A DNA stretch of 64,000 nucleotides, from NCBI RefSeq assembly GCF_029201545.1, contig NZ_CP104007.1:1212501-1276500 (forward strand). The letters run 5' to 3'. Positions 1 through 64,000 of the stretch are shown one piece after another. The DNA comes from Devosia sp. FJ2-5-3 (GTDB lineage Bacteria > Pseudomonadota > Alphaproteobacteria > Rhizobiales > Devosiaceae). Numbering within the stretch: position 1 is the first letter of the stretch; every line of letters starts with the position of its first letter. The notes under the pieces are model-generated. The model saw nothing but the letters and a program-made list of their open reading frames with translations, was not told the DNA's origin and searched no databases. The position numbers and the translations under genes were made by a program.

Positions 1-2
1 TA

Positions 3-1682
3 CTGGCATGGCCGGAAATCGCCCGATCCCCGCAACTGGCGCGGTTTCTCGACTATATCGTGCGCCGAAGCCTCGATGGCGAGGAGCAGTCGATCAAGGC
101 TTATTCCATCGCCGTCGACGTGTTCGGGCGCCAGACGGATTTCGATCCCCAGGCAGACCCGATCGTGCGCGTTCAGGCGCGGCGGCTGCGCGGGCTGCTC
201 GAGCAGTATTACGGAGGCCCCGGCGCCGACGACACTGTTCGAATCGAATTGCCAGTGGGGCGCTATGTCCCCGAATTCGTATTTCCCATAGCGTCGGGAG
301 GGGACCAGGGCGTCGCATTGGCGCCGGTTCCACCGACGATCGAGCTTGCCTCGCGAGGACACGTCACCGTCTCATGGTTCGTGCTGCTGGTGATCGCCCT
401 GGGCGCTGCGGCGCTGGCATTTTCGCTTTCGACATGGGGGCCGCGGCAGGAATCGCTCACTCAGGCCGCCGGGGCATTGCAGAGGCCGCGGCTGACCGTT
501 GTCGAGTTTCAGAATTTGACGGGCGAACCGGCAAAGCTGCTCGCCGCGTCGGGCCTCGCCATGGAGGTCGTGACCGATCTCGAGGCGTTCGACACGGTCA
601 ATGTGCGCTTTGCTGGCTCTCCCGACGCGCTGGATGCAGAAGCGGTGCCGAGCGATTTCATCCTGAACGGGCTGGTGCGGCGGAATCCGGCGGAATCGGG
701 TGGGTTGCAATATAGTGTCAGCCTGACCGACCGCTCCAGCGACAGCGTCGTCTGGAGCCGTGCCGTGTCGGTGGCCGCCCCGGCGATCGGGGACAGATGG
801 GCGCTCGACGACGTCTCCATGGACCTGGTGGCCGCGCTGGGAAGCATGCGCGGACCGGTGCATGGACGCGCGCGTGAACTGCTGGCGCAATATTCGATCG
901 AGGGGCAGGAAAACGCCTATCTCTGCCGCATGCTGTTCGACATCTATCGGGACACCAGCGCCTTTTCGGCGGCGGAGCGGGCGCAGGCCTGCTTCGGAAA
1001 ACTGATCGAGCGCGACCGGCAGACCGGACCGGTTCTGGCGGCGGTGGCCAGCCTGACGGCCGAATTGGCCAGGGCCACGCCGCCATCGGAGCGCGCGGAG
1101 CGATTGGCGCGCGCCTCGGAGCTGATGGCCGATGCCCTGCGCAGAGCCCCCACCAATGCCTTTGTCTGGGAACAGCGCGCCCGGCTTTACGAGTTGATGG
1201 GGGAGCACGACAATGCCGAGGCGGCCTATGGCTCTTCGCTTCAGCTCAATCCAGCGAGCATGGATGCCCTGGCGGCGCGGGCTCGGCACCTGGCGCTGAT
1301 CGGGCGACTGCAAGAGGCGGCGCCCATGGCCAGGCGCACGATAGAGGGGGCGCCATCTCCGCCGCGCTGGTATATGGCGGTGCCGGCGCTGGAGGCGCTC
1401 AGCAAATCCGACTACGAAGCGGCGTTGCAATATGCCGAGATCTATTCGCAGTCCGACCGGGAGCTCGGCCCGATCTTTGCGATCCTTGCGGCGCAGGGGC
1501 TGGGCGACGGGGAAATCGTCAATCTCTACCTGCCGCGCGTCCTGGAAGTGCCCAGCTTTCGGGCGAATGGGATCCTGCCCCATCTGCGCGCGCGGATTGC
1601 GGATGGCCAGTTCATCACGCGGGTGCGCCGATCCCTCGAGGCAGCAGGCGTTCAGGCGGCGGCGCTGACCGGGCCATTCTAG
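3..1682 (+). CDS. Membrane-anchored TPR protein with adenylate-cyclase-type N-terminal domain (5' partial)
   Basis: The frame is open to the left edge. The codons before the first possible start (GTG at 60) already read as family sequence (SPQLARFLDYIV), so the true start lies outside the window. The N-terminal module (IKAYSIAVDVFGR, DFDPQADPIVRV, ARRLRGLLEQYY) is the small DNA-binding-like domain found at the front of many rhizobial proteins annotated as adenylate cyclase or TolB-like. One membrane helix follows at about 369-437. Next comes a TolB/FlgO-like segment (LTVVEFQNLTGEPAK), then a helical C-terminal half with tetratricopeptide-like repeats around 1100-1350. No cyclase catalytic domain is visible. 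A role as a signalling or envelope-stress scaffold is inference. Confidence 0.75.
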   Translation: MAWPEIARSPQLARFLDYIVRRSLDGEEQSIKAYSIAVDVFGRQTDFDPQADPIVRVQARRLRGLLEQYYGGPGADDTVRIELPVGRYVPEFVFPIASGGDQGVALAPVPPTIELASRGHVTVSWFVLLVIALGAAALAFSLSTWGPRQESLTQAAGALQRPRLTVVEFQNLTGEPAKLLAASGLAMEVVTDLEAFDTVNVRFAGSPDALDAEAVPSDFILNGLVRRNPAESGGLQYSVSLTDRSSDSVVWSRAVSVAAPAIGDRWALDDVSMDLVAALGSMRGPVHGRARELLAQYSIEGQENAYLCRMLFDIYRDTSAFSAAERAQACFGKLIERDRQTGPVLAAVASLTAELARATPPSERAERLARASELMADALRRAPTNAFVWEQRARLYELMGEHDNAEAAYGSSLQLNPASMDALAARARHLALIGRLQEAAPMARRTIEGAPSPPRWYMAVPALEALSKSDYEAALQYAEIYSQSDRELGPIFAILAAQGLGDGEIVNLYLPRVLEVPSFRANGILPHLRARIADGQFITRVRRSLEAAGVQAAALTGPF

Positions 1683-1717
1683 GCGCGTTACCGGGGCAGG
1701 CGTGGAAGCGCTTTCGT

Positions 1718-2050
1718 TCAGTGCGAGCTGGACTGGCTGAAAAGGTTGATGACCAGGACGCCGGCGAGGATCAGGCCGATGCCGATCAGGGCCGGCAGGT
1801 CGAGCGTCTGGCCATAGGCGAAATAGGCGATGATCGACACCAGGATGATGCCGACGCCGGACCAGATGGCGTAGCCGATGCCGACCGGAATGGTCTGCAG
1901 GGCCAGCGAGAAAAAGTAGAAGGTGATGGCATAGCCCACCACGACCACGATGGTCGGGCCAAGCTGGGTAAAGCCGGCCGAGGCGCGGAGAAACGAGGTG
2001 GCGATCACCTCGCCGACAATGGCGATGGCGAGGTAAACCGCTCCGTTCAT
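1718..2050 (-). CDS. Small multidrug resistance (SMR) efflux protein, EmrE/Qac type
   Basis: 110 residues with four membrane helices, the usual SMR length. The essential membrane glutamate is at residue 14 (AIVGEVIA), and the signature IGYAIWSGVGI carries Trp63; both positions match EmrE. The WSGVGI form favours the Qac-type drug or quaternary-cation exporters over the guanidinium (Gdx) branch. Its ATG overlaps the murD2 stop by four bases (ATGA), so it is probably the last gene of a murL-murD2-SMR operon. Substrate unknown. Such proteins work as antiparallel dimers in the inner membrane, exchanging a cation for protons. Confidence 0.9.
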   Translation of the reverse strand: MNGAVYLAIAIVGEVIATSFLRASAGFTQLGPTIVVVVGYAITFYFFSLALQTIPVGIGYAIWSGVGIILVSIIAYFAYGQTLDLPALIGIGLILAGVLVINLFSQSSSH

Positions 2051-3348
2051 CGCGCGATCTTTCCGAAGAGAGTGCGGCTGAGGTCGATGAAGCGGGTGCC
2101 GCGTTCCTCGAAATTCTTGAACTGGTTGTAGGACGGTGCGCCGGGCGAGAGAATGATGGTGTCGAAGCGATCGGTCTGGGTGGCAAGCCAGGCCATGGCT
2201 GCGTCGAGATCGGCGGCTTCGAAAACGGCGATCGACTGGGCGACCGCGCGGGCGGCGCAGGCGAGGCGCTCGCCGGTGACCGGCAGGGTCACGAGGGTGG
2301 TGACGCCATGGCGGGGGAGCAGGGTGGCCAGTTCGGCATAGTCCTGCTCGCGCTCGTGCCCGCCGCCGATCAGCGCGATGCGGCGGCCGGGATAGGCAGC
2401 GAGCGCGGCCTTGGTAGCCTCGGGCGTGGTGGAGATGGAATCGTCAACGACTGTCACCGCGCCAAAGACATGCTCTTCGAGGCGATGGGGCAGGGGCCGG
2501 AAGGCGGCGATGCCGGCGAGGACGCCTTCCATGGTGCCGCCGACCGCCAGCGCGATCTGGGCCGCGAGCCGGGCATTGTCCAGATTATGCGCGCCGCGCA
2601 GGCGGGAGTGGGCGGCTGCGCTTTCGATGGCCAGTTCCTGATCGGACGTGAGCTCGCTCACCAGACGGCGATGGTCGCGGACCGCGTGGGCGACTCGGGC
2701 ATTGCCGCGGGCAGCCGCGCCGAGGGCCACGGCGAGATTGCCCTCACGATCGACCAGGTGAAGCTTGTCGGCATAATAGCGATCGACCGATCCGTGCCAG
2801 TCGACATGTTCGGGATAGAGATTGGTGATCGCTGCAAGATCGGGCAGGAAATCCATGTCGGCGGTCTGGTAGCTCGAGAGTTCAAGCACGACTACGGCAT
2901 GCTTGTCGGCGATATCGAGAGGGGCGAGGCCGACATTGCCGGCGAGGCCCGCATCGATGCTCGAGCGATCGAGCATGAGGTGGGCCAGCGTGGCCGTGGT
3001 CGACTTGCCCTTGGTGCCGGTGATGGCGACGATGGTGCGGCCTTCGCCATAGGCCCGGCCCCAGAGATTGAGATTGGAGGTGACGGGGATGCCGGCGGCC
3101 TCTGCCTCGGCAAAGACGGGCTTGTAGCGCGAGACGCCAGGACTCTTGACGATGAGCGCGATCTTTTCGTCAGCGAAGGCGGCGGGCAGATCGGCGGGCG
3201 GGAGAAATTCGGTGTCCGGAAGATCGGCCGTGCCGCTATCGACGGTGACGTAGACTTTCAGCCCGGGCGCCCGCTCGGCGAGGAAACGGCGCGTCGACAG
3301 GGCTTCACGTCCCGCGCCATAGAGCAGGACCGGACCTTCAAACCGCAT
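2047..3348 (-). CDS. murD2: UDP-N-acetylmuramoyl-L-alanine--L-glutamate ligase (MurD2 type)
   Basis: A 433-residue Mur ligase: Rossmann-like N-terminus (LLYGAGREALSTRR), ATP-binding loop ITGTKGKST at about residues 109-117, the ELSSYQ segment and NLYPEHVDWHGS in the central domain, then the C-terminal ligase domain (HRLEEHVFGAVTVVDDSISTTPEAT). By sequence alone this could be an ordinary MurD. The call to MurD2 rests on its partner: the upstream gene is MurL and overlaps it by 11 bases. In Xanthomonas oryzae MurD2 adds L-glutamate to UDP-MurNAc-L-Ala and MurL then inverts that residue to D-Glu. Whether a standard murD exists elsewhere cannot be seen here. Confidence 0.85.
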   Translation of the reverse strand: MRFEGPVLLYGAGREALSTRRFLAERAPGLKVYVTVDSGTADLPDTEFLPPADLPAAFADEKIALIVKSPGVSRYKPVFAEAEAAGIPVTSNLNLWGRAYGEGRTIVAITGTKGKSTTATLAHLMLDRSSIDAGLAGNVGLAPLDIADKHAVVVLELSSYQTADMDFLPDLAAITNLYPEHVDWHGSVDRYYADKLHLVDREGNLAVALGAAARGNARVAHAVRDHRRLVSELTSDQELAIESAAAHSRLRGAHNLDNARLAAQIALAVGGTMEGVLAGIAAFRPLPHRLEEHVFGAVTVVDDSISTTPEATKAALAAYPGRRIALIGGGHEREQDYAELATLLPRHGVTTLVTLPVTGERLACAARAVAQSIAVFEAADLDAAMAWLATQTDRFDTIILSPGAPSYNQFKNFEERGTRFIDLSRTLFGKIAR

Positions 3349-4669
3349 AGGCTGCGACCTTTGCGGCGAGAGCGGGTGGAAGGTGGTGGTCGTGGCTGTC
3401 GGTCAGGCATTCTGCCATGGCCAGTTGCAACTTTTCCTCGCCATATTGGGCGAAAAGATCGGCCTTGATCGCCTTCACGACGGCCGTCTGATGCCAGTCG
3501 GCATGGCGGGTGAGCGTATAGAAACACGCTGCCGCCTCAAGGATTTCTCCGACGCACTCCCAGGGCTTCTGCCCGGCAAGACCGGCCAGTTCGCGGAAGG
3601 AGCGCTCGTTTTCGGCCTTGTCGAGCAGATCCTGGCCGAAGATCGAGACGAGCCGCTCCTTGGCCATGAAGGGGGCGAAGATCAGGAAGACGAAATGGCA
3701 TTTCGGGCATTCGCCGCACCAGAGCGGACCGTCATTGCCGTTGAGGCGGAAATTGCGGTTGCAGCTCGAAAAGACGCGGTCGAACTTGCCGCCCTGGGTG
3801 AAGAGCGAGGCGATGCGCGCCTCCGAATAGGGGCGCAGCAGGGAGAAGTATTTGAGCGCGCCGCCAGTGGCATCGGCGAGGATGCCGGCGATCAGGAGTT
3901 CAAAGCCGAGGGATTTGGAATGCTGGTGATTGGTCTCGCGCCCGTCGAAGACGACATTGCCCTCACTGGCCGAACGCTCATTGGAGAGCACGATCTGGTC
4001 ATAACCGAACAGAACGGCGCAGAGGGAGGCGATCATCGAATTGATGGCGGTCGAGGGGACATGGCCATTGTAATAGCCCGGCTCTTTCCCCAGCCGGATC
4101 ATCTCGGCGTCCAGCGTGCGGGTCACATATAGAGGCGCCTTGCCGATGGCGTCGATGGAGGTGACGATGGGGCCCTTTGGATTGACGGCGAACGGGGTGA
4201 AGTCGACCCCGACATGGCTGAGGAGATCGACGCTGACGAGGGAATCCTTACCCCCGCCAATCGGCAGGAGGCTGCGCGGGGGAAGATCCAGGGCGGGCCT
4301 TCGCGGCTCGATGTCGGTCGGGGTGTCGAGCGTCAGGCGGCCGAAACGCGCCAGATTGTTGCGGGCATAAAATTCGCCGAGGCCATTTTCATAGATGTCG
4401 ATGACGAAGGCGCGCTCGGCCTCGCTGAGGGCGATTTCGGGCGCTTCGATATGGAACGGCGCGCGCAGCTTGAAATAGCTGACGCCGAGGACGAATGCGG
4501 TGAGATCGAGCAGTTTCTTGAACGCGGGTGTGGCCGCCGCGGCACTGTCCGTCACCTTCGGCAGGGTCAAGACTTCGGTGAAGCTGAGATCGCCCAGCGC
4601 ATAGGGAAAGCGCGCCTCGCCGCTGGCGGGATCAAAGGAGGGGCGGAGGATGCGGAAGGTCTCGGTCAC
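3338..4669 (-). CDS. murL: UDP-MurNAc-L-Ala-L-Glu epimerase MurL
   Basis: About 443 residues, close to known MurL (around 450). Recognisable blocks (numbered from an in-frame TTG at 4675) are the PP-loop-like IGGGKDSLVS near 139-148, YNGHVPSTAINS near 202-213, the very characteristic SNERSASEGN near 231-240, NHQHSKSLGFE, FSSCNRNFRL, and a CxxCxxC cluster WCGECPKCHF at C320, C323 and C326. MurL uses ATP and Mg to epimerise the terminal L-Glu of UDP-MurNAc-L-Ala-L-Glu, replacing glutamate racemase. Start uncertain: GTG at 4669 has GCGAG about seven bases upstream, and TTG at 4675 is the alternative. First gene of the murL-murD2-SMR operon. Confidence 0.88.
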   Translation of the reverse strand: MTETFRILRPSFDPASGEARFPYALGDLSFTEVLTLPKVTDSAAAATPAFKKLLDLTAFVLGVSYFKLRAPFHIEAPEIALSEAERAFVIDIYENGLGEFYARNNLARFGRLTLDTPTDIEPRRPALDLPPRSLLPIGGGKDSLVSVDLLSHVGVDFTPFAVNPKGPIVTSIDAIGKAPLYVTRTLDAEMIRLGKEPGYYNGHVPSTAINSMIASLCAVLFGYDQIVLSNERSASEGNVVFDGRETNHQHSKSLGFELLIAGILADATGGALKYFSLLRPYSEARIASLFTQGGKFDRVFSSCNRNFRLNGNDGPLWCGECPKCHFVFLIFAPFMAKERLVSIFGQDLLDKAENERSFRELAGLAGQKPWECVGEILEAAACFYTLTRHADWHQTAVVKAIKADLFAQYGEEKLQLAMAECLTDSHDHHLPPALAAKVAAYAV

Positions 4670-4779
4670 GGGCAACTCGCTGGCTTTGCACCATCATATA
4701 GGTGATTTGCCATTGCGGCGGGAGTGGGGGTCTTGCATAGCGCCCCCACGCCTTTTGCCATTGCGCGGCCAGTCAGGCG

Positions 4780-5169
4780 CTAGCGCGCGGGCGGCGAAGA
4801 AAAGGTGGCGAGATAGGCGATGACGTTTGCCACATCTTCGGGCTTGGACAGCCCCGTGAAGGCCATTCTGGTCCCGTTGACCACGGTACGCGGCTTGGTG
4901 ATGAATTTGGTGAGCGTTTCGACGTCCCAGACGACTCCAGCCTGACCGGCTTCGATCATGCCGTCCGAATATTGAACGCCTTCGAGCGACGCCGCGGGCC
5001 GGCCGATCAAGTTGTCGAGCGCAGGAGCAGTGTCGCTTTCACCACTGAGCGAATGGCAACCTGCGCATCTTTCGTTGAAAACCGTCTCGCCCATCACCGC
5101 GTCGCCCTGCGCCGCCGTGCCCCCGACGCTGGCGATCAGGGCGGTAATGGCGATGGATGTCCGAAGCAT
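4780..5169 (-). CDS. Class I c-type cytochrome (cytochrome c2-like)
   Basis: 129 residues from an ATG at 5169 that follows a strong GGGAGGT ribosome site; a longer frame to 5208 lacks such a site. A signal peptide (MLRTSIAITALIASVGGTAA) directs it to the periplasm. One haem site CAGCH is present, and a distal methionine is likely in TRMAF near the C-terminus. The pattern fits a small soluble electron carrier, such as one between the bc1 complex and a terminal oxidase. It lies 110 bases upstream of murL on the same strand, so co-transcription is possible but no functional link is obvious. Confidence 0.88.
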   Translation of the reverse strand: MLRTSIAITALIASVGGTAAQGDAVMGETVFNERCAGCHSLSGESDTAPALDNLIGRPAASLEGVQYSDGMIEAGQAGVVWDVETLTKFITKPRTVVNGTRMAFTGLSKPEDVANVIAYLATFSSPPAR

Positions 5170-5399
5170 TTTTCGACCTCCCAGACGGGATCGTATCCGG
5201 CACATCAATCCGCATTGTGACCGGCGGAGTGGGCCGTTCTCATCCGGGAATATCAGTTCGAGGTAACTCCAGCGATGCTCCGGCGTACGAGTTTGTTGCC
5301 CGGTCGTCCGAAAACGAGGGCTGCCAGTTTCCGCCCCTGTTGTTGGCAGTGCGCCATCACCACGGTAAGCTTTACCCCCCGGAATTCAGCGTGGACCCA

Positions 5400-5903
5400 A
5401 TGATGTTATCTCATCCTGGCGCGGCCATACGTTCGGGCGTGATCGACGATTTTCCTGTGCTCGTCGATCTCCAGCGGCGGGCGTCCCTCGCCGGCTATCC
5501 CGAGCCGGTACGCAGCGTTCTGGCGGCAAATCCGGCACTGGTCGACCAGAGCTTTCGCCCCGAATGGTTCTCCGGCGATCAGGTCAGAGTGGCGATTGAT
5601 GCGGAGGAGGGCATTGCCGGCTTCGCTGTGCTCGCGCGGTCCGGGGACGAGACCGAGCTCGTCGCGCTGTTCGTCGACCCCGGCCACTGGAAACGCGGCA
5701 TTGGGAGGTCACTTGTTGAGGCGGCGGCCACATTGGCGTCACGGTGGGTAGAGACCGAGATTTTCGTTCTGGCCAACCCGCTGGCACTGGGTTTCTACAC
5801 GTCGGTGGGGTTCGTCCATGATCGGTATGTGGACATGCGCAACGCACCCGCCGTTCCACGGATGATCCTCAAAATACCCCGGCCGCTGTCGGCGGACGAC
5901 TAA
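5400..5903 (+). CDS. GNAT-family N-acetyltransferase
   Basis: A 167-residue GNAT domain: N-terminal helix segment AAIRSGVIDDFPVLVDLQRRA, then LVALFVDPGHWKRGIGRSLVEAAA containing the acetyl-CoA loop (RGIGRSL), then FYTSVGFVHD. The frame is open from 5157, but that part would overlap the start of the divergent cytochrome gene and does not look like family sequence. Starts at 5400 or 5403 (tandem ATG) are therefore preferred, though the ribosome site is weak. Acceptor substrate unknown. Confidence 0.75.
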   Translation: MMLSHPGAAIRSGVIDDFPVLVDLQRRASLAGYPEPVRSVLAANPALVDQSFRPEWFSGDQVRVAIDAEEGIAGFAVLARSGDETELVALFVDPGHWKRGIGRSLVEAAATLASRWVETEIFVLANPLALGFYTSVGFVHDRYVDMRNAPAVPRMILKIPRPLSADD

Positions 5904-5913
5904 TCTACCGCGC

Positions 5914-6804
5914 TCAATAAATTCGCATCTGCATGCGCATGACGATGTCCTGGCCGAGGCGCTGGAAGCCGAATTCGCGCATGGTGCAGTGCCAGCCATC
6001 GCCTTCGCGCTCGATGCGGAAGAGATTGTAGCGGGCGGGATCGTCGATGGTGCCGCCCTGGGCGGCGCTGGCAGCGGCGACGCCGACCACCGGCACTTCG
6101 TGCTTGAGGCCCGGGATATGGTGGATCGAGGAGCGGTGCGTGTGTCCGTGCAGGACCAGCTCGGCCCCTTCCTTGGCAATCACCTGGCGGAAGAGCCTGT
6201 GGCCCTTGAGCCCGAAGGAGGGGTGCTGGAGCTCGGCGTTTGGCGGGTGATGGATGAGCACGACGCGGAAATAGCCGGCATCGCCGAGAAGTTTCAGCAT
6301 GCGCTCGAGCCGGGCTGCCTGCTTTTCCTCAAAGCGACCGACGGCGAAGAAGGGAGGCGTGGGCACGGCGCTGGAACAGGAAACGATAGCGACATCGCCA
6401 ACGCGGCGCACGAAGGGGAAGGCCGCGCCTTCGAGTGTCTCGCCCTGGAGGTAGGGGCCCCAGAGATCACGGGCCAGTTCCAGCGCGCCCGGCACATAGG
6501 CGTCGTGATTGCCGGGGCAGACGGCGATCTTGTCGCTTTCGCCGAGGCCGCGCAGCCAATCGCCGGCCCGCGCCACTTCGTCGGGCAGGGCAAGATTGGT
6601 GAGATCGCCGGTGACCGCGGTAAAGTCGGCGTTCTGGGCCTGCATATGGGTGACGAGGCGGGTCAGGGTCTCGCTGTTGAGCTCCCCGTGTCGCTTGAGC
6701 TTCCAATTGAGAAAGCCCGTCAGGCGCTTCCCAACAAGATTTCTGACGGATACCGCCGGCATGGGCGACAGATGCAGATCGGAGATGTGGGCGAGAGTTA
6801 TCAT
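5914..6804 (-). CDS. Calcineurin-like metallophosphoesterase
   Basis: About 296 residues beginning MITLAHISDLH, the first metal motif (DxH) of the family. The other blocks follow in order: VTGDLTN (GDL), CPGNHDAY (GNHD), LIHHPP and HGHTHRSS (GHxH). The layout resembles the cAMP phosphodiesterase CpdA/Icc group, but substrate cannot be assigned. A longer frame to 6942 exists; I chose 6804 because the family begins directly with the beta-strand carrying the DxH motif. The start has no strong Shine-Dalgarno sequence. Confidence 0.85.
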   Translation of the reverse strand: MITLAHISDLHLSPMPAVSVRNLVGKRLTGFLNWKLKRHGELNSETLTRLVTHMQAQNADFTAVTGDLTNLALPDEVARAGDWLRGLGESDKIAVCPGNHDAYVPGALELARDLWGPYLQGETLEGAAFPFVRRVGDVAIVSCSSAVPTPPFFAVGRFEEKQAARLERMLKLLGDAGYFRVVLIHHPPNAELQHPSFGLKGHRLFRQVIAKEGAELVLHGHTHRSSIHHIPGLKHEVPVVGVAAASAAQGGTIDDPARYNLFRIEREGDGWHCTMREFGFQRLGQDIVMRMQMRIY

Positions 6805-7004
6805 CGGAAGGGTTTGTGCCAGATGGCCCGCCACATGAAAACGGTCAATTGCACATGGCAGCTTCTTTTCGGGTGAATGAATGGTGAGCCGGGCCTCAGA
6901 AACGCTTTGTGCCGAGGATCGGCTCCACCCTATTTGTCGCAAAACAGCTATCGACTTTTCAGCTGGAGCGTTTACCCGTGGGGCAATTGCAGGAGTGCTG
7001 CCCC

Positions 7005-7478
7005 ATGATGAATCGGTTTCAGCGCGTGCGCGCCAAGGTCTTCCTCAACATTGTTGGGTTGATGCGACGCATGACGATCGGCACGCGCGTGATGCTGGTG
7101 GATGGCAACAAGGTTTTCCTGATCCGCCACACCTATGTGCCCGGCTGGCAGTTTCCCGGCGGCGGCATCGAGCCCGGGGAGACGGCGGAAGTGTCCGGCG
7201 CGCGCGAAGTGCTCGAGGAAACCGGCTATCGGGTGACCGGGCCGATGGAGCTCTTCGGCATCTACCACAATACCAGCCCGGTCACGAACCGCGACCATGT
7301 GCTGTTTTATGTGGCGCGCAGCCATGAGTTCGTGTTCGAGCGGAAGAAGGACCACGAGATCGCCGAGCATGGTTGGTTCGAGATCACCAAGCTGCCCGAA
7401 GGGGTGACGCCGGCGACCTCGCAACGGATCGACGAAGTGTTCGATGGTGCGCCAAGGCGGGATGTCTGGGGGTATTGA
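7005..7478 (+). CDS. Nudix hydrolase
   Basis: 157 residues from tandem ATGs at 7005, with AGGAG nine bases upstream. The Nudix box is intact: GGGIEPGETAEVSGAREVLE followed by ETGY. The sequence preceding the box (IRHTYVPGWQFPGG) is typical of small housekeeping Nudix enzymes that hydrolyse nucleoside diphosphates linked to another group. It runs divergently from the phosphoesterase. Substrate unknown. Confidence 0.88.
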   Translation: MMNRFQRVRAKVFLNIVGLMRRMTIGTRVMLVDGNKVFLIRHTYVPGWQFPGGGIEPGETAEVSGAREVLEETGYRVTGPMELFGIYHNTSPVTNRDHVLFYVARSHEFVFERKKDHEIAEHGWFEITKLPEGVTPATSQRIDEVFDGAPRRDVWGY

Positions 7479-7496
7479 GGTTGTCGATGGTGGCCA

Positions 7497-7654
7497 AGTA
7501 GACCCCCACCCGGCCTCCCCCTGGCAGGGGGAGGAGAAGAGGGGCTCACTGGCGTCGTTGTCCACGATGTCATTCCCGCGCAAGCGGGAACCCCTGTTAA
7601 ACGGGGGTCCCCGCTTTCGCGGGGATGACCGGTGGGATTTTTGCCCTCAGGCAC
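7497..7654. repeat. Intergenic C/G-rich hairpin plus GTCAT...ATGAC palindromic repeat
   Basis: Two short interspersed elements sit between convergent genes. At about 7503-7535 a C-rich and a G-rich arm (CCTCCCCCTGGCAGGGGGAGG) can pair. At 7569-7629 is a 61-bp palindromic element beginning GTCATTCCCGCG and ending CGCGGGGATGAC, with inner GCGGGAACCCC and GGGGGTCCCCGC. The same palindromic element recurs at 24896, 25103, 25313, 63417 and 63626. It may act as a transcription boundary. Confidence 0.75.
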
Positions 7655-8614
7655 TCAATCCAGAAACGGCAGTTCCGGGCCGATCGGGATGATGCGCGTG
7701 GGGTTGATGGTGGGGTGGCTCCAATAATAGTGCGTGCGGATGTGGTCGAGATCGACCGTTTCCTTGACGCCGGGCACCTCGTAGAGCGCTTTCAGATAGT
7801 GCGAGATGTTCTTGTAGTCGGCGATGCGCCGGCGGTTGCACTTGAAGTGGCCGACATAGACGGCGTCGAAGCGCACCAGCGTGGTGAACAGTCGCCAATC
7901 GGCCTCGGTGATGCTGTCGCCGGTGAGATAGGCGCTTTCGCCCAGAATATCCTCGACCCAGTCAAGGGCGGCGAAGAGCTTTGAGACCGCCTCGTCATAG
8001 GCGTCCTGGGCGGTGGCGAAGCCCGCCTTGTAGACGCCATTGTTGATGTCGTCATAAACGCGGGCGTTGATCTCGTCGATCCGGGGCCGCAGCTCTTCGG
8101 GATAGTAATCGTCCGTGTTGCCGGTCAGCTCGCTAAAGGCCGAGTTGAACATGCGGATGATTTCGGAGCTTTCGTTGGAAACGATCTTGCCGGTCTTCTT
8201 GTCCCAGAGCACCGGCACGGTGACGCGGCCGGTATAGTCGGGCTGGGCTTCGGTGTAGATCTGCCAGAGGAAATCCTTGCCGAACAGGGCGTCGCCGGTC
8301 GAGCCGGAGGCCTTGTCGAAGCTCCAGCCGGTTTCGTCCGGCATTTTGGGCGAGACGACGGAGACCGAGATCAGATCGTCCAGTTCCTTGAGCTTGCGCA
8401 GGATGAGGGTGCGGTGCGCCCAGGGACAGGCGAGGGACACATAGAGATGGTAGCGGCCTGCTTCGGCGGGGAAGCCGCCTTCGCCACTGGGGCCGGGGCT
8501 GCCGTCAGGGGTGATCCAATTGCGGAAGCCGGCATTGGAGCGCACGAATTTCCCGCCGCTCTTTTTGGTGTCGTACCACTGGTCCGACCACTTTCCGTCG
8601 ATCAATTGTCCCAC
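7655..8614 (-). CDS. yqjG: Glutathionyl-hydroquinone reductase (Xi-class glutathione transferase)
   Basis: 319 residues from GTG at 8614, preceded by AAAGGGA. This gives the N-terminus MGQLIDGKWSDQWYDTKKSG, which matches E. coli YqjG closely. The catalytic cysteine is in LYVSLACPWAHRT, followed by RVTVPVLWDKK, IVSNESSEIIRMFN, YDDINNGVYKAGFATAQ and ETVDLDHIRTHYY, all hallmarks of the Xi class. The enzyme reduces glutathionyl-hydroquinones using glutathione in the cytoplasm. A longer frame to 8659 is rejected because family proteins start at MGQLIDG. Confidence 0.95.
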   Translation of the reverse strand: MGQLIDGKWSDQWYDTKKSGGKFVRSNAGFRNWITPDGSPGPSGEGGFPAEAGRYHLYVSLACPWAHRTLILRKLKELDDLISVSVVSPKMPDETGWSFDKASGSTGDALFGKDFLWQIYTEAQPDYTGRVTVPVLWDKKTGKIVSNESSEIIRMFNSAFSELTGNTDDYYPEELRPRIDEINARVYDDINNGVYKAGFATAQDAYDEAVSKLFAALDWVEDILGESAYLTGDSITEADWRLFTTLVRFDAVYVGHFKCNRRRIADYKNISHYLKALYEVPGVKETVDLDHIRTHYYWSHPTINPTRIIPIGPELPFLD

Positions 8615-8973
8615 CTTGGGTCCCTTTCGGTCATCTTGCTGTCGGCATTGTCGGTTCACATTATCGAACCAATGCGCGAGTTCACGTGTTGGTCTTCACG
8701 TAGGCGGAATGACCGCCAGAGAAAAGGCCGCGCGGACGCAACAATGCGTTGTGCATTTGTGACACAGAGCGGCCCGGACGAGGAATTTCCGGCATGACCC
8801 ACACATTCCCATTTACGCGCATCCATGCTGGTGCTAATGCGGATTCAGACGTGGAGGCGTCCAGGATGGTGAAGGTTTTGCTGGTGATCCGACGACCCTA
8901 GGCGGTCGTTAAATGCGACCCCGTGACGGCGGTCGTCTCGTTTCCCTGCGCACCTTTCCGGATCTTTTGTCCC
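8615..8973. other. 359-bp intergenic region between divergent genes
   Basis: No recognised gene. It should contain the promoters of yqjG and the following GNAT. One 35-codon plus-strand frame (8794-8901, MTHTFPFTRIHAG) begins nine bases after GAGGAA, a good ribosome site, but nothing else supports it. An inverted pair GACGACC/GGTCGTT lies near 8890-8911. Confidence 0.5.
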
Positions 8974-9522
8974 ATGACCATGTCTGCTGCGACGACGCCT
9001 GTCGCTACCCTTGCTTCTGGCCAGCCAACCGTTCGTCCCGCCACGCCCGAAGATGATGCGTTCATCGAGGATTTGCAGGCCATTGCCTTTGGCCCCGGCC
9101 GGTTTGCCCGGACCGCGTTTCGCATTCGCGAGCGGTTTCCCATCGATCCGACGCTGAGCCTCGTCTCTGAAGTCGAGGGCGTGCCATCCGGTTCGGTCTG
9201 GATGACCCCGATCAGTGTAGGCGGGATGAAGGGGTATCTGCTCGGGCCGCTGGCGACCCACCCCAATTTCCGCAAGCGCGGCGCCGGCAAGCTCTTGGCG
9301 CTGGAAGTGACGCGCCGGGCGCTGGAACGCGGCGAGGGGCATTTTGTGCTGCTCGTGGGCGATCAGGACTATTATTGCCCTCTCGGGTGGGAGATCACCA
9401 CGCCCGGCGCTATCGAATTCCCCGGTCCGGTCGACACCAGCCGCGTGCTGCTCTATTCGCACGACAAGAGCCTGGCCAAGACGCTTTCGGGCGCGATCGC
9501 CGGGTTCGAGGCCGGCAAGTAA
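8974..9522 (+). CDS. GNAT-family N-acetyltransferase (YhbS-like)
   Basis: About 182 residues. The segment VRPATPEDDAFIEDLQAIAFGPGRFARTA begins the domain. LLGPLATHPNFRKRGAGKLL carries the acetyl-CoA loop (RKRGAGKLL), and HFVLLVGDQDYYCPLGWE is typical of the YhbS-like group. Start could be ATG 8974 or 8980; neither has a clear ribosome site. It lies 89 bases upstream of the Nudix/CCA pair on the same strand and may be co-transcribed with it. Acceptor unknown. Confidence 0.82.
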   Translation: MTMSAATTPVATLASGQPTVRPATPEDDAFIEDLQAIAFGPGRFARTAFRIRERFPIDPTLSLVSEVEGVPSGSVWMTPISVGGMKGYLLGPLATHPNFRKRGAGKLLALEVTRRALERGEGHFVLLVGDQDYYCPLGWEITTPGAIEFPGPVDTSRVLLYSHDKSLAKTLSGAIAGFEAGK

Positions 9523-9611
9523 ACGCGCAGAAGCACCCGAAAAGGGATGCCAATGACGCGGCGCTGGCCTAAGCTGGCGCCGCCCATGTCAAATTTGTCG
9601 ATCTAGACCGC

Positions 9612-10238
9612 GTGTCCTCCGATTCCATCATCATCGAACGCCTGATCGCGCGGCTGCTGAGCACGGCCCCCGTGGCGCCTTCAGCTGACAGCCTGGTGCC
9701 CGACTGGGCACCGCCCCGCCCGTTCGAGCGTCCGCCCGTGCCGGCGGCGGTGCTGATCGGGCTGGTGAAGCGGCCCGAGGGGCACACGATTCTCTACACC
9801 GAGCGGTCGCCCGATCTGCGCGCCCATTCCGGGCAGGTGGCGTTCCCGGGCGGCAAGATCGATGGGGCCGATGCCGGTGCGGCTGAAGCGGCGCTGCGCG
9901 AGGCCAATGAGGAAGTCGGCATGGCGCCGGCGGATGTGCGCGTGCTGGGCTATATGCCCACCTATTATACGGGTACGAATTATCTCATTACCCCCGTCGT
10001 CGCCGAGGTGACGCCATCGGGGCCGTTCGTGCCCAATCCGGGAGAGGTGCATTCGGTCTTCGAGGTGCCCTTGCACCGTATTCTCGACGCCGACGCCTAT
10101 GTGCGGCTTCGCCTCAAGCGTGGGGGTGAAGAGCTGACGAGCTGGCAGATCGACCATGATGGCCACAAGATCTGGGGCATCACGGCAAACCTGACGCGGC
10201 AGTTTCGCGAACTGGCACTGGGCGAGATTTCGGCATGA
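9612..10238 (+). CDS. CoA pyrophosphatase-type Nudix hydrolase
   Basis: 208 residues from GTG at 9612. The extended motif LYTERSPDLRAHSGQVAFPGG runs into the Nudix box (GGKIDGADAGAAEAALREAN followed by EEVG). This combination marks the NudL/YeaB subfamily that cleaves coenzyme A and its derivatives. The stop codon overlaps the next start by four bases (ATGA), so translation is coupled to the CCA-adding enzyme, an arrangement common in Rhizobiales. Confidence 0.9.
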   Translation: MSSDSIIIERLIARLLSTAPVAPSADSLVPDWAPPRPFERPPVPAAVLIGLVKRPEGHTILYTERSPDLRAHSGQVAFPGGKIDGADAGAAEAALREANEEVGMAPADVRVLGYMPTYYTGTNYLITPVVAEVTPSGPFVPNPGEVHSVFEVPLHRILDADAYVRLRLKRGGEELTSWQIDHDGHKIWGITANLTRQFRELALGEISA

Positions 10239-11410
10239 TCCCCAAGAAGCTCGAGAACGCGCCCTGGCTGGCAAAACCCGAAGTGCAGGCGATTTTTTCC
10301 GTCCTGGATGGGGCAAGCGGGACGACGCGGGCCGTCGGCGGCATTGTGCGCGATACGCTGATGGGGCGGCTCGCGCCCGAGGCCGATATCGACATGGCCA
10401 CCGAATTGCTGCCGGTGACGGTGATGCAGCGGGCAAAAATGGCCGGCATCGCTGTGTATCCCACCGGGATCGATCACGGGACGGTGACGCTGAGGCTGAA
10501 CGATGTGTCCATCGAGGTCACAACCCTTCGCAAGGATGTGACGACCGATGGGCGCCACGCCGAGGTCGCTTTCGGCACCGATTGGGCGGTGGACGCCTCG
10601 CGGCGGGATTTTACCTTTAACGCGCTCTATTGCGGACCCGATGGCACGCTCTTCGATCCGCTGGGCGGGGCGGGCGATGCACTCAATTCCCGGGTGCGGT
10701 TTATTGGCGATCCCGCGCGCCGTATCGCCGAGGATGGGCTGCGGGTCTATCGGTTCTTCCGCTTTTCAGCGAGCCATGGCGACGAAAAGCTCGACCCCGC
10801 GGGCCTTGCGGCGTGCCAGGCGGCGGTGGGCAAGCTCGATCATATCTCCGCCGAGCGGGTCGGACAGGAAGTGGTGCGCATGCTGGGGCTGCCGCGCATC
10901 GCCCTCACCGTGGCGGTGATGGTCGAAATTGGCCTCATTGCCATCGAACGCGATGCGGTCAAGGCGCTGCTGCGCTATGAAATGCTGGGTGGGCGGCATG
11001 CTGCCACGCGCCTGGCACTTATCGCCGGAGACGATGGGAGAGCCCTTCAGGAGCGATGGCGGCTTTCCAATGCGCTGGTGGATGCTGCCAAGGCGATCGA
11101 AGACGCCGCACGGTTTATAGCTCAGGACAAGACGGCCTGGGCGGTGCATCGGCACAAGGAAATCTCGGTGGAGGGGCTGGCGCTGGCGGCGGCGCGAGGC
11201 CATTGGAGCCGGGATCGCCTCGCCGAGACCGCACGCGAAATCGCCCGCCTGCCGGAAGCTCATTTCCCGGTCTCAGGCAGGGATCTCATCGATTATGGAT
11301 ACAGGGCCGGGCCAGAGTTGGGAGCGGCACTGGCCCGGCTCGAGGCACTCTGGGTCGAGAGCGGTTTTACCCTGACCCAAGCGCAACTCTTGGCCCGACT
11401 GGCCCATTAA
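10235..11410 (+). CDS. cca: CCA tRNA nucleotidyltransferase / poly(A) polymerase-family protein
   Basis: 391 residues of class II nucleotidyltransferase. GGIVRDTLMGR and the metal pair DIDMAT form the catalytic head. RRDFTFNALYCGPDGTLFDPLGG and EDGLRVYRFFRFSA are the neck motifs that select ATP or CTP. Its likely role is repair or addition of the 3' CCA end of tRNAs; a poly(A) polymerase activity cannot be excluded from sequence. ATG at 10235 overlaps the upstream Nudix gene. Confidence 0.92.
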   Translation: MIPKKLENAPWLAKPEVQAIFSVLDGASGTTRAVGGIVRDTLMGRLAPEADIDMATELLPVTVMQRAKMAGIAVYPTGIDHGTVTLRLNDVSIEVTTLRKDVTTDGRHAEVAFGTDWAVDASRRDFTFNALYCGPDGTLFDPLGGAGDALNSRVRFIGDPARRIAEDGLRVYRFFRFSASHGDEKLDPAGLAACQAAVGKLDHISAERVGQEVVRMLGLPRIALTVAVMVEIGLIAIERDAVKALLRYEMLGGRHAATRLALIAGDDGRALQERWRLSNALVDAAKAIEDAARFIAQDKTAWAVHRHKEISVEGLALAAARGHWSRDRLAETAREIARLPEAHFPVSGRDLIDYGYRAGPELGAALARLEALWVESGFTLTQAQLLARLAH

Positions 11411-11425
11411 CGAAGCTTTAAAGGG

Positions 11426-11623
11426 CTAGTGTCGGGTATCGTCATTGGCGTCGACATCGACAATGCGCTGCTTGATCCGCTCGACCATATCCGGGCGCAC
11501 TTCAATTTCGCCGTTGAAATTTTTCATGTTTTCGACGGCGCGGCGTACCACTTCAGCCTCTGTTTCGGCTTCCGCGCGCCAGGTCGAGCCGGGGATCAGA
11601 GTACCGGATTCGAAGCGTTTCAT
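11426..11623 (-). CDS. DUF1059-like small protein lacking the usual cysteines
   Basis: 65 residues starting MKRFESGTLIPGSTWRAEAE, with AGGAG eight bases before ATG. The pattern (K-F-x-C-G-x-x-x-P-G-C at the start, a central acidic helix with EVVRRAVENM, then IEVRPDMVERIKQRI) follows DUF1059 small proteins, in which two early cysteines are normally conserved. Here both are serine (FESG, PGST). Function unknown. It runs convergent to cca. Confidence 0.7.
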   Translation of the reverse strand: MKRFESGTLIPGSTWRAEAETEAEVVRRAVENMKNFNGEIEVRPDMVERIKQRIVDVDANDDTRH

Positions 11624-11694
11624 GCCTTGTCTCCTTTGCTTGGATTACAGGACTAATTTAGGAAACGCCGGCCGAAATTGAAGGTTCCGGCGTC

Positions 11695-12840
11695 TCAATC
11701 GTCCTCGTCGGCAAAGATGCCGATATCGCTGAGGCCCTCGATCCAGCTGCCGCCATCTCGCCGGATCACCGCCCGCGGGGCAATGCCGGTTTCACTGGCA
11801 ATGGCATCGGCCAGGAGGGGCGAATGGGTGACGACCCAGATTTGCGTGCGCGTCGCGGCCTTGGCGATGGCCTGCGCCAGGGCCGGCAGCAGATCGGGGT
11901 GAAGACTTGCCTCCGGCTCGTTAAGGGCAATGAGCGGGGGTAGGCGATAAGAGAGCAGCGCGCCGAGCAGGGCGAGGAACTGCAGCGTCCCGTCAGAGAG
12001 TTCGTGCTGCTCGAAGGGCCGGTTGGGAAATTCCGGGAAGACCATGGAAAAGCGCGCATCGCGCCCGGGCGGAGGGATGACGAGGCGGGCGCCGGGAAAG
12101 GCGTTGTCGATGGCCGCTTTGAGATCGATGGTGTCGCCGCGAATATGGGCGAGGGTGGCGAAGACGGCCGCAAGATTGCCGCCATCGGCGTCGAGCAGAG
12201 GTGCGGTGACCGCAAGGGCAGGGCGGCGGGGCGGGCCTTCGGGGTCGGTGCGGAAACTATGGTAAAAGCGCCAGGACGAGAGCAGGCGCCGGACGAGATC
12301 GACTTCCGGCAGCGTGCCGCGAAGGGATGAAAGCGCGGTTTCACTGCCGAGGATTGTGTCGTCGACCTGGCGGCGCTGTCCATTGTCGTCGCGATACCAG
12401 GCCGCAGCGCCCGAGCGTTCGAGCAGCGTCACATTGCGCCGGCCGAGGGGCATGGTCAGGGTTTCACGCTTGATCTGCGGCTCTTCGGAAAACACGGCCC
12501 CATATTTGGAATCGCCGAAGCCGATCTCGATGCGGTAGCGCAACGTTGCGTCGTTATCGGCGCTGTCCTCGAGCGCGCCTTCGAGACCGATGTCTATTTC
12601 GAGCCGGGGCTGTTCATTGGCTTTTCGTGCGCCGGCCCAGAGGGCGGAGCCGAGCCCCCCTTCGCGCGCCAGCGACAGGGCGAGGTCACCGGTCGCTGCC
12701 GCCTGCACCAGTTCGAGCGCCCGATAGAGATTGGTCTTGCCGACGCCATTGGCGCCGGTCAGCACGGTCAACCGGCGCACGGGCATGCGCAGGGAACGGA
12801 TGGAGCGATAGCCCCGAATGGAAAAATCGCAGAGGTTCAT
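11695..12840 (-). CDS. AAA-type ATPase of the RecF/OLD-like family
   Basis: 381 residues from ATG 12840 (MNLCDFSIRGYRSIRSLRMP), the typical start of SMC/RecF-like ATPases. Walker A is LTGANGVGKTN, the ABC-like signature is HELSDGTLQFLALLGALLS, Walker B is LIALNEPEASLHPDLL, and VVTHSPLLADAI supplies the switch histidine. There is no TOPRIM nuclease tail as in OLD proteins, so an RNA or DNA end-sensing role is only inference. No toxin or nuclease partner is next to it; hemF lies 56 bases upstream on the same strand. Confidence 0.85.
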   Translation of the reverse strand: MNLCDFSIRGYRSIRSLRMPVRRLTVLTGANGVGKTNLYRALELVQAAATGDLALSLAREGGLGSALWAGARKANEQPRLEIDIGLEGALEDSADNDATLRYRIEIGFGDSKYGAVFSEEPQIKRETLTMPLGRRNVTLLERSGAAAWYRDDNGQRRQVDDTILGSETALSSLRGTLPEVDLVRRLLSSWRFYHSFRTDPEGPPRRPALAVTAPLLDADGGNLAAVFATLAHIRGDTIDLKAAIDNAFPGARLVIPPPGRDARFSMVFPEFPNRPFEQHELSDGTLQFLALLGALLSYRLPPLIALNEPEASLHPDLLPALAQAIAKAATRTQIWVVTHSPLLADAIASETGIAPRAVIRRDGGSWIEGLSDIGIFADEDD

Positions 12841-12896
12841 TGCCGGCCTTTCGCCCGCCAATCTGGCTGGCGGAGGGGCAGGAGGCAAGGGCTGGC

Positions 12897-13769
12897 TCAG
12901 GGCCAGCGCACCGCGGGGGGCATCGAGGACAGAATGGAATTCACATTGCCACCGGTCTTGAGGCCAAAGGTGGTGCCGCGATCATAGAGCAGATTGAATT
13001 CGACATAGCGGCCGCGGCGCACCAATTGCTCGTCGCGCTCGGCCTCGCTCCAGGGTTTTTCGAAATTGCGGCGCACGAGGCGGGGATAGATGTCGTCGAA
13101 GGCTTCGCCAACCGCCCGGGTGAAGGCGAAATCGGCATCCCAGTCGCCGGAATTGAAATGATCGTAGAAAATGCCGCCAATGCCGCGGTGCTCATTGCGG
13201 TGCGGCAGGAAGAAATAGTCGTCGCACCAGGCCTTGAACTTGTCGTAGTCGACGCCCGGCCGGCCCTCGCAGGCGGCGCGCATGGCGGCGTGGAAATCGA
13301 GCGTATCGGGATCGTCCTGGGTGCGGCGATTGTCGAGCACGGGGGTGAGATCGGCGCCGCCGCCCCACCATTGCTTGCCGGTGACGATCATGCGCGTGTT
13401 CATGTGCACAGCCGGCACATGGGGGTTCCAGGGGTGGATGATCAGCGAAATGCCCGAGCTCCAGAAGGCGGTGCCCGCCTCGGTGCCCGGCATCTGCTTG
13501 GCGAAATCGTCGGAGAAATTGCCGTGCACCGTGGAAATGTGCACGCCGGCCTTTTCGAAGACCCGGCCATGGAGCATCGACATTTCGCCGCCGCCGCCGG
13601 CAGCGCGATCCCAGGGGGTGCGCTCGAACTTGCCCGGCGCCATGTCGGCATGGGGGCCGCTGACCTCGGCTTCGAGGGTTTCAAGGGACGCACAGATCCG
13701 GTCGCGCAGGGCGCGGAACCAGGTGGTGGCGGTGAGTTTCTTGGTGTCGATATCGGCTGGCAGTGTCAT
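12897..13769 (-). CDS. hemF: Oxygen-dependent coproporphyrinogen III oxidase
   Basis: 290 residues, normal for HemF. Conserved segments include [66 protein letters not shown] and [16 protein letters not shown]. The enzyme decarboxylates two propionates of coproporphyrinogen III to give protoporphyrinogen IX, using oxygen. Its neighbour trmL is on the same strand. The window also holds hemH (61.4 kb), so two late haem steps are present. Confidence 0.97.
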
Positions 13770-13788
13770 GGCAGGAGCAATAGGGGAG

Positions 13789-14259
13789 TTAGGAGAGGGA
13801 AGTAAAGCCGTCGATCTGCCGCATGGCCTCGCCGACGATCATCGCCCCGGCCAGGGCGACATTGAGCGAACGTCGCTCGGGCAGCATGGGGATGCGCACG
13901 CGCAGCTCTGTGGTCTCCGCGACGGCGTCGGGCACGCCCGCGCTTTCCCTGCCGAGCATCAAAATGTCGCCCGGTGCATAGCGGACGTCATAGGCGGAGT
14001 GCGCGCTCTTGGTGGTGAGCAGGACAAGGCGCCTGGATTGCGTCGTGCGCCAGAGGTGGAAACTCGCGAAATTGACGTGCTCACGGATGGCGGCGTGTTC
14101 GACGTAGTCGAGCCCGGCCCGCGCCAGGATCTTCGGGCTTATCGGGAAGCCGGCGGGATGAATAATGTGCAGGGTCAGACCCATGCAGGCCGCCAGGCGG
14201 ATCAGCGTGCCGGTATTGTTGGCGATGTCCGGCTGGTAAAGGGCGATGTCTAGGTCCAT
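13789..14259 (-). CDS. trmL: tRNA (cytidine(34)-2'-O)-methyltransferase
   Basis: 156 residues from ATG 14259 ([20 protein letters not shown]). The SPOUT fold motifs are visible: [28 protein letters not shown] and [20 protein letters not shown], which forms the trefoil knot binding S-adenosylmethionine. TrmL methylates the ribose of the wobble base in tRNA-Leu. The frame extends to 14382, but the family begins at MDLDIALYQ. It is divergent from petA. Confidence 0.93.
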
Positions 14260-14482
14260 GGTCCCGCGCTGGTGCTGTTGTGCCCGGACTGGCGGGCTTT
14301 GCCCGGGTATAGTGTCGCAGTTTGGGGCTGTCACGAGCCGTGCACTGGACAAGCTAGCCTGACAGTGCAAAAAGAACCCCACCTGACGGACCGCTTGAGG
14401 GCGGCCGGCGGTCGATTCTGTTTACTCAGTCGGCCGTCCGGAGCCGGCTCCGTCATTTGTGCATCGTACGGGGATACGGACC

Positions 14483-15010
14483 TTGGCCACGCAAGCAGAA
14501 CATAAAACCACGAACCGGCGGGATTTTCTCTACGTCGCCACCGGCGCGGTCGGCGCCGTTGGAGCTGCGGCCGTGGTTTGGCCGCTGATCAATCAACTCA
14601 ATCCGGACGCGTCTACGCTGGCTCTCGCCAGCATTCAGTATGACGTCGGTCCCATCGCTGAAGGGCAGTCGGTCACGATCATGTGGCGCGGCCTGCCGGT
14701 GTTCGTGCGCCATCGCACGGCTGCCGAGATCGAGGAAGCCAAGGCAGTGCCCTTGTCCGACCTCAAGGATCCGCAGACCGACGAAGAGCGTACCAAGCCC
14801 GGCCATGAGCAGTGGCTCATCATGATCGCCAACTGCACCCATCTGGGGTGCATCCCTGTCGGGGAAGCGGGCGATTTCGATGGCTGGTTCTGCCCGTGCC
14901 ACGGCTCGCACTATGATTCTGCCGGCCGTATCCGCCGCGGTCCCGCTCCGGCCAACCTGGTTGTGCCGCCTTACGAATTCCTCAGCGATACGCTGGTCCA
15001 GATCGGTTAA
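14483..15010 (+). CDS. petA: Ubiquinol-cytochrome c reductase Rieske iron-sulfur subunit
   Basis: About 175 residues. A twin-arginine membrane anchor ([20 protein letters not shown]) is followed by the Rieske cluster motifs CTHLGC and CPCHGSHYD, whose Cys and His ligands are complete. It transfers electrons from ubiquinol to cytochrome c1 on the periplasmic side. I prefer the TTG at 14483 (reading [13 protein letters not shown]), eight bases after GGGGAT; GTG at 14459 would add eight residues unlike the family. First gene of petABC. Confidence 0.95.
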
Positions 15011-15024
15011 TGGGGGCATTCCCG

Positions 15025-16278
15025 ATGTCAGAACATTCGACTTACGTCCCGGGAAACGCTGCTGAGAAGTGGCTTGACGACCGCCTGCCGGTCGTGCGTT
15101 TCGCAAAAGCCCATCTCATGGACTTCCCGACGCCGAAGAACCTCAATTATTGGTGGACCTTCGGCGCGATCCTCGTGATGTGCCTCGGTATCCAGATCGT
15201 CACCGGTATCATCCTGGCGATGCACTATACGCCCAACACGGCGCTTGCCTTCGACTCGGTGGAGCACATCCGCCGCAACGTCAATGGTGGCCGCGTTATC
15301 CAGGCGACCCACGCCGTGGGTGCCTCGATGTTCTTCGTGGCGCTCTACATCCACATGTTCCGCGGCCTCTTCTACGGTTCGTACAAGGCCCCGCGCGAAA
15401 TCCTCTGGATCCTCGGCGTCGTCATTTTCCTTCTGACCACCGCGACCGCCTTCATGGGCTACATCCTGCCCTGGGGCCAGATGAGCTTCTGGGGGGCGAC
15501 GGTTATCTCGAACATCTTCACCGCCATCCCGCTGGTCGGCGAGAACATCAAGCAGCTGGTCCTCGGTGGCTTTGCCGTCGGCAACCCGACGCTGAACCGC
15601 TTCTTCTCGCTGCACTATCTGCTGCCGTTCATCATCGCAGCCGTCGTTGCGCTCCACATCTGGGCGCTGCACGTGCCGGGCAACAACAACCCGATCGGCG
15701 TTGACGTCAAGGAAAGCCGCGATACCGTCCCCTTCCATCCGTACTATACGATGAAGGATCTGTTCGCGATGGTGCTGTTCCTGATCCCGTTCGCGTGGTT
15801 CGTGTTCTTCGCCCCCGATATCCTGGGTCACCCCGACAACTACATCATGGCCAACAGCCAGGTGACGCCGGCCCATATCGTGCCGGAATGGTATTTGCTG
15901 CCGTTCTATACGATCCTGCGCGCCATCGACTTCAACGTCCTGTTCATCGACAGCAAGCTCGGCGGCGTGATCGCCATGGGCGGCGCGATGCTCATGCTGC
16001 TGATCGTGCCGTGGCTCGACACGTCCAAGGTCCGCTCGGGTACTTTCCGCCCGATGTTCAAGTGGTTCTTTGCCCTGTTCGTGATCAACTTCATCGGCCT
16101 GATGTATCTCGGCGCACAGCCTGCCGAGGGCATCTACACGGTGCTCGCCAAGGTCTGCACGGCATACTACTTCATCTACTTCCTGGTGGTGCTGCCGGTG
16201 CTGTCGCGGATCGAGACGCCCAAGCCGTTGCCAACCAGCATTTCCGAGAGCGTTCTCGGCAAGAATGCACACGCTTGA
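15025..16278 (+). CDS. petB: Ubiquinol-cytochrome c reductase cytochrome b
   Basis: 417 residues from ATG 15025, with GGGGG eight bases upstream. It is a full-length mitochondrial-type cytochrome b with eight membrane helices. Haem-ligand helices hold [20 protein letters not shown] and [19 protein letters not shown]. The PEWY motif of the quinol-oxidation site is present ([16 protein letters not shown]). An in-frame ATG at 15010 overlaps the petA stop but lacks a ribosome site. It is a single gene, not fused to cytochrome c1 as in some relatives. Confidence 0.97.
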
Positions 16279-16292
16279 TCGGGGCGACATCT

Positions 16293-17147
16293 ATGTTCAA
16301 GAGCAAGTTCATCCTCGCCGCCCTGGCTCTCGTGGTTGGCCTCTCCTCGGTTTCGGCAAACGCCGCCGAGGGTGGCGCAGCGATCGAGAAGCAGAACTGG
16401 TCCTTTGCCGGCATTTTCGGCACCTATGACCAGAACCAGCTTCAGCGCGGCTTCCAGGTGTTCCGGGAAGTCTGCGCCAGCTGCCATGGCGCTCACCTGC
16501 TGGCCTTCCGCAATCTGATGGAACCAGGTGGCCCGCACTTCTCCGAAGCCCAGGTTCGCGCCCTTGCGGCCGAATATGAAGTGACCGATCCCACGGCCAC
16601 CGGTGGCGTCCGCCAGGCCGTTCCGGCCGATCGCTGGCCCTCGCCTTTCGCAACCGAGCAGGATGCTCGCGATGCCATGGGTGGCTCGCTGCCTCCGGAC
16701 CTGTCGGTGATGGCCAAGGCTCGCGGCGTGACCGATCCGTTCCCGTGGTGGATCACCAACTATTTCACCGGGTACCAGGAAGGCGGCGCTGACTATGTGC
16801 ATGCCCTGCTGGTCGGCTACCACGCCGAAGTGCCGGCCACTGCACCGGAAGGGTTCGAACTGCCGGAAGGCAAGTATTACAACGATTACTTCCCGGGTCA
16901 CGCTATCGGCATGCCGCCTCCGCTCAGCGACGGCGGAATCGCCTATGTGCCGGGTGAAGACGGCGCCACCGTCCCCGAGACCATCGACCAGTATTCTCGC
17001 GACGTCTCGGCCTTCATGATGTGGCTCGCCGAACCGCATCTGGTGTCGCGCAAGCAGACCGGTTTCGTGGTGCTGCTGTTCCTCGTGCTGTTCGCCGGTC
17101 TCATGTACGGCACCAAGCGCAAGCTCTGGCGCGGCATCGAACACTAA
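16293..17147 (+). CDS. petC: Cytochrome c1
   Basis: 284 residues from ATG 16293. Signal peptide (MFKSKFILAALALVVGLSSV), haem motif CASCH in FREVCASCHGAHLLAFRN, probable axial Met in AIGMPPPLSDGG, and a C-terminal membrane anchor (FVVLLFLVLFAGLMYGT) with a basic tail. It accepts electrons from the Rieske protein and passes them to cytochrome c. The last codons (GIEH, stop) form the first unit of a 27-bp tandem repeat that continues past the stop. Confidence 0.97.
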   Translation: MFKSKFILAALALVVGLSSVSANAAEGGAAIEKQNWSFAGIFGTYDQNQLQRGFQVFREVCASCHGAHLLAFRNLMEPGGPHFSEAQVRALAAEYEVTDPTATGGVRQAVPADRWPSPFATEQDARDAMGGSLPPDLSVMAKARGVTDPFPWWITNYFTGYQEGGADYVHALLVGYHAEVPATAPEGFELPEGKYYNDYFPGHAIGMPPPLSDGGIAYVPGEDGATVPETIDQYSRDVSAFMMWLAEPHLVSRKQTGFVVLLFLVLFAGLMYGTKRKLWRGIEH

Positions 17148-17214
17148 GTGTGTTCGCTGGGCATCGAACACCAGGTTTGTTCGCTGGTCATCGAACACTA
17201 ACAGCGTTCGCTGC
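17134..17214. repeat. Three tandem 27-bp repeats spanning the petC stop
   Basis: Units at 17134-17160, 17161-17187 and 17188-17214 each start (G/T)CATCGAACAC and end GTTCGCTG(G/C). The first contains the last four codons and stop of petC. Each unit can form a small hairpin (CGAACAC...GTGTTCG in unit 1, CGAACA...TGTTCG in unit 2, CGAAC...GTTCG in unit 3). The copies differ at several bases, so the duplication is not very recent. Confidence 0.85.
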
Positions 17215-17230
17215 TTATTGAATTTGGCAC

Positions 17231-17257
17231 GGGGCCCTTCGGGGCCCTTTGCTTTTT
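17231..17257 (+). terminator. Rho-independent terminator of petABC
   Basis: A GGGCCC stem with a TTCG tetraloop (17232-17247) is followed by TTTGCTTTTT. It closes the petABC transcript just after the 27-bp repeats. Confidence 0.85.
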
Positions 17258-17342
17258 AAGGGTGCCTGCGCCATCGGCACTTGTGTTTCCGAGTTCGCAA
17301 AGCAATATATTGCCTGCGTCTGTTTCCTGCGAGGATAATGCC

Positions 17343-17537
17343 ATGTCCGCTATTCGCCTGGCTGTTACCGTGGTCGGCGCAGCCATTACAGTCAGCCGGC
17401 ATCCGGCCGTGCGTGCTGGCATCCAGGCCGTGGCCAACAATCCCAAAGCGCGCGATGCCGCAGTCTCCGCAACGCGCAGCGTGGCCTATAATGCCGGGGT
17501 CATTGCCCGCCACCTGATTGGCCGACGCAAGTCCTGA
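17343..17537 (+). CDS. Small conserved-looking protein of unknown function
   Basis: 64 residues (MSAIRLAVTVVGAAITVSRH...) from ATG 17343, with GAGGA at suitable spacing. The N-terminal third is hydrophobic (one possible membrane segment). The rest is basic and Ala-rich, with KARDAAVSATRSVAYNAG and a basic end HLIGRRKS. It sits between petC and apt on the same strand. I do not recognise the family. Confidence 0.55.
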   Translation: MSAIRLAVTVVGAAITVSRHPAVRAGIQAVANNPKARDAAVSATRSVAYNAGVIARHLIGRRKS

Positions 17538-17561
17538 TCTCTCTTCCAGCCAAGGCTATCC

Positions 17562-18095
17562 ATGTCGCTCGACCTGAAGTCGCTCGTTCGCACGATCCCG
17601 GACTATCCCAAGAAGGGGATTCTGTTTCGGGACATCACCACGCTGATCGAGCATCCCCAGGGGTTCAGGGAGAGCGTTGAACGCATCGCTGCCGCCCATC
17701 GCGGGCTCGGCATTACCCATGTAGCGGGCATCGAGGCGCGCGGCTTCATCTTCGGGGCAGGGGTCGCCATCGCCCTTGGCGTCGGGTTCGTGCCGATCCG
17801 CAAGAAGGGCAAGCTGCCCGGCGAAACCATCGGGCAGAACTATGCGCTCGAATATGGCGTGGACACGATCGAGATCCATGCCGATGTCCTGGGGGCCCAG
17901 GACAATGTGTTGCTCGTCGACGATCTGATCGCCACGGGCGGCACCGCCATTGCAGCCGTCGGACTGCTCCGCCGCACGGGGGCAATCGTCAATCACGCCG
18001 CCTTCGTCATCGATCTGCCTGATCTGGGCGGTGCAGAAAAATTGCGCGCCGAGAACATGCAGCTGCAGTCCCTGATCGATTTCGAAGGGCACTGA
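17562..18095 (+). CDS. apt: Adenine phosphoribosyltransferase
   Basis: 177 residues, the usual length. The PRPP-binding loop is VLLVDDLIATGGTAIAA; GIEARGFIFGAG and FVPIRKKGKLPGETIGQNYALEYG are further Apt signatures. The enzyme salvages adenine to AMP in the cytoplasm. Its place after petABC is conserved in many Rhizobiales, though here a terminator separates them. Confidence 0.97.
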   Translation: MSLDLKSLVRTIPDYPKKGILFRDITTLIEHPQGFRESVERIAAAHRGLGITHVAGIEARGFIFGAGVAIALGVGFVPIRKKGKLPGETIGQNYALEYGVDTIEIHADVLGAQDNVLLVDDLIATGGTAIAAVGLLRRTGAIVNHAAFVIDLPDLGGAEKLRAENMQLQSLIDFEGH

Positions 18096-18112
18096 CATTC
18101 GAGATGAGCGAT

Positions 18113-18134
18113 TGCCGGGGCCGTGACCCCGGCA
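18113..18134. terminator. Hairpin between convergent apt and GFA genes
   Basis: An 8-bp stem TGCCGGGG/CCCCGGCA with a six-base loop lies between two converging genes. There is no T-run on either side, so true terminator activity is uncertain. Confidence 0.4.
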
Positions 18135-18138
18135 TTGT

Positions 18139-18537
18139 CTACCAATTATTCCGCCCGTCCATCGCTTCTATGGTTATGGCCGACCAGTCGAGATCGTCGA
18201 CGAGGTTGAGATTGACGGCAAAGCTGCGTTCGGTTGGCACTGCGGTCGGGTCCCCATTCTTGGGCGTTCCGTCAGTGTTGTACATCGAGGCCCAGTCGGG
18301 CGACGAACCCCAGGTCTGCATGCCGCAGCGGCTGCAGAAATGGTGCTGGTTCAGCCCGCCTGGCGCATATTCGGTCTCGCCCTCCTGCGACAGGAATTTC
18401 AGCTCACCCGGCTTGTAATAGGTCCAGACTGCACCCGTGCGCGCGCAATAGCTGCAGTTACAGGAGCCGGCATGGGTTGGCTGCGCAGGCAGTTCGATAC
18501 GGGTCGCGCCACAATGGCAGCTGGCGATCAGGGGCAT
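18139..18537 (-). CDS. GFA-family (CENP-V/GFA domain) protein
   Basis: 132 residues with the zinc-binding cysteine pattern of the glutathione-dependent formaldehyde-activating fold: SCHCGATRIEL, GSCNCSYCARTGAVW, and FCSRCGMQTWG. These proteins are small cytoplasmic zinc proteins; most have no proven activity, so the enzymatic name should be treated with caution. An upstream AGGAG-like site (GGAGGAAG) precedes the ATG. Confidence 0.88.
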   Translation of the reverse strand: MPLIASCHCGATRIELPAQPTHAGSCNCSYCARTGAVWTYYKPGELKFLSQEGETEYAPGGLNQHHFCSRCGMQTWGSSPDWASMYNTDGTPKNGDPTAVPTERSFAVNLNLVDDLDWSAITIEAMDGRNNW

Positions 18538-18607
18538 TGGCTTCCTCCTTGGCTGTGATGAAGAGAGCCTAGGCGGGTGCAGTGTCAGGCCCTGTCAGCA
18601 CATCGGG

Positions 18608-19027
18608 TCAGGCCGCGTCCTGCGCGGCAATTTCCGGTGCGGCAGCGTCCTGACGCCGGTCCACGAGGCAGAACTGATTGCCCTCTGGGTCCTTCATGAC
18701 CGTATAGGTGGGCAGGACGCGATCGAGCGTGGCACCCAATTGCTTGAGCCGTTCCACCTCGGCGGCGCGATCCACCGCATCGACGTCGAAATGGACGCGA
18801 TTATTGTCGTAACGTCGCCCCTCCACATTCTGGAAGCAGAGCGACGGCCCGGGGCCATCGACCATCACGGTGGGGTCGGTTTCAGGGGTAAAGCCGAGCG
18901 CCGCCAGCTTGGCGATCTCGACGTCATCATAGCTGCGCACCGCGTAGCCATCGAGCAGGCTGGCCCAGAACCGTGCCAGGATGGCGGGTTTGTCGCAGTC
19001 AAAGACGATTTCGTGGATGGCTCCCAT
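18608..19027 (-). CDS. VOC-superfamily (glyoxalase-like) protein
   Basis: 139 residues. Two paired beta-alpha-beta-beta-beta units are visible: HEIVFDCDKPAILARFWASLLDG then NNRVHFDVDAVDRAAEVERLKQLGA, ending VMKDPEGNQFCLV. This matches glyoxalase-type domains that bind a metal and small substrates. Substrate unknown. The short Ala-rich C-terminal tail is likely unstructured. Confidence 0.85.
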   Translation of the reverse strand: MGAIHEIVFDCDKPAILARFWASLLDGYAVRSYDDVEIAKLAALGFTPETDPTVMVDGPGPSLCFQNVEGRRYDNNRVHFDVDAVDRAAEVERLKQLGATLDRVLPTYTVMKDPEGNQFCLVDRRQDAAAPEIAAQDAA

Positions 19028-19627
19028 GGCCCATCTCCTCGCTTCATTCCCTTTCGGTTAACCAGAAATTGCGGCAAGAGTGGCGCAAGGCGGCACTGGC
19101 TGATGCGGGGCGACCCGATGGCCGCCCCGCCTCCTGCGTCACCGGGTGGGATTGTCCCGTCGCAACAGGCTCTCCAGCGTCGGGACACCCGAGGGTCCTG
19201 CGGGCGGCCGCACAGCTTTGTCAGGCGTCAACGAGCGGGCCGTGGCCTTGGGCGCGAGCCCATGTCGCGGCACGTTCCGCGTGTGCTGTATGGGCTGGGG
19301 GCGTTGATGTGGATTTTTAGGCATGCGTTTTCCTTTCCGTCCGGGCAGGGCCGGATCGGCACGAATTGGTTTGCCGGCCGGGCAAAGCCACGAGCCGTCG
19401 GTTCAAGCGGTCAGAGACGCCTGGAGGCCGGGTAAGCGATGCGGAAGGGTAGGGGTGGCGATATCAGCTCGCCTTGTGGTCGCCCCGATCTACCGTCGCG
19501 ACAGAAGCCTCCATGACCATGCGGGCCCCGAAGCGGGGATGCTGGATCAGGTCAGAAGCGTCCGAAGCAAGGGTTCAGATCATTTGCGGGCGAGACCTCG
19601 TTCTCGTGTGTGAACGGGGAGCAGGAT
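19028..19627. other. 600-bp region with at most one small gene
   Basis: No known gene is recognised between the VOC gene and the terC terminator. A 61-codon minus-strand frame (19139-19324) is the only candidate and is listed separately. I looked for tRNA T-arm signatures and found none. Confidence 0.5.
19139..19324 (-). CDS. Possible small basic protein
   Basis: 61 residues (MPKNPHQRPQPIQHTRNV...), ending GVPTLESLLRRDNPTR. An AAGGA site lies seven bases before the ATG, which supports it. Composition is basic and Pro-rich, with no membrane segment. No family recognised; it may be spurious. Confidence 0.35.
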   Translation of the reverse strand: MPKNPHQRPQPIQHTRNVPRHGLAPKATARSLTPDKAVRPPAGPSGVPTLESLLRRDNPTR

Positions 19628-19661
19628 AAAAAAAGAGGCGGGCCGGGTCAACCGGTCCGCC
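19628..19661 (-). terminator. Rho-independent terminator downstream of terC
   Basis: On the minus strand, a 10-bp stem (19652-19661 with 19637-19646; one internal A-C mismatch) with a five-base loop is followed soon by seven T residues. It lies 24 bases after the terC stop. Confidence 0.85.
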
Positions 19662-19684
19662 CCAAAACTGTCAGCCGCGCCGCA

Positions 19685-20704
19685 TTAGGGCTCGAGCTTG
19701 CCCGTTTCCGGATGGTCTTCAGCGCTGATGCTGGGCTCGTTGCGAGTCTTCCACAGCGAGAAGATGATGCCACCGGCGAGGATCGCGATGGTCACGACCA
19801 GCGAGAGTAGCGTGTCGATGTGGATATGGAACGGCACGAGCGAGATCTTGATGCCGACCAGAACGAGGATGATGGCCAGCGAGGTCTGCAGGTACCGGAA
19901 CCGGTTCATCGCCGCGGCAAGCGCAAAATACAGCGAACGCAGGCCAAGGATGGCGAAGATGTTCGAGGTGTAGACGATGAACGTGTCCTGGGTCACGGCG
20001 AAGACGGCAGGAACCGAGTCGACGGCGAAGATCAGGTCGACGACTTCCACCATGATCAGCGCCACGGCGAGCGGGGTCAGCCAGGTGACGATCTTGCCGG
20101 TCTTGGGATCGGGTTCCTTGACCGTGAAATTGCGGCCATGCAGCGTCCTGGTGACCCGGAAGTGCCGGGCAATGAACTGGTAGACCTTGTTCTCTTCAAG
20201 GTTCGGCTCTTCGTCCTGATGGCTGAACATCCGGATGCCGGTGAACACCAGGAAGGCGCCAAAGCCGAGCAGGATCCAGCTGAACTGGTTGACCAGGGCT
20301 GCGCCGACGCCAATCAGGACGGCGCGGAACAGGATCACGCCGAGAATGCCCCAGAACAGCACGCGGTGCTGGTAGAGGCGGGGAATGCCGAGGAAGCCGA
20401 AGATGGTGGCGATGACGAACATGTTGTCCATCGCCAGGCTCTGCTCGAGCAAATAGCCGGTGTAGAACTCGAGCCCGGCCTCAGCGCCGCGGCTGAACCA
20501 GACCCAGGCGCCGAACGCCAGGGCAATAAGGACGTAAAAGCCGTAGAGCAGCAGGCTCTCCTTGGCTTCGATCTCGTGTTCATCCCGATGCAGGATGCCA
20601 AGGTCGAAGACAAGCAGGGCAAGGACGATCGCGATGAACGCGACCCAGAAGTAGATAGGGGTGCCTAGAAAATCACCCGTTAAGGCGGCAAGCAGCATTT
20701 CCAT
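19685..20704 (-). CDS. TerC/Alx-family integral membrane protein
   Basis: 339 residues with about nine membrane helices. Family marks are LALLVFDLGILHRDEHEIEAKES, the acidic motif EQSLAMDNMFVIATIF, and VEVVDLIFAVDSVPAVFAVT, whose membrane aspartates probably bind metal. Relatives include TerC (tellurite resistance) and Alx, linked to Mn homeostasis and the loading of exported metalloproteins. The 5' region can fold over the ribosome-binding site (next entry). Confidence 0.93.
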   Translation of the reverse strand: MEMLLAALTGDFLGTPIYFWVAFIAIVLALLVFDLGILHRDEHEIEAKESLLLYGFYVLIALAFGAWVWFSRGAEAGLEFYTGYLLEQSLAMDNMFVIATIFGFLGIPRLYQHRVLFWGILGVILFRAVLIGVGAALVNQFSWILLGFGAFLVFTGIRMFSHQDEEPNLEENKVYQFIARHFRVTRTLHGRNFTVKEPDPKTGKIVTWLTPLAVALIMVEVVDLIFAVDSVPAVFAVTQDTFIVYTSNIFAILGLRSLYFALAAAMNRFRYLQTSLAIILVLVGIKISLVPFHIHIDTLLSLVVTIAILAGGIIFSLWKTRNEPSISAEDHPETGKLEP

Positions 20705-20792
20705 CGCCGGACCTTCTCCATGTAACTTGGTGGAGCAGCTCCGACATCATCATGGAGAACCCATGACCAGAGGGGCCCGGCGCTGCCCCTCT
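20705..20792 (-). promoter_or_regulatory. Structured 5' leader of terC
   Basis: In the mRNA sense a 7-bp hairpin AGAGGGG/CCCCTCT (20792-20769) is followed by TTCTCCATG (20759-20751) pairing perfectly with CATGGAGAA (20722-20714). A short inner stem GGAG/CTCC sits near 20732-20742. The 3' arm GGAGAA is part of the likely ribosome-binding site of terC, so pairing would hide it. TerC/Alx genes often have metal- or pH-responsive leaders; this one does not match the yybP-ykoY core that I know. Confidence 0.5.
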
Positions 20793-20900
20793 AAAATGCC
20801 CTAAGGAATGAAAAGTTCAAGCCCTCGCCGCGCGCCTGCGGCTTTTAGCGCCGATTGCAGTTGATAAGCTGCGGGGCCGTCACGAGAAAAACCGGGCCGT

Positions 20901-21245
20901 TCAGCGCGGCGTGCACAACATGACGATGGCGTCGGCGGTCTCCAGTTGCAAAGCGACACCGAAATTGGCGTCCGCGACGACCCGCCCGGCCTGAATGCCC
21001 GAATTGGCGCGCAGATTGCCATCATTGATGCCGATGCCGTCTTCATAGGGCGTGGTGGTGCCGGTGCCCGAATTGGCATCGCCCACGGCGCGCGAGGCCC
21101 AGCCATAGACCTGACCGTAAATGGTCAAAATTCCGGCGCGGTTCGAGGTCGCGTCGCGACAGCTCCAGTTCCCCTGATAGGACTGGGCCAGGCTCGGCGT
21201 GGCGAAGGTGGCAAGAAGCGAGAAGACAAGGACGAATCGGCGCAT
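20901..21245 (-). CDS. Small secreted protein of unknown function
   Basis: 114 residues from ATG 21245. A clear signal peptide (MRRFVLVFSLLATFATPSLA, then QS) suggests export to the periplasm. The mature part begins YQGNWSCRDATSNRAGILTI and has two cysteines (WSC, MLC) that could form one disulfide. No domain recognised. Confidence 0.7.
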   Translation of the reverse strand: MRRFVLVFSLLATFATPSLAQSYQGNWSCRDATSNRAGILTIYGQVYGWASRAVGDANSGTGTTTPYEDGIGINDGNLRANSGIQAGRVVADANFGVALQLETADAIVMLCTPR

Positions 21246-21276
21246 TGCAGGAGAGTGCCGGGGCGTCATCCGCGTT

Positions 21277-21834
21277 TCAAGTGCTGCGTGTCAGTCTGGG
21301 CCCGATCACCGGTATTTTCGTGAGCGCGAGCAGCAGCCGAAGCTTCAGCGGCATGCGATAATCCCGCAGTTTGGAAAACCCGACGAGCTCGGCCCGATAG
21401 ACCAGTTCGCCCCGCTGATTGGTCGCGGTCAGGCGATTGAACAGCAGGCCCCAGCCGGGCAGGGAGTTGGAGGGACGCTTGCCGGTAACCACGAGTTCAT
21501 AGGTGACGGTATCTCCGGGGCGGACCGGGACCTTGAAATCCATGGAATTGACGCCCGGCGAGGGTCCGGAGACGCCCGGCTCTTCGCCGAGTTCCCGCAG
21601 CCGTTCCGCCTCTGCCTCCAGCGCATCGACCATGCGGCGGTGCCCCACGCTGACCGTGTGCCAACCACTGGCGATCAAGCCGCCAAAATGGCTGTGCTTG
21701 GCGGCCTCTGGATCGATGTGGAAATATTGCGGGTCGTAAAGGGTGGCGAAGTCGATGATTTCCTCGGCGGTAAAGGTGTGACTGCCGAGCGGAAAGGTTT
21801 CGTCGATGACGATGTTCTCAAACCAGCGGGTCAT
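21277..21834 (-). CDS. MaoC-family dehydratase
   Basis: 185 residues from ATG 21834, overlapping the previous gene's stop (ATGA). The hot-dog fold hydratase motif is FATLYDPQYFHIDPEAAKHSHFGGLIASGWHT, with the catalytic Asp and His in DPQYFHID. Such enzymes hydrate enoyl-CoA esters. The second gene of an overlapping MaoC pair may make a heterodimer or act on a different chain length; this is inference. Confidence 0.88.
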   Translation of the reverse strand: MTRWFENIVIDETFPLGSHTFTAEEIIDFATLYDPQYFHIDPEAAKHSHFGGLIASGWHTVSVGHRRMVDALEAEAERLRELGEEPGVSGPSPGVNSMDFKVPVRPGDTVTYELVVTGKRPSNSLPGWGLLFNRLTATNQRGELVYRAELVGFSKLRDYRMPLKLRLLLALTKIPVIGPRLTRST

Positions 21835-22304
21835 GCCGCGACCTCGCGGCATTCAACGAGATTGGCAAGGCGCATGGTGAGGACCGGCTTGTCGTTTTGG
21901 TTGCGGACGTCGAAATCGAGCGTGACGATACCCCATTTGGGGTGACTGCCGGATCGGCGCAGCGCAGCAATGGTCACCGTGCCACCGATAATGTCGTCAA
22001 CCATCACCGGGTTCTTCCACTTGAGGTCGGTGAAGCCGAGGCCGCCGCAGGAGGCGATTTTGGAGAGAAAGCTGTCGACCAGCATGCGCAGGCTGAGGCC
22101 GCCGGTCTGCCAGCCGCTGGAGGAGAGGCCGCCGAGAAGGCTCTTGCGCGCGGCTTCTTCGTCGAGATGGAAGGGAAAGGGGTCGAACTGGCGGGCGAAA
22201 GTGGTGATCATCTCCTTGGTCACCTTGGTGTGGCCCAGATCGATGATCTCGCCCTCGACAAGATCCTCGAAATGCCTGCGATCGCGCGTGACAGGATTGG
22301 TCAT
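21831..22304 (-). CDS. MaoC-family dehydratase
   Basis: 157 residues with the same motif, FARQFDPFPFHLDEEAARKSLLGGLSSSGWQT, so the catalytic Asp/His pair is intact (DPFPFHLD). First gene of the two-gene MaoC operon. Substrate unknown; similar pairs in Rhizobiales handle enoyl-CoA intermediates. Confidence 0.88.
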   Translation of the reverse strand: MTNPVTRDRRHFEDLVEGEIIDLGHTKVTKEMITTFARQFDPFPFHLDEEAARKSLLGGLSSSGWQTGGLSLRMLVDSFLSKIASCGGLGFTDLKWKNPVMVDDIIGGTVTIAALRRSGSHPKWGIVTLDFDVRNQNDKPVLTMRLANLVECREVAA

Positions 22305-22385
22305 TGTCTTTCCCTATACGTCAATCGCGCTTGTGGCATGAGCCGACTGGGCTGGCAAGATTCGCATCGTTCCTTGCAGCCGCAT

Positions 22386-23255
22386 CTACATTTCCGCTCG
22401 CCGGCCCGATTGGCGGAATTCGAGCGGGGAGATGCCGCGGCGGCGGCGCAGCACCTTGGCGAGGTAGTTTCCATCGGCAAAGCCCGTGGCGCGGGCGATT
22501 TCGGCGACGCTCATTTCGCTCGCCAGCAGCAGGCGCTCGACCCGCTCGAGGCGTCGTTCGAGCACATAGTCGGCGGGGCCGCGGCCCATGGCAGCGGAAA
22601 AACTGCGCACGAAATGGGCCCGGCTGATGCCGGCGATCGCCGCAAGGCGCTCGACCGGAAGAGGGGAGGCAAGCTGGCCATCGATATGGGCCAATACCCG
22701 GCTGAGGGCCGGCGCCAGCGCGTGCTCGGGGACAGGGCGGCTGCCGAACACACTGTCATGAAGGCTGGTCATGGCGCCATAGGCGGCGCTCGAAGCCTCG
22801 CCCGGGGAGAGACCCGACAGGGTCAGGAGCGCGAGGCATGACGCTGCCAGCCGGTCGATCTGATGGGCCGAAAGCTCGAGAACCGGCCCGGCGCTATCGA
22901 TGATCTCGCGGGCAAGGCGCAGCGCCTCGCGACCATTGAGCAGCAGCCAGAAATATTCCCAGTGACCGCCGCGCTCCAGCCAATAGCGATGGGCGTGTGG
23001 CATGGCCACCAGCATCGTACTGCCAGGACGGAGGCGATGCTGGGTGCCGGAAAAATCGAGCCGGCCTTCGCCCAGCGTCGTGTGCTGGATGACAAGGAAA
23101 GGGGCGGTGCCGCGCTTCAGCCCATCCCAGGAATAGACCTCGTTGCGGCGCTGTTCATAGCCTGCGGCAACGGCCATGCAATGGAGCGGCGCGGCGCTGC
23201 GCGGCAAGCTCAGGGATCTGATGTCATGGCCATGGTCGAGAAGCTGGGACAGCAC
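22386..23255 (-). CDS. AraC-family transcriptional regulator next to a GH4 gene
   Basis: An N-terminal AraC-type sensing domain (YSWDGLKRGTAPFLVIQHTTLGEGRL... HAHRYWLERGGHWEYFWLLL) precedes a two-helix-turn-helix DNA-binding domain (VERLAAIAGISRAHFVRSFSAAMG; MSVAEIARATGFADGNYLAKVLRRRRGISP). It is divergent from an alpha-galactosidase gene, which it probably controls in response to sugar. The start is uncertain: GTG 23255 or ATG 23177 are plausible, while the open frame to 23360 would overlap the divergent gene. Confidence 0.88.
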   Translation of the reverse strand: MLSQLLDHGHDIRSLSLPRSAAPLHCMAVAAGYEQRRNEVYSWDGLKRGTAPFLVIQHTTLGEGRLDFSGTQHRLRPGSTMLVAMPHAHRYWLERGGHWEYFWLLLNGREALRLAREIIDSAGPVLELSAHQIDRLAASCLALLTLSGLSPGEASSAAYGAMTSLHDSVFGSRPVPEHALAPALSRVLAHIDGQLASPLPVERLAAIAGISRAHFVRSFSAAMGRGPADYVLERRLERVERLLLASEMSVAEIARATGFADGNYLAKVLRRRRGISPLEFRQSGRRAEM

Positions 23256-23353
23256 AAGATTACCCGCGTTCGCACAAGCTTTCTCTACACGAACAGGGAG
23301 AGGCGCGCTAGCAATGAGCCCAATAATCATGCCGCCAGGGAGTGAGGCACGCC

Positions 23354-24808
23354 ATGTCATTCAAGGTCGCCATTATCGGCGCCGGTTCAGTCGGCTTTAC
23401 CAAGACGCTGATTTCCGACCTGTTGAAGGTTCCCGAATTCGCCGATGTCGAATTCGCGCTGACCGACATCAATCCGCACAATCTCGACATGGTGCGGCAG
23501 ATCATCGAGACCATCGTCTCGGTCAATAATCTGCCCGCCAGGGTGACGGCGACGACCGACAGGCGCGAGGCGCTGAGCGGGGCGCGCTACATCATGTCTT
23601 GCGTCCGCGTCGGCGGGCTCGAGGCCTTTGCCACCGACATTTCCATCCCGCTCAAATATGGGGTCGACCAGTGTGTCGGCGACACCATCTGCGCCGGCGG
23701 GATTCTCTACGGGCAGCGCAACATCCCGGTCATTCTCGATTTCTGCAAAGATATCCGCGAAGTCGCCGAGCCCGGGGCGCTGTTCCTCAACTATGCCAAT
23801 CCCATGGCCATGAACACCTGGGCCGCCGAGCAATTTGGCGGGGTCAATGTGGTCGGCCTCTGCCACGGCGTGCAGCACGGGGCGCACCAGATCGCGCAGG
23901 TGTTGGGCGTGCGGGACGACGAGCTCGACTATGTGTGCTCGGGCATCAACCACCAGACCTGGTATATCGACATTCGCGCCAAGGGCCGGAAGATCGAGAA
24001 GGAAGAGCTGATCGCCGGCTTTGAGGCCCACCCGATCTATTCCAAGACCGAAAAGGTGCGCATCGACGTCCTGAAGCGCTTCGGCGTCTATTCCACCGAG
24101 AGCAATGGCCATCTCTCCGAATACCTCCCTTGGTATCGGAAGCGCCCGGACGAGATCAATCGCTGGATCGACATGAGCGACTGGATCCATGGCGAGACCG
24201 GCGGATATCTGCGCTATTCCACCGAGCGTCGGAACTGGTTCGAAACCGATTTCCCGATGTTCAAGGAGCAGGCGAACAAGCCGCTCGCCGACTACAAGCG
24301 CACCAGCGAACACGCCAGCTACATTATCGAGGCGCTTGAAACCGGGCGCGTTTATCGCGGCCATTTCAACCGCCGCAACAATGGCATCATCACCAATCTG
24401 CCCGATGACGCGATCATCGAAAGCCCTGGCTATGTCGATCGCTTCGGCATCAACATGATCGAGGGCATCACCCTGCCAACGGCCTGCGCCGCCACCTGTT
24501 CGGTCTCGGTCTCGGTACAGCGTCTCTCGGTCGAGGCGGCCATGACAGGCGACATCGACACTCTGAAACTCGCCGTGCTGCATGATCCGCTGGTCGGCGC
24601 CATCTGCACGCCCGACGAAGTCTGGGCCATGGTGGACGAGATGGTTGTCGCCCAGGCGCAATGGCTGCCGCAATATGCGCACGCAGTGCCCGCTGCACGC
24701 GAACGGATCGCCAAATCCACTGTCAAGACCCGCGACTGGGACGGCGCCGCCCGCAAGCGTGTTCGCTCGGTCGAAGAACTGCGCGAAATGAGCGGCGCCC
24801 ATCACTGA
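23354..24808 (+). CDS. melA: GH4 alpha-galactosidase (MelA family), copy 1
   Basis: 484 residues from ATG 23354. NAD-binding Rossmann start (VAIIGAGSVGFTKTLISDLL). The two metal ligands of family GH4 are visible: C170 in GLCHGVQHG and H200 in GINHQTWYID. NYANPMAMNTW and ESNGHLSEYLPW are MelA-type. GH4 enzymes need NAD and Mn and act by a redox-assisted elimination in the cytoplasm. There is no signal peptide, so sugar must be imported, perhaps by the ABC system at 31.7-37.9 kb. Confidence 0.92.
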   Translation: MSFKVAIIGAGSVGFTKTLISDLLKVPEFADVEFALTDINPHNLDMVRQIIETIVSVNNLPARVTATTDRREALSGARYIMSCVRVGGLEAFATDISIPLKYGVDQCVGDTICAGGILYGQRNIPVILDFCKDIREVAEPGALFLNYANPMAMNTWAAEQFGGVNVVGLCHGVQHGAHQIAQVLGVRDDELDYVCSGINHQTWYIDIRAKGRKIEKEELIAGFEAHPIYSKTEKVRIDVLKRFGVYSTESNGHLSEYLPWYRKRPDEINRWIDMSDWIHGETGGYLRYSTERRNWFETDFPMFKEQANKPLADYKRTSEHASYIIEALETGRVYRGHFNRRNNGIITNLPDDAIIESPGYVDRFGINMIEGITLPTACAATCSVSVSVQRLSVEAAMTGDIDTLKLAVLHDPLVGAICTPDEVWAMVDEMVVAQAQWLPQYAHAVPAARERIAKSTVKTRDWDGAARKRVRSVEELREMSGAHH

Positions 24809-24836
24809 AAACGACGCGACCTCCCAAGCGTCACCT

Positions 24837-24864
24837 GCCCCCGGCCCTCCACCGGGGGCTTTTT
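24837..24864 (+). terminator. Rho-independent terminator of melA copy 1
   Basis: An 8-bp stem GCCCCCGG/CCGGGGGC with a seven-base loop, followed by TTTTT. Confidence 0.9.
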
Positions 24865-24895
24865 GTTGGGAGCTTTGATCTTCCAAACCCACGAT

Positions 24896-25398
24896 GTCAT
24901 CCCCGCAAGCGGGGACCTCCGTTACCCTTCACCGCACAATCAAACAGGGGTTCCCGCTTTCGCGGGAATGACACCGCGGGTGGATGACAGCCCTGCCCAA
25001 ATCCCTCCGCTCCCGCGCCCCCTCGCCCCTCCGGGGAGAGGGTTGGGGTGAGGGGCCTTTCCCACCCCACCATTCGTCACCGCCGCCCGCCCCAACCACT
25101 ATGTCATCCCCGCGCACGCGGGGACCTCCGTTTCCCCTTCCTCCACAGTACAACAGAGGTTCCCGCTTCCGCGGGAATGACATTGTGGGTGGATGACCAC
25201 TCCTCCCCAAATCCCTCCGCTCCTGCGCCCCCTCGCCCCTCCGGGGAGAGGGCCGGGGTGAGGGGCCATTCCCACCCCACCATTCGTCACCGCCGCCCGC
25301 CCCAACCACTGTGTCATCCCCGCGCAGGCGGGGACCTCCGTTACCCTTCCTCCACAGTACAACGGAGGTTCTCGCTTTCGCGGGAATGACATCGAGGG
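24896..25398. repeat. 209-bp tandem repeat (about 2.4 copies) carrying GTCAT...ATGAC palindromes
   Basis: Full units at 24981-25189 and 25190-25398, with a partial unit before them (24896-24980). Each unit contains a C-rich/G-rich hairpin (CCCCTCCGGGGAGAGG) and one palindromic element beginning GTCATCCCCGCG and ending CGCGGGAATGAC (24896-24972, 25103-25181, 25313-25390). Units differ at scattered bases. No gene found. Confidence 0.88.
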
Positions 25399-25775
25399 TG
25401 CAAAAGAATCCCACTTATCCCCGTCCTCAATGTTCCATGCCATCATCCGCCCGTTCCCGCCGACAACACGCGGCGCCGACGAAGCGTCGGGCGGGGAGAC
25501 GGGCCGCACGGGGTCGCCTGGGCGGGGGCGTGGATGTCGACCACCGGCCGGTGCCGGTTCTGCCTTTCGGGGTCATGCCTCGACGCAGGACCCAGCACCA
25601 CCCGCAAGGGGGCCGCTCAAGGCATGCGCCCAAAAAACCGGTCGTGGGAAGCGGCTTTCGCCTCTTCTATTTCTATCAATTCGGGGCGAAAGCCGCTTTT
25701 CACCGTGCCCGTAGGGCATCGCGACCGTGTCCCCGCGACGCTCCCCTGGGGCCGGGCGGCGCCTTGGCGTGTCTG
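25190..25775 (+). repeat. Dispersed ~586-bp element, copy 1
   Basis: This stretch is repeated in inverted orientation at 63030-63611. From 25399 to about 25664 I count five substitutions between copies; the last 100 bases diverge more. It includes one unit of the 209-bp repeat and a unique core from 25399. Near its end a 14-bp stem (AAGCGGCTTTCGCC at 25649-25662 with GGCGAAAGCCGCTT at 25685-25698) is kept perfectly in both copies although the loop differs. No convincing protein frame: an indel in the loop shifts the reading frames. Confidence 0.88.
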
Positions 25776-25863
25776 CGGTAAAGAGGAGAAAACTTCCGGC
25801 TTTCACAGGAGGGATTGCCCGGCTGAGAGCGGCACCATAGCGTCATGCGGGGGAGGATTTTGC

Positions 25864-27405
25864 ATGGCACAGTCGGCTCATTTCGTCATCGTCGGTGGCG
25901 GCACTGCAGGGTGGATCGCCGCTTTCATCATCCAGGATGAAGCGCGCCGTCGTGGTTTCAATTTCAGGATTTCCGTCGTTGAAAGCTCCCGCATCCCCAC
26001 TGTCGGGGTGGGGGAGGCCACCACCGCCGCGTTCCGGGTGCTGCTCAAGCATTTCGGCATCGATGAGTTCGAATTCTTCCGCAAGACCGATGCCAGCTTC
26101 AAGCTCGGCATCCGGCACGAGGATTGGCGCCGCAAGGGCTTTACCTATTATGGCCCAATCGATGATCCCCATCAGATCGTGCAGGCGCCACCGGGCGCGC
26201 CCTCGGACTATCTCAATGTCTATGCCATAGCTGCGGGCAGGGCGGTGCAGGAGATGCATCTCTTCCAGCCCCTCCTGGAGCAGAGAAAGGCGCCCTATGC
26301 GCAAAAGCCGGATGGCTCGCTGATACCGCTCGGACCATTCCACCACGCCTTCCACTTCGATCAGGCGCTGGTTGGGAAGTTTTTTGCCAGCAAATCCAAG
26401 GGTGTCGAAAAGGTCGACGCCATGGTGGCGGGTGTCGAACGGAACGGGGAAACCGGCGATATCTCCGCCCTCGTGCTCGATGACAATTCCCGCCTTGAGG
26501 GCGACTTTTTCATCGACGCGACGGGGTTCCGAAAGCAGATCATCGTCAAGGCGCTGGAGGCCCCGTGGAAATCCTATGCCCATGAGTTGCCGGTCAACCG
26601 GGCGCTGCCCTTCTGGATCGACATCAAGCCGGGAGAGGAGCTCGCCAATTACACCCGCGCCTGGGCCCAGAGTTCGGGCTGGATGTGGCAGATCCCGACG
26701 CGCACGCGCTATGGCTGCGGCTATGTCTATTCCGACGAGTTCTCCACCCCGGAGCAGGCCAAGGAAGAGGTCGAGCGCGTGCTCGGGCACGAGATCGAGG
26801 TGCGCAGCGATATCCGCTTCCAGATCGGGCGGCTGGAAAAGGCCTGGATCGGAAACTGCGTGGCGGTGGGGCTGTCCTCAAGCTTTCTCGAGCCGCTGGA
26901 ATCCACCTCCATCCACGGCACCATCGTGCAGATGATGCTGTTCGCGCAGCGCTATATGGACGAGCCGGGCAAGATCACGCCCACGGCGCGGGAGGATTAC
27001 AATGCAAGGGTCGGCCGGCAGGTCGATGATTTCCGCACCTTCGTGAACACCCATTACGTCACCGAGCGCGATGACACTCCCTTCTGGCGCGAAGTGCGGG
27101 CCAATCGCATCCATGCCGAGACCAGGGAGAGGCTGGCGCGCTGGCAGACAGAAATGCCCCGCAACGAGCATTTTCCAAACTATCTCGGCGGTCTGCCGCA
27201 TATCGAAACCCAGCTGCACTATCCGGTGCTCAATGGGCTCGGCCTTCTCGACCAGCAGGTGGCGCGGCGGGAAATGGAGGCCGACCCAAAATTGCGCCGT
27301 TTCGCGCAACAGACTTTTGATGGACTGGTGAAGGAATATCGCGCAGCGGCGAGCCAAGCACTGGGGCATCGCGCGTTTCTGGATATCGTGCAGGAGATGG
27401 GGTGA
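25864..27405 (+). CDS. Flavin-dependent tryptophan halogenase-family protein
   Basis: 513 residues from ATG 25864, after GGGGAGG. Features of the family: FAD loop VIVGGGTAGWIAA at the N-terminus, the halogenase motif WxWxIP (SGWMWQIP), a lysine at residue 80 (SFKLGI) aligning with catalytic Lys79 of PrnA, and SSSFLEPLESTSIHG, which holds the conserved glutamate. The enzyme would use FADH2, halide and oxygen to halogenate an indole or related ring. No flavin reductase, TonB receptor or biosynthetic cluster is adjacent. The substrate may not be tryptophan. Confidence 0.9.
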   Translation: MAQSAHFVIVGGGTAGWIAAFIIQDEARRRGFNFRISVVESSRIPTVGVGEATTAAFRVLLKHFGIDEFEFFRKTDASFKLGIRHEDWRRKGFTYYGPIDDPHQIVQAPPGAPSDYLNVYAIAAGRAVQEMHLFQPLLEQRKAPYAQKPDGSLIPLGPFHHAFHFDQALVGKFFASKSKGVEKVDAMVAGVERNGETGDISALVLDDNSRLEGDFFIDATGFRKQIIVKALEAPWKSYAHELPVNRALPFWIDIKPGEELANYTRAWAQSSGWMWQIPTRTRYGCGYVYSDEFSTPEQAKEEVERVLGHEIEVRSDIRFQIGRLEKAWIGNCVAVGLSSSFLEPLESTSIHGTIVQMMLFAQRYMDEPGKITPTAREDYNARVGRQVDDFRTFVNTHYVTERDDTPFWREVRANRIHAETRERLARWQTEMPRNEHFPNYLGGLPHIETQLHYPVLNGLGLLDQQVARREMEADPKLRRFAQQTFDGLVKEYRAAASQALGHRAFLDIVQEMG

Positions 27406-27539
27406 GGGGCGGACGCTGGCGCCTTGTGGCTCTGCAAGGCTAAACCGGAGCCTCCCAGCGGCTATGCAGCACAGCTCCAAGCATTGACATCCCGGCCAAT
27501 CCGACCCAATTGAAACCCAACTTATCCCCGGAGTTTCCC

Positions 27540-28637
27540 ATGGGCTTTAAAATGGGCATCGTCGGCCTGCCGAATGTCGGCAAGTCGACGCTTTTCAACG
27601 CTTTGACCCGCACGGCTGCTGCTGCTGCCGCCAATTTTCCGTTCTGCACCATCGAGCCCAATGTGGGCGAGGTTCCGGTGCCGGATAATCGGCTGCAAAA
27701 GCTGGCCGAAATCGGCAAGTCGGTCAATATCCTGCCGGCGCGCATGAGCTTTGTGGACATTGCGGGCCTCGTCAAAGGCGCGTCGAAGGGCGAGGGCCTC
27801 GGCAACCAGTTCCTGGCCAATATCCGCGAATGCGACGCCATTGCCTATGTGTTGCGCTGCTTTGAAGATGGCAACATCATCCACGTCGCCAATAAGGTCG
27901 ATCCGCTGGCCGACGCCGAAGTGGTCGAGACAGAGCTGATGCTCGCCGACCTCGAAAGCCTCGAAAAGCGCCGTGCCGGCGTCGAGAAGAAGGCCAAGGG
28001 CAATGACAAGGACGCCAAGCAGACGCTCGAGTTGATCGACCGTGCGCTGGTGCTGCTGCGCGAAGGCAAGTCGGCCCGCTTCGTCGAGCGTTCCGCCGAA
28101 GAGGAAAAGGCCTTCCAGGAGCTGCAGCTTCTGACCTCCAAGCCCGTGCTCTATGTCTGCAATGTTGACGAAGGCTCCGCCGAAAACGGCAATGAGATGA
28201 GTGCCAAGGTCGCCGAATACGCCCATGCCAATGATGCGGGCGTAGTCGTCATCTCGGCTGAAATCGAAAGCCAGCTGGCCCAGCTCCCCGATGCCGAGCA
28301 AGCAGAATATCTCGAATCCCTGGGTCTGCACGAGGCCGGCCTCAACCGTTTGATCCGCGAGGCCTATGATTTGCTGGGCCTGCAGACCTATTTCACCGTC
28401 GGTCCCAAGGAAACCCGCGCCTGGACCATCCACAAAGGCGACAAGGCTCCTGCCGCCGCCGGCGTGATCCATACCGATTTCGAGCGTGGCTTCATTCGTG
28501 CCCAGACGATTGGCTATGATGATTTCGTCACCCTTGGTGGCGAAGTCGCCGCCAAGGAAGCCGGCAAGGCCCGCGACGAAGGCAAGGAATATGTCGTCCG
28601 GGACGGCGACGTCATGATGTTCAAGTTTAATACTTGA
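27540..28637 (+). CDS. ychF: Redox-regulated ATPase YchF (Obg family)
   Basis: 365 residues from ATG 27540 ([20 protein letters not shown]). G1 is [10 protein letters not shown]3 is [20 protein letters not shown], and the NVDE segment replaces the usual NKxD, which is why YchF prefers ATP to GTP. The TGS-like C-terminus ([20 protein letters not shown]) is complete. It binds ribosomes and affects translation and oxidative stress responses. Confidence 0.97.
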
Positions 28638-28988
28638 TGCCGACCGCTTTTCGGTAAAATCCCTCCAGTGGAGGGATTTTAGGCATCAAGGCCATGAGAG
28701 CTACGCTCGAATGGCTGAGGCGACCGCTACGCGGTAAAATCGCTCCGATGAAGCGATTTTTGCACTTAAGGCCACGAGACTTAGCAGGCGGTCCGCGGAG
28801 CGGATGCAAGGCTCCGGTGGAGCCTTGCAAGTCAAGAAGGCCACGAAAGCTATGCTTGAGTGGCAGCTTGAGTGGCTGAGCGCGACCCCACCCCGGGGCA
28901 AGCCGACAAACGGCTTTCCCCCACTTATCCCCCCTTGCACGGCCCGTGCCAGAATTTATGGTGCCGGCAGTAATTTGGGGGCCTTTCG
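28638..28988 (+). repeat. Array of three related hairpins between ychF and the multicopper oxidase gene
   Basis: Stem-loops at 28656-28680 (AAAATCCCTCC/GGAGGGATTTT), 28736-28760 (AAAATCGCT/AGCGATTTT) and 28805-28829 (TGCAAGGCTCC/GGAGCCTTGCA). All are 25 bp long with CTCC near the apex, but the stem sequences differ while pairing is kept. Each is followed by a shared tail, AGGCCA(T/C)GAGAGCTACGCTCG or a variant of it. The first may terminate ychF. The same family occurs inverted at 30490-30600. No gene found in this stretch. Confidence 0.8.
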
Positions 28989-30470
28989 ATGATTGATAAA
29001 CCAAGCCGCCGGCAAGTTCTTTTTGCCGGCAGCGCCGCTGCTGCTGCCGGTCTTTCGGCACCAGCCTTTGGCCAGCACGACCACCACGGCCATGGCGACG
29101 GCGAAGTCTTCGCCACCGAAAAGAAGCTCGGCCGCGCCGTAGCGCAGGCGACAGGCGATGACATCCGCTTCCCGGAAGTCCGCCGGTCAGAAAATGGCCT
29201 GCTCGAAACGACGCTGCGCCTTGCCTATGGTCCAACCGACATCGATGGCGAAAAAGCTGTCGCCATGACCTTCGAGGGCTCCTATCCAGGGCCGACGCTA
29301 ATTGCCCAGCCGGGCGACACGATCAAGATCCGGCTGATCAACGATCTCGACGACGTTACCAATCTGCACACCCACGGGCTGCATGTTTCGCCCTCGGGGA
29401 ACAGCGACAATGTCATGCTGGTGATCCAGCCGGGCGAGACCTTCGACTATGAGATCAGCATCCCCCAAGACCATATGCCGGGCACCTATTGGTATCATCC
29501 CCATGTGCATGGCCTAACCTATCCCCAAGTCGGGGGCGGGCTTGCCGGTGCACTGATCATCGAGGGTGGCCTCGACGCGCTTGAAGGCATCAAGGACCGC
29601 GTCGACCAGCTGCTGGTGATCCAGTCGGCCGAGTTCGACGACACGAACACGATTGTGCCGGTCGACAACCAGGACATTCATCGCCAGACCCGCACGGTCA
29701 ACGGCCAGATCAACCCGACCCTGCGCATCCGTTCGGGCGAGGTGCAGCGCTGGCGTCTGGTCAATGCGACCGCCGAGACCTTCCTGATGATCGGGCTGGA
29801 GGGACACCCGCTCTACCAGATTTCCAAGGACGGCAATGCCATGAGCCGGGTCGTCAAGCATGAGCGCCTGCTGCTCGAGCCGGGCACGCGCGCCGATGTG
29901 TTAGTCAAGGGACACATGTTTTCGGGCTCATGGGAGCTGCGGAAGATGCTCTGGCTGGGATCGGAGCGCCAGTATGAGCCTGATGAGCTACTTGCCACGC
30001 TGGTGGTCGAAGAAGGCGAGGCCGTTACCGATCACCAGATCCCCAATGAGCTGATCCCTCTCGGCGAAGATCTGCGCGGCCTGCCGGTCGACAAGAAGCG
30101 CGAAATCCGCTTCGATGTCGTTCGGGGACAGCCGGGCGGCACGAAGTTCACCATCGACGGCAAGCAGGTCGACATGGGCCGGGTGGACCAGACGGTCAAG
30201 CTTGGCGCGTTCGAGGAATGGGAACTCATCAACGACTCGCCGGAGTGGCATCCGTTCCACATCCACACCAATGATTTCCAGGTCGTGGCGGTGAACGGCG
30301 TACCGGTGGACGAAGTGCTTTCCTTCGAGGATACGCGCGGCATCCCGCCGAACGGCTCGCTGACCATCCGCCACCGTTTCCTCGATTTCACCGGCAAATA
30401 TGTCTACCACTGCCACCTGCTCTTCCACGAGGATCACGGCATGATGGGCATTGTCGAAGTCGTGGAATAG
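28989..30470 (+). CDS. Multicopper oxidase, Tat-exported
   Basis: 493 residues. A twin-arginine signal (SRRQVLFAGSAAAAAGLSAP) is followed by a His-rich stretch (QHDHHGHGDG). The four copper segments are complete: NLHTHGLHV, WYHPHVHG, WHPFHIHTNDFQ and YHCHLLFHEDHGMMG, giving type 1, 2 and 3 sites with the usual Cys, His and Met ligands. It is a three-domain periplasmic laccase or cuprous oxidase-like enzyme. Copper tolerance is the likely role, but no CopB or Cu-responsive regulator is adjacent. Hairpin repeat arrays lie on both sides. Confidence 0.93.
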   Translation: MIDKPSRRQVLFAGSAAAAAGLSAPAFGQHDHHGHGDGEVFATEKKLGRAVAQATGDDIRFPEVRRSENGLLETTLRLAYGPTDIDGEKAVAMTFEGSYPGPTLIAQPGDTIKIRLINDLDDVTNLHTHGLHVSPSGNSDNVMLVIQPGETFDYEISIPQDHMPGTYWYHPHVHGLTYPQVGGGLAGALIIEGGLDALEGIKDRVDQLLVIQSAEFDDTNTIVPVDNQDIHRQTRTVNGQINPTLRIRSGEVQRWRLVNATAETFLMIGLEGHPLYQISKDGNAMSRVVKHERLLLEPGTRADVLVKGHMFSGSWELRKMLWLGSERQYEPDELLATLVVEEGEAVTDHQIPNELIPLGEDLRGLPVDKKREIRFDVVRGQPGGTKFTIDGKQVDMGRVDQTVKLGAFEEWELINDSPEWHPFHIHTNDFQVVAVNGVPVDEVLSFEDTRGIPPNGSLTIRHRFLDFTGKYVYHCHLLFHEDHGMMGIVEVVE

Positions 30471-30489
30471 AGACGAAGACCGCCGAGGT

Positions 30490-30600
30490 CCGCCCGCCCT
30501 GCGAGCATAGCTCTTGAGGCCTGACCAAACGCTACCCGCCCTGCGAGCATAGCTCTGCGGGCCTGACCGCCTCAAAACGCTCCACTGGAGCGTTTTGCAG
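30490..30600 (-). repeat. Inverted copy of the hairpin repeat family after the multicopper oxidase gene
   Basis: A hairpin at 30573-30597 (CAAAACGCTCC/GGAGCGTTTTG, loop ACT) plus two tandem copies of a tail (CCCGCCCTGCGAGCATAGC at 30493 and 30536). In reverse complement the order and sequences (CTCCAGTGGAG, then AGGCC...AGAGCTATGCTCG) match the array at 28638-28988. The hairpin lies between converging genes and may terminate both. Confidence 0.75.
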
Positions 30601-30608
30601 GACGGCGG

Positions 30609-31523
30609 TCAGCCAATCGTATCCCTGCGCATCTGGCTCGGCGTCATGCCATAGGCCCGGCGGAAGTGCTCGTAAAACTGGGTCTGGCTGACGAAGCCCG
30701 ACTGAAACGCGATATTGGCAATCGAGAGATTGCCGTCAAAGAGCAGGCTGCGCGCCCGGATGAGCCGCATGCGGGTGACGAATTTCTGCACCGAGATGTG
30801 CATCACCTTGGTGAAGAGATTGGTGGCGTAGTTCGGGTGGAGGCCGACGACGCGCGCGATGTCATCGGCCGTCAGTGGGTCGGTGATGTTCTCGACAATG
30901 TGGCGCACCATGCGAACGACATAGCGGACCGGCGAGGTCGTGCGGGTGCGCGAGCCGGTCTTCTCCACCCAGGCGGGGAGAAGCGTATCCCAGCCGGTGA
31001 TGGCGGCGCGGCGGAACATGGTCGCGATTTCGGCGCGCACGAGATCGGAGCGGAGGGAATTGCCGCTGCGGTAATCGCCGTGCCAGCGCTCGAGCGTTTC
31101 GAGGCCGATACAGTCCGGGGTCAGCTGGATGACGCCGCCGCCCATGAGGGTCTCGGTCAGACGGCCTAGCTGCGGCATTTCGAGAAAAGCGTCCATCGGC
31201 AGGTAGATGTTGAGCTGTCGGCCGTCTCCGACCTCGGTCAGCCCCACCGTCTGGTGCGGAATGCCGGCCCAGAAGGCGACGAGCCTGTTGTCGCCAACGG
31301 TTACGGGCCCTCCGTCAAAGACATAGTCCATGCGCCCGGCGGTGAGCCAGTTAAACTCGATATGCCCGTGGCTGTGGGGCTGTGCCATGATCTGGGGCGG
31401 GAAGGCGCGGATGCCGAAGCGGCCGAAGGCCTTGCCGGACGCATAGAAGCTGCGGTCGGGGCGGGGCGTTGGCCGCGGCGCTCTTTCCCGGCGAGGGGAT
31501 GGGTGGGTGGCAGCTTCAGTCAT
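30609..31523 (-). CDS. AraC-family regulator of the alpha-galactoside locus (AgpT-like)
   Basis: 304 residues. The N-terminal cupin-like sensor (MAQPHSHGHIEFNWLTAGRM... FWAGIPHQTVG) is followed by a C-terminal double helix-turn-helix (LTADDIARVVGLHPNYATNLFTKVM; LSIANIAFQSGFVSQTQFYEHFRRAYGMTP). It diverges from the agpA-like gene across 160 bases. In S. meliloti an AraC-type activator, AgpT, is needed for induction of alpha-galactoside genes; the same role is inferred here. Confidence 0.9.
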   Translation of the reverse strand: MTEAATHPSPRRERAPRPTPRPDRSFYASGKAFGRFGIRAFPPQIMAQPHSHGHIEFNWLTAGRMDYVFDGGPVTVGDNRLVAFWAGIPHQTVGLTEVGDGRQLNIYLPMDAFLEMPQLGRLTETLMGGGVIQLTPDCIGLETLERWHGDYRSGNSLRSDLVRAEIATMFRRAAITGWDTLLPAWVEKTGSRTRTTSPVRYVVRMVRHIVENITDPLTADDIARVVGLHPNYATNLFTKVMHISVQKFVTRMRLIRARSLLFDGNLSIANIAFQSGFVSQTQFYEHFRRAYGMTPSQMRRDTIG

Positions 31524-31547
31524 ACTAATCCCCTTGATCTTAGAAAC

Positions 31548-31572
31548 CCGGAATTAGTCTCTATCATTCCGG
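31548..31572. promoter_or_regulatory. Inverted repeat in the divergent araC-agpA control region
   Basis: CCGGAAT at 31548-31554 and ATTCCGG at 31566-31572 form a perfect 7-bp dyad with an 11-base spacer, in the only intergenic gap between the regulator and the transporter operon. Binding by the AraC regulator is inference. Confidence 0.45.
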
Positions 31573-31683
31573 ATTGTTTCGCGTCCGGCAAGTCGTAGGG
31601 TCATGACTGCGCGGGGGCGGGACCAGTGGGAGTGACTGGCGCGCAGCGAGGACCGCTAAACCCCGATGCGATGGGAGGTTCTA

Positions 31684-33756
31684 TTGAAAAAGCACAAATA
31701 TGCCCTTGGCGGGGCAGGACTTCTGCTGTCCGTTTCCATGCTGGCCATTCCGGCGCAGGAACTGACGGGCGAATTGCCGGATCCGCCGGATTTCGCGGCC
31801 CAGAGTGAGCCGATTTTCGTCTCGGTCGGCGATATCCAGGAATTCAAGGCGCTGCCGGAATACCACGAGCCCGACTGGGTGACCTCGAAATATGTCGACG
31901 CCGGCACGCTGCCGCCAGTCGCCGAGCGCCTGCCCAAGGAGCCGCTGGTCTACAAGGCCGGAAACATGCCCGACGGCATTGGTGTTTATGGCGACACGAT
32001 GCGTCACGTCATCGGTGGTCGGCCGGAGGGCTGGAACTATATCGGCGGCCAGAGCCAGGGCTGGGGCGGCATTGATATCGGACTCTCCGAATGCCTGACC
32101 CGTACCGGCCCGCTGTTCATGATCAAGGCGGATGAACTCGAGCCCTTGCCCAATCTGGCCAAGAGCTGGGAATGGTCCGAGGACGGCCATGAACTGACCA
32201 TGCATCTGATCGAGGGTGCCAAATGGTCCGATGGCGATCCGTTCGACGCCGATGACGTGATGTTCTTCTGGGAAGACAACGTCAATGACCAGAACGTCAC
32301 CCCGCTCAACAATGCGACGCCGGAAACTTTCGGTATCGGCACGACGCTCGAAGCGCTCGATCCCTACACCATCAAGTGGACGTTCAAGGACGTGCGGCCG
32401 ACGCAATATCTCTATGCGATGGCCTATGGTTCGTTCTGCCCGGGCCCGAGCCATATCCTCAAGCCCGAACATCCCAAATACAACGCCGACAATACCTACG
32501 AAGAATACAAGAACGCCTTCCCGCCGGAATATATGAACATTCCGGTGATGGGCGCCTGGGTGCCGGTCGAATATCGTCCGGACGATATCATCGTCATGCG
32601 CCGCAACCCCTATTACTGGAAGGTCGACGAGAACGGCAACCAGCTGCCCTATCTCAACGAGATGCACTATCGCCTCTCGACCTGGGCAGACCGCGACGTG
32701 CAGGCGGTGGCCGGTTCGGGCGACTTCTCCAACCTCGAACAGGCGGAAAGCTATGTCGAAGCGCTCCGTCGCTCGGCTGAAGACAGCGCTCCGGCTCGTC
32801 TGCAGTTCGGCGCCCGCACCATCGGCTATACGCTCGAGATGAACCTCTCGGCCAATGGCTGGGGTGAACCCGACGCGCGTGGCCAGGCCATCCGCGAGCT
32901 CAACCGCAACATCGACTTCCGCAAGGCGATCTCGATCGCGGTCGACCGCCAGCGTCTAGGCGACTCGCTGGTGCGTGGTCCGTTCACCGCCATCTATCCG
33001 GGCGGCCTCTATGCGGGCACGGCCTATTACGACAAGGCATCGACGGTCTACTATCCCTTCAATCTCGAGGCGGCCAACGGCCTGCTCGACGGTCTGGGGC
33101 TGATCGATACTGACGGCAATGGTATCCGCAACCTCCCCGATGGCGGGGCCGATGTGGAGATCACGCTCCTGGCCAATACCGACTATGGCACCGACACCAA
33201 CCTTGCCGAAGGTGTCATCGCCCAGATGGAACCGCTGGGGATCCGCGTGATCGCCAACTTCCAGTCGGGCACGGCACGCGACGACATGCAGCAGGCGGGT
33301 CAATTCGACTGGCATGTGCGTCGCCAGGGCTCGGAAATGGTCTCGGTGGTGCAGGGCACGGCCCAGCTCGCGCCGACCGGCCCGCGCACCAGCTTCTTCC
33401 ACCGCGGAGGAACTGACGGCACCGTGGACGTGCTGCCCTTCGAGCAGGAGCTGATCGACATCGTCAACAAGTTCATCTCGTCGAGCGACAATGCCGAGCG
33501 TGCCGAACTGATGAAGCAGTACCAGCACATCTACACGGAGAACGTCTATACGGTCGGTCTCACGCAGTATCCGGGTGCGCTGATCATCAACAAGCGCTTC
33601 GCCAATATCCCGGCCGGTGCCCCGATCTTCATGTTCAACTGGGCCGAGGACAACATCATCCGCGAACGCGTCTTCGTGCCGGAAGACAAGCAGGGCGATT
33701 TCGAACTGCATCCGCAAACCCTGCCCGGTGCCCCGGGCGGCGCCGGTCCGGTGTAG
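31684..33756 (+). CDS. agpA: ABC transporter substrate-binding protein, family 5 (AgpA-like)
   Basis: About 690 residues. I prefer TTG at 31684 (MKKHKYALGGAGLLLSVSML), five bases after GGGAGG; the ATG at 31666 lies upstream of that ribosome site. A signal peptide is followed by the family 5 (oligopeptide-type) core: LAKSWEWSEDGHELTMHLIEGAKWSDGDPFDADDV and RKAISIAVDRQRLGDSLVRG. In S. meliloti AgpA is such a protein and binds melibiose and raffinose. Linkage to an AraC gene and a GH4 enzyme supports the same ligands here. Confidence 0.88.
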   Translation: MKKHKYALGGAGLLLSVSMLAIPAQELTGELPDPPDFAAQSEPIFVSVGDIQEFKALPEYHEPDWVTSKYVDAGTLPPVAERLPKEPLVYKAGNMPDGIGVYGDTMRHVIGGRPEGWNYIGGQSQGWGGIDIGLSECLTRTGPLFMIKADELEPLPNLAKSWEWSEDGHELTMHLIEGAKWSDGDPFDADDVMFFWEDNVNDQNVTPLNNATPETFGIGTTLEALDPYTIKWTFKDVRPTQYLYAMAYGSFCPGPSHILKPEHPKYNADNTYEEYKNAFPPEYMNIPVMGAWVPVEYRPDDIIVMRRNPYYWKVDENGNQLPYLNEMHYRLSTWADRDVQAVAGSGDFSNLEQAESYVEALRRSAEDSAPARLQFGARTIGYTLEMNLSANGWGEPDARGQAIRELNRNIDFRKAISIAVDRQRLGDSLVRGPFTAIYPGGLYAGTAYYDKASTVYYPFNLEAANGLLDGLGLIDTDGNGIRNLPDGGADVEITLLANTDYGTDTNLAEGVIAQMEPLGIRVIANFQSGTARDDMQQAGQFDWHVRRQGSEMVSVVQGTAQLAPTGPRTSFFHRGGTDGTVDVLPFEQELIDIVNKFISSSDNAERAELMKQYQHIYTENVYTVGLTQYPGALIINKRFANIPAGAPIFMFNWAEDNIIRERVFVPEDKQGDFELHPQTLPGAPGGAGPV

Positions 33757-33983
33757 GCGACACTGCTCCTTGCCTTCTCCCCTGAGGGGAGAAGGTGGTC
33801 CGAAGCTCTCCGAATTCGCACTTGCGAATTCGGTTGGGATGAGGGGTTCAGATCCGAGGTTAACTCAAATGCTGACCCCCTCACCCTAACCCTCTCCCCT
33901 CAGGGGAGAGGGGAATGAGCCAGTGGCTCCCCCGATCGTTCCTGCGCGTGCCTCCATGGTACGATACTTTCGAAGAGGCCCAG
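33757..33983. repeat. Hairpin repeats inserted between the binding-protein and permease genes
   Basis: Three strong stem-loops: CCTTCTCCCC/GGGGAGAAGG (33773-33795, loop TGA), CCGAATTCGCA/TGCGAATTCGG (33810-33833, loop CT) and CCTCTCCCC/GGGGAGAGG (33891-33911, loop TCA). They lie inside an operon after the most abundant component, a usual place for elements that protect upstream mRNA or lower permease expression. Confidence 0.75.
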
Positions 33984-34994
33984 ATGCTTCGATTTCTCGC
34001 ATTCCGCATCCTTGGCGCGATCCCGCTGTTGTTTCTGCTCAGCATCGTGACCTTTGCCATCATCCAGGCGCCGCCGGGGGATTATGGCGATACGATCCGG
34101 TCCATGTTGATCAACCAGGGTGGCGTTCCTGCCCCCCAGGCGGAGGCGCAGGCCGAGCTTTATCGCGAAGCCAATGGCCTCAACGACCCCATGATCGTGC
34201 AGTATTTCCGCTGGATTACGGGCATCGTGACGCGGTTCGATTTCGGGCATTCGTTCTTCTACAACAAGGAAGTCGGCACCGTGGTCGCCGAGCGGCTGCC
34301 GGCGACGATCGCGCTGGCGCTGGTGTGCCATGTGCTCGCTTCGCTCCTGGGCATCGGGCTCGGCATAGTTTCGGCGACGCGGCAATATTCGTGGATCGAT
34401 ACTGGCCTGGGGATCATCTCCTTCCTCGGGATGACCATTCCGCGCTTTCTGCTCGCCATCATCATCCTCTATCTCCTCGTCTTCCGGCTCAATGTTTCGG
34501 AAGTGGGCATGTTCTTTTCGGCCCGCTATGGCGGCGCGCCCTGGAGCTGGGACAAGTTCGTCAATCTCGTCCAGCATGTGTGGCCGGTGGTGTTCATCGC
34601 CACCTTTGGCGGCCTCGCCTATAATATGCGGGTGATGCGGGCCAATCTGCTCGACGTGCTGAACAGCCAATATGTCGAGACGGCACGCGCCAAGGGCCTG
34701 CCGGAAGGCGCGGTGATCATGAAGCATGCCGTGCCCAATGCCCTGCACCCGCTCGTCGCCTATCAGGGCGTGGTGCTGCCCTACATGCTCACGGGTGAGA
34801 TCGAGGTGGCGATCGTCTTCGGCCTCGCCACGGTGGGGCCGGCCATTGTCGGCTCGATGGGGGTGGGCGACGTCTATGTTACCGCCACTTTCATGCTCGT
34901 CCTCGCAACGACACTCATCATTGGCAATATCATCGCCGACCTGCTGCTCGTCGCGCTCGATCCTCGTATCCGTCTGGGAGGGAAGGCCGAATGA
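33984..34994 (+). CDS. ABC transporter permease, DppB/OppB type
   Basis: 336 residues from ATG 33984, following GAGG. Start MLRFLAFRILGAIPLLFLLSI is the typical first helix of OppB-like permeases. The EAA loop is YVETARAKGLPEGAVIMKHAVPNA. About six membrane helices. It pairs with the next permease (overlap of four bases) and the fused ATPase to form the importer. Confidence 0.93.
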   Translation: MLRFLAFRILGAIPLLFLLSIVTFAIIQAPPGDYGDTIRSMLINQGGVPAPQAEAQAELYREANGLNDPMIVQYFRWITGIVTRFDFGHSFFYNKEVGTVVAERLPATIALALVCHVLASLLGIGLGIVSATRQYSWIDTGLGIISFLGMTIPRFLLAIIILYLLVFRLNVSEVGMFFSARYGGAPWSWDKFVNLVQHVWPVVFIATFGGLAYNMRVMRANLLDVLNSQYVETARAKGLPEGAVIMKHAVPNALHPLVAYQGVVLPYMLTGEIEVAIVFGLATVGPAIVGSMGVGDVYVTATFMLVLATTLIIGNIIADLLLVALDPRIRLGGKAE

Positions 34995-36178
34995 GCAAGA
35001 TCGATACACACTCCTCCATTCCCCTTCCCACCGATGTCGCTGGCGGTCCTGCGCCGACGGCGTTCGAAGAGGCCGATACCGGCACGGTGGCGACGCGCTT
35101 CGGATCCAGCAACGAGACCTATGCGGCGCTGGTCTGGCGGCGTTTCCGTCGCTCAACCATGGGCATGATCGGCCTCGTCCTCGTGGGAATGCTGCTCGTG
35201 GTTTCGGTCTTCGCCGATTTCTTCGCGCCGATGGACCCCAAGGCGACGAATTTGCCATTTGCGCCACCCGATCTCATCGCCTTCGAGAACCCGGAGGGCA
35301 ATTTCAGCCTCATTCCCTATGTCTATCCCATCGGCGATACGGGGGAGTTCGATCCAATTACCTTCCAGCCGCTGACCGGAGCAAAGAAGGACGACCCGAC
35401 GCCGACCGGCTTCTTCGTTAAGGGATATTCCTATCACCTGCTCTGGTTCATCCCGTCGAACATCCACTTTTTCGGGTCGACGGACGGGCGGCCACTCCAA
35501 TTGCTGGGGACGGACAAGTTCGGGCGCGACATCCTTTCGCGCGGGATTATCGGCTCGCGGATATCGCTCACCATTGCCCTGGTTGTCGTCGCGATCACAA
35601 CGATTGTCGGCACGCTGGTCGGGATTACCTCCGGCTATATCGGCGGGCGGCTGGATGCCTGGGTGCAGCGGTTCGTCGAGTTCGTGCTCGCCTTTCCGCA
35701 ATTGCCGCTCTACCTGGCACTGACTTCGCTAATCCCGGTGACGGCACCCTCCAATGTGTTCCTCAGTTTCGTGATCTTCGTCATGGCGGTGCTGGGGTGG
35801 GCGCAATTGAGCCGGGAGGTGCGGTCCAAGACCCTGTCGCTGGCTCGCATCGACTATGTGCGGGCGGCAATCGCGGTCGGTTCGTCTGACGCGCGCATCA
35901 TCACGCGGCATATCCTGCCCAATGTGCTGAGCCACATCATCGTTTCCATCACGCTGGCTATTCCCAGTGTCGTGCTGCTGGAGAGTTTCCTCGGCTTCCT
36001 CGGCTTTGCAGTGAAGCCGCCACTGATTTCCTGGGGGCTGATGCTGCAGGATACCGGGACTTTCTCCGTCATCGGCTCCTATCCCTGGATCCTGTCTCCC
36101 GTCATTTTCGTGCTCATCACCGTCTTTGCGTTCAATGCGCTCGGCGACGGGTTGCGTGATGCGATCGATCCATACTGA
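34991..36178 (+). CDS. ABC transporter permease, DppC/OppC type
   Basis: 395 residues, longer than most OppC proteins. There is an extended N-terminal part and a large periplasmic loop (about residues 80-160) between the first helix and the conserved core LLGTDKFGRDILSRGIIGSRISL. The EAA loop is YVRAAIAVGSSDARIITRHILPN. ATG overlaps the preceding stop (ATGA). Long versions of this subunit are seen in family 5 importers for sugars. Confidence 0.92.
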   Translation: MSKIDTHSSIPLPTDVAGGPAPTAFEEADTGTVATRFGSSNETYAALVWRRFRRSTMGMIGLVLVGMLLVVSVFADFFAPMDPKATNLPFAPPDLIAFENPEGNFSLIPYVYPIGDTGEFDPITFQPLTGAKKDDPTPTGFFVKGYSYHLLWFIPSNIHFFGSTDGRPLQLLGTDKFGRDILSRGIIGSRISLTIALVVVAITTIVGTLVGITSGYIGGRLDAWVQRFVEFVLAFPQLPLYLALTSLIPVTAPSNVFLSFVIFVMAVLGWAQLSREVRSKTLSLARIDYVRAAIAVGSSDARIITRHILPNVLSHIIVSITLAIPSVVLLESFLGFLGFAVKPPLISWGLMLQDTGTFSVIGSYPWILSPVIFVLITVFAFNALGDGLRDAIDPY

Positions 36179-36187
36179 GGTGCTGCG

Positions 36188-37852
36188 ATGAGCCAGAAGA
36201 ACAATGTTGCCGCAGAGCGCCACGATCTCGGCCAGCACGGCCGAGAGCTGATCCTCGATGCCAGAAATGTCGCCGTGGATTTCAAGGTCGAGGGCGGCAT
36301 CGTCAATGCGGTCCGCGACGTGTCTTTCCAATTGCACAAGGGCGAAACCATCGCACTGGTGGGGGAGAGCGGTTCAGGCAAATCGGTGACGGCGCGTACG
36401 CTGATGAAGCTGCTGACCAAGCGGGCAACGATAGGCAAGGACACGCGCATCACACTGTCCGGCAAGGATGTCGTCGCCATGGACGACAGGCAGATGCGCA
36501 AGCTTCGCGGCAATGACCTCGCCATGATCTTCCAGGAGCCGATGAGTTCGCTCAACCCCGTCTACACGGTTGGCCAGCAGATCTGCGAAATCATTCATCT
36601 GCATAATCGCGTCTCCCGCAAGGAGGCCATGGACCGGGCGGAAAAGCTGCTCGAGGAAGTACAGATCCCCGAGCCACGGGCCCGCCTCAACAATTATCCG
36701 CACCAGCTCTCGGGCGGCCAGCGCCAGCGCGTCATGATCGCCATGGCCCTGGCCAATCGCCCGGATGTGCTCATTGCCGACGAGCCAACGACGGCGCTTG
36801 ATGTGACGGTGCAGGCGCAAATCCTCAATCTGATCAAGGATCTCAAAGACAAATACGGCATGGCGGTGATCCTGATCACCCACGACCTGACCATCGTCCG
36901 GCAATTCTCGGATTATGTCTATGTGATGCAGAACGGCCGGGTGCAGGAGCACAATTCAACCGAGGCGCTGTTTTCGAACCCCCAGCATGCCTATACCAAG
37001 CATCTGCTCGCCTCCGAGCCCAAGGGGACCGCATTGCCCCTGACGGAGGGAGCACATGACACGGTGCTCGAGGGGCAGAACGTCAAGGTGACCTACACGC
37101 TCAAGCGCGGGGGCTTCTTCAAGCCGGACTTCTTCGAGCTCAAGGCGGTGGATGATCTCGACATCAAGCTCATGCGCCACGAAACGCTGGGTATCGTGGG
37201 GGAGAGCGGGTCGGGTAAGACGACCTTCGGGCAGGCGCTGATCCGGCTCATCGGCAATCAGGGCGGGCAGATCTATTTCGATGGCGAGCCCATCCACGAC
37301 AAGGATCGCAAGGCGATGCGGCCACTGCGCAGCCGCATGCAGATCGTCTTTCAGGACCCTTTCGCCAGCCTAAATCCCCGCATGTCCATCGGCCAGATCA
37401 TTTCCGAGGGGCTGGCGGTCAATGGCATTGGCGCCAATGGGCGGGAGCGATCCGAACGGGTGCGCCAGGCGTTGCGGGATGCCGGCATGCCGGACACCAT
37501 ACTCAACCGCTTTCCGCACGAATTCTCGGGTGGGCAGCGGCAACGTATCGCCATTGCCCGGGCCATCGCGCTCGAGCCCGAATTCATCCTTCTCGACGAG
37601 CCCACTTCGGCGCTCGATCTCTCTGTTCAGGCCCAGATCATCGACCTGCTGCGCAAGCTGCAGGACGAAAAGGGCCTCTCCTACCTCTTCATTTCGCACG
37701 ACCTCAAGGTGGTGCGGGCCCTGTGTCACAGGGTGATGGTCATGCAGCACGGCAAAATCGTGGAACAGGGGCCGGTCAATGAAGTGCTCATCAACCCCAA
37801 GTCTGAATATACGGCCCGGCTGGTCCGCGCCGCATTCGAAATAGCCGCCTGA
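36188..37852 (+). CDS. ABC transporter ATP-binding protein with two fused ATPase domains
   Basis: 554 residues made of two nucleotide-binding domains. Domain 1: Walker A GESGSGKSVTA, signature LSGGQRQRVMIAMAL, Walker B VLIADEPTTALDVT. Domain 2: GESGSGKTTFGQ, FSGGQRQRIAIARAI, FILLDEPTSALDLS. Each has an H-loop histidine (LITHDLTI; FISHDLKV). It is equivalent to OppD plus OppF in one chain and powers the two permeases. Confidence 0.95.
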   Translation: MSQKNNVAAERHDLGQHGRELILDARNVAVDFKVEGGIVNAVRDVSFQLHKGETIALVGESGSGKSVTARTLMKLLTKRATIGKDTRITLSGKDVVAMDDRQMRKLRGNDLAMIFQEPMSSLNPVYTVGQQICEIIHLHNRVSRKEAMDRAEKLLEEVQIPEPRARLNNYPHQLSGGQRQRVMIAMALANRPDVLIADEPTTALDVTVQAQILNLIKDLKDKYGMAVILITHDLTIVRQFSDYVYVMQNGRVQEHNSTEALFSNPQHAYTKHLLASEPKGTALPLTEGAHDTVLEGQNVKVTYTLKRGGFFKPDFFELKAVDDLDIKLMRHETLGIVGESGSGKTTFGQALIRLIGNQGGQIYFDGEPIHDKDRKAMRPLRSRMQIVFQDPFASLNPRMSIGQIISEGLAVNGIGANGRERSERVRQALRDAGMPDTILNRFPHEFSGGQRQRIAIARAIALEPEFILLDEPTSALDLSVQAQIIDLLRKLQDEKGLSYLFISHDLKVVRALCHRVMVMQHGKIVEQGPVNEVLINPKSEYTARLVRAAFEIAA

Positions 37853-37873
37853 ATTTCCGGAGCTTTCTCAAAA

Positions 37874-39241
37874 ATGGCAAATCCCAAGATCACCTTTATC
37901 GGTGCGGGCTCGTCGGTGTTCATGAAGAACATCGTGGGCGATATTCTTCAGCGTCCGGCGCTGGCCGGCGCGACGATCCGCTTGATGGACATCAATCCCA
38001 AGCGGCTCGAGGAAAGCGAGATCATCGCGAAAAAGCTGATCGCGACGCTCGGCGTGGCTGCGAGGGTTGAGACCTATGCCAATCAGCGCCAAGCGCTGGA
38101 CGGCACCAATTTCGTCGTCGTCTGCTTCCAGATCGGCGGCTACGAGCCCTCGACGGTCATCGATTTCGACGTGCCCAAGAAATACAATCTGCGCCAGACC
38201 ATCGCCGATACGCTGGGGGTTGGCGGTATCATGCGCGGGCTTCGCACCGTTCCACATCTCTGGAGCATCTGCGAGGACATGCTCGAGGTCGCTCCCGACG
38301 CGATCATGCTGCAATATGTGAACCCGATGGCCATCAATACCTGGGCCATTTCGGAAAAATACCCGACGATAAAGCAGGTTGGCCTTTGCCACTCGGTGCA
38401 GGGCACGGCGATGGAACTCGCGCACGACCTCGATATCCCATACGAGGAAATCCGTTACCGCTCGGCCGGCATCAACCACATGGCGTTCTATCTCAAGTTC
38501 GAGCATCGCCAGCCGGATGGAAGCTACAAGGACCTCTATCCCGAGCTTCATCGGGCCTATCGTGAGGGACGTGCGCCAAAAGCCGGCTGGAACCCGCGCT
38601 GCCCCAACAAGGTGCGCTACGAGATGATGACGCGGTTGGGCTATTTCGTCACCGAAAGCTCAGAGCACTTCGCCGAATACACCCCCTATTTCATCAAAGA
38701 AGGCCGGGAAGATCTCATCGAGAAGTTCGGTATTCCGCTCGACGAATATCCAAAGCGCTGCGTCGAGCAGATCGCCAAGTGGAAAAAAACCAGCGAAGAT
38801 TATCGCAAGGCCGACCGCATCGAGGTGAAACAATCGAAGGAATACGCCTCGTCCATCGTCAACTCGGTGTGGACGGGTGAGCCGTCGGTTATCTATGGCA
38901 ATCTGCGCAATAATGGGGTCATCACCTCGCTGCCGAACAATGCGGCGGTCGAAGTGCCGTGCCTTGTCGACGAGAACGGCCTGCAGCCGACCTATATCGG
39001 CGATCTGCCACCGCAACTGACGGCGCTGATCCGCACCAACATCAATGTGCAGGAACTCACCGTGCGGGCGCTGATGGATGAAAATCCGGAGCACATCTAC
39101 CACGCGGCGATGATGGACCCGCACACGGCCGCCGAGCTCGATCTCGAGCAGATCTGGGCGCTGGTGGACGATCTGCGCGAGGCCCATGGCGCCATGTTGC
39201 CCGAGTGGGCGCGCGGCTCCCGCAAGGCGCGCGTGGCCTAG
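37874..39241 (+). CDS. melA: GH4 alpha-galactosidase (MelA family), copy 2
   Basis: 455 residues. NAD-binding start ITFIGAGSSVFMKNIVGDIL. Metal ligands C172 (LCHSVQGTAMEL) and H202 (AGINHMAFYLKFEH). It resembles E. coli MelA and rhizobial AgaL more than copy 1 does. It is the last gene of the importer operon (21 bases after the ATPase), so it is likely induced with transport and cleaves imported melibiose or raffinose in the cytoplasm. Confidence 0.94.
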   Translation: MANPKITFIGAGSSVFMKNIVGDILQRPALAGATIRLMDINPKRLEESEIIAKKLIATLGVAARVETYANQRQALDGTNFVVVCFQIGGYEPSTVIDFDVPKKYNLRQTIADTLGVGGIMRGLRTVPHLWSICEDMLEVAPDAIMLQYVNPMAINTWAISEKYPTIKQVGLCHSVQGTAMELAHDLDIPYEEIRYRSAGINHMAFYLKFEHRQPDGSYKDLYPELHRAYREGRAPKAGWNPRCPNKVRYEMMTRLGYFVTESSEHFAEYTPYFIKEGREDLIEKFGIPLDEYPKRCVEQIAKWKKTSEDYRKADRIEVKQSKEYASSIVNSVWTGEPSVIYGNLRNNGVITSLPNNAAVEVPCLVDENGLQPTYIGDLPPQLTALIRTNINVQELTVRALMDENPEHIYHAAMMDPHTAAELDLEQIWALVDDLREAHGAMLPEWARGSRKARVA

Positions 39242-39264
39242 TTCGAGCAGGGCAGGGGCGGGTT

Positions 39265-39975
39265 TTACTCGCCCTTGTTTCCAAACAGCTTGCTCAGCAT
39301 ATCCGCCATCGGGCCTGATTTGGGGACGCTGGCCTGCGGCTGGGCTTGTCTGGCCTGGCGGATATGGCTCTGGGCCTTGGGCGCAGGGGCAGGCTTTGCG
39401 GCGTCGTCCGCGCCCTTGGCGGCCACTGCCAGCTTGTTCATGAAGCCGGCGTCGTCGCCCTTGAGCAACATGCCCACATGGCGGCCGATATCGTCGAGCA
39501 AGGGATCGAGCCAGGCCTTGTCGGCCTTGGCGAAGTCGCCGAGCACGTGGTGGGTAACGAATTCCTTGCCGGGGTGGCCGATGCCAAGCCGGACGCGCTT
39601 GTAGTCGAGCCCGATCTGCGGGTCGATGGAGCGGAGGCCGTTATGGCCGCCATTGCCGCCGCCGATCTTGACCCTGACCTTGCCGGCGGTGAGGTCGAGT
39701 TCGTCATAGAAGACGATAATGTCGGCCGGTTCGATCTTATAGAAGCGCGCGACCTGCTGCACACTGTCGCCGGACTTGTTCATGAAGGTCTGCGGTTTGA
39801 GCAGCAGCACCCTGTCCCCGCCGATAGTGCCTTCCGCCAGAAGCCCGGCATGCTTTGACTTCCACCCCGAAATGCCGTGGGCGGAGGCGATCGCGTCGAT
39901 GGCCATGAAGCCGATATTGTGGCGGTTGCCCGCATATTGGGCGCCCGGATTGCCCAGGCCGACGAGCAGTTTCAT
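39265..39975 (-). CDS. pth: Peptidyl-tRNA hydrolase
   Basis: 236 residues. The catalytic core MKLLVGLGNPGAQYAGNRHNIGF includes the essential His20 equivalent. KPQTFMNKSGDSVQ, VFYDELDL and GGNGGHNGLRSI are further Pth motifs. The C-terminal ~45 residues (KGADDAAKPAPAPKAQSH...) are an Ala/Pro/Gln-rich low-complexity tail, common in Rhizobiales. It recycles tRNA from prematurely released peptidyl-tRNA. Downstream of rplY on the same strand. Confidence 0.97.
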   Translation of the reverse strand: MKLLVGLGNPGAQYAGNRHNIGFMAIDAIASAHGISGWKSKHAGLLAEGTIGGDRVLLLKPQTFMNKSGDSVQQVARFYKIEPADIIVFYDELDLTAGKVRVKIGGGNGGHNGLRSIDPQIGLDYKRVRLGIGHPGKEFVTHHVLGDFAKADKAWLDPLLDDIGRHVGMLLKGDDAGFMNKLAVAAKGADDAAKPAPAPKAQSHIRQARQAQPQASVPKSGPMADMLSKLFGNKGE

Positions 39976-40000
39976 GAAAGCAAGCCTTGCAAATGACTGA

Positions 40001-40018
40001 GGCGGCCCAAAGGCCGCC
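40001..40018 (-). terminator. Hairpin between rplY and pth
   Basis: A 7-bp stem GGCGGCC/GGCCGCC with a four-base loop in the 72-base gap. There is no T-run, so it may attenuate or process the transcript instead of ending it. Confidence 0.4.
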
Positions 40019-40047
40019 CCAGAAAGCTATCGTGAGAACTACCGAGC

Positions 40048-40659
40048 TTACTCGGAAGCTTCCTCACCACCGGCAGCTTCTTCGGACTTGAGGCCCGACG
40101 GAGCAACGACGGTTGCGATGGTGAAATCGCGGTCGGTGATCGCCGGGGTCACGCCCTTGGGCAGGGTCACGGCCGAGATATGGATCGAGTCGCCGATTTC
40201 GGTGCCGGTCAGGTCGACCGTGATGGCATCCGGAATAGCGTTTGCCGGAGCGACGACTTCGACGGTGTGACGCACAACGTTGAGCGTACCACCGCGCTTC
40301 AGGCCGGGGCTTGCTTCTTCATTGATGAAGTCAACATGGACTTCAACGTGAAGCTTGGCATTGCCGGAGACGCGCAGGAAGTCGATGTGGAGCGGCTGGC
40401 CCTTGACGACATCGAGCTGATAATCGCGCGGGATGACCTTGTGGATCGTGCCGTCGACATCGAGATCGAGAACGTGCGACTTGAAGCCGCCGGCATAGAT
40501 CGCCTTGTGAGCGTCCTTGTAGGCAACGGAAACGGCGACGGGGGACTTCTTGTCACCATAGATAACAGCGGGAACGAGTCCCTGACGACGAGCTTCGCGA
40601 GCGGCCCCCTTGCCCACTCCGTTACGCGCCTGTGCCTTGAGCACTTTGGTCTCAGCCAT
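40048..40659 (-). CDS. rplY: 50S ribosomal protein L25/general stress protein Ctc
   Basis: 203 residues from ATG 40659 ([27 protein letters not shown]). The N-terminal L25 domain binds 5S rRNA ([17 protein letters not shown]). The C-terminal TL5-like beta domain follows ([21 protein letters not shown]). The long Ctc form with pth downstream is the usual alphaproteobacterial arrangement. An acidic tail ends the protein. Confidence 0.96.
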
Positions 40660-40800
40660 GGAAAGCATCCATTGGGTTGGTGTATGGCGTCATCTCAACG
40701 GCATACGCGCCCGTCCTCCAGGGGTGACGAGCGCTTCATGGGGTCGGGATATAGAGGAAAGGGGCAGGGCGGGCAAGGGATTCTACCCCTGCAAAGGCTG

Positions 40801-41157
40801 TTAGGGCCCCGGCATGGGGAGGCATTCGAGAATCTCGACGCCAGTGCCCGGAAAAATACTGAAATGGGGGTGGTTCTCGAACATCCTGGCCGCCGCCTCG
40901 TGGGTGTCAGCCTCGACGATCACATAGGCCGCAATGGCGTTCTTGAAGGGGTGGACACCGCTGGGATCGGTCAGCATGGTCTTGCCCAGAGGCGAACCGA
41001 TGTCGCGGATGGCCTGCTTGTGCCGGCTCATCCATTCGCCCCACGCTGCCATGGCGTCGAGATTACGCTGTGAGCGTTCGGCATCGGTCAGCGCGTTCCA
41101 GCGCATCTGCGCCTCGGAGTCCGGTGACCCCATATAAAGAGCCAGAAATTTTGGCAT
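40801..41157 (-). CDS. YCII-related (DGPF-type) protein
   Basis: 118 residues, MPKFLALYMGSPDSEAQMRW, then WGEWMSRHKQAIRDIGSPLG and AAYVIVEADTHEAAARMFENHPHFS. The fold is the small ferredoxin-like YCII domain; the GxPLG segment and the late His are typical. No reaction is established for most members. A single gene between rplY and prs. Confidence 0.85.
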   Translation of the reverse strand: MPKFLALYMGSPDSEAQMRWNALTDAERSQRNLDAMAAWGEWMSRHKQAIRDIGSPLGKTMLTDPSGVHPFKNAIAAYVIVEADTHEAAARMFENHPHFSIFPGTGVEILECLPMPGP

Positions 41158-41214
41158 GGCATCCTCCTCCCAAAGTGCACTTGGGGGGAGGATAGGAGCA
41201 GTCTGCGGCAGAAA

Positions 41215-42147
41215 TCAGTCGAAAAGGCTCGAGACGCTCTGTTCGCTCGCGGTGCGGGCGATGGCTTCCCCGATGAGCGGGGCAATGCTGATCCGGCGGA
41301 TATTGGCCGCTGCCTTCGTGGCATCGGTGTCCTGGATGGAATCGGTGACCACCAGTTCCTTGAGCTTGCTGGCAGCGATGCGCTCGGATGCGCCCTCGGA
41401 CAGCACGCCGTGCGTGATGTAGGCCGAAACTTCCTTGGCACCGGCCTTGAGCAGGGCTTCGGCAGCGTTGACCAGCGTGCCGCCGCTGTCGACGATGTCG
41501 TCGATGAGGATACAGGCCTGCCCCGAGACGTCACCGATGATGTTCATGACTTCCGAGACGCCGGCGCGCGGGCGGCGCTTGTCGACGATGGCGAGGTTGG
41601 CGCCAATGCGACCGGCGACATTGCGGGCGCGGATCACGCCGCCGACGTCAGGCGAGACGATCATGACGTTCTTGACGTCGTAATTGTCCTTGATGTCGCG
41701 GACCATCACCGGGGCGGCGGTGAGATTGTCGGTCGGGATGTCAAAAAAGCCCTGGATCTGGCTGGCGTGGAGGTCCAGCGTCAGCACGCGGTTGGCGCCG
41801 GCCTCGGTGATGAGGTTGGACACCAGCTTGGCCGAAATCGGGGTGCGCGGCGCGGACTTGCGATCCTGGCGGGCATAGCCGAAATAGGGAATGACAGCGG
41901 TGATGCGCCGCGCCGACGACCGCCGGAGCGCATCGGTAAGGATGAGCAATTCCATGAGGTTGTCGTTGGCGGGATAGCTCGTCGACTGGAGAATGAAGGC
42001 GTCTTCGCCGCGCACATTCTCGTGCACTTCGACATAGACTTCCTTGTCCGCGAAGCGCTTGACCGTACAATCGGTGAGCGGGAGTTCCAGATAGCTGGCG
42101 ACGGCTTGGGCGAGGGCGCGATTGGAGTTGCCGGTCACCAGTTTCAT
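41215..42147 (-). CDS. prs: Ribose-phosphate pyrophosphokinase
   Basis: 310 residues from ATG 42147 ([20 protein letters not shown]). The ATP loop includes [19 protein letters not shown] and [16 protein letters not shown], and the PRPP-binding motif is [21 protein letters not shown]. It makes PRPP for nucleotide, His and Trp synthesis. The frame runs to 42234, but the family start is MKL. An AT-rich stretch (TATAAATTAC on the minus strand near 42250) is a possible promoter. Confidence 0.97.
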
Positions 42148-42264
42148 GGGGCGCGATCCTGTCTCAAACAGTCCCTGGGGCGGGGGACCTTCCAGTTTCG
42201 CGGCACCTTTATCGAGTCGTTCCGGCAATCGCAACGACCCATTGGTCGCATATGTAATTTATAG

Positions 42265-43029
42265 CTAAACGAGTCCGATGACAGATATTTGACGGCCGGT
42301 GCGCTTGCCCTGGTGGGTGGCGTGACGGTGGGAGAAGTAAGCCTGCGGCTGGGCGTAGGTGCACTGCGCCAGATTGCTTGCCGGTGGCAGGCCGATCGAC
42401 TGGGCCTCGGCGACGAGAAACGCCGGGAGGTCGAAATGGGGTTTTCCCGCGGGCGGCGTGAAAAAAGCGTTCGCTGCTGCAGGGTTGATAGACAGCGCCT
42501 TGGCCTTAAACTCTTCGCCGACCTCGTAATTTTCTCCGCTGATCGTCGGGCCGATCGCCAGGAGAATGCGGCGGCGCTGGGCCCCGAGAGCCTCCATGGC
42601 GGTTACCGTATTCTCGAGTATGCCGCCGACCGCGCCCGCCCAGCCAGCATGGGCGGCACCGATGATGCCGGCATGAGGATCGACGAGCAGAAGCGGGGCG
42701 CAGTCGGCCGTCAACACGCCGATCAGAATATCGGCCCGTCTGGTGACGAGGGCGTCGGCCTCGATCGCCCTGTCGGGAATAGCGCCCGCTTCAACCGTCA
42801 CGACGCGGGTGGAGTGGACCTGCTTGAGGGTGACCAGGGGCGCGCTGCCGAGGTTTTCGGCGACGATGGCGCGATTTCTCTCCACATTATCCGAGTTATC
42901 CCCGGTGGAGACGGAAACGTTGAGACTGTCGAATTCGCCGGTCGACACGCCGCCTTGCCGGCCGAAAAATCCGTGTCGTACCAATCCTGTCGCTTCGAGT
43001 TCTCCCGCTGTTTGCGCAAGATCTATCAT
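42265..43029 (-). CDS. pgeF: Peptidoglycan editing factor PgeF (YfiH/laccase-domain family)
   Basis: 254 residues. Zn/Cu-type ligand motifs of the family: VTLKQVHSTRVV, GVLTADCAPLLLVDP and IGAAHAGWAGAVGGI, with a late Cys and SHRHATHQGKRTGRQ. Members act on purine nucleosides in vitro and have been linked to preventing L-Ser misincorporation in muropeptides. Its ATG overlaps the midA stop by four bases; lgt-midA-pgeF is a conserved run in Rhizobiales. Confidence 0.93.
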   Translation of the reverse strand: MIDLAQTAGELEATGLVRHGFFGRQGGVSTGEFDSLNVSVSTGDNSDNVERNRAIVAENLGSAPLVTLKQVHSTRVVTVEAGAIPDRAIEADALVTRRADILIGVLTADCAPLLLVDPHAGIIGAAHAGWAGAVGGILENTVTAMEALGAQRRRILLAIGPTISGENYEVGEEFKAKALSINPAAANAFFTPPAGKPHFDLPAFLVAEAQSIGLPPASNLAQCTYAQPQAYFSHRHATHQGKRTGRQISVIGLV

Positions 43030-44105
43030 GAGGCGAACCCGGGGGGGATAAGTCCGGGGCTGTGAGCGCAGAAGACCTTGAACAGCGTGCCCATCTGGTC
43101 CTCATTGACGAGACGATCCCGGGCGATGCGAATGTCTTCGGCGGAACCGGGATTGGCGCGAGACAGGGCGCCGGCGCGCTCTCCGATGCCCAATTGCAGG
43201 AGGAAATCGCCCTGGGTCACAACGGGCTGGGTGGCGATGCCGGCAAGCCGGGCGGCACCGATCAGCGCACCGAAGTCCACATGCGCCGAGAGGTCGGTTT
43301 CGCCAGGATTTTCAAGGACATCGGCATAGGCGTGGTTGCGCACGCCCTGCAGGGTTTCGCCGGTTCGGGTCTCGGCATAACCATAGTCTATGGCGAGGAT
43401 GGCGCCGCCCTGGCGGGCGACCAGCTTGGACAGGACCGACATGACTTCGCCAGCGGCGAAGGACACTTCATAGACGGTGTCGAGTTCGGCGGAAGCGACC
43501 GCATCGGGCAGGGCTTCGGGCGGGATCGGGGTGGGCGAGAGGCCGAAGACGCGCTTGCCGTCGGCGAGGCCGACCTGGCGCTCGTGCCAGCCATCGGGCT
43601 TGCGGACAAACTGGCGGATCGGCAGGGCGTCGAAGAACTCATTGGCAATAATGAGGATCGGGCCCTCGTCGAAATTCTCGAAGTTTTCCAGCCATTTGGG
43701 GTCGTAAACCTCAAGGCGCGAACGCTGCTGGCCAGTGAGGACCGGGTTGGTCTCGAAGAGCTTCAGCTTCAGCGCGTCTCGAAAACCGGGGGCGCGGCAG
43801 GCGACGCGCAGGATATCGGCCATGAGGGTACCGCGGCCGGGACCCAGTTCGAGCAGGTTGAAGCTCTTGGGCTCGTCCATCTGCTGCCAGATATTGACCA
43901 GCCAGAAGCCGATGAGCTCGCCAAACATCTGGGAAATTTCGGGTGCGGTGATGAAGTCGCCCTTGGCTCCAAGTGGGTCCGGCCCCTTGTAATAGCCCTT
44001 GGTGGGATGGGTGAGGCAGAGGCCCATATAGGTGGCGATGGACATGGGGCCATTGGCAGCGATTTGAGTATCAATTTGCTGGCCAAGTGTTAGCGGACTG
44101 TTCAC
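43026..44105 (-). CDS. SAM-dependent methyltransferase, MidA/NDUFAF7 family
   Basis: 359 residues from GTG 44105 (MNSPLTLGQQIDTQIAANGP). N-terminal YMGLCLTHPTKGYY and GAKGDFITAPEISQMFGELIG are diagnostic. The SAM site is LLELGPGRGTLMADIL. IIANEFFDALPIRQFV follows. In mitochondria NDUFAF7 methylates an arginine of complex I subunit NDUFS2; a matching role in bacterial NuoD is inference. Lies 11 bases after lgt. Confidence 0.93.
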   Translation of the reverse strand: MNSPLTLGQQIDTQIAANGPMSIATYMGLCLTHPTKGYYKGPDPLGAKGDFITAPEISQMFGELIGFWLVNIWQQMDEPKSFNLLELGPGRGTLMADILRVACRAPGFRDALKLKLFETNPVLTGQQRSRLEVYDPKWLENFENFDEGPILIIANEFFDALPIRQFVRKPDGWHERQVGLADGKRVFGLSPTPIPPEALPDAVASAELDTVYEVSFAAGEVMSVLSKLVARQGGAILAIDYGYAETRTGETLQGVRNHAYADVLENPGETDLSAHVDFGALIGAARLAGIATQPVVTQGDFLLQLGIGERAGALSRANPGSAEDIRIARDRLVNEDQMGTLFKVFCAHSPGLIPPGFAS

Positions 44106-44116
44106 GTTTGGAGCCC

Positions 44117-44941
44117 CTAGAAGTGAATCTTGCTGTCGCGGCGCGACATGGCGTAGGCGATGAGCGCCAGACCGCCGAGGACGAGGGGCAGGCTGAGGAC
44201 CTGACCCATGGTCAGCCAATTGCCGTAGAGATAGCCGATATGGGCATCGGGCAGGCGGACGAACTCGACGAGGATGCGCGAGAGCCCGTAGCCGACCCCG
44301 AAAATGCCGGCGACCAGGCCCGGCTTGCGCAGGGCGAAGAACACATTGGTGGCCAGCCGGATGACAATGAAAAGGAGGAGCCCTTCGAGGGCTGCCTCAT
44401 AGAGCTGACTGGGGTGGCGAGCCACTTGCAGCGGGTCGGTCGGGAAGACGACGCCCCAAGGCAGCTCGGTCGGCGCGCCGTAGAGCTCGGAATTGATGAA
44501 ATTGGTGATGCGGACCAAAAAGATGCCGATGGTGGCGACGGCGCCGAGCAGATCCAGCGAGGACAGCCAGTTTCCGCCCTTGGCGCGGGTGAACAGGATT
44601 GCCGCGGCCATCAGGCCCAGCATGCCGCCATGGTAGGACATGCCGCCGTCAAGCGTGTTGAGAATTTCGAGCGGGTTCTGCGCGTAATAGGGGAAATTGT
44701 AAAAGAGCACATAGCCCAGCCGGCCGCCGAGGACGATCGACAGCATGGCCCAGAAGGCGAAATCCCAGATGTCGGCGGCCTTGAAGGGCGGTGTGCCCTT
44801 GTGCCAGAGGCGCTCATTGCGCAGCAGCGTATAGCCATAGGCGGCGCCGAGCAGCACGCCCATGAGGTAGCCAAGGGCATACCAGCGCACGGCGAAGGGG
44901 CCGATGGCGAAGGCGACGGGGTCGATATTGGGGAAGGGCAC
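44117..44941 (-). CDS. lgt: Prolipoprotein diacylglyceryl transferase
   Basis: 274 residues from GTG 44941, which follows TGGAGA; a GTG at 44971 is a weaker alternative. Seven membrane helices. Conserved blocks are VRWYALGYLMG, GGRLGYVLFYN, GGMSYHGGMLG (the His essential for catalysis) and the Lgt signature GIFLVRITNFINSELYGAPT. It attaches diacylglycerol to the lipobox cysteine of prolipoproteins in the inner membrane. Confidence 0.96.
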   Translation of the reverse strand: MPFPNIDPVAFAIGPFAVRWYALGYLMGVLLGAAYGYTLLRNERLWHKGTPPFKAADIWDFAFWAMLSIVLGGRLGYVLFYNFPYYAQNPLEILNTLDGGMSYHGGMLGLMAAAILFTRAKGGNWLSSLDLLGAVATIGIFLVRITNFINSELYGAPTELPWGVVFPTDPLQVARHPSQLYEAALEGLLLFIVIRLATNVFFALRKPGLVAGIFGVGYGLSRILVEFVRLPDAHIGYLYGNWLTMGQVLSLPLVLGGLALIAYAMSRRDSKIHF

Positions 44942-44989
44942 CCGTGTTTCTCCAGATGGCTGGTCACGCACGCGGGCGCGAAATCATTG

Positions 44990-45040
44990 CAGTGACTTAC
45001 CCCCCTCCCGCCCTCGGCCTCAAGAGGGGAGGTGAAGAAA
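44990..45040. repeat. C/G-rich repeat remnant upstream of lgt
   Basis: CCCCCCTCCCGCCCTCGGCC followed by TCAAGAGGGGAGGTG matches the C-rich/G-rich element seen at 49.4, 50.8 and 62.5 kb. It lies in the divergent lgt-ubiK gap. Confidence 0.5.
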
Positions 45041-45181
45041 GAGAGGTTTGACGCGTTGTGCCCGGGGCGAAAAATGACGGTATCGGTCCGGGCTGAGTGC
45101 ATGTGCCGCTCTGGTCAAGCCGTGCCGGCTCCCCTAAATAGGAAGCGAACGCGGCAGCGCCAAATGAAGAACGGAACAGCG

Positions 45182-45433
45182 ATGAACCAGAACAACAGGA
45201 TTTTCGACGGTCTCGGTCGGCTGATGAACGAAGCAGCAGGCGTTGCGGACGGCGTGCGGCGCGAGGTTGAAACCGTGGCCAAGAGCCAGGCCCAGCGCAT
45301 CGTTGCCGATATGGAGCTGGTCAAGCGCGAGGATTTCGACGCGCTGCGCGAGCTGGTGCAGGTCCAGGGCGAAGAGATCGATGCCCTGCGCAAGGAAATC
45401 GCCGCCCTCAAGGCCGAACAGAAGCCCGCCTGA
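45182..45433 (+). CDS. ubiK: Ubiquinone biosynthesis accessory factor UbiK family
   Basis: 83 residues from ATG 45182 (MNQNNRIFDGLGRLMNEAAG). A helical membrane-binding N-terminus is followed by a coiled coil, LVKREDFDALRELVQVQGEE IDALRKEIAAL, the BMFP/YqiC signature. UbiK helps assemble the soluble Ubi complex with UbiJ; in alphaproteobacteria its exact role is less clear. Three bases before the next start, so co-translated. Confidence 0.88.
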   Translation: MNQNNRIFDGLGRLMNEAAGVADGVRREVETVAKSQAQRIVADMELVKREDFDALRELVQVQGEEIDALRKEIAALKAEQKPA

Positions 45434-45436
45434 TCG

Positions 45437-46159
45437 TTGCGTCTGGCGGTTCTCTCGGACATTCACGGCAATGCGCCGGCGCTCGAGGCCGTGCTGGAGG
45501 ATCTGGCCCGCCTGAGCGTCGACGGGATCGTCGTGCTGGGCGACCATGTCAGCGGCCCCGTCGATCCCTCGGGCGTGGCGCAGCGCCTGATGGCGCTGGG
45601 GGCGCTGTGCATTCGTGGCAATCACGATCGTTGGACCGTTGATCTCGGCCTGCCAGGCTCGGGGAAGATCGATGTTTTTGCGCGTGGGCAATTAGCGCCG
45701 GACCAGCTCGACTGGCTGGCCAATTTGCCGGCGACCGCCCAATGGGGTGACGAGGTCTTTCTCTGCCACGGCATACCGAGCGACGACGAAACGCCCTGGC
45801 TCGACAATTTTTATACAGACAGGGTCGCGGCGCTGCCGGACGAGGCCAGCGTCACTGCGCGCGCCGATGGAATCGATTTTCCGGTGATCCTTTGTGGGCA
45901 CACCCATATCCCGCGCACTGTGCGCCTGGCCGACGGTCGTCTGTTGTTCAACCCGGGCGCCATCGGCATGCAATTGGTGCAGGGACTGCCGGATGCGCGC
46001 TATGGCATTCTCGAGAAGCGGGCGCGCGGCTGGCAGACCAGCATCATCAGCGTCCCCTATGACCATCAGGCCGCCGCCGACCGTGCGGCCGAGAATGGAT
46101 TTCCGAAGTGGCGCGCCTCCCTTTTAGGGGGCTGGGTCGGTCCCGAAAGCCTGCGCTGA
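45437..46159 (+). CDS. Metallophosphoesterase, YfcE-like
   Basis: 240 residues from TTG 45437 (MRLAVLSDIHGNAPALEAVL). Metal-binding blocks are SDIHGN, LGDHVSGP, IRGNHDRW, FLCHGIPSDD and LCGHTHIPR, with an expected late NPGAIG turn. It belongs to the small phosphodiesterases of the MJ0936/YfcE type. Substrate unknown. Ends in a terminator 21 bases later. Confidence 0.88.
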   Translation: MRLAVLSDIHGNAPALEAVLEDLARLSVDGIVVLGDHVSGPVDPSGVAQRLMALGALCIRGNHDRWTVDLGLPGSGKIDVFARGQLAPDQLDWLANLPATAQWGDEVFLCHGIPSDDETPWLDNFYTDRVAALPDEASVTARADGIDFPVILCGHTHIPRTVRLADGRLLFNPGAIGMQLVQGLPDARYGILEKRARGWQTSIISVPYDHQAAADRAAENGFPKWRASLLGGWVGPESLR

Positions 46160-46180
46160 TGGACCAGCAATAAGCGCAAG

Positions 46181-46205
46181 AAACGCTTGGCATTGAGCGT
46201 TTTTT
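46181..46205 (+). terminator. Rho-independent terminator of ubiK-phosphoesterase
   Basis: A 7-bp stem AAACGCT/AGCGTTT with an eight-base loop running into a T-run (46200-46205). Confidence 0.8.
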
Positions 46206-46402
46206 AACTTTTGCGTTTTCGTCATCCACAAGAGATTGAGTCCGCCGGGTGCTGTTTCTCCCCAGAAACGGCGGGGTGGGTGTAGCATTCTTGGTGTGGA
46301 CGATTCGTAGACCTTTTCGTGCGGCGAGCCGTCCAGCGCGTATCCCGAGCCATGCGGTACGATGCCGCAATCTTCATGCGTGATGCAGGACGGAACCGGT
46401 CA

Positions 46403-46903
46403 ATGCCTGTGATTGAATTCGAGCCCGATCGTTCGTCCCACCCGGTGGACCTGGTCGAGCATATCGCCGCCATCAATGATTGGAATTTCGAGCGCCAGGA
46501 CGCAGACGAGATTTCCATTTCCGTGCGCGGCGGCTGGAGCGACTACCACGTCTCGTTCAACTGGATGGAAGACCTCGAATCTCTCCATATCGCCTGCGCA
46601 TTCGACCTGAAGGTGCCCGAGGCGCGTCGGGGGGAGATCAAGCAATTGATCAGCCTCGTCAACGAACAATTGTGGATCGGCCACTTCGATATCTGGCACA
46701 AGGAAGGCGTGGTGCTGTTTCGCAATTCGCACCTGCTGACCGGGGGCGCCGATGTGTCGCCGCAGCAATGCGAGGCCCTGCTGCGGTCCGCCTCGGATAG
46801 CTGCGACCTCTATTACCAGGCATTCCAGTTCGTGGTCTGGGCCGGCAAATCTGCCGCCGACGCGCTGAGCCACGTAATGTTCGAGACCGTTGGAGAAGCG
46901 TGA
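46403..46903 (+). CDS. YbjN-domain protein upstream of proC
   Basis: 166 residues from ATG 46403 (MPVIEFEPDRSSHPVDLVEH). The YbjN domain has a type III-secretion-chaperone-like fold: WNFERQDADEISISVRGGWSDYHVSFNWMED, HIACAFDLKVPE, NEQLWIGHFDIWHKEGVV. In-frame ATGs at 46352 and 46376 are alternative starts. The stop overlaps the proC start (TGATG). The pair is conserved in Rhizobiales; the role of this protein is not established. Confidence 0.87.
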   Translation: MPVIEFEPDRSSHPVDLVEHIAAINDWNFERQDADEISISVRGGWSDYHVSFNWMEDLESLHIACAFDLKVPEARRGEIKQLISLVNEQLWIGHFDIWHKEGVVLFRNSHLLTGGADVSPQQCEALLRSASDSCDLYYQAFQFVVWAGKSAADALSHVMFETVGEA

Positions 46904-47724
46904 TGAGCGATCTGCGTTCGCTGGGTCCGGTTATGCTGGTCGGCGCCGGAAAGATGGGCATGGCGCTGGCCGAAGGCTGGCTCGACGCCGGCATGCCCCC
47001 GAGCAATCTGGTGCTGGTCGACCCTAATCCGGGTGAGGCAGCGCAGGCGCTGGCCGCGGACAATGATCTCGTCATTCATTCCCAGGCAGCCGGGCTGGTG
47101 CCCAATGTGCTGGTGCTGGCCGTCAAGCCGCAGATCATTTCGGCAGTGATGGAGGGTCTTGAGCCGGTTATCGGCCCGCAGACGCTCGTCGTTTCCATCG
47201 CGGCAGGCGTTTCCATCGAAAAGCTCAGCCAGGGCCTCGGCACCGGGCGCATCGTGCGCACCATGCCCAATACGCCGGCCCAGATAGGCAAGGGCATAAC
47301 CGGAGCGGTTGCGGGGCCCGAAGTGGCGCGCGCCGACAAGGACGCTGCCAACGCCCTCCTGGCTGCCGCCGGGGCGGTGGTGTGGTTTGACGGGGAGCGC
47401 GATCTCGACGCGGTGACTGCCGTTTCCGGCTCGGGTCCGGCCTATGTGTTCAACCTGGTGGAGGCCATGGCCGCAGCGGGTGTCGCCGAAGGACTTCCCG
47501 AGCATATCGCCATGCAGCTGGCGCGCCAGACGGTGATCGGGGCTGCAGCGCTGATGGAGGCCGATCCGGCTCCGGCCAGCGTCTTGCGCCAGAACGTGAC
47601 CTCGCCCAAGGGCACGACCGCCGCCGCACTCGACGTGCTGATGGCGGCAGACGGTCTTGAACCGCTGATGAAGCGGGCCGTGGATGCCGCGCGCAAGCGC
47701 AGCGAGGAACTGGGGCAGGGCTGA
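46903..47724 (+). CDS. proC: Pyrroline-5-carboxylate reductase
   Basis: 273 residues. Dinucleotide-binding start VMLVGAGKMGMALAEGWLDAG, then AVKPQ, SIAAGVSIEKL, RTMPNTPAQIGKGITG and the signature AVTAVSGSGPAYVFNLVEAM. It makes proline from pyrroline-5-carboxylate with NAD(P)H. A hairpin GGCAGGGC/GCCCTGCC at 47714-47733 holds the stop codon in its loop but has no T-run. Confidence 0.97.
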   Translation: MSDLRSLGPVMLVGAGKMGMALAEGWLDAGMPPSNLVLVDPNPGEAAQALAADNDLVIHSQAAGLVPNVLVLAVKPQIISAVMEGLEPVIGPQTLVVSIAAGVSIEKLSQGLGTGRIVRTMPNTPAQIGKGITGAVAGPEVARADKDAANALLAAAGAVVWFDGERDLDAVTAVSGSGPAYVFNLVEAMAAAGVAEGLPEHIAMQLARQTVIGAAALMEADPAPASVLRQNVTSPKGTTAAALDVLMAADGLEPLMKRAVDAARKRSEELGQG

Positions 47725-47757
47725 GGCCCTGCCGGCGGCCCCGGGGAGCGGCGCTTC

Positions 47758-48276
47758 CTATAGATTTACGGTCAGATTGAGCCTGTCCAGCACCGCATGG
47801 TCGGCCGGGTCCACCATGCCGACGAAGAACTTGCGCAACACGGTTGCGCTTTCCGGTGGCAAGGCGGCGATTGACGCCTTGATGCGGCTGGCCTGCGTGG
47901 CCGAGAGGGCAGCGAAAAAGGCGCGGCCCTTGTCGGTGGCGTAAAGAAGACGCTGGCGGCGATCGGACTGGCCGGTTTTCTGCTCGATATAGCCATTGTC
48001 GATCAGCTGGCGCAGCACCCGGGCCAGGCTCTGCTTGGTGATCTTGAGGACATCGAGAATGTCGGCCACGGGCATGCCCGGCCGCAGATTGACGAAATAC
48101 AGCACGCGGTGATGGGCGCGGCCAAACCCTTGACGCTCCAGCAATGCGTCGGCATCACCCGTGAAGTCGCGATAGGCAAAGAAGAACAGGCCCATAATAT
48201 CGAGCGGCAGATCTTCGTCTCCAGAAAGGGCAGAATTTATGTCAGCCTTGTTGACATTTTTTAGGCTCTCTGCCAT
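47758..48276 (-). CDS. MarR-family transcriptional regulator divergent from ilvE
   Basis: 172 residues from ATG 48276, after GGAG. Winged helix: HHRVLYFVNLRPGMPVADIL, DVLKITKQSLARVLRQLIDNGYIEQ, SDRRQRLLYATDKG. It shares a 134-base control region with ilvE and may regulate itself and ilvE; ligand unknown. Confidence 0.9.
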   Translation of the reverse strand: MAESLKNVNKADINSALSGDEDLPLDIMGLFFFAYRDFTGDADALLERQGFGRAHHRVLYFVNLRPGMPVADILDVLKITKQSLARVLRQLIDNGYIEQKTGQSDRRQRLLYATDKGRAFFAALSATQASRIKASIAALPPESATVLRKFFVGMVDPADHAVLDRLNLTVNL

Positions 48277-48410
48277 TTTCACTCCATCAAACCGCCGTTC
48301 CGTCTTATCCCAAAGACATTCAGGTTTGCCAAGGCCATGGGCCGTGAGGCATATTTGACGGAATGACCGTTCGAAGACGGCACCACAATTTAAGTATGTT
48401 GGAGAGGACT

Positions 48411-49301
48411 ATGGCAGGCCTGCCCATGGACCAGCGTGATGGCTGGATCTGGTTCGATGGCGAACTCAAACCGTGGAAGGACGCGAAGATTCACGTGCTG
48501 ACGCACGGGCTTCACTACGCCAGCTCGGTATTCGAAGGCGAACGCGCCTATGGCGGCGAAATCTTCAAGTCGCGCGAGCACACCGAGCGTCTGATTCGCT
48601 CGGCGGCGACGCTGGACATGCCTTTCCCCTACACTGTCGAAGAGATCGAAGCGGCAAAGCGCCTGGTTCTCGAAAAGAACGGCCTGGTCGACGCCTATCT
48701 TCGTCCCGTCGCCTGGCGCGGTTCGGAGGAACTGTCGGTTCCTGCGCGCAACAACAAGGTGCATGTGGCGATCGCCGCATGGGTTTGGCCGAGCTACTTC
48801 TCGACCGAGGAGAAGCTCAAGGGCATTCGCCTCGAATGGAGCAAGTGGAAGCGCCCGAGCCCGGAAACCATTCCGTCTTCGGCCAAGGCTGCCGGTCTTT
48901 ACATGATCTGCACGCTCTCCAAGGACGCGGCCATGGCCAATGGCTATGCCGACGCGCTGATGCTGGACTATCGCGGCTATGTGGCTGAGGCCACCGGCGC
49001 GAATGTGTTCTTCATCAAGGGCAAGGAAATCACCACGCCGACGCCGGATTGCTTCCTCAATGGTATTACCCGCCAGACGCTTATCCAGCTGGCCAAGGAA
49101 AACGGCTTTACGGTCACCGAGCGGCATATCATGCCGGAAGAACTCAGCAGTTTTGACGAGTGCTTCCTGACCGGTACGGCCGCCGAAGTGACGCCGGTTT
49201 CGCTGATCGGCGAATACAGCTTCACCCCCGGTGAAGGTTGCCGCACGCTGATCGACGCTTATTCCGCAGCGGTTCAGCCCAAGCAGGCAGCGGCAGAATA
49301 A
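48411..49301 (+). CDS. ilvE: Branched-chain amino acid aminotransferase
   Basis: 296 residues from ATG 48411, which follows GGAGAGG at good spacing; upstream ATGs in frame (48363, 48396) lack such a site. Fold-type IV PLP enzyme: HVLTHGLHYASSVFEGERAY, LRPVAWRG, SSAKAAGLYMICTLSKDAAMANGYADALMLD (Lys and substrate pocket), EATGANVFFI, GITRQTLIQLAKENG. It makes and breaks down Leu, Ile and Val. Confidence 0.95.
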   Translation: MAGLPMDQRDGWIWFDGELKPWKDAKIHVLTHGLHYASSVFEGERAYGGEIFKSREHTERLIRSAATLDMPFPYTVEEIEAAKRLVLEKNGLVDAYLRPVAWRGSEELSVPARNNKVHVAIAAWVWPSYFSTEEKLKGIRLEWSKWKRPSPETIPSSAKAAGLYMICTLSKDAAMANGYADALMLDYRGYVAEATGANVFFIKGKEITTPTPDCFLNGITRQTLIQLAKENGFTVTERHIMPEELSSFDECFLTGTAAEVTPVSLIGEYSFTPGEGCRTLIDAYSAAVQPKQAAAE

Positions 49302-49327
49302 GTCTTTTCCGCTGATAGAATTTGAGA

Positions 49328-49357
49328 AGGCCGGGCAGTGATGTCCGGCTTTTATTG
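49328..49357 (+). terminator. Rho-independent terminator of ilvE
   Basis: A short GCCGG/CCGGC stem (49330-49349) followed by TTTTATTGTTTTT. Confidence 0.75.
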
Positions 49358-49364
49358 TTTTTAG

Positions 49365-49485
49365 CGAGTAGCACCCCCGCCGAGCCTTCCCCTGGCCAGG
49401 GGGAGGGATCGGCCGGTGGCGCGCAGATATTGAGGCAAGAACCGCCGTGCCCCTCCCCCTGACCAGGGGCGGTTGGGTGGGGGTG
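49365..49485. repeat. Two facing C/G-rich hairpin repeats between ilvE and moaE
   Basis: A CCTTCCCCTGGCCAGGGGGA element (about 49385-49410) and a CCCCTGACCAGGGGCGG element (about 49455-49475) lie in opposite sense. They belong to the same family as 7503 and 62455. Confidence 0.6.
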
Positions 49486-49929
49486 TCAGCCCCAGCGTTC
49501 GCGGGCGGCGTCGTCGGCGGGCTTGGCTTCGACCCAGTTTGTGCCGGTCGCGGTTTCTTCCTGTTTCCAGAAGGGCGCGTCGGTCTTGAGGTAGTCCATC
49601 AGGAACTGAGCACCGTCGAAGGCGGCTTGCCGATGGGGGGCAAGGGCCATGACCTGCATGATCGGCTCGCCGGGCACCAGGCGCCCGTGGCGATGGATGA
49701 TCGCAGCGTCGGTGAGCGCGAAGCGGGCGATGGCGGCGTCGCGGATGGCTGATATCTCGTTCACGGCCAGTTCGGGATAGCATTCGAGGATGAGCGCGGT
49801 GATCGGGCGCTCGGGGAGGGACCGGACGAGGCCGGTGAAGGTGACAGCAGCGCCGGCGTCGGGGTGGTTGGCCTGGAAGGCGGTGAGCTCGGCGCCGGGA
49901 TCAAAGGGGGCGCTGGTGACGCGGATCAT
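49486..49929 (-). CDS. moaE: Molybdopterin synthase catalytic subunit
   Basis: About 147 residues (MIRVTSAPFDPGAELTAFQA). Conserved MoaE sequence: GAAVTFTGLVRS, LILECYPELAVNEI, IIHRHGRLVPGEPIMQV, HRQAAFDGAQFLMDYLKTDAPFWKQE with the active-site lysine. GTG at 49938 is an alternative start overlapping moaD. It transfers sulfur from MoaD thiocarboxylate to precursor Z to make molybdopterin. Confidence 0.96.
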   Translation of the reverse strand: MIRVTSAPFDPGAELTAFQANHPDAGAAVTFTGLVRSLPERPITALILECYPELAVNEISAIRDAAIARFALTDAAIIHRHGRLVPGEPIMQVMALAPHRQAAFDGAQFLMDYLKTDAPFWKQEETATGTNWVEAKPADDAARERWG

Positions 49930-49930
49930 T

Positions 49931-50182
49931 TCAGCCACCGGTCATGGGCGGCAGGATGGCGATGGTGTCGGCACCCTCGATGGGCGTGTCCCAGGGGACG
50001 ATGCGGGCGTTTTTCGAGAGCTTGAACTGGGCCGGATTGGCCATGGCGAGGTCGAGCGCTTCGTCATTGGCGCACAGCCAGGTGACGAGATCGGCGAGGG
50101 TTTCGACATCGGCGGGCGGGTTGACCTCGTCGCCGGCGCGGTTGAGGCGTTCGCGCAGCCAGGCGAAATAGAGGATTTTCAT
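49931..50182 (-). CDS. moaD: Molybdopterin synthase sulfur carrier subunit
   Basis: 83 residues (MKILYFAWLRERLNRAGDEV), a ubiquitin-like fold that ends in the required Gly-Gly (LPPMTGG). Overlaps pgsA by four bases upstream and sits directly before moaE, so pgsA-moaD-moaE are one unit. Confidence 0.95.
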   Translation of the reverse strand: MKILYFAWLRERLNRAGDEVNPPADVETLADLVTWLCANDEALDLAMANPAQFKLSKNARIVPWDTPIEGADTIAILPPMTGG

Positions 50183-50745
50183 TTGCCGACGCCGGAAAGG
50201 TGCGGCCAGCTGGCGCGAAGATATTGCCAGCCGGTCCAGAGCGTGAGGATGCCGGCAAGCCAGAGGAGAATATCGGAGGCAAGGCCCAGGCCGGGGATTA
50301 TGCGCTCGGCGAGGACGAAGGCGAGAGCGACGAGCTGGATGGTGGTCTTCCATTTAGCCAGCTTGCTGACGGGCAGGACCACGGTCTTGTTGCCGAGAAA
50401 TTCGCGCAGGCCGGGAATGAAGAGTTCACGGAACAGGATGGCGACGACGGGGATCATGTCCCAACCCGAAAAGCTGCCGTCCCACGCCAAGGCGGCGATG
50501 AGAATGCCGACGAGCAGCTTGTCGGCAATGGGGTCGAGCATGCGCCCGAGATCGGAATACTGGTTCCAGGCGCGCGCGAGATAGCCGTCCAGCCAGTCGC
50601 TGGCGGCGGCGAGCACATAGAGCGCCAGCGCGACGATGCGCAGGGTGATGTCGCCATTCATCACCAGCCAGGTGATGGGGATGATCGCAAGGATGCGAGC
50701 GATGGTGATGATGTTCGGGACGAGCGTAAGCGGGTTTCTGGCCAT
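50179..50745 (-). CDS. pgsA: CDP-diacylglycerol--glycerol-3-phosphate 3-phosphatidyltransferase
   Basis: 188 residues, with four or more membrane helices. The CDP-alcohol motif is complete: SDWLDGYLARAWNQYSDLGR followed by MLDPIADK (DGxxAR...GxxxDxxxD). It makes phosphatidylglycerophosphate, the first committed step to phosphatidylglycerol and cardiolipin. First gene of pgsA-moaD-moaE, often following uvrC in related genomes. Confidence 0.95.
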   Translation of the reverse strand: MARNPLTLVPNIITIARILAIIPITWLVMNGDITLRIVALALYVLAAASDWLDGYLARAWNQYSDLGRMLDPIADKLLVGILIAALAWDGSFSGWDMIPVVAILFRELFIPGLREFLGNKTVVLPVSKLAKWKTTIQLVALAFVLAERIIPGLGLASDILLWLAGILTLWTGWQYLRASWPHLSGVGK

Positions 50746-50799
50746 GGCCGGAGAGAACAGGAATGGCGGCGAGGGGTCAAGGTAGATTGGAGGGGATGG

Positions 50800-50985
50800 G
50801 TAGGATCACCCCCTCCCAGCTTTGCTACGGCCCTTTGGGCCGAGCGACGCTACCTCCCCCTTCGGAGGGGGAGGTGGGACGGAGTCGAGGGGTAAGGGAG
50901 TTGGGGCAGATTCGCCCCCACCCCAGCGCCACTACGGCCTGACGGCCTAGCTCTGCTACCCTCCCCGGGGAGGAAGGAAGGGAAG
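50800..50985. repeat. Two C/G-rich hairpin repeats between aroG and pgsA
   Basis: A CCTCCCCCTTCGGAGGGGGAGG hairpin near 50852-50874 and CCTCCCCGGGGAGG near 50960-50973, each flanked by CACCCC-type sequence. GCTACGGCC-type tails (GCTACGGCCCTTTGGGCC; CACTACGGCCTGACGGCC) accompany each one. Confidence 0.6.
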
Positions 50986-52059
50986 TTATGCGACGGCCTG
51001 GGTGGTGGCGGCGCGGCGCTTGGAGACGGAATCGGCAAGAGCCTCGAGAGCGGTGACGGTGGTGTCCCAATCGATACAGCCGTCGGTGATCGACTGGCCG
51101 TAGACCAGCTCCTGGCCGGGGATAAGGTCCTGGCGACCGGCGACGATATTGGATTCGACCATCACGCCGATGATGCGCTTGTCGCCGGCGGCGAGCTGGT
51201 TGCCGATCTCGGCGAGAACCTGGGGCTGGTTTTCAGGCTTCTTGGAGGAGTTGGCGTGGCTGGCGTCGATCATGATCGCAGGGGTCAGGCCCGCCTTGAG
51301 GGCGGCATTGGCCGTGTCCTCGACGCTCTGGGCATCGTAATTGGTGGTCTTTCCGCCGCGCAGGATGATGTGGCAGTCCTCATTGCCGGTGGTCGAGGCG
51401 ATGGCCGAGCGACCGTCCTTGGTGACGGCGAGGAAATGATGCGGCTGGGAGGCGGAGAGCACGGCGTCGAGCGCGATCTTGACGTTGCCGTCGGTGCCGT
51501 TCTTGAAGCCGACCGGGCAGGAAAGGCCGGAGGACAGCTCGCGGTGGATCTGGCTTTCCGTGGTGCGCGCGCCGATGGCAGCCCAGGAGACGAGATCGGC
51601 AATGTATTGCGGCGTCGTCATGTCGAGGAATTCGCAGGCGGCCGGCAGGCCGAGATTGGCGATGTCGAGCAGGAGCGCGCGCGCGGTGTGCAGGCCCTGG
51701 TCGATATTGAAGCTGCCATTGAGATCGGGGTCGTTGATGAGACCCTTCCAGCCGACCGTGGTCCGCGGCTTTTCGAAGTAGACGCGCATGATGATCTCAA
51801 GCCGGTCGCCCAGGCGTTCGCGCAACGGGGCGAGGCGGCGCGCGTAGTCCATGGCGGCGGCGGGATCGTGGATGGAGCAGGGACCAACAATAACGGCCAG
51901 GCGATCATCCTGGCCGGTCAAGATATTATGGAAATCATGGCGCGCGGCGAGCACCGTGCGGGTCGCCGCATCGGTGCGCGGATGCTGGCGCATGACCTCG
52001 ATCGGCGTGGTCAGGGTCTTGATTTCGGTGATGCGGAGATCGTCGGTGGATTTGAGCAT
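50986..52059 (-). CDS. aroG: 3-deoxy-7-phosphoheptulonate synthase, class I (AroF/G/H type)
   Basis: 357 residues. Class I signatures: RLAVIVGPCSIHDPAAAMDYARRL, VYFEKPRTTVGWKGLINDP, DMTTPQYIADLVSWAAIGARTTESQ, LSCPVGFKNGTDG, IILRGGKTTNYDAQ and MIDASHANSSKKPENQ. It joins PEP and erythrose-4-phosphate, the entry to aromatic amino acid synthesis. Ends VSKRRAATTQAVA. Preceded by a leader peptide and a terminator (next entries). It interrupts the uvrC-pgsA order usual in Rhizobiales. Confidence 0.96.
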   Translation of the reverse strand: MLKSTDDLRITEIKTLTTPIEVMRQHPRTDAATRTVLAARHDFHNILTGQDDRLAVIVGPCSIHDPAAAMDYARRLAPLRERLGDRLEIIMRVYFEKPRTTVGWKGLINDPDLNGSFNIDQGLHTARALLLDIANLGLPAACEFLDMTTPQYIADLVSWAAIGARTTESQIHRELSSGLSCPVGFKNGTDGNVKIALDAVLSASQPHHFLAVTKDGRSAIASTTGNEDCHIILRGGKTTNYDAQSVEDTANAALKAGLTPAIMIDASHANSSKKPENQPQVLAEIGNQLAAGDKRIIGVMVESNIVAGRQDLIPGQELVYGQSITDGCIDWDTTVTALEALADSVSKRRAATTQAVA

Positions 52060-52085
52060 TTTCGTTGGCTTCCTGGGTTATTCAG

Positions 52086-52126
52086 GAGGCGGCCAAGAAA
52101 AAAGCCGCCTCGAAAGTCGGGCGGCT
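52086..52126 (-). terminator. Attenuator: competing hairpins upstream of aroG
   Basis: In the mRNA sense AGCCGCC (52126-52120) pairs with GGCGGCT (52109-52103) and is followed by six T residues (52103-52098): a full terminator. The same GGCGGC arm can instead pair with GCCGCCTC (52093-52086) in an 8-bp stem. Upstream, GGCGG...GCT inside the leader frame can pair with the first arm. These mutually exclusive folds are the layout of transcription attenuation. Confidence 0.8.
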
Positions 52127-52158
52127 GGCTTGCGATTTGGGTCTAATCTTTGTCGGGA

Positions 52159-52233
52159 TCAGGACGCGCGCGCATTAGCCTCCGCCGGGAGCGGATAGCT
52201 AAAGTACCAATAAAAGGTGGCTGCGTTGATCAT
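52159..52233 (-). CDS. Aromatic-rich leader peptide of aroG
   Basis: A 24-codon frame beginning MINAAT and continuing FYWYFSY, then PLPAEANARAS and stop, 33 bases before the terminator's first arm. Six of seven codons at positions 7-13 specify Phe, Tyr or Trp. A ribosome stalling there when any charged aromatic tRNA is scarce would favour read-through into aroG. The peptide itself need have no function. No strong ribosome site is visible before the ATG. Confidence 0.82.
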   Translation of the reverse strand: MINAATFYWYFSYPLPAEANARAS

Positions 52234-52295
52234 GGCAGGGAAGCTAGCGCCGAGTCTCCGGCTTGTCGAGTCCCGACTTTCGTAGGGGGCGTCGA

Positions 52296-52315
52296 GCCGT
52301 CCAGCGAAGGACGGC
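52296..52315. terminator. Hairpin after the PNPOx-like gene
   Basis: GCCGTCC/GGACGGC with a six-base loop, 12 bases past the stop at 52328 on the minus strand. There is no clear T-run; it may end the upstream transcript before the aroG promoter. Confidence 0.4.
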
Positions 52316-52327
52316 CCGAAATTGGTC

Positions 52328-52831
52328 CTAGAGGTCGACCTTGGCCGTGTCGCCCATTTCGGGCTTGGCGCCGGTGGCGGCCGCAAACAGCATCTTTGCC
52401 CCTGCGATCAGCTTGTTGGGGCTATCCCAGACTTCGCCATCTTCCGGGGTGACCTTGAGAAGGCGGATCTGGGGATCATTGGCATCGTCCCACCAGGCCT
52501 TGTCGAAGGCGCTCCACAATTGCTCGATCTTTGCGCGGTCATTGGAAACGATGGCATCGCCGGCAATAACGGCATAGCGATGTGCGCCATTATCGGCCCA
52601 GGCCAGCGAGACATGAGGGTAGCGCTCGATTTCCTGGAGCTTGTGGCCCTCGAGGTCGGTGAGAAAATAGATGGCATTCTCTTCGCGGCGGACGCGCGCC
52701 GACATGGGGCGGCTGCGCTGCTGTTCGCCATCCCAGGTGGTGAACATGCAGATGTCGATCTTTTCAGCCAGCTCCCAAACACGGTCGGCAGCTTCGTCGG
52801 GGGGAAGAATGTTGTTGTTTTCTTGGGTCAT
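52328..52831 (-). CDS. Pyridoxamine 5'-phosphate oxidase-fold protein (general stress protein 26-like)
   Basis: 167 residues with the split-barrel flavin-binding fold: VWELAEKIDICMFTTWDGEQ, RSRPMSARVRREENAIYFLTDLEGHKLQEIER and HVSLAWADNGAHRYAVIAGDA. It matches the stress-protein branch more than the vitamin B6 enzyme. The flavin or F420 cofactor and substrate are unknown. Between uvrC and aroG. Confidence 0.87.
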   Translation of the reverse strand: MTQENNNILPPDEAADRVWELAEKIDICMFTTWDGEQQRSRPMSARVRREENAIYFLTDLEGHKLQEIERYPHVSLAWADNGAHRYAVIAGDAIVSNDRAKIEQLWSAFDKAWWDDANDPQIRLLKVTPEDGEVWDSPNKLIAGAKMLFAAATGAKPEMGDTAKVDL

Positions 52832-52935
52832 GGGGTCAGCTCCTGGCTTGGTCAGGTTCGAACGGATGACGGCCAGACTGGTTGCGGAAGCGCGGCGGCG
52901 GATCGATCACATCATGGAGTACGATCGCACCCGCG

Positions 52936-54816
52936 CTAGGTGCGATTGAAGTGATCGTAAATGAGCTGCGCCATGGCGCCGGAGATGGACGGCACGGCCT
53001 GGAGATCGAGGAGGGAGGCGCGGGATACCGCCTTGGCGGAGCCAAAATGGTTGAGGAGGGCGCGCTTTCGCGTCGGGCCGATACCTTCGATCTCGTCGAG
53101 CGGGTTCTTGATGGCGTCCTTCTTGCGCTTGGCGCGGTGCGTGCCGATGGCGAAGCGGTGGGCCTCGTCGCGCAGGCGCTGGACGTAGTAGAGCACCGGA
53201 TCGCGGTGGGGCAGCATGAAGGCGTCGCGACCCTCCATGAAGAATTTTTCGCGACCGGCATCGCGGTCCTCGCCCTTGGCGATGCCGATGAAAATCACTT
53301 CCTTGGGCAGGTTGAGGGTGGCGATGACCTCGCGCACGGCGCTCATCTGACCGGCGCCGCCGTCGATGAAGACGAGGTCGGGCCAGTCGGGCATGCCGGT
53401 GTTTTCATCCTCGGCGTCGGTTTCGCTTTCGGCGGCGAGGCGGGCAAAGCGGCGGGTCAGCACTTCGCGCATCATGCCAAAATCGTCGCCGGCGGAGATG
53501 TCGGATTTGATGTTGAAGGTGCGGTAGTGCTTTTTGGAAAAGCCCTCTTCGCCCGCCACCACCATGGCGCCGACCATGTTGGTGCCGGAAATGTGGGAGT
53601 TGTCGTAGATCTCGATGCGGCGCGGCACGTTTTCCAGCGCGAATGTCTCGGCGACGCCCTCGAGCAGGGCGCGGTGTGAGGCGCCTTCGGCCAGCTGGCG
53701 GCCAAGGGCTTCGCGGGCATTGTTGAGGGCGTGATTGACGAGATCGCGCTTCTCGCCGCGCTTCGGCTGCTCGATATAGACCCGGCGCCCGGCGCGGGAG
53801 GAGAGGGCCTCTTCCATGAGGGCCGGCTCGGACAGCTCGTGGCTGATGAGAACCAGCCTGGCCGGCGTGCGGTCTTCATAGAATTGGGCGATGAAGGCTT
53901 CGAGCACTTCGGCGTCGGTAAGGCTGGCATCGGCGCGGGGGCGGTAGGGGTAATTGCCCCAGTTCTGGAAGGCACGGAAGAAGAAGACCTGCACGCAGAA
54001 CTGGCCGCCCTCGTGGTGGATGGCGAAAACGTCGGCTTCCTCGACCGTCTTGGCGGTGGCGTCGCCCTGGCTCTGGATGAGGGCAAGGGCGGAAAGGCGG
54101 TCACGAATGAGGGCGGCGCGTTCGAAATCGAGGTCCTCGGCGGCCTTGTTCATGTCCGCCTGGAGGTGATCCTGGACGCTGCGCGACTTGCCGGAGAGGA
54201 ATTGCCGGGCGTCCTCGACGAGTTCGCCATAGGCTTCGAGGCTGATCTCGCGGGTGCAGGGGCCGGCGCAGCGCTTGATCTGGTATTGGAGGCACGGACG
54301 GGTGCGGCCGGCGTAAAAACTGTCCGAGCAATTGCGGAGGAGGAAGGCCTTTTGGAGGCTCGCAATGGTACGGCCGACGGCGGTGGCCGAGGCGAAGGGG
54401 CCGAAATAATGGCCGGGCCGCCGGCGGGAGCCGCGATGCTTGGTGAGCTCAGGCGCCTCATGGTCGGTGGCGATGAGGATATAGGGGAAGCTCTTGTCGT
54501 CGCGCAGCAGCACGTTGAAGCGCGGCTTCAGCCGCTTGACCAGATTGGCCTCGAGCAGCAGCGCTTCGGACTCGGTTTCGGTGCGCACGAACTCCATGCC
54601 GACCGTGGCCGCTATCATGCGCTGGATGCGCACGGGCAGGCCTTCAGGGCGCGTGTAATTGGTGACGCGGGCCTTAAGGTTGCGGGCCTTGCCCACATAC
54701 ATGACCTCGCCCTCCGCATCGAGCATGCGGTAGACGCCGGGGGCCGCCGGCAGGGTACGGACAAAAGCCCGGATGATTTCCGGGCCGGAACGGGTCGGGG
54801 TCGGTTTTTCGGTCAT
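52936..54816 (-). CDS. uvrC: Excinuclease ABC subunit C
   Basis: 626 residues from ATG 54816. GIY-YIG nuclease domain at the front ([20 protein letters not shown]), a Cys cluster ([13 protein letters not shown]), UVR motif ([20 protein letters not shown]), C-terminal RNase H-like nuclease ([34 protein letters not shown]) and helix-hairpin-helix repeats ([18 protein letters not shown]). With UvrAB it cuts on both sides of DNA lesions. Its ATG overlaps the SDR stop. Confidence 0.97.
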
Positions 54817-55595
54817 TGTCGCGGAGTGGGCCCGCGCCTGGCGGGAAATTCGAGATGCTTGCCGCCATCGAGGGCGAGCATCTGGCCGGTGAAGGCCGGC
54901 ATGGAGAGGATGGCCAGCACGCCCTGGGCGATGGCTTCGGGATCGGCGTGACGCTGCAGGGGCAGGGCCTTCACGCCCTGTTCGAACTCTGACTGGGTCT
55001 GGCGCGAATGGGGCAGGACCGGGCCGGGGCCGATGGCGTTGACGCGAATAGCGGGGGCCAGGGACTGGGCAAGCGTCTGCGTTGCCGTCCAAAGCACCGA
55101 TTTGGACAGGGTATAGCTGAAATAGGCCGGGCTGAGATGAAGCACCCGCTCGTCGATCATGTTGACGATATTTCCCTCGGCGCCCTGCGGCAGCTGGTTG
55201 GCAAAATCACGTGCCAGAAATATGGGGGCTTCGGCATGGATCGCAAAATGCTGGTCCCACAATTCTTCGTTGATATCGCGGGCAGAGTCCGGATCGAAGA
55301 TGGACGCGTTGTTGACGAGGGTGGTGAGGGGCCCGAAGAGATCGAGTGCCCTGGGGATGACCGTAGCGCGATCGCCGCGATTGCCGAGATCGGCCTTGAG
55401 AATCTCGGCCCTGCCGCCCGCAGCGCAAATCTCGTCTTTCAACTGGCAGGCCCCGTCGGTGCCCGAGCGATAATGGATGACGACCGCATGGCCGGAGCCG
55501 GCAAGGGCTCGGGCAATGGCGGCGCCAATGCGGTCGCTGGCGCCTGTGACAAGCGCGACTGGGGCGTGAATCGAAGCTGGGTTCGGATGTGACAT
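54813..55595 (-). CDS. Short-chain dehydrogenase/reductase coupled to uvrC
   Basis: About 260 residues. NAD(P) loop [28 protein letters not shown] (NNAG variant), [25 protein letters not shown], which holds the YxxxK pair. The usual catalytic Ser region is replaced by NMID. This resembles the pteridine reductase-like SDRs found before uvrC in Rhizobiales. Substrate unproven. Start ATG 55595 preferred over 55607. Confidence 0.88.
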
Positions 55596-55770
55596 CGCGC
55601 GGACCATAAGACGGTTCGGTCGGTTTCTTCAATCGGGGCGTGCAGTAAAGGCGAGAGGCTGCTGACAGGGAGCGGCAGCAGGTGGGGGCTTTTGCCCGTC
55701 CAGGAAGGGGAGTAGCCTTCCCAAAGGGCTCAACGAGGGGTTGCGCCCTTTTTGGGAGGAGGGGGACATA

Positions 55771-56088
55771 ATGGACGTTATCGTACCCATTTTGGTGCAG
55801 CTGATCGCTGGCGCCGCAGGCGGCAATGTCATCGGGCAATTGGCCAAGTCCATTCAACTGGGCACGGCCGGCAATACGATCGTCGGGATTATTGGGGGCC
55901 TGGCCGGGACCTGGCTCGCCGGCATCATTCCCGGACTGGATGGCCTGGTGAGGGCGGGCGCCGCGGATGGGGTCGCGAGCGGGCTCGATCTTGGTGCGCT
56001 GGCCGGGCAAGGGGCCACCGGCCTTATCGGTGGCGGACTGCTGACCGCAATAGTGGGCGCCATCAAGTCGGCGATGGCCAAAGGCTGA
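55771..56088 (+). CDS. Small Gly/Ala-rich membrane protein
   Basis: 105 residues from ATG 55771, after GGAGGAGGGGG. It is built of hydrophobic glycine-zipper-like repeats (IVPILVQLIAGAAGGNVIGQ; IVGIIGGLAGTWLAGIIPG; GATGLIGGGLLTAIVGAIKS). Similar proteins are widespread in Rhizobiales, with no assigned function. Confidence 0.72.
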   Translation: MDVIVPILVQLIAGAAGGNVIGQLAKSIQLGTAGNTIVGIIGGLAGTWLAGIIPGLDGLVRAGAADGVASGLDLGALAGQGATGLIGGGLLTAIVGAIKSAMAKG

Positions 56089-56164
56089 ACCAGCAGCTAC
56101 CAATGCCGTGCCTCGCGAGAACTTGCTTGCGGGGCGCATCAGGTCTTCAAGAGCGCGCGTCTCC

Positions 56165-57091
56165 ATGTCAGCCATCGTTACCGAGCCCCAGCAGGATGCT
56201 GTGGGGCGTGCCATCATTTTGACGCTCGTCACGATCGGCGCCTTTGGCATTCAGGACGCGATATCGAAGCTGCTGGTGCAGGACTATTCGCCTTTCCAAA
56301 TTACGATGATGCGCTATTGGGGCTTTGCCGTCTTTGCCCTGATCCTGGTGGCGCGACAAGCGCCGCTGCGCCAGGCGCTGCGATCGCGCATGCCGCGGCG
56401 GCAGGTGTTGCGCGGCCTGCTGCTGATGGTCGACATCTGGACGTTCGGCATGGCGCTGCGCACGGTACCGCTCGGAGAGTTGCAGGCGATCGTCATCGTT
56501 TATCCGCTGCTGGTGACGATCTTTGCCATTCCGATCCTCGGGGAGAAGGTCGGCATTTTTCGATTTGCCGCCGTGAGCGTCGGCTTCCTGGGCGCGCTGG
56601 TGATCATCCGCCCGGGCGGCGTGCCACTCGATTGGGGCGTCGGCTTTGCGCTGATCTCGGCGGCGACCTATGCGCTCTATATCGTGGTCACCCGCCAGGT
56701 CAGCACGGTCGACAGCGCGGCAACCAGCCTCGCCTATTCGGCGCTGGTGGGCCTCGTGCTATCCGGTGCCGTGGGCGTGTTCTTCTGGCAGCCCATGGGA
56801 TGGGGCGATTTCGCCCTCGTCGCGCTGACCATGGTCACGACGTGTGCGGGACACGGGCTGATGGTCTTCGCGCTGTCCATGGCCCCGGCCAGCACCCTGC
56901 AGCCGTTCAACTATTTCTCGCTGCCCTGGGCGATCTTTCTCAGTGCGGTGATTTTCGGACACTGGATCGATCCGGTTTCGTTGCTCGGCGCGACGGTGAT
57001 TGCCGCCGCAGGTCTGGTGGTGATGGCTCGGGAGCGGGCGAAGAACGCCAGCATCCTCACCAAGGCAGCGGCGGTCACGGGCCGCGAATAG
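56165..57091 (+). CDS. DMT-superfamily (EamA) transporter
   Basis: 308 residues with ten predicted membrane helices in two EamA halves: AIILTLVTIGAFGIQDAISK through ALVIIRPGG, and DWGVGFALISAATYALYIV through VIAAAGLVVMARERAK. It exports or imports small metabolites; substrate unknown. Start at ATG 56165 is preferred to 56108, though neither has a strong ribosome site. Confidence 0.85.
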   Translation: MSAIVTEPQQDAVGRAIILTLVTIGAFGIQDAISKLLVQDYSPFQITMMRYWGFAVFALILVARQAPLRQALRSRMPRRQVLRGLLLMVDIWTFGMALRTVPLGELQAIVIVYPLLVTIFAIPILGEKVGIFRFAAVSVGFLGALVIIRPGGVPLDWGVGFALISAATYALYIVVTRQVSTVDSAATSLAYSALVGLVLSGAVGVFFWQPMGWGDFALVALTMVTTCAGHGLMVFALSMAPASTLQPFNYFSLPWAIFLSAVIFGHWIDPVSLLGATVIAAAGLVVMARERAKNASILTKAAAVTGRE

Positions 57092-57167
57092 CACGGCGCC
57101 CCATATTTGCCGCTTGAAGCGCAGCCCTTTGATGGGCATGTGAAGGGCACAATCGTGGAGGGGAAAG

Positions 57168-57605
57168 ATGTTCCTGATTCAGATTGCCCTGGTGCTGCTG
57201 CTGGTCGGCGGTGGACTGACGCTTCTGACGCAGGGCAAGGCCACCAAAAGGCGCGAGGCCCTGATCCTGCGCAGGGTGGACGCCTATATCGAAACCATCC
57301 GGCGGGAGCGTGGAAGCCCCATCCTGGCCGCTATGAGCGACAGCGAATTGCGCGACCTGCTCTATGCAGGTGCCCACAATCTGCGCGCCGCCACGCAGAA
57401 GCGCATGTGGATTCTATTGGGAGTGGGCGCGGCGACGCTGTTCGGCGCGATCCTGATGGGGAGCCAGGATGGCTGGCGGGGCTTTGCCGCCACTGCTGCC
57501 ATCGGGGTGGCAGTCGGTTATGGTGCCAGCGAATATCTGGCGCGAAAGGCCCGGGCACCCCTCGAACGGCACGGTGTCGATGTCGAGAGACTGCGGGTGG
57601 AATGA
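57168..57605 (+). CDS. Membrane protein of unknown function
   Basis: 145 residues from ATG 57168, after GGAGGGG. Three membrane helices: LIQIALVLLLVGGGLTLLT, WILLGVGAATLFGAILMG and FAATAAIGVAVGYGASEYLA, separated by a basic helix (KATKRREALILRRVDAYIET). It might belong to pilus-assembly-like TadC fragments, but I cannot support a family. Confidence 0.65.
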   Translation: MFLIQIALVLLLVGGGLTLLTQGKATKRREALILRRVDAYIETIRRERGSPILAAMSDSELRDLLYAGAHNLRAATQKRMWILLGVGAATLFGAILMGSQDGWRGFAATAAIGVAVGYGASEYLARKARAPLERHGVDVERLRVE

Positions 57606-57630
57606 AAAGCGCCGCCCGGAAGGCGGCGCT
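57605..57630 (-). terminator. Rho-independent terminator of the SH3 protein gene
   Basis: On the minus strand, a 9-bp stem AGCGCCGCC/GGCGGCGCT with a five-base loop runs into TTTT. It sits between convergent genes. Confidence 0.75.
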
Positions 57631-57636
57631 CAATGC

Positions 57637-58083
57637 TCAATTGTTCATGCAGAAATAGCCATTTGGGCCATTGAAGCAGAAGCTGGCGCCCGGACGGCTC
57701 GGATAGGGCGGATAGACGACCGGCGGACGGGGACGATTGTTCCAGTGCGGCGGGCGCGGATTGCCCCAGGCCGGAGGCGGCGGAGGCGGGCGGTCCCAGC
57801 CGTCGTTCCAGCCATCATCCCAGCGGCCACTATCGAGATAGCTTGCTGAGACCCAGCCATCGGCGCCGCGACGTTCGACATAGCACCAGCTGCCGCGGCA
57901 CTGTTGAACATCGACGCGCTCGCCGCGACGCAGGGCATCGACAATTGCGTAGCCCGTGCCCGGGCCGGAGCGCACGTTGACATTGCTGGTGGCGAAAGCG
58001 GGAGCAGCAGATGCCGCTGCGGTGGTCGCCAGCACGGCCAGGGTGGCCAGGCCGGATGCGAAGAGCTTCCGAGTGAGTGCCAT
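57637..58083 (-). CDS. Exported bacterial SH3-domain protein with Pro/Trp-rich tail
   Basis: 148 residues from ATG 58083, after AGGA. Signal peptide (MALTRKLFASGLATLAVLAT), then an SH3b domain (SNVNVRSGPGTGYAIVDALRRGERVDV... GADGWVSASYLD), then a Pro/Trp/Asn-rich tail (WDRPPPPPPAWGNPRPPHW) ending CFNGPNGYFCMNN. SH3b domains usually bind cell-wall or protein ligands in the periplasm. Confidence 0.83.
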   Translation of the reverse strand: MALTRKLFASGLATLAVLATTAAASAAPAFATSNVNVRSGPGTGYAIVDALRRGERVDVQQCRGSWCYVERRGADGWVSASYLDSGRWDDGWNDGWDRPPPPPPAWGNPRPPHWNNRPRPPVVYPPYPSRPGASFCFNGPNGYFCMNN

Positions 58084-58214
58084 AGAAGTGTCCTTTCCCT
58101 GTTTAGTGGCTTGTATTTGCCTGAACACAGAAGACACCAATGCGGATGAACCCAGACTGAACGGGCCTTACAGCAAACTGGCCTGGCTTCTTGGCCCCGA
58201 AGCCGACGTTCCTT

Positions 58215-58637
58215 TCAGAAGCTCAGTAGCTCTGTGAACCGCTTGAGGGCGGCGCTTAGCTTCTTGCGCTGCTTGGGCTTGAGTTCGCCAAGGAGCGCCT
58301 CTTCCAATTGCGCCCAATGCTCGATCAATCCGGCCCGGATGCGAGCGCCGCGTTCGGTGAGGGCAAAGCCGGGGAGCAGTTCCGGACCTACGGCCTGCCG
58401 GGTGACCAGATTGCGCTCGGCAAGACGCGACAAGCGACTCTGCAGCGCCTCTGGCGGCAGTCCCAATTCGCGCGAGAGATCGTCCTCAGTGGTGCCGGCG
58501 CGACCCAGGACGAAGAGGATGGCATCGTCTCCCGGCTCCAGGCCTTTTTCGACCAGAGGCACGAGGACGGCCTGGTGGGCCAATTGCCCGGCCTGGATAA
58601 GCCGATAGAGCGCCGAACGGGAGGTTGGTTTGGACAT
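58215..58637 (-). CDS. MarR-family transcriptional regulator
   Basis: 140 residues: ALYRLIQAGQLAHQAVLVPLVEKGLEPGDDAILFVL, recognition region TEDDLSRELGLPPEALQSRLSRLAERNLVTR, ALTERGARIRAGLIEHW. It is divergent from the LysR gene. Target unknown. Confidence 0.85.
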   Translation of the reverse strand: MSKPTSRSALYRLIQAGQLAHQAVLVPLVEKGLEPGDDAILFVLGRAGTTEDDLSRELGLPPEALQSRLSRLAERNLVTRQAVGPELLPGFALTERGARIRAGLIEHWAQLEEALLGELKPKQRKKLSAALKRFTELLSF

Positions 58638-58774
58638 AGGCGGGAAAATAGTCCGATCTCCTTGGCTGCGTCGATGAGGCTCGTATCCTATCGTTAATCA
58701 GGAACGCGCCAAGCCGTTATTGTTCACCAAACACGGATGAGTTATGGCTTGATTACGCTGGTTTGGGTGAACGG

Positions 58775-59680
58775 ATGGTCATGACGCAAGATCTGGCTCG
58801 CATACGCGCCTTTGTGCAGGTCTTTGATGCAGGCGGGTTTTCTTCGGCGGCGCGGCAATTCGGACGCTCCAAGGCCCTGCTCAGCAAATATGTCACCGAC
58901 CTAGAGGACTATCTGGGCGTCCGGCTGATGAACCGGACCACGCGAAAGCTCAGCCTCACTGAGGCAGGCGAGGCCTATTACCGCGAAGCCTCGAGCCTTC
59001 TGCAGCAATTGGATGATCTCGACGCGACCATCACTGACCAGACATCGGAGCCGCGCGGCATCGTGCGGGTGTCGGCGCCCCGCAATTTCGGGGAATCGAC
59101 GCTCGCCCCGGCGATATTCGAGTTCCTCAAGAAATACCCCAAGGTGTCGCTCGATCTGCGGCTCGAGGACCGCTATGTCGATCTTGTCGATGAGGGCGTT
59201 GACGTGGCGCTGCGTATCTCGACACTCGCCGATTCCTCGCTGATCGCCCGCAAGATCGCCGACATGCATGTGGTGGTGAGCGCATCGCCCGATCTGCTTA
59301 AATCCATCGAGATCCCGACGCATCCCGAGGATTTGCGCCATCTTCCGTGCATCGTCGACGTCAATCTGCAGGGGCAGTCGAACTGGCGTTTTACCGAGAA
59401 CGGCAAGACGATTTCTGTACCGGTGAACGGGCCGGTTCGGGTCAATTCACCCCTCGCTGCCCGGACTGCGGCAGTGATGGGCCTCGGTTTTGTCGTATTG
59501 CCCTCCTACCTCGCCGAACCGAAGGTTGCGAGTGGCGAACTGGTGCCGGTCCTCGTCGATTTCTTGCCGACGGGGCAGACACTGCAGGCGGTCTACCCGC
59601 ATCGGCGGCATCTGGCTGGGAAGGTCAGGGCGCTGATCGACCATCTGGTGGATTGGTTCTCCGTCCATCCGATCAGTTAG
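58775..59680 (+). CDS. LysR-family transcriptional regulator
   Basis: About 301 residues. HTH at the N-terminus (MTQDLARIRAFVQVFDAGGF SSAARQFGRSKALLSKYVTD LEDYLGVRLMNRTTRKLSLT), then a ligand domain (GIVRVSAPRNFGESTLAPAI) typical of the CrgA/AaeR-like branch. Starts at 58763 (TTG), 58775 or 58781 are possible. Seven bases before the DUF1007-NicO gene, so it may be co-transcribed and control metal export, unusual for a LysR protein. Confidence 0.9.
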   Translation: MVMTQDLARIRAFVQVFDAGGFSSAARQFGRSKALLSKYVTDLEDYLGVRLMNRTTRKLSLTEAGEAYYREASSLLQQLDDLDATITDQTSEPRGIVRVSAPRNFGESTLAPAIFEFLKKYPKVSLDLRLEDRYVDLVDEGVDVALRISTLADSSLIARKIADMHVVVSASPDLLKSIEIPTHPEDLRHLPCIVDVNLQGQSNWRFTENGKTISVPVNGPVRVNSPLAARTAAVMGLGFVVLPSYLAEPKVASGELVPVLVDFLPTGQTLQAVYPHRRHLAGKVRALIDHLVDWFSVHPIS

Positions 59681-59686
59681 GGGCGC

Positions 59687-61303
59687 ATGAATTTGATTAA
59701 GTTTCCGGGGCTCGCACGGCTGGCTGTCGCTGCGCTGGCAGGCCTTTTTTTCGCACAGCCGGCACTGGCGCATCCTCATATTTTCATCGACGCCAAGGTG
59801 GGCGTTGTCTTTGACGACGCTGGTGCCATAACCGCGCTCCAGCACAGCTGGACATTCGACGCCGCGTTTTCGGTATGGATGGTTCAGGGGCTCGATACCA
59901 ACGGCGACGGCAGCGTCAGCCCCGAGGAAATGCAGGAGCTGGCCGACGAGAATGTCGGCGGGCTGAGCGAATACGGATTTTACACCGTGGCCGGCGACGG
60001 CGTGGACTTCGTCGCGGCCGGCGACCAGCGCATGAACTACCAGGACAATCGGGTTACGCTGGATTTTTCCATCAACGCAGTTAGCCCTACGCCGCCCGGG
60101 CCAAGGTTTGAACTGGGCGTCTATGACGCGGAATATTACGTGGCCATCGGCTTCGGAGCAGTCTCCGATGTGACGCTGGTGAATGCCCCGGACAGTTGCG
60201 CGGTCGCGCTCATTCCGCCACAGCCGATCGACCCCGCGGTGGAAGCCCGGCTCTACGCCCTTGGGCCGGACGTGCCGGTGCTGCCGCCGGACCTTGCCGC
60301 CGCGATGCGGGGTACGCAAGGGATGATCGTGCTCTCCTGCGGAGAGATGCCCGCGCCGGCGACGGCGCTGGAGGCTGCCACGCAGGTGGCGGAAACCCGG
60401 CCCGCAACGCCGTTCGGCGGACCGCCCGCCGAAGTGGGGCTCAATCTGCCGCGGACCGGATTTTTCGGCTGGCTGCAGGATCAGCAGCGCGATTTCTACG
60501 CCGCAATGACGGGGGCGCTCGACTCCATGCGCACCGACTGGACCGCGTTCTGGGTGCTGGGCGGGCTGAGTTTTCTATACGGAGTGTTTCATGCCGCCGG
60601 GCCGGGGCATGGCAAGGTGGTTATCTCTTCCTATCTCCTCGCCAATGAGCGCCAATTGCGGCAGGGCATCGTGCTCAGCGCGCTTTCGGCACTCATGCAG
60701 TCTCTCGTTGCCATCGGCTTTGTGCTGGTGTTGGCCGGGGTCCTACGCCTGACCAGCACGGCGCTCGGCGATGCCGCCTATTGGGTGGGCATCATTTCCT
60801 ACGGTCTTGTAGCGCTGCTCGGAGTTTGGCTTGTGGCGCGAAAGCTGTTTGGCTGGGGGCATAGCCATGGCCATGCCCATTCGGATGTCCACGATCATGA
60901 TCACGATCACGATCATGAACATGTTCACGAACATCTTCACGATCACGCCGGGCATCTTCACCACGCGGTTGCGCCGGCCGACCTCAAGGGCAGTTGGCGC
61001 GAACAATTGGGCGTGGTGCTGGCGGTCGGCCTGCGGCCCTGTTCGGGTGCCCTGGTGGTTCTGGTGTTTGCCTTGTCACAGGGATTGCTGGCGGCCGGCA
61101 TTGCCTCGGTGCTGCTGATGGGCCTTGGCACCGCCATAACCGTGGCGGCGTTGGCAAGCATTGCCGTCGGCGCCAAGGGATTGGCGAGCCGGATTGGCGG
61201 CGCAGACAGCGCCCTGGCACAGGGGCTGGTGTGGTGGGCGGAACTGGCCGGCGCTGTGATGGTTCTCGGCTTCGGCGTCTTGCTTCTGGTGGCCAGTCTC
61301 TAG
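59687..61303 (+). CDS. DUF1007-NicO fusion: putative nickel/cobalt exporter
   Basis: 538 residues. Signal peptide, then a periplasmic DUF1007 domain starting HPHIFIDAKVGVVFDD, which holds an EF-hand-like loop DTNGDGSVSPEE (residues about 70-81). Next comes a NicO/RcnA-type membrane domain: GVFHAAGPGHGKVVISSYLL (HxxGPGHGK metal motif), a long His-rich cytoplasmic loop (GHSHGHAHSDVHDHDHDHDH and onward), and a second core GLRPCSGALVVLVFALSQG. Rhizobiales usually encode DUF1007 and NicO as two genes; here they are one chain. Metal efflux is inferred from family. Confidence 0.9.
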   Translation: MNLIKFPGLARLAVAALAGLFFAQPALAHPHIFIDAKVGVVFDDAGAITALQHSWTFDAAFSVWMVQGLDTNGDGSVSPEEMQELADENVGGLSEYGFYTVAGDGVDFVAAGDQRMNYQDNRVTLDFSINAVSPTPPGPRFELGVYDAEYYVAIGFGAVSDVTLVNAPDSCAVALIPPQPIDPAVEARLYALGPDVPVLPPDLAAAMRGTQGMIVLSCGEMPAPATALEAATQVAETRPATPFGGPPAEVGLNLPRTGFFGWLQDQQRDFYAAMTGALDSMRTDWTAFWVLGGLSFLYGVFHAAGPGHGKVVISSYLLANERQLRQGIVLSALSALMQSLVAIGFVLVLAGVLRLTSTALGDAAYWVGIISYGLVALLGVWLVARKLFGWGHSHGHAHSDVHDHDHDHDHEHVHEHLHDHAGHLHHAVAPADLKGSWREQLGVVLAVGLRPCSGALVVLVFALSQGLLAAGIASVLLMGLGTAITVAALASIAVGAKGLASRIGGADSALAQGLVWWAELAGAVMVLGFGVLLLVASL

Positions 61304-61397
61304 AATTTCCCGGCCGGCGCGACCCAACGCCGCCTTGCGAAGAGGCGGGAAGCGGGTATGGTGCGCCCAAAATAGAACAACTCCAAACTGGCGGACA

Positions 61398-62420
61398 ATG
61401 ACGCACAACCTGCCGAAAGATCATCCCCCCGTTCCGCAGCAAAAAATCGGGGTTCTGCTGCTCAATCTGGGTACGCCGGACGCGACCGATTATTGGAGCG
61501 TGCGCCGCTATCTCAAGGAATTCCTCTCCGATCCGCGCGTCATCGAGACGCCGAAATGGAAGTGGTGGCCGGTCCTCAACCTCATCATCCTCAGCTTCCG
61601 CCCGCAAAAGGCGGGGCATGCCTATGCGATGATCTGGGACAAGGAAAAGAACGAGAGCCCGCTGCGCGTGATCACCCGCGCGCAGTCCGAGGCGCTGGCC
61701 GAGCGCATGTCCGGCGACGGCGTCATGGTCGAATACGCCATGCGCTATGGCAATCCCTCGACCCAGTCGGTGCTGGAGAAGATGCAGGCCGCCGGATGCC
61801 AGAAGATCCTGCTCGTGCCGCTCTATCCGCAATATTCGGCGACCACCACGGCGACGGCCAATGACAAGGCGTTCGATGCGCTGAAAACCATGCGCTGGCA
61901 GCCGGCCGTGCGCACCGCGCCGGCCTATTTCGAGGACCCGAAATATATCGAGACCCTCGGCAATTCGATCCGCGACGGTGTCGCCAAGCTCGACTTCGAG
62001 CCGGATGTGGTGATCACCTCGTTCCACGGCATGCCGGTGGAGTATCTGCAGAAGGGCGACCCGTACCACTGCCAGTGTTTCAAGACCACGCGGCTGGTGC
62101 GGGAATATCTCGGCTGGCCGAAGGAAAAGCTGATGGTGACCTTCCAGAGCCGGTTCGGGCCGACGGAATGGCTGCAGCCCTATACCGATGTGACCCTGGG
62201 CGAGCTGCCCAAGAAGGGCATCAAGAAGGTGGCGATCCTGGCTCCGGCGTTCTCGGCCGACTGTATCGAGACGCTGGAAGAAATCGCCATTGGCGGCAAG
62301 GAGACCTTCCTTGAGGCCGGCGGCGAGAACTATGCCTATATTCCCTGCCTCAACGACAGCGTCGAAGGCATGGACATGATCGAGTCCATGGTGCGCCGGG
62401 AACTGTCCGGCTGGCTCTAG
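61398..62420 (+). CDS. hemH: Ferrochelatase
   Basis: 340 residues from ATG 61398 (MTHNLPKDHPPVPQQKIGVL). Conserved parts: LLNLGTPDATDYWSVRRYLKEFLSDPRVIE, LVPLYPQYSATTTAT, the catalytic His in ITSFHGMPVEYLQKGDPYHC, LVTFQSRFGPTEWLQPYT and the late SFSADCIETLEE-type segment (APAFSADCIETLEEI). It inserts iron into protoporphyrin IX. A partner to hemF at 12.9 kb. Confidence 0.97.
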   Translation: MTHNLPKDHPPVPQQKIGVLLLNLGTPDATDYWSVRRYLKEFLSDPRVIETPKWKWWPVLNLIILSFRPQKAGHAYAMIWDKEKNESPLRVITRAQSEALAERMSGDGVMVEYAMRYGNPSTQSVLEKMQAAGCQKILLVPLYPQYSATTTATANDKAFDALKTMRWQPAVRTAPAYFEDPKYIETLGNSIRDGVAKLDFEPDVVITSFHGMPVEYLQKGDPYHCQCFKTTRLVREYLGWPKEKLMVTFQSRFGPTEWLQPYTDVTLGELPKKGIKKVAILAPAFSADCIETLEEIAIGGKETFLEAGGENYAYIPCLNDSVEGMDMIESMVRRELSGWL

Positions 62421-62448
62421 GGCCTAGAAGTTACCGCAAGCGCGACGT

Positions 62449-62562
62449 GACACCCCCACCCTTGATCCCTCCCCACAAGGGGGACGGAGACGACGGAGCC
62501 GAGACGGTTGTGCTAGCGCCTCCCTCCCCTCGATGGGGAGGGAATGAGGGTGGGGTGATAGC
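62449..62562. repeat. C/G-rich hairpin repeat pair after hemH
   Basis: CACCCCCACCCTTGATCCCT with CCCCACAAGGGGGACGG, then CCTCCCCTCGATGGGGAGG near 62521-62540 and AGGGTGGGGTG. The outer CACCCC and GGGGTG arms can pair with each other. Same family as at 7503, 49.4 and 50.8 kb. Confidence 0.6.
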
Positions 62563-62578
62563 CTAGGATTATCTGCCC

Positions 62579-62962
62579 TTACCACCCCGGCCCGTTGAAG
62601 TCGGGCGGGGTGACGTTGACGAGGCCGCGGCCGACGATGTAGCTGCGCAGTACCCAGCCAGTGTCCGGAATATGGCACCACTGGGTGGCGTTGCGGCCGC
62701 GGAGGGCGTGGCCGGCATCGCCGAAAAAGCTGCCAAAACGGGAATCGCTGTCGTTCTGCGTGCAGCGGTCGATGGGGATTTCCATGCCATCGGCGACGCG
62801 GCCGATAATGGCGTAGCCATCGCCGGGGCCGGAATGAATGGCGATATTGCCGCCGGATACCCGGGCCGTCACTGTCAGCGCCTGGGTGGGCAGGGCGAGG
62901 GCGAGGCTCGCGACAAGGCTTGTCACGAGGGCAAGTCCGGTTTTTTTCGCAGGGGCGCGCAT
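62579..62962 (-). CDS. Exported SH3-domain protein
   Basis: 127 residues. Signal peptide (APAKKTGLALVTSLVASLAL), then an SH3b-like domain: VSGGNIAIHSGPGDGYAIIGRVADGMEIPI, a Cys pair (RCTQND...QWCHIPD) and TGWVLRSYIVGRGLVNVTPPD. It parallels the SH3 protein at 57.6 kb but lacks its Pro-rich tail. Periplasmic; ligand unknown. Confidence 0.8.
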   Translation of the reverse strand: MRAPAKKTGLALVTSLVASLALALPTQALTVTARVSGGNIAIHSGPGDGYAIIGRVADGMEIPIDRCTQNDSDSRFGSFFGDAGHALRGRNATQWCHIPDTGWVLRSYIVGRGLVNVTPPDFNGPGW

Positions 62963-63029
62963 TTTGTTCGGCTCCTCAGGGGGCTTCGGGAGTCAATGCG
63001 CCAAAGCCGGCAGCGTTGCAAGCTTGGGG

Positions 63030-63611
63030 CAGGCGTGCCAAAGCGCCGCCCGGCTCGGAGGGAGCGTCGCGGGTGCAGGGTCGCGATGCCCTAGGGCACG
63101 CGGTGAAAAGCGGCTTTCGCCCCGAATTGAAAAAGAGTGAAAGAGGCGAAAGCCGCTTTCCACGACCGGTTTTTTGGGCGCATGTCTTGAGCGGCCCCCT
63201 TGCGGGTGGTGCTGGGAACTGCGTCGAGGCATGACCCCGAAAGGCAGAACCGGCGCCGGCCGGTGGTCGACATCCACGCCCCCGCCCAGGCGACCCCGTG
63301 CGGCCCGTCTCCCCGCCCGACGCTTCGTCGGCGCCGCGTGTTGTCGGCGGGAACGGGCGGATGATGGCATGGAACATTGAGGACGGGGATAAGTGGGATT
63401 CTTTTGCACCCTCGATGTCATTCCCGCGGAAGCGGGAACCTCTGTTGTACTGTGGAGGAAGGGGAAACGGAGGTCCCCGCGTGCGCGGGGATGACATAGT
63501 GGTTGGGGCGGGCGGCGATGACGAATGGTGGGGTGGGAAAGGCCCCTCACCCCAACCCTCTCCCCGGAGGGGCGAGGGGGCGCAGGAGCGGAGGGGCTTG
63601 GGGAGGAGCTG
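63030..63611 (-). repeat. Dispersed ~582-bp element, copy 2 (inverted)
   Basis: Reverse complement of 25190-25775 with few differences; it includes one GTCAT palindrome (63417-63495), the unique core, and the perfect 14-bp stem (63108-63121 with 63145-63158). Its loop is one base longer than in copy 1 and differs at several positions. Only one unit of the 209-bp repeat is present here. Confidence 0.88.
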
Positions 63612-63625
63612 TTAACCCCCGCGGT

Positions 63626-63700
63626 GTCATTCCCGCGAAAGCGGGAACCCCTGTTGGGTCGCCCCAAGGAAACTGGGGTCCCCGCTTTCGCGGGGATGAC
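63626..63700. repeat. GTCAT...ATGAC palindromic element
   Basis: 75 bp, beginning GTCATTCCCGCGAAAGCGGG and ending CCCGCTTTCGCGGGGATGAC. Sixth copy in the window; it closely matches the one at 7569. Confidence 0.85.
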
Positions 63701-63726
63701 AGGGTGAGGGGGCGAGCAAGAAGGGG

Positions 63727-64000
63727 CTAAAAATCCTCCTCGATCACGAACCCATCCTCGCGCTCGGAAAATTCGGAGGAATGGAGTTTTCGGAACTGGC
63801 CGAGCGCCAGCCTGGATTCGTGCAGGAGGGCGATCAGACAGGCGCGATCGAGCGGCGGCGCGGGGAATTTTTCGAGCGCCCGCCCAAAGTTTTCGCGCGA
63901 CAGGAAGCGGTAGAGCTTTGTCCGGTGCTGGCGCACCAGCTCGACCAGCAGGCCGGACGGCGGCGTCTGCCGCGGCAATTCATCGAGCTCGAAGACAAAT
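63727..64000 (-). CDS. Hypothetical protein, cut by the right edge
   Basis: The frame is open to the edge and reads FVFELDELPRQTPPSGLLVE onward, ending SSEFSEREDGFVIEEDF. A TTG at 63978 is the only start inside, but sequence before it is equally protein-like, so the gene probably begins beyond the window. Helical, with RQHRTKLYRFLSRENFGRAL. No family recognised. Confidence 0.6.
   Translation of the reverse strand, partial: FVFELDELPRQTPPSGLLVELVRQHRTKLYRFLSRENFGRALEKFPAPPLDRACLIALLHESRLALGQFRKLHSSEFSEREDGFVIEEDF

Follow-up and report, generated by a model that had tools for sequence, protein, structure and literature searches.

The aroG gene of Devosia sp. FJ2-5-3 is very probably controlled by a ribosome-mediated transcription attenuator of the trp type. 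On the minus strand of the window (the whole 64-kb stretch of DNA that was analysed), the gene is preceded by a short reading frame in which codons for Phe, Tyr and Trp are clustered, and then by an intrinsic terminator. This element is conserved in related genomes, its base pairs covary, and both its position and its specificity for class I aroG are retained. The proposal of the initial annotation, that a leader with mixed aromatic codons attenuates this class I DAHP synthase gene, is strongly supported by frame counts, by covariation and by the covariance model R1. The parts of the locus are the following.

52264..52269, minus strand: predicted -35 element TCGACA, 36 to 31 nt 5' of the leader ATG (GACA conservation and sequence reading)
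52241..52246, minus strand: predicted -10 element TAGCTT, 7 nt 5' of the leader ATG (judged by eye from the sequence)
52233-52159, minus strand: leader peptide frame, 24 codons plus TGA, MINAATFYWYFSYPLPAEANARAS (translation from ATG to TGA)
52190..52201, minus strand: arm 1, TAGCTATCCGCT, within the leader frame, partner of arm 2 (fold)
52176..52186, minus strand: arm 2, GGCGGAGGCTA, end of the leader frame, partner of arm 1 or arm 3 (60-locus alignment)
52120..52130, minus strand: arm 3, AGCC AG CCGCC, antiterminator partner of arm 2 (60-locus alignment, covariation)
52126-52120, minus strand: first arm of the terminator, part of arm 3 (60-locus alignment, covariation)
52103..52111, minus strand: arm 4, GAGGCGGCT, with the second arm of the terminator at 52109-52103 and the partner of arm 5 at 52111-52104 (alignment, covariation)
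52126-52098, minus strand: terminator, AGCCGCC-(10 nt)-GGCGGCT plus six T (sequence reading)
52098..52103, minus strand: T-run of the terminator, its first T paired in the stem (sequence; the covariance model match ends at 52098)
52086..52093, minus strand: arm 5, GCCGCCTC, which competes for arm 4 from downstream of the T-run (enrichment and covariation in the alphaproteobacterial set, not in the betaproteobacterial set)
52111-52104 with 52093-52086, minus strand: 8-bp competitor stem, GAGGCGGC / GCCGCCTC (sequence reading)
52069..52074, minus strand: Shine-Dalgarno-like AGGAAG of aroG (read directly)
50986..52059, minus strand: aroG, encoding a class I DAHP synthase of 357 aa (523.9 bits with TIGR00034, whose cut-off is 173.2)

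Both the 24-codon frame with its Phe-Tyr-Trp-Tyr-Phe-Ser-Tyr run and the 7-bp terminator with six T between leader and aroG, first noted on reading the sequence, are indeed present at these positions. The terminator is omitted by a simple hairpin scan, presumably because that scan is limited to loops of 3-8 and the terminator loop has 10 nt. Directly 5' of the leader, and on the same strand, lies a pyridoxamine-oxidase-like gene (52328-52831, minus), whose sole NCBIfam match is below the curated cut-off. Scanned with Rfam at gathering score, the 64-kb window yields a single match, a terC RNA (RF03067, 51.4 bits) at 20732-20788 (minus).

In the mechanism that we infer, with its promoter, leader translation, stalling and response to each amino acid, RNA polymerase would start at or beside the leader ATG and a ribosome would follow it through the leader frame. 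When charged Phe, Tyr and Trp tRNAs are plentiful, the ribosome would reach the stop codon and cover arm 2; arms 3 and 4 would then form the terminator, and transcription would end near 52098. When an aromatic tRNA is scarce, the ribosome would stall in FYWYFSY and cover arm 1, and arm 2 would be free to pair with arm 3 while arm 4 has yet to be transcribed. With this 2:3 pairing formed there would be no terminator, and aroG would be transcribed. In the alphaproteobacterial read-through RNA, the freed arm 4 could in addition pair with arm 5.

The occurrence of the leader was assessed at 131 class I aroG loci, made up of 38 loci from 61 relative genomes, 80 on named contigs, namely the best 80 among 592 stretches, and 13 loci found in 385 genomes of the class; nine genomes with weak matches only (E 1.7e-6 to 6.3e-4) were not counted as carrying class I aroG. 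Among the best 80 of 592 stretches, the closest named locus is that of Devosia sp. Root685, whose AroG is 89.9% identical. In the alignment of the regions upstream of aroG, which had been suggested as a check, the aromatic codons are conserved, with an aromatic run in the leader at all 38 of the nearest loci, and compensatory changes are found in the arms of the terminator and of the 2:3 pairing. A frame of 10-32 codons that begins with ATG 140-280 nt 5' of aroG and has at least four aromatic residues in eight is present at 109 of the 131 loci (which include the best 80 of 592), compared to 5 of 1310 dinucleotide shuffles; requiring at least five in eight leaves 98 of the same 131 loci and a single shuffle of 1310. 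These counts argue strongly against the view that a constitutive upstream terminator is accompanied by a chance aromatic frame, with no regulation, as do the compensatory changes linking arms 2 and 3; we find that view hardly credible. With a looser filter of three in eight, 109 of the 131 loci pass; one of them (L109) was set aside for want of such a terminator, so that leader and terminator together are found by the frame filter at 108 of the 131 loci (again including the best 80 of 592). Three further loci (L064, L070 and L123) were added by the covariance model, which brings the element to 111 of 131, with the best 80 of 592 included. The element is absent at 18 of the 131, including the Pantoea, Serratia, Citrobacter, Methylotenera and Thauera loci that were examined; at L095 there is a 14-bit model trace only, and two loci (L107 and L121) were not judged, as the contig ends there.

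The composition of the leaders is mixed. All three of Phe, Trp and Tyr occur in 86 of the 108 leaders, Phe and Tyr in 21, and Phe and Trp in 1; for the 60 non-redundant leaders the corresponding numbers are 41, 18 and 1. Examples are the peptides MITVATSYFWYFSYDSSLAAGGSRSI (Bradyrhizobium), MNANRSFYFWYYGFPMPLAEEGVRSP (Xanthomonas) and MSAKFYFYFFWYLRPLADREG (Burkholderia). The tail of the peptide varies between clades, yet it encodes a GGCGG-like stretch that lies 8-17 nt past the last aromatic codon in 49 of 60 leaders, by a strict pattern that missed 6. Where codons differ at aromatic positions, the residue was kept versus lost 11/0 times among leaders of 23 codons, 78/10 at 24, 116/117 at 25 and 10/13 at 26, in ungapped comparisons of equal-length pairs in which the longer groups mix registers. 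The 191-nt leader of the window folds with z = -3.2, which is equalled by 1 of 200 shuffles. Some individual loci deserve mention. In Candidatus Burkholderia humilis (L064) the element scores 72 bits and the short frame no longer matches the usual peptide in register, which suggests that the leader frame may be broken in this symbiont. At L123 (67 bits) we see by eye only one Phe-Tyr pair in the leader frame, and sensing may be reduced or lost there. A cobalamin riboswitch (118.9 bits) lies near another aroG locus (L124, 2633-2839).

Pairing was analysed in an alignment (A2) of 60 non-redundant loci, 48 of the 108 leader segments being omitted as near duplicates. By record names and kinship the loci were divided into an alphaproteobacterial set of 36, a Xanthomonadales set of 6 and a betaproteobacterial set of 18, the last including one metagenome-assembled genome placed only as Proteobacteria (L046). 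In the terminator (3:4), 93.7% of cells are paired, five of nine pairs have changed on both sides, and a T-run follows. The antiterminator, which the initial annotation overlooked, is the upstream pairing of arm 2, at the end of the leader, with arm 3; in the window, GGCGG-A-GGCT pairs with AGCC-AG-CCGCC. Across the 60 loci this 2:3 pairing is formed in 83.9% of cells, with 18 cells in four of the eight pairs changed on both sides; its covariation score is equalled by none of 500 shuffles, and sliding the partner by 1-3 columns reduces the pairing to 17-53%. The 2:3 duplex outdoes that of shuffled leaders at rank 0.05 for 28 of 60 loci. Of five measures of 2:3, two are unexceptional, with 58 and 125 of 500 shuffles as good. 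When leaders were exchanged between loci, the energy of 2:3 was as low in only 1 of 300 swaps for the betaproteobacterial set, in 51 of 300 for the alphaproteobacterial set and in all 300 for the six Xanthomonadales loci.

The hairpin of arms 1 and 2 does form in the window, where the leader stretch folds with -16.2 kcal/mol; compared to shuffled leaders this fold has no extra stability, with 1 of 60 loci at rank 0.05. At equilibrium the full-length RNA of the window always keeps 3:4, and the switch must therefore be kinetic. Measured against what defines a trp-type attenuator, the locus has codons for the end products in a short leader frame and an intrinsic terminator between leader and aroG; that the antiterminator is exclusive with the terminator and freed by a stalled ribosome is supported by covariation and simulation, and by the energy swap for the betaproteobacterial set only.

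Stalling was simulated by folding the RNA up to just before arm 4, with the RNA masked through 11 nt past the A-site codon. For the window, the simulated probability of the antiterminator is 0.96 with the ribosome stalled at F7, 0.94 at Y8 and at W9, 0.98 at Y10 and at F11, and 0.73 at Y13; it is 0.0 with the ribosome at the stop codon and 0.63 without a ribosome. The E. coli trpL leader, simulated as a control, gave 0.99 at W10 and W11 and 0.0 at the stop codon. Averaged over the 60 loci, Phe codons (n = 173) reach 0.94, Tyr codons (n = 142) 0.91 and Trp codons (n = 47) 0.85, against 0.0 for the stop codon; the Phe, Tyr and Trp means are 0.94, 0.93 and 0.86 with a mask of 8 nt, and 0.91, 0.86 and 0.83 with one of 14 nt. 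When the part of the leader after the aromatic codons was shuffled, the mean probability was still 0.56. A simulated probability of 0.8 is reached for Phe, Tyr and Trp alike at 28 of 60 loci. The distance to arm 2 is 14 nt for F11, 17 nt for Y10 and 20 nt for W9; in E. coli trpL the distances of F11 and Y10 recur, with 14 and 17 nt separating its two Trp codons from CGGGC. Based on the simulated stalls and these distances, we consider it plausible that Phe, Tyr and Trp are all read, with Phe and Tyr the best placed.

The leader might instead sense mainly Phe and Tyr, with the Trp codon adding little, a reading to which we give rather less than half of our credence. It would fit the placement of F11 and Y10 at the trpL distances while W9 lies further away, the presence of a codon 11-20 nt from arm 2 for Phe at all 60 loci, for Tyr at 52 and for Trp at 19, and the 21 of 108 leaders that have no Trp codon; the AroR leader of Corynebacterium is reported to be affected by Phe limitation and not by Tyr availability (PMC11802643). 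Against this, Trp is found in 87 of the 108 leaders, and a stall at W9 gives 0.94 in the simulation, with the mean of 0.85 over the 47 Trp codons pointing in the same direction.

The covariance model R1 shows how closely the element is tied to aroG. At E 0.01 it finds matches in 44 of the 61 relatives, including the loci that were used to build it. Strong matches (E <=4.1e-11) occur in 38 of the 61 genomes, exactly those with class I aroG, and lie 32-92 nt upstream of the gene; a genome of the same genus in which class I aroG is absent (G035) has no R1 match. Among 28 weaker matches in the relatives (E 2.8e-4 to 0.01), 8 were fetched and none of these has an aroG-like leader. At L173 a terminator-like R1 match precedes a gene pair that we read as serC-serA, with a short frame rich in Gly, His, Ser and Tyr and no aromatic run. 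In 398 proteobacterial genomes, R1 gives 53 matches at 1e-5 or better, of which 48 are in class I aroG context (47 of 52 loci, plus the locus of G058); 42 of those 47 aroG leaders contain all three aromatic residues and 5 contain Phe and Tyr. The other five matches comprise two before pheS, two before a gene for chorismate mutase/prephenate dehydratase, and one (L242) that is a terminator without an aromatic leader. The leaders before pheS and pheA (L237, L238, L240 and L243) are rich in Phe (e.g. MKLFPFFFAFFFTFP before pheA) and look like the known pheM and pheL leaders; the aroG model thus recovers, in addition, attenuators whose type is known.

All aromatic amino acids are made by way of DAHP synthase, their entry enzyme. 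The AroG protein of the window passes the class I model TIGR00034 by a wide margin and just misses the AroG-specific model NF006723 (546.3 vs 568). The genome (4,192,992 bases, one contig) encodes one class I DAHP synthase and, in addition, one of class II (L039), and the earlier suggestion of one enzyme tuned to the whole aromatic pool is for this reason too strong. The class II gene has no R1 match at E 0.1 and, on reading upstream, no aromatic leader, so that the attenuator would govern one of two entry enzymes; reading upstream of trpE (L182) in the same genome likewise revealed no aromatic or Trp-rich leader. In Corynebacterium glutamicum, AroR is reported likewise to govern one of two DAHP synthases (PMC4046766).

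As to the start of the leader mRNA, the tetranucleotide GACA is found 33-36 nt 5' of the leader ATG at 30 of 36 non-redundant alphaproteobacterial loci, and by eye many of these have a -10-like stretch about 7 nt 5' of the ATG. A Shine-Dalgarno sequence of at least 4 precedes the leader ATG at none of the 36 alphaproteobacterial loci, none of the 6 Xanthomonadales loci and 1 of 18 in the betaproteobacterial set, whereas aroG itself has one at 30 of the 36 alphaproteobacterial loci. Based on the GACA spacing and the missing Shine-Dalgarno sequence, the leader mRNA of Alphaproteobacteria is predicted to be leaderless; as no GACA box keeps a constant distance from the leader ATG in the betaproteobacterial set, we do not extend the prediction to it. 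The trpL leader mRNA of Sinorhizobium is reported to be leaderless (PMC7298713), and this likeness raises the question of whether the aroG leader, as terminated RNA or as peptide, has an additional action in trans, like rnTrpL and peTrpL in that genus. The predicted leaderless organisation would agree with such a role, as would a weak 25-bit match to RcsR1, an RNA reported to occupy the position of rnTrpL (PMC7143759). This match, however, is far below the 60 bits required and comparable scores occur elsewhere in the genome, and we regard an additional action in trans as quite improbable. For the same reasons (25.1 vs 60 bits, similar scores elsewhere) we rejected the window leader as a member of the RcsR1/rnTrpL family; RcsR1 (RF02552) is its best sub-threshold match. 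At gathering score, Rfam 15 finds nothing over the leader, either in the window or in ten aroG loci of other clades.

Downstream of the terminator, GGCCGCCTC could pair with GAGGCGGC of the terminator's second arm, and the resulting 8-bp stem had been put forward as a competitor of the terminator and as an unusual detail. The stem is present, and it is conserved and co-varying in Alphaproteobacteria, but we rejected it as an antiterminator: arm 5 is transcribed after the T-run, and 4:5 therefore cannot prevent termination. Nor is it a peculiarity of the window. Pairing between arm 4 and the 20 nt that follow the T-run surpasses 95% of shuffles at 26 of 36 alphaproteobacterial and 3 of 6 Xanthomonadales loci, compared to none of 18 in the betaproteobacterial set, and exchanging tails between alphaproteobacterial loci never gave a mean 4:5 energy as low (0 of 300). 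With arm 4 free, the mean probability of pairing with the downstream stretch is 0.74 at 30 alphaproteobacterial loci and 0.38 at 16 betaproteobacterial ones; for the inspection of arm 5, 42 of 57 listed stretches were aligned. The 4:5 stem may serve to cap arm 4 once the message has been read through, or may control the stability or translation of that message.

A more specific proposal would make 4:5 a second, translational switch, in which arm 5 helps to hide the ribosome site of aroG when 3:4 is formed, and arm 4 takes arm 5 and opens the site when 2:3 is formed. The enrichment and covariation of 4:5 in Alphaproteobacteria are consistent with this, as is the ribosome site of the window, which is paired with a probability of 0.98 when 3:4 is formed. 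That pairing, though, drops only to 0.85 in the other state. The site is more paired by >0.3 with 3:4 formed at 5 of the 30 alphaproteobacterial loci with a recognisable site; four of these five belong to the genus of the window (L005, L011, L021 and L023, the fifth being L132), one locus (L044) goes the opposite way, and pairing between arm 5 and the ribosome site is weak, with 6 of 36 loci at rank 0.05. We consider a translational switch unlikely, and as a general ribosome-site switch it was rejected: 30 of 36 alphaproteobacterial loci have a recognisable site, of which five fit and one is opposite.

The kind of element described here is already known, as trp-type attenuation with AroR as its nearest precedent; no Rfam 15 family was found for the proteobacterial aroG leaders. 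E. coli trpL works by the same mechanism, and its stall codons lie at the distances of F11 and Y10; it differs in reading one amino acid and in its target gene. The pheL and pheM attenuators of E. coli also follow the trp-type mechanism, with one amino acid each and other target genes, and the ilvGMEDA leader of E. coli is a single leader with codons for several end products of a branched pathway, there the branched-chain amino acids and before another gene. AroR of C. glutamicum was reportedly described by Neshat (2014). This leader of aroF is reported to contain Phe-Tyr-Phe codons and to attenuate in response to Phe, not Tyr (PMC11802643, PMC4046766). Compared by these descriptions, AroR resembles the aroG leader in having aromatic leader codons before one of two DAHP synthases and in being attenuated, and differs in being actinobacterial, in having no Trp codon mentioned in its run and in showing no effect of Tyr limitation. 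The rnTrpL and RcsR1 leaders of Sinorhizobium are reported to combine a leaderless leader frame with an attenuator in Alphaproteobacteria (PMC7298713, PMC7143759), RcsR1 being at the same position as rnTrpL (PMC7143759); they differ from the aroG leader in having Trp codons only and in preceding trpE(G). The uORFC-13-1 motif of Acholeplasma aroF, which is predicted only and has 24 representatives, consists of a short frame with one or more Phe codons and a terminator (PMC8632094); by description it too precedes a DAHP synthase, though in another phylum and with a ribosome site. RNA candidates before aroF and aroH of Shewanella are described in PMC2659441, and neither aroG nor aroF nor DAHP is mentioned in the main text of a survey on premature terminators from 2010 (PMC2965389). 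Searches of open-licence papers gave no other description of a proteobacterial aroG leader.

We tentatively suggest, as a possibility less likely than not, an unnamed family of aroG attenuators across Alpha-, Beta- and some Gammaproteobacteria that would act at the committed step of aromatic synthesis and read the three amino acids that share this pathway. Its alphaproteobacterial members would be leaderless and five-arm devices, in which antitermination yields 2:3 together with 4:5, and 4:5 would control the fate or translation of the aroG message. The expression of DAHP synthase in E. coli is described in terms of the repressors TyrR and TrpR (PMC5343134). One RNA element precedes class I aroG in 48 of 398 sampled proteobacterial genomes, and in many proteobacteria the control of DAHP synthase, which TyrR and TrpR exert in E. 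coli, may therefore fall to an RNA switch in which as many as three signals are pooled. The aroG attenuator would be a compact natural sensor of aromatic shortage, and its conserved extra arm raises the question of what role is played by an RNA stem that can form only after escape from termination.
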